This document shows, piece by piece, positions 1 to 7,558 of a DNA stretch of 7,558 nt. Every line of letters starts with the position of its first letter. Position 1 is the first letter of the stretch. Source of the DNA: Pseudomonadota bacterium (GTDB taxonomy: Bacteria; Pseudomonadota; Alphaproteobacteria; Acetobacterales; Acetobacteraceae); assembly GCA_021780935.1 (NCBI GenBank), contig JAJXXT010000104.1, positions 1-7,558 of the forward strand. The letters run 5' to 3'. Made by a program: the position numbers and the translations under genes. Below the pieces are notes generated by a model, which worked only from the letters and a program-made list of their open reading frames with translations, did not search any database and was not told the origin of the DNA.

Positions 1-1
1 G

Positions 2-220
2 GGGGAGGCGGCGCGCCGCGCCCGCGCGCTGCGGCTCGCCACGGACGGGGCGATCCTGCGCATGGCGACCGCGACCCCCGCCGCGGCGATGCGCCTCGGC
101 GATCGCGGCCGTATCGCGGCCGGCATGCGCGCCGATCTCGTTGCCCTGGACGCTGGCTGGAACGTCGCAGCGGTCTGGCAGGGCGGTCGGAAACTCGAGA
201 GCAACCTCCGATCGGTCTGA
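2..220 (+). CDS. 3' end of an amidohydrolase, probably N-acetylglucosamine-6-phosphate deacetylase (5' truncated by window)
   Basis: Reading from base 2 gives 72 codons ending in TGA at 218-220, with no start inside the window, so only the C-terminal end of the protein is seen. The visible part contains LRMATATPAAAMRLGDRGRI, then AAGMRADLVALDAGW and VAAVWQGGRK. This is the typical end of amidohydrolase-superfamily enzymes, where the chain returns to the small beta-sandwich, and the 'ADLV.LD ... V..VW..G' wording fits NagA best. NagA removes acetate from N-acetylglucosamine-6-phosphate in the cytoplasm, feeding amino-sugar and cell-wall recycling. All metal ligands lie upstream of the window, so the substrate cannot be confirmed; another amidohydrolase such as a dihydroorotase-like enzyme is possible. 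The last codons, from GAG at 197-199 onward, lie inside the dispersed repeat at 196-320, so the final seven residues (ESNLRSV) are probably an acquired tail. Confidence 0.62.
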   Translation, partial: GEAARRARALRLATDGAILRMATATPAAAMRLGDRGRIAAGMRADLVALDAGWNVAAVWQGGRKLESNLRSV

Positions 221-320
221 GCCGGTCCGGCTCGGGCAGATCGGCGGCTGCGCTGGATTCCAAGTTTCCTGGAGCGGGAAATCAGGCCAGATGATTCTAT
301 CTGGTCGGATATTGCTCTAG
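196..320 (+). repeat. Dispersed palindromic repeat, copy A (125 bp)
   Basis: This segment is homologous to the reverse complement of 1905-2033. Outside a variable 24-28 nt middle section I count 85 identical positions of 101. It begins CGAGAGC (196-202) and ends GCTCTAG (314-320), near-complementary ends. Hairpin I has arms 210-224 and 228-242 with loop GTC. Hairpin II pairs CTGGAGCG (269-276) with TGCTCTAG (313-320) and the 12-nt arms 281-292 and 299-310 around loop GATTCT. Its lower AT content and CTAG motif contrast with the coding DNA. The first 25 bases overlap the upstream deacetylase-like gene. It resembles a MITE or REP-type element; no transposase is present. Whether it works as a 3'-UTR structure is inference. 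Confidence 0.8.
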
Positions 321-330
321 CTGCGGGCAA

Positions 331-370
331 AGAAAAACCGTTCCGGCGGCACGCGGCCACCGGAACGGTT
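331..370 (-). terminator. Intrinsic terminator of the aldehyde dehydrogenase gene
   Basis: On the minus strand, 17 nt after the TAA stop of the aldehyde dehydrogenase gene, an 11-bp perfect stem AACCGTTCCGG/CCGGAACGGTT (right arm 360-370, left arm 336-346 on the plus strand) is followed by a U-rich run (TTTTTCTTT, including the stem's last bases). A stable GC-rich stem with a U-tract is the classical Rho-independent signal. The U-tract occurs only on the minus strand, so it serves the minus-strand gene and not the plus-strand deacetylase. Confidence 0.88.
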
Positions 371-386
371 CACCGCCCGCCGTCGG

Positions 387-1832
387 TTATGCCGAGGCCT
401 GCGTCACGAACTTGGTGTTGAGATAGGCTTCCATCGCCTCGAGCCCGCCCTCCGAGCCGTAGCCGGAATCCTTCATCCCGCCGAACGGCACTTCCGGCAG
501 CGCGAGCCCGTGATGGTTGATCGACATCATGCCGGACTCGACGGCCGTCGCCACCTTGTTCGCGGTGGTCGCGGAACGCGTATAGGCATAGGCGGCGAGC
601 CCGTAGGGCAGGCGGTTGGCCTCCGCCACCGCTTCCTCGGTCTTCTTGAACGCGACGACCAACGCCAGCGGCCCGAACGGCTCCTCGTTCATCGCGCGCA
701 TGTCGGTCGTGACCTCGGTCAGCACCGTAGGCTCGAAGAAATTGCCCTTGTTGCCGATGCGCTTGCCGCCGGTGCGCAGCGTCGCCCCCTTCTGCACCGC
801 ATCGGCGACGAAGCCTTCCATCGCGGTGATCCGTCGGGCATTGGCCAGCGGCCCCATCGTCGTGCCGGCGTCGAGCCCGCTGCCCACCTTGATGTTCTTG
901 GCGATGGTCACGAAACGATCGACGAACTTCTCATAGACGCTCTCCTGCACCAGCAGGCGCGTCGGCGCGATGCAGACCTGGCCGGCGTTGCGGAACTTGT
1001 TGGCGGCGAGAATCTTCGCCGCGGCATCGATGTCGGCGTCCTCGAACACCAGGGCCGGCGCATGGCCACCGAGCTCCATCGTCACGCGCTTCATGTGCAG
1101 TCCCGCCAGCGCGGCGAGTTGCTTGCCCACCGCCGTCGAGCCGGTGAACGAGATCTTGCGGATGATCGGATGCGGAATGAGATATTCCGAAATCTCCGCG
1201 GGAATCCCGTAGACCAGTTGCACCACCCCCGCCGGCACGCCGGCATCGGCAAAGACGCGCACCAGCTCCGCGCAGGAGGCCGGCGTTTCCTCCGGGCCCT
1301 TGAGGATGATCGAGCAGCCGGCGGCGAGCGCCGCGGAGAGCTTGCGCACGGCCTGGTTCACCGGGAAATTCCACGGCGTGAACGCCGCGACCGGCCCCAC
1401 CGGCTCCTTGATGACGAGCTGGTAGACGCCATCCGCCCGCGCCGGGATCACGCGGCCATAGGCGCGCCGGGCTTCCTCGCCGAACCAGTCCATCACATCG
1501 GCGCCGACCAGGAGCTCGCCCTTGGCCTCGGCCACCGGCTTGCCCTGCTCCATCGTCATCAGTGGCGCGATGCTGTCGGCGCGCTCGCGCATCAGTACCG
1601 CGGCGCGCTTCAGCACCTTGCCCCGCTCGAAAGCGGAAACCTTCCGCCATGCCGCGAAGCCTTTCTGTGCCGCCTCCAGCGCGCGGTCGAGATCGGCCTT
1701 CCCGGCATGCGCGACGGTGCCGAGCGGCTCGCTCGTGGCCGGGTTCAGCACCGTCAGGTGCTTGCCGCCGGCCGCCTTGGTCCAGGCGCCATCGATGAAA
1801 AGCGAGATCTCGGGATAGGTCGCAGCGGACAT
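387..1832 (-). CDS. NAD(P)-dependent aldehyde dehydrogenase, succinate-semialdehyde dehydrogenase-like
   Basis: This is a complete 481-residue protein, the normal length for soluble ALDH-superfamily enzymes, which oxidise an aldehyde to its acid with NAD(P)+. All core elements are visible: WNFP at 154-157 with the oxyanion-hole Asn155, cofactor Lys178 in [14 protein letters not shown] at 229-233, general base Glu253 in MELGGHAP, catalytic Cys287 in [17 protein letters not shown] at 383-388 with Glu384, and the C-terminal [11 protein letters not shown]. Wording and length are closest to enzymes annotated as succinate-semialdehyde or ketoglutarate-semialdehyde dehydrogenases. The second cysteine of the C-x-C redox pair known in some succinate-semialdehyde dehydrogenases is absent (C-I-A), so the substrate remains open. 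The ATG start is supported by GGAGA at 1839-1843, six bases upstream. It stands alone, flanked by two inverted copies of a repeat, with its own terminator. No gabT-like aminotransferase is adjacent within the window. Confidence 0.93.
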
Positions 1833-1868
1833 GAAGCGTCTCCGTTTGCTGGTGGCTGGGTTCGGCCC

Positions 1869-1897
1869 ATTCTGCGCCAGCGCGCGGCCGTCGCCAA
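1869..1897 (-). promoter_or_regulatory. Possible sigma-70-type promoter of the aldehyde dehydrogenase gene
   Basis: On the minus strand TTGGCG (1892-1897) and CAGAAT (1869-1874) are separated by 17 bases and match the -35 and -10 consensus at four of six positions each. Transcription would start near 1862, giving a leader of about 30 nt that contains the GGAGA ribosome site. It lies between repeat copy B and the gene. Matches this weak occur by chance in such DNA, so this is a candidate only. Confidence 0.3.
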
Positions 1898-1904
1898 ATC
1901 CCGG

Positions 1905-2033
1905 CTAGAGCAATAGCCGACCGGACAGCATCATCAGGTCGGCTTTCCTGCTCTAGGAAACTTAGTATCTGGAGCAACTTATCTGCGGTCGGCCTGAGCC
2001 GGACCGGCTGAGGCCGACCGGAGGTCGCTCTAG
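1905..2033 (-). repeat. Dispersed palindromic repeat, copy B (129 bp, inverted relative to copy A)
   Basis: Read on the minus strand this copy starts CTAGAGC (2033-2027) and ends GCTCTAG (1911-1905), perfect 7-bp inverted ends, with a third CTAGAGC in its centre (1956-1950). Hairpin I has 15-nt arms 1987-2001 and 2005-2019 with a single mismatch. Hairpin II combines an outer 8-bp pairing CTAGAGCA/TGCTCTAG with inner arms 1915-1926 and 1933-1944. The terminal TAG (2032-2030) is the stop codon of the alpha-E gene, so the repeat begins exactly where that reading frame ends. Transcripts of the alpha-E operon would carry the element in the same sense as copy A in the deacetylase transcript. No U-tract follows hairpin I, so if it terminates transcription it is not a classical intrinsic terminator. 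It also lies just upstream of the candidate aldehyde dehydrogenase promoter. Confidence 0.8.
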
Positions 2034-3010
2034 GATGCGGCGTTCGGCCGCCAGTCGCGGAAAAACGCGGTGCCGATCGCCGCCGCCAGGGCATTCAGGT
2101 TCTGCTGCACCGCGTCGAGGAAGGCGCGCAGCCCGCCCTCGATGATGCGCGAGACCGGCCGCCCGGTCAGCGCCGCGCGCAGTTCCTCCGCCAGTTCGAG
2201 CGCGTCGACGGTGCCGCGCAGCCCATAGCGCGCGCGCAGCTCGCCCAGGCACGCCTCCATCTCGCTCACGCACAGCGCGACGCTGCGCGGCGACCCGCGA
2301 TCGACCAGCAGGAACGCCACCACGTCCGCCGGCGCGAACCCTGGCGGCGCCACGCGCCGGAACCCGTGGTAGCCCGCTGCCGCGCGCAAGACGCCGCCCC
2401 AGCGCTCGAGCTCCGCCACGCGTCGGTCCTCGCCGCCGTTCGGCGCCGTCAGCAGGTGGTAGCGGATGTCGAGCAGCCGCGTCGTCTGATCCGCGCGCTC
2501 GATCAGCCGCCCGAGCCGGTAGAACAGCCAGCCCTGGTCGCGGAAGAACGTGCCCTCGGTGATGCCGGTGTGCGTCTGCACGCCTTCCTTGACGCGCGTG
2601 CACAGGCGCGACAGGCGGTCGCCCTGCATTTCCTCGGGCGCGATCGCCGACATGGCGCGATGGAACATGTTGAGCTGGCGCCACATCTCCGTCGAGATCA
2701 GCGGCCGCAGCGTGCTTGCGTTGTAGCGCGCGGCCTCGAGTGAGGCGGGGATGGACGTCGGGTTCGCCGCGTCGGCCAGGTAGAACGCCTTCACCGCCTC
2801 GGCGCCGGGCGTGTGGCCGAGCCGCGCGAAATTCTCCTCGTCGGCGTTGATCTGCACCAGCGCGTACCAGCTTTCCGCCTCCCGCCCCGGGCTCTCGAAC
2901 CCCTGCGTGACGTCGATCAGCCGCGCCATGTTCTCGACCCGCTCGAGATAGCGCGCCATCCAGAACAGCCCTTCGGCATAGCGCGCCAGCATCACCGGCT
3001 CGCGCGCCAT
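2030..3010 (-). CDS. Alpha-E domain protein (DUF403)
   Basis: This is a 326-residue, mostly helical, soluble protein. It carries the repeated E/R-rich helical signatures of the alpha-E family: LFWMARYLERVENMARLIDV at 15-34, GWLFYRLGRLIERADQTTR at 160-178 followed by LLDIRY, and FLLVDRGSPRSV at 233-244. The family has no firmly assigned activity. It is nearly always encoded beside a circularly permuted ATP-grasp enzyme, as here, and sometimes fused to it, so it is thought to assist a ligase that forms peptide-like amide bonds. The start is set by TGATG coupling: the upstream gene's TGA overlaps this ATG by one base, and GGAGG at 3018-3022 lies seven bases upstream. An ATG six codons in would also be near the family's usual N-terminus but lacks a ribosome site. 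The TAG stop is contributed by the terminal CTAG of the dispersed repeat. No transglutaminase-like gene follows, although that is a common third member of such operons. Confidence 0.9.
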   Translation of the reverse strand: MAREPVMLARYAEGLFWMARYLERVENMARLIDVTQGFESPGREAESWYALVQINADEENFARLGHTPGAEAVKAFYLADAANPTSIPASLEAARYNASTLRPLISTEMWRQLNMFHRAMSAIAPEEMQGDRLSRLCTRVKEGVQTHTGITEGTFFRDQGWLFYRLGRLIERADQTTRLLDIRYHLLTAPNGGEDRRVAELERWGGVLRAAAGYHGFRRVAPPGFAPADVVAFLLVDRGSPRSVALCVSEMEACLGELRARYGLRGTVDALELAEELRAALTGRPVSRIIEGGLRAFLDAVQQNLNALAAAIGTAFFRDWRPNAAS

Positions 3011-4485
3011 CACCCGGCCTCCGCCGCGAGCACCCAGGTATCCTTCGATCCGCCGCCCTGCGATGAGTTCACGATCAGCGACCCTTCCTTCATCGCCACC
3101 CGCGACAGCCCGCCAGGCAGCACCCAGCTCTCCCGCCCGGTCACGGCGAAGGGGCGCAGATCGAGGTGCCGCGGCCGCACGCCGCTCTCGGTCAGGGTCG
3201 GCGCGACGGAAAGGTCGATCACCTCCTGGCTGATCCATTTTGCCGGCTCCGCGAGCAGCGCCGCGCGGGCCCGCTCCAGCTCCGCCCGGCTGGCCCGCGG
3301 TCCGATGGTGATGCCGTAGCCGCCGCTCTCGCCCACCGGCTTGACCACCAGCTGCGCAAGATGGGCCAGCGTGTAGTCGAGCCCCCCCCGCTCGCGGCAG
3401 GTATGGGTCGGCACGTTGGCGAGGATCGCTTCCTCGCCCAGGTAGTAGCGGATGATGCGCGGCATGTAGGCATAGACCGCCTTGTCGTCCGCGACCCCGG
3501 TGCCGACCGCGTTGGCCAGCGTCACGTTGCCGCGCCGCCAGGCGCCGATCAGGCCCGGCACGCCGAGCAGGCTTTCCGGGCGGAACACCGTCGGGTCGAG
3601 GAAGTCGTCGCCGATGCGCCGATAGATCGTGTGCACCGGCCGCAGCCCCGCCGTGGTGCGCATCCACACATGGTCCTGCTCGACCGCAAGATCCGCTCCC
3701 TCTACCAGCGGCACGCCCATCTCGCGCGCCAGGAACACATGCTCGAAATAGGCGGAGTTGTAGATGCCGGGCGACAGCAGGACGACCTGCGGGTCATCGA
3801 CCCCCGCGGGCGCGATCTCCGCCATCGCCGCATGCAGCCGCCGGCCGTAGTCGTCCACCGGCCGCAGCTTCATCCCCGCCATCAGGTCGGGGAAGGTGCG
3901 GTTCATCAGGTGCCGGTTTTCGACCACGTAGGAGACGCCCGAGGGCGTGCGCGCGTTGTCCTCCAGCACCATGAAATCGCCATCGCGCCCGCGCACGATG
4001 TCGGTTCCGCAGATATGCACGTAGGTTCCAAAGCGAACGGGAAAATGCTCCATCTCCGGCCGGTAATTCGCATTGCCCAGCACCAGGTCGCGCGGCAGGA
4101 CGCCGTCGGCGAGGATTTTCCGCTCATGGTAGATGTCGTGCAGGAACAGGTTCAGCGCCGCCACGCGCTGCTTCACGCCGCGCTCGATCCGGTCCCACTC
4201 GCCGGCGGTGATGATGCGGGGGATGCAGTCGAAGGGCAGGATGCGGTCGATCGCGGCGGCGTCCGAATAGACGGTGAAGGTGACGCCGAGGTCGATCAGG
4301 TCGCCCTCGGCCGCCGCGGCGCGGGCTCGCAGCGCCTCGATGCCGATCGCGGCGAGCCTGGCCCGCACCACGCCCAGGGCGCCGCCATCGCCCTCGCGCG
4401 GGGCCGTCAGCTCGCAGAAATAGGGCCCCGGCGCATAGCCGGCGAACAGCGGCGTCGCCTCGGCCGCCGGTTTCCGTTCCGCCAT
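3010..4485 (-). CDS. Circularly permuted type 2 ATP-grasp protein (DUF404/DUF407)
   Basis: This 491-residue protein matches the circularly permuted ATP-grasp family in length and wording. Visible blocks are YSDAAAIDRILPFDCIPRII (73-92), RDLVLGNANYRPEM (132-145), VLEDNARTPSGVSYVVENR (173-191), IYRRIGDDFLDP (287-298), the glycine-rich nucleotide-binding loop VVKPVGESGGYG (380-391), VRPRHLDLRPF (436-446) and NSSQGGGSKDTWV (473-485). ATP-grasp enzymes couple ATP hydrolysis to ligation of a carboxylate to an amine, usually through an acyl-phosphate. In this subfamily the true substrate is unknown; comparative genomics suggests synthesis or attachment of a peptide-like product. The ATG at 4485 was chosen because AAGGAG (4491-4496) sits five bases upstream; longer in-frame starts at 4518 and 4563 lack such a site. 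It is the first gene of a two-gene operon with the alpha-E gene and is probably transcribed from the divergent promoter region upstream. Confidence 0.92.
   Translation of the reverse strand: MAERKPAAEATPLFAGYAPGPYFCELTAPREGDGGALGVVRARLAAIGIEALRARAAAAEGDLIDLGVTFTVYSDAAAIDRILPFDCIPRIITAGEWDRIERGVKQRVAALNLFLHDIYHERKILADGVLPRDLVLGNANYRPEMEHFPVRFGTYVHICGTDIVRGRDGDFMVLEDNARTPSGVSYVVENRHLMNRTFPDLMAGMKLRPVDDYGRRLHAAMAEIAPAGVDDPQVVLLSPGIYNSAYFEHVFLAREMGVPLVEGADLAVEQDHVWMRTTAGLRPVHTIYRRIGDDFLDPTVFRPESLLGVPGLIGAWRRGNVTLANAVGTGVADDKAVYAYMPRIIRYYLGEEAILANVPTHTCRERGGLDYTLAHLAQLVVKPVGESGGYGITIGPRASRAELERARAALLAEPAKWISQEVIDLSVAPTLTESGVRPRHLDLRPFAVTGRESWVLPGGLSRVAMKEGSLIVNSSQGGGSKDTWVLAAEAG
3018..3022 (-). 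promoter_or_regulatory. Ribosome binding site of the alpha-E gene
   Basis: GGAGG on the minus strand lies seven bases before the ATG at 3010-3008, within the last codons of the ATP-grasp gene. Together with the TGATG stop/start overlap it fixes the start and implies coupled translation of the two proteins. Confidence 0.75.
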
Positions 4486-4490
4486 CAAAG

Positions 4491-4496
4491 CTCCTT
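4491..4496 (-). promoter_or_regulatory. Ribosome binding site of the circularly permuted ATP-grasp gene
   Basis: AAGGAG on the minus strand sits five bases before the ATG at 4485-4483. This decides between this start and two longer in-frame ATGs (4518 and 4563) that have no comparable site. Confidence 0.8.
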
Positions 4497-4513
4497 CTGG
4501 CCTTTCGCAAACC

Positions 4514-4540
4514 AGCATAGCAGATGCGTCCGCCGTGCAA
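4514..4540 (-). promoter_or_regulatory. Candidate promoter of the ATP-grasp/alpha-E operon
   Basis: On the minus strand TTGCAC (4540-4535) is followed after 15 bases by TATGCT (4519-4514), which is preceded by TG one base upstream, an extended -10 form. The short spacer is non-ideal, but an extended -10 can compensate. The start would fall near 4507, leaving a leader of about 20 nt containing AAGGAG. The -35 hexamer lies inside the left arm of the inverted repeat 4535-4596, so a protein bound there could control it. Confidence 0.45.
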
Positions 4541-4596
4541 CCGCCGCGATTGCCGCCTGCCACGCGTCATGGCCGCGCCGGACGGCGCGGTTGCAC
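4535..4596. repeat. Spaced inverted repeat in the divergent control region
   Basis: GTGCAACCGC (4535-4544) and its exact reverse complement GCGGTTGCAC (4587-4596) are separated by 42 bases; the arm centres are 52 bp apart, close to five helical turns. Each arm contains TTGCAC directed outward toward the gene on its side: left toward the ATP-grasp operon, right toward the lipoprotein gene. This geometry suits a shared operator or paired divergent -35 boxes. For the rightward copy no convincing -10 is seen; TACCTC 18 bases downstream is poor. Confidence 0.55.
4573..4590. repeat. Short GC-rich palindrome between the divergent genes
   Basis: CCGCGCCG (4573-4580) and CGGCGCGG (4583-4590) form a perfect 8-bp inverted repeat around GA. 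It overlaps the right arm of the larger inverted repeat by four bases, so the two could not be fully paired at once. It may be a regulator site; in DNA this GC-rich a palindrome of this size can also arise by chance. Confidence 0.35.
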
Positions 4597-4685
4597 AGCC
4601 ACCGCCGCCTCCGCTACCTCAACCCCACGCCCACAACCCGCCCCACAAGCCGCTTTTCACAGCGCCGCCTGTCCCGGAGCCCTGC

Positions 4686-5201
4686 ATGCGTCTGATCGCC
4701 GTCCCCGCCCTCGCCGCTGGCCTGTTGCTGCTGTTCGGCTGCGCCCATCGGGCGCATGCGCCCGCTCCCCAGGCAGCGCTTCCGGTCGGCCACATCGACG
4801 CGCCGCCCGCCCCCTACTGCGCCCAGCCGCCGGAACTCACCGCGATTGAGGTGGAGGGACTGAAGAGCCGGCTGATGGTCACTGCCCTCTCCTGCGACGC
4901 GCGTGACCAGTACAACAGCTTCGTCGAGCGCTACCGCGCCGCGCTCACCGCCGACGACAGGACGCTCGCCGGCTATTTCCGCCGCAATTACGGCCGCTCG
5001 GCGCAGGCGGAGCACGACAACTACATCACCGCGCTCGCCAACGCCCAGAGCCAGATCGGCACCCAGGAGGGGGTGACGTTCTGCGAGCAGAATGTCGGCC
5101 GCTTCGCCGATGTGCTGGCGCTGCAATCGGCGTCGCAGCTGGCCTCCTACGCCAGCGCCAAGCCGATCGACCAGCCGTACCGGTTCGCCACCTGCAACTG
5201 A
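4686..5201 (+). CDS. Small conserved-type lipoprotein of unknown function
   Basis: This 171-residue protein begins with a hydrophobic signal segment (residues 3-18) ending in LFGC, so Cys19 is the probable lipidated residue. The lipobox is slightly atypical, with Phe before Gly, and the n-region has only one Arg. An Ala/Pro/His-rich linker (about 20-44) follows, then a probably helical domain with ALSCDARDQYNSFVERY (67-83), YFRRNYGRS (97-105) and HDNYITALANAQSQ (110-123). Four further cysteines (45, 70, 133, 170) could form two disulfides in the periplasm. I recognise no enzymatic motif and give no function; similar small proteins are, from memory, seen in Acetobacteraceae. The ATG at 4686 is preceded by GGAG at 4677-4680; longer in-frame starts would place a proline-rich stretch before the signal peptide. 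It is divergent from the ATP-grasp operon and convergent with livF, ten bases away. Confidence 0.78.
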   Translation: MRLIAVPALAAGLLLLFGCAHRAHAPAPQAALPVGHIDAPPAPYCAQPPELTAIEVEGLKSRLMVTALSCDARDQYNSFVERYRAALTADDRTLAGYFRRNYGRSAQAEHDNYITALANAQSQIGTQEGVTFCEQNVGRFADVLALQSASQLASYASAKPIDQPYRFATCN

Positions 5202-5211
5202 GCGGCGGGGT

Positions 5212-5967
5212 TCAGAGATCCACGTCGGCGCCAAGGAAAAGCTGGCCCACGCGCGGGTCGTCGAGCAGCGCCCGCGCGCCGGCCTGCATGCGCATCCGTC
5301 CGCTCTCCAGCACGATGCCGTAATCGGAAATCTCGAGCGCGCTCCTGGCGTTCTGCTCGACCATCAGCACCGAGACGCCCTGGTCGCGCAGCCCCCGCAA
5401 GGTCGCGAACACCTCCGCGACCATCATCGGTGACAACCCGATCGACGGCTCGTCGATCAGGATCAGCTTCGGTTCCGCGATCAGCCCGCGCGCAATCTCG
5501 AGCAGTTTCTGCTGCCCACCCGACAGCGTGGAGGCCTGCGCGCGCGCCTTCTGGCGCAGCACCGGGAAGCGGTCGAGCGCCGTCTCCACGCGCGGGCGCA
5601 TCGCCGCCGCACTTCCGAGCGGCACGCCGCCGAGTTCCAGATTGTCGACGACCGACAGTTCGGGAAAGATGTTGCGTCCCTGCGGCACATAGCACACGCC
5701 GCGCCCGATCATCGCGCGCGGCGTCGCGTTGGTCACGTCCTCGCCGTCGAGCAGGATCTGGCCCGAGCGCACCGCGAGCATGCCGAACACCGCCTTGAAG
5801 CAGGTGGACTTGCCCGCCCCGTTGGGCCCGATCACGGTCGTGATCGCCGCCCGCGCGACGTCGAAGCTGCAGCCGTTGAGGATGGTCATGCGGCCGTAGC
5901 CGCCGACCACCGCGCGCAGTTGCAGGACCGCGCCGGGATCTTTTGCCCGGGTCGCGTCAGTGGCCAA
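5212..5967 (-). CDS. livF: Branched-chain-amino-acid-type ABC transporter ATP-binding protein LivF
   Basis: This 251-residue ATPase is one of the two nucleotide-binding subunits of a HAAT-family importer, acting at the cytoplasmic face of the LivH/LivM channel. Visible motifs are Walker A GPNGAGKST (47-55), Q-loop Gln96 in YVPQGRNIFPELSV, signature LSGGQQ (148-153), Walker B LILIDEP (168-174) with catalytic Glu173, and D-loop SIGLSP. At the H-loop position it has VEQN (Gln205), the normal LivF variant rather than a defect. The N-terminal ten residues precede the usual beta-strand start. The chosen start is TTG (5967-5965), because no ATG occurs before residue 27 and GAGG lies seven bases upstream (5977-5974). 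It overlaps the end of livG by 11 bases, indicating coupled translation. Transported substrate is unknown; related systems carry leucine-type amino acids, urea, amides or aromatic acids. Confidence 0.93.
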   Translation of the reverse strand: MATDATRAKDPGAVLQLRAVVGGYGRMTILNGCSFDVARAAITTVIGPNGAGKSTCFKAVFGMLAVRSGQILLDGEDVTNATPRAMIGRGVCYVPQGRNIFPELSVVDNLELGGVPLGSAAAMRPRVETALDRFPVLRQKARAQASTLSGGQQKLLEIARGLIAEPKLILIDEPSIGLSPMMVAEVFATLRGLRDQGVSVLMVEQNARSALEISDYGIVLESGRMRMQAGARALLDDPRVGQLFLGADVDL

Positions 5968-6724
5968 GATAGGCCTCGATCACCTGCGGATTCTCGCGCA
6001 CTGCCTGCGGGCTGCCATCGGCGATGATCTGCCCCTCGGCGATGCAGATCACCCGCGTGCACAGCGACATCACGAAATCCATGTTGTGCTCGATGACGAC
6101 GAAGGTGCTGCCAGTCTCGTGGTTCATCGCCCTGAGCCGCTCGCGGAAAGCGCCGAGCAGCGTCAGGTTGACGCCGCCGGCCGGCTCGTCGAGCAGCACC
6201 AGCCGCGGCCCGGCCATGAACGCCATCGCGGCATCGAGCAGTTTCTGCTGCCCGTAGCTCAGCCCGCCAGCGAGCAGATCGGCCAGCGCCTCGAGCCGGA
6301 ACAGGTGCAGCATGCGCTCAGCGGCGGCGGTCAACCCCGCATCGGGCCGGCCGAACAGCCGCCCGAGCCGGCTGCCCACATGCTCCTGTCCCGCGAGGAT
6401 CAGGTTCTCGCGCACCGAAAGCTGAGGGAACACCTGCAGCAGTTGGAACGTGCGCGAGACGCCGCGGCGGTTGAGCGCGGCGGGCGGCATCCCGGTCACG
6501 TCCTCGCCGTCGAGCAGGACCTGGCCGGCCGAGGGCGGGAGCTGGCCCAGGAGGCAGTTGAACAGCGTCGACTTGCCCGATCCGTTGGGCCCGATCACGC
6601 CCAGAATCTCGCCCGGCGCCACGCTGAAGGAAATGCCGTTGACGGCGCGCACGCCGCCGAAGCTGCGATGCAGGTCGCGCGCCTCCAGCACCGGCGTCCC
6701 GGGCGTGGGGCCAGCCGGCGTCAT
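5957..6724 (-). CDS. livG: Branched-chain-amino-acid-type ABC transporter ATP-binding protein LivG
   Basis: This 255-residue ATPase is the partner of LivF. It shows Walker A GPNGSGKST (45-53), Q-loop Gln94 in RTFQLLQVFPQLSV, signature LSYGQQ (155-160, the LivG form), Walker B LVLLDEP (175-181) with Glu180, D-loop AGGVN, and H-loop His213 in IEHNMDFVM. The typical LivG ending, NPQVIEAYLGH, is intact. All catalytic residues are present, so it should be active. The start ATG (6724-6722) overlaps the livM stop in an ATGA arrangement. The open frame extends further upstream, but that part is livM read out of frame. The first ten residues are Pro/Thr-rich and precede the conserved VLEARDLHRSFGG strand. 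Confidence 0.94.
   Translation of the reverse strand: MTPAGPTPGTPVLEARDLHRSFGGVRAVNGISFSVAPGEILGVIGPNGSGKSTLFNCLLGQLPPSAGQVLLDGEDVTGMPPAALNRRGVSRTFQLLQVFPQLSVRENLILAGQEHVGSRLGRLFGRPDAGLTAAAERMLHLFRLEALADLLAGGLSYGQQKLLDAAMAFMAGPRLVLLDEPAGGVNLTLLGAFRERLRAMNHETGSTFVVIEHNMDFVMSLCTRVICIAEGQIIADGSPQAVRENPQVIEAYLGH
5974..5977 (-). promoter_or_regulatory. Ribosome binding site supporting the TTG start of livF
   Basis: GAGG on the minus strand sits six to seven bases before TTG (5967-5965), inside the last codons of livG. It is the main reason to prefer this non-ATG start. Confidence 0.5.
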
Positions 6725-7558
6725 GCCTTCCCGCCATCGGCCGGCTCCGCCGGGTGCCCGCGCCGCCGCCGGTCGAGCATCCGCCCGGCCAGGCCCACCA
6801 GCCCATCCGGGCATACCGCGAGCAGCAGCATCACCACCATGGCATACACCACCAGGTAGTAATCCTGCATGAAGCGGAGCCATTCCGGGAGCAGAACGGC
6901 GACCAGCGCGCCGACATAGGGCCCGAGGAAGGAGCCGGAGCCGCCCACCACCACCATCAGCAGCAGCGACAGCGACAGGGCGAGCGCGAAGGGCGAGGGC
7001 TCCACGTACTGCACCAGCGGCGCATAGAGGCTGCCACAGACGCCGCCCAGCGCCGCGCCGATGGCGAACGAGAGCAACGTGTAGCCGCGCACGTCCACGC
7101 CGAGGCTTGCCGCCCGTATCGGGTTCTCGCGCAGCGCGATGAAGGCGCGCCCCCACGGCGAGCGCAGCAGCCACCAGGTCGCGACGGTGACCAGCGTCAG
7201 CACCAAGAGGCAGAGCATCAGGAAGGCGCGCCCGGAGGTGAAGGGCACCGGCCGCGCGATATGCGCGATGCCCTGCACCCCGCCGGTCAGCCACGCCTCG
7301 TTGCGCATGACGAGAAAGGCGAGCGTGGTCAGCGCCAGCGTCACGAACGCGAGGTAATGCCCCTGCACCCGCAGTGCCGGGAACCCGAACAGGAGGCCGA
7401 GGCCGAAGCAGAGCCCGCCCGCCAGCGCCAGCGTCGCGCCGAATGGCCAGCCATGCGGCATCAGCAGCGCGGTGGCATAGGCGCCGACGCCGACGAAAGT
7501 CGCCTGCGCCAGCGAGATCTGCCCGGCATAGCCGAGCGTGAGGTTGAGCCCGATCGCC
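6721..7558 (-). CDS. livM: Branched-chain-amino-acid-type ABC transporter permease LivM (N-terminus beyond window)
   Basis: The reading frame runs off the right edge; 278 residues are visible and family members are usually about 300-350, so roughly the first transmembrane segment or two are missing. Near the visible N-end the LivM hallmark LGYAGQISLAQATFVGVGAY (8-27) appears. Several hydrophobic membrane segments follow. A cytoplasmic coupling loop GRAFIALRENPIRAASLGVD lies at about 136-155 and contacts the ATPases. MVVVGGSGSFLGP lies at about 201-213, before the final helices. The C-terminal tail is Arg-rich and cytoplasmic. With LivH (not in the window) it would form the inner-membrane pore. 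Its stop overlaps the livG ATG by four bases. Codons upstream of the first ATG (7461) clearly encode conserved family sequence, so that ATG is not the true start. Confidence 0.93.
   Translation of the reverse strand, partial: AIGLNLTLGYAGQISLAQATFVGVGAYATALLMPHGWPFGATLALAGGLCFGLGLLFGFPALRVQGHYLAFVTLALTTLAFLVMRNEAWLTGGVQGIAHIARPVPFTSGRAFLMLCLLVLTLVTVATWWLLRSPWGRAFIALRENPIRAASLGVDVRGYTLLSFAIGAALGGVCGSLYAPLVQYVEPSPFALALSLSLLLMVVVGGSGSFLGPYVGALVAVLLPEWLRFMQDYYLVVYAMVVMLLLAVCPDGLVGLAGRMLDRRRRGHPAEPADGGKA

Follow-up and report, generated by a model that had tools for sequence, protein, structure and literature searches.

The window, as we call the whole 7,558-nucleotide stretch of Acetobacteraceae DNA analyzed here, holds two inverted copies of a two-hairpin repeat of about 129 bp, at 196-320 (copy A) and 1905-2033 (copy B). 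What is this repeat, and how did it come to lie beside these genes? The inverted arrangement, already seen in the initial annotation, was recovered as a pairing of 249-321 with 1904-1976 (73 nt, 79% complementary) and a second one of 198-243 with 1986-2031 (46 nt, 85%). Copy A is on the minus strand, with the 3' end of an amidohydrolase gene on one side and a convergent aldehyde dehydrogenase gene on the other; its hairpin II is at 269-320 and its hairpin I lies towards 196. Copy B, on the plus strand, lies between two minus-strand genes, with the 3' end of an Alpha-E gene to one side and the start of the aldehyde dehydrogenase gene to the other. Hairpin II of copy B (1905-1956, plus strand) has 52 nt and carries CTAG and an inverted-repeat-like sequence at both ends, while its hairpin I (1969-2033, plus strand) was drawn with an unpaired four-base bulge on the 5' side (1979-1982). 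Compared with shuffled sequences, the folds of copy A (z = -5.1 and -3.1 on the two strands) and copy B (z = -8.2 and -7.3) were equaled by 0 of 200 shuffles on each strand. CTAG occurs four times in the window (317, 1905, 1953 and 2030), each time within the repeats, as the annotation had stated; it is not enriched, 8.4 being expected from shuffles. An Rfam search of the window gave 0 matches above the gathering score. A scan for terminators and promoters found no promoter and one terminator-like site, outside the copies (0.9 expected from shuffles). This hairpin with a T-run (335-371, minus strand) is 3' of the aldehyde dehydrogenase gene, and a similar inverted repeat is present in the corresponding empty site of the congener G003.

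The repeat belongs to a multi-copy family. With copy B as the query, BLAST on the host genome (G000, a MAG that is 68% complete) gave 41 matches at E<=0.01, among them copy A (77% identity, E 2.5e-22). Since one match is nested in another, these amount to 40 places, 38 of them outside the window; the BLASTN check proposed in the annotation thus agrees with its multi-copy family and excludes a lack of further copies. The other three genomes of the host genus that were searched (G001-G003; three of the four are only 68-77% complete) all carry the 129-bp element, in unequal numbers. Covariance model matches at E<=0.01 were 138 in G000, 14 in G001, 65 in G002 and 3 in G003, with 138 in G018; no more than 150 candidates per genome were scored, and any palindrome may have been counted on both strands. 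Other Acetobacteraceae and a Minwuiaceae MAG (G043) have related elements with different stems. The element is short, gene-less and multi-copy, as a miniature transposon (MITE) is, and the description of a structured REP/MITE-like family with CTAG-type ends holds. It is also modular, because both hairpins are bounded by inverted-repeat-like ends and occur as solo and joined units; a unit of the hairpin II type was also found alone in related genomes.

Insertion can be followed in G003, which lacks the element at 12 sites occupied in its relatives (13 rows of comparison). Two of the 12 empty sites are base-exact and show one CTAG becoming two, CTAG...CTAG, a change in which duplication of TA and of CTAG look alike at a CTAG target. 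These are GGTGAT-CTAG-CGCC (L052 of G001 against L172) and GACCGC-CTAG-GCGACC, occupied by a composite copy (L108 of G000 against L166). At four more (copy A, L015, L053 and L095:4181) a CTAG lies at or within the unaligned gap, where about 0.46 would be expected in 309 nt of gaps from the density outside gene interiors; the remaining 6 of the 12 have none. At L052 and L108 both genes have the same protein ends in the filled and the empty site; at L011, L095:705, copy B, copy A (the aldehyde dehydrogenase), L103, L086 and L074 this holds for one gene at least. No clear common gene end was seen at L015, L053 and L095:4181, and the protein end of the copy A amidohydrolase differs.

The ends of the element match those of IS630. 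The annotation had proposed comparison with IS5 and IS630 ends, and it was the IS630 side that gave an answer. From 35 IS630 right ends the consensus GAGCGTTTTCCGATCA was obtained; an earlier one from 23 chosen ends was identical and gave the same scores. It agrees with the left end of the G000 element at 12 of 16 positions, with its right end at 11, and with the left ends of G002, HF4 and G045 at 13. Among 13,596 16-mers that follow TA in G003, the fractions matching as well were 7e-5, 3e-4 and 0, respectively. Beyond the initial GAGC, element ends match at 7-9 of 12 positions, and among the 184 of these 16-mers that start with GAGC the other 12 positions were as good in 0, 1.1% and 0 (scored on the 23 chosen ends). 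The right ends of G018 and G042 match poorly (9 and 8 of 16; fractions 0.011 and 0.059). Element and IS630 ends from one and the same genome, compared in four genomes, agree at 11-12 of 16 positions (fractions 7e-5 to 1e-3). Of the 35 IS630 right ends, 21 are followed by TAG and 8 by TAA (29 by TA); of the 19 left ends located among 34 examined, 16 adjoin CTA and 3 TTA. The left end of copy B (1906-1923, plus strand) reads TA and then GAGCAATAGCCGACCG, an IS630-type terminal repeat, and in G040 an element occupies the CTAG that borders an IS630 end. The IS630 transposase domain PF13358 (DDE_3) was found in 8 of the 12 element-bearing genomes, and an IS630 C-terminus lies at a contig edge in G040; G000, G001 and G043 gave no match. 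Within the host genus, in which three of four genomes are 68-77% complete, no IS630 with ends of the GAGCAATATCCG type was found; the G002 copy has ends CTCCATGTCAGG, and those of the G003 copy differ from the element's.

We therefore read the repeat, with a probability of about 0.87, as a gene-less, non-autonomous mini-transposon of the IS630 (Tc1/mariner) group, supplied with transposase in trans and inserting at CTAG, often at stop codons. Its ends carry IS630-type inverted repeats, TA followed by GAGCA..., and an IS630 transposase would probably insert it into the TA of CTAG. The TA, rather than the whole tetramer, would then be duplicated, turning one CTAG into CTAG-element-CTAG. CTAG is scarce in the G003 sample (158 observed, 584-676 expected), with 47 at called stops, 68 intergenic and 43 inside genes. 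Being mostly outside gene interiors and commonly C plus a TAG stop, it tends to direct insertions onto stops, and where two convergent genes meet it serves as a stop on both strands. A TAG rebuilt at the element ends would leave the proteins unchanged, so the element could spread with little damage.

The positions of the copies are consistent with this. In 50 of 77 copies the stop codon of a neighboring gene lies within the terminal 4 nt of the element (p 3e-7 against all CTAG sites and 9e-4 against those not inside genes), and neighbors are convergent for 38 of 66 copies, against 25 of 97 CTAG sites and 79 of 539 gene junctions. The 77 are copies from G000-G003 with parts of composites counted apart, leaving out 19 duplicate loci, 14 G018 loci and hits of <=60 bits. 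The gene caller was home-made, based on codon usage and trained on G003, and G003 rather than G000 also supplied the background CTAG sites. The count of none inside genes is no proof alone, because this caller would split an element-cut gene into two pieces, and the protein comparison at the 12 empty sites is the better test for disruption than gene-call context. At two sites, convergent genes with one common CTAG now have a separate TAG each. The convergent bias is probably caused by better survival, copies between convergent genes persisting best. In the window, the right CTAG of copy B (2030-2033) provides the TAG stop of the Alpha-E gene (2030-2032, minus strand), whose G003 orthologue has the same terminal residue and no element. 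Copy A keeps an intact target-site tetramer at 317-320, while its outer one (196-199, plus strand) is now CGAG and, by the family consensus, was probably CTAG. The amidohydrolase frame has GAG at 197-199, where the TAG would have been, and runs on through an element-encoded tail (197-220, plus strand; ESNLRSV) to a TGA at 218-220; the G003 protein terminates seven codons earlier. Here the rebuilt stop appears to have been lost, after which part of the element turned into a protein tail.

A different reading is that the repeat is a resident RNA element, such as a 3'-UTR hairpin, terminator or mRNA stabiliser, selected at each site. The annotation took pair-preserving differences between the copies as a sign of selection for an RNA or single-strand structure. 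At 282/309 the T-A to G-C difference was confirmed (alignment A3, columns 12-40), and the A-to-G changes at 271 and 276 give G-U pairs in RNA read from the plus strand of the window, but A-C mismatches on the other. On a first, gappy alignment of 33 sequences, the structure from RNAalifold was weak and had an alternative hairpin (GCTCT..AGAGC) in its center. That alignment was replaced by one of 27 host copies, without L012, L021, L022, L026, L032 and L038, which had insertions or ends that fitted poorly, and with the structure drawn from single-copy folds. In these copies 83.9% of cells were paired against 82.8% +/- 0.4 with partners shuffled, and 14 pairs had a two-sided change against 11.2 +/- 2.1. 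There was some excess of two-sided cells (30 against 21.3 +/- 3.6), and the covariation score was 0.135 against 0.109 +/- 0.007, reached by 0 of 500 shuffles. The structure outscored its own slid versions in cells paired, score and pair types, and the column pair 17/36 varied about as independent columns would. Deviations of the G-U type on one strand (87) balance those on the other (98, A-C), so selection on RNA at resident copies is unsupported within this genome. Between genomes compensation is clear (21 two-sided cells against 6.8 +/- 2.4; 0 of 500 shuffles), which speaks for an RNA element and also fits a structure maintained or renewed in the source elements, not in resident copies. The strong fold on both strands and the preference for gene 3' ends and convergent gaps beyond the CTAG background favor the RNA reading too. 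However, the sites are not conserved, as the few matches in G003 and its 12 empty sites show, no T-run terminator was found by the scan within the copies, covariation is weak with no strand bias, and the CTAG target partly accounts for location. We regard selection at each site as extremely unlikely.

Two other sources of mobility can be weighed against IS630. REP/BIME-like elements are moved by a RAYT or a different Y1 (HUH) transposase, which works on single-stranded hairpins and cleaves at a conserved tetramer; the element resembles this in its two imperfect hairpins, which contain unpaired bases and have a tetramer at their foot, and the change from one CTAG to two is also compatible with insertion 3' of a tetramer. 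Yet Y1_Tnp (PF01797) was found in only 1 of the 12 element-bearing genomes, G043. It was not found in G018, which is 98% complete and has 138 model matches, and in the four genomes of the genus, three of them incomplete. The ends match IS630 and carry CTAG on both sides in the consensus, with no GTAG or CGTC tag, and a RAYT origin is disfavoured as highly improbable. Derivation from an IS5-type (DUF4096) element, a group also found here at CTAR-like sites, would agree with PF13340 in 11 of the 12 genomes, with candidate ends at CTAG, CTAA or TTAG, some beginning GAGC, and with a Pseudomonas syringae MITE of probable IS5 origin reported to duplicate CTAG or YTAA (PMC3189936). But when 13 picked IS5-type ends were set against three element ends, 0-8 of 16 positions agreed, against 11-13 for the IS630 consensus, and we consider this origin very doubtful.

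An IS630-derived mini-transposon has parallels elsewhere. Tenzen and Ohtsubo reportedly found in 1991 that IS630 prefers the TA in 5'-CTAG-3'. CTAG is also given as the IS630 target in PMC6811581, and duplication of TA is described for ISY100 of the same family (PMC2170065). The element resembles in its CTAG target and ends the IS630 copies here, which are about 1.05 kb long and carry a transposase, whereas it has about 129 bp and no gene. RUP of Streptococcus pneumoniae (107 bp) is likewise described as short, folded and abundant, with ends like the resident IS630-Spn1 (PMC3049150). By its description, RUP differs in its host and in insertions reported to disrupt genes, and our element in its two hairpins, each with inverted-repeat-like ends, its CTAG target and its stop-codon seating. 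MITEPsy1 of P. syringae, of 100 bp, also inserts at CTAG or YTAA, but is reported with IS5-related ends (GGAAGGTCTGAAAAAG...) and a 4-nt duplication (PMC3189936). REP/BIME sequences, including the CGTC REPs of Alphaproteobacteria, are described as paired palindromes, intergenic and often 3' of genes, but of 20-40 bp with GTAG or CGTC tags (PMC3733652); the units here measure about 52 and 65 nt and have CTAG ends with IS630-type repeats. In Bradyrhizobium, Br-REP1 and Br-REP2 are reported as alphaproteobacterial repeats in 3'-UTRs, Br-REP1 with three palindromes and between convergent genes, and their printed consensus looks unlike our element by eye (PMC5082802). Neither this family nor a stop-codon-rebuilding MITE was found in a literature search that reached few subscription papers.

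The IS630 reading proposes a source for an abundant class of repeats in Acetobacteraceae, and a simple rule for high copy number without gene breakage: CTAG is scarce, is often a stop, and its TAG is rebuilt. It also warns that REP-like palindromes at gene 3' ends, and apparently pair-preserving changes in them, may reflect target choice and evolution of the source element rather than selection on each RNA. More tentatively, the element may home to stop codons: since CTAG is often C plus a TAG stop and the duplication rebuilds TAG, insertion would leave proteins unchanged while adding 3' hairpins, some perhaps functional. If so, a CTAG common to two convergent genes would be split into two stops and both mRNAs would gain a 3' hairpin. 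Genome-wide spread would then give many genes a 3'-UTR structure that is uniform and specific to the lineage, and some of these structures may have acquired a function in 3'-end formation or mRNA protection.

The two inverted repeats of the window were confirmed, copy A at 196-320 on the minus strand and copy B at 1905-2033 on the plus strand. As the initial annotation had observed for the CTAG tetramers of the window, all four lie inside these copies, which fold better than shuffled sequences on both strands. The neighbouring genes encode, by Pfam, an amidohydrolase C-terminus, an aldehyde dehydrogenase and an Alpha-E domain protein, and further genes a circularly permuted ATP-grasp protein and branched-chain amino acid type ABC transporter components; one of the eight window proteins has no Pfam match. 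The host (G000) is a metagenome-assembled genome of 2.45 Mb in 238 contigs, 67.9% complete, and we infer that it belongs to the Acetobacteraceae. More copies were found, since BLAST of copy B against G000 gave 41 matches at E ≤ 0.01, representing 40 places. One stretch (L041, contig C154 of G000) holds four copies or part-copies in 19 kb, two of them beyond the window (1590-1701 and 18045-18173).

The element consensus is CTAGAGCAATATCCGACCAGATAGAATCATCTGGCCGGATTTCnTGCTCTGGGAAACTTnGAATCCAGAGCAACTTATCTCCGGTCTGCCTGAGCCGGACAGGCTCnGACAGATCGGAGGTTGCTCTAG. Matches at E ≤ 0.001 were present in 5 of the 40 genomes searched, G000 counted: G000, G001, G002 and G003, which form one genus, and G018, from another genus of the same family. 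Model matches at E ≤ 0.01 number at least 138, 14, 65, 3 and 138, respectively, where one palindrome may count on both strands. Copy number is thus very unequal among relatives, indicating amplification rather than a conserved cellular component. The named genome collection (84,980 species) was scanned with the pattern CTAGAGCAATATCCGNNCNGATNG, which fixes the first 15 bases and is uninformative on variants there; 106 stretches were returned, from Acetobacteraceae, Rhodospirillales, Roseomonas, Rubritepida, Rhodovarius, Paracraurococcus, an 'Asaia bogorensis' MAG, Minwuiaceae, or Proteobacteria. Elements of like plan were seen in a Minwuiaceae MAG (L209, L213, L249, L251, L255 and L269), a genome with one Y1 transposase and no match to the IS630-type transposase domain DDE_3.

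Both window copies are absent from the orthologous place in G003, of which 60 sampled contigs (664 kb) were searched for empty sites; the G002 locus, which lacks the near flank on the other side of each copy, was not used. Filled and empty sites were compared in 13 rows, representing 12 sites. At L052 of G001 the empty counterpart (L172) reads GAGCTGGTGAT CTAG CGCCGGG, and in the filled site the element is bordered by CTAG on either side. Likewise, one CTAG in L166 corresponds to CTAG at both ends of a composite copy at L108 of G000. An empty-site CTAG lies at or within the unaligned part for copy A, L015, L053 and L095:4181, and none was found for copy B, L011, L074, L086, L095:705 and L103 (6 of 12 sites). 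Six sites thus have a CTAG, where 0.46 would be expected in 309 nt of gaps at the density outside gene interiors. IS630 reportedly prefers CTAG, a report attributed to Tenzen and Ohtsubo in 1991.

The element is probably an IS630-derived MITE (probability about 0.87). DDE_3 occurs in 8 of the 12 element-bearing genomes, Y1_Tnp, the RAYT domain, in one, and the IS5-type DUF4096 in 11. The IS630 gene of G041 ends in GATCGGAAAATGCTC followed by TAG, reading inward as CTA and GAGCATTTTCCGATC; the G042 end reads inward as CTA and GAGCGGTAGCCGATCAGT. In G040 an IS630 C-terminus is followed by ACGGATCATGCTC and TAG, with an element directly after. Searching with the G041 transposase piece at E ≤ 1e-25 revealed related proteins in 98 of the 249 genomes of the family, and IS630 copies measure about 1.05 kb where both ends were located. 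The consensus of 35 IS630 right ends, which take in the truncated frame of L282, is GAGCGTTTTCCGATCA; the next three bases are TAG in 21 and TAA in 8. Element ends match this consensus at 13/16 (left ends of G002, HF4 and G045), 12/16 (G000 left) and 11/16 (G000, G045 and G046 right, G018 and G042 left), the poorest being G018 right (9/16) and G042 right (8/16), against null means of 3.8-4.6 of 16. Matches to IS630 ends of the same genome are 12/16 in G040, G041 and G042 and 11/16 in G018. An IS5-type origin was rejected, since 13 selected IS5-type ends match element ends at 0-8 of 16 positions. The probability is not set higher because half of the empty sites lack CTAG and the genus of the element itself (four genomes, three incomplete) yielded no IS630 whose ends fit; the same two observations slightly raise the probability of a RAYT origin, which we regard as very improbable. 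For an IS630-family transposase, TA duplication was demonstrated in vitro (PMC2170065).

CTAG is scarce in the G003 sample (158 sites vs 584-676 expected); 47 sites are called stops, 68 are intergenic and 43 lie inside genes, and 4 of the 158 are called as stops on both strands, between convergent genes. A neighbour's stop lies within the terminal four bases of 50 of 77 element copies (Fisher p = 3e-7 vs all CTAG sites, 9e-4 vs sites not inside genes). Neighbours are convergent at 38 of 66 copies with both neighbours called, vs 25 of 97 CTAG sites and 79 of 539 junctions overall, and therefore the bias goes beyond target choice, perhaps through survival. At 9 of the 12 compared sites the protein end of at least one gene is unchanged with or without the element. 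The convergent proteins ending in LIELVI and LAGITRR (L052), and in LAGMTA and RAPLVA (L108), share a CTAG in G003 (L172 and L166) and have separate TAGs when the site is filled. Copy B provides the stop of the Alpha-E gene (NAAS vs NAVA in G003). Copy A is an exception: its outer tetramer is CGAG, codon 197-199 is GAG, and the amidohydrolase extends seven codons into the copy, ending in LESNLRSV vs GGERI in G003. We infer that this edge originally held a TAG stop that was later lost. The amidohydrolase thus carries a seven-residue element-encoded tail, ESNLRSV (window 196-220).

The element is modular, as indicated by solo units and unit-to-unit joints. Hairpin, short linker and second hairpin form the plan of many listed copies (80 loci and a few more); from one genome to another the stems of the listed related copies diverge strongly while retaining their pairing, and other copies are cut or solo. 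Thirteen units were flagged as solo, an upper bound, as several visibly belong to pairs; the clearest are a 52-nt unit in G001 (L082/L273) and one of 50 nt at L207. A shared-CTAG joint pattern gave five matches: L246, L250 and L255 appear as unit-to-unit joints, L217 as an IS630-to-element joint, and L017 is not a joint. Joined units could arise from repeated landing on element-carried CTAG. In an Acetobacteraceae MAG (L217:1-250) a mini-transposon is seated on the CTAG that flanks an IS630 element. In G003, an IS630 copy with different ends of its own (CTAGTGCTYTGAC) has, immediately downstream, a 53-bp hairpin bounded by CTAG (L289:2084-2136).

The initial annotation had also proposed pair-preserving change. 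Over 47 named pairs in the two hairpins, this was clear between genomes and weak within G000. In 27 G000 copies, 83.9% of cells are paired (82.8 ± 0.4 shuffled), with 14 two-sided-change pairs (11.2 ± 2.1), 30 two-sided cells (21.3 ± 3.6) and a covariation score of 0.135 (0.109 ± 0.007). Deviations balance there (G-U 87 vs A-C 98), the outcome predicted for equal decay of the two strands. Among 18 hairpin II units from several genomes, three from G000, two-sided-change cells number 21 vs 6.8 ± 2.4 (0/500 shuffles), two-sided-change pairs 4 vs 2.5 ± 0.7 (26/500) and further pair types 11 vs 9.9 (146/500), fractions that are no probability because the rows are related. One pair is C-G/U-A at 8:8 and another A-U/U-A/G-C at 7:4:3; the score is 0.166 vs 0.011-0.093 in slid controls. 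In our reading, the source elements keep or renew the structure, which then decays largely neutrally once a copy has inserted. These data do not separate selection from a renewal in which one arm is copied onto the other.

The element resembles RUP, an IS630-derived MITE (PMC3049150). Unlike RUP as described there, it has two hairpins with inverted-repeat-like ends on each, and is frequently seated on stop codons, which are rebuilt. A literature search, with most subscription papers outside reach, found neither the element family nor the stop-rebuilding behaviour. A terminator scan found no T-run terminator within the copies; its only terminator-like site (335-371) lies 3' of the aldehyde dehydrogenase gene, and G003 has a similar inverted repeat. 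A putative role as mRNA 3' hairpin is possible. By default, we regard the family as a selfish and largely harmless element.
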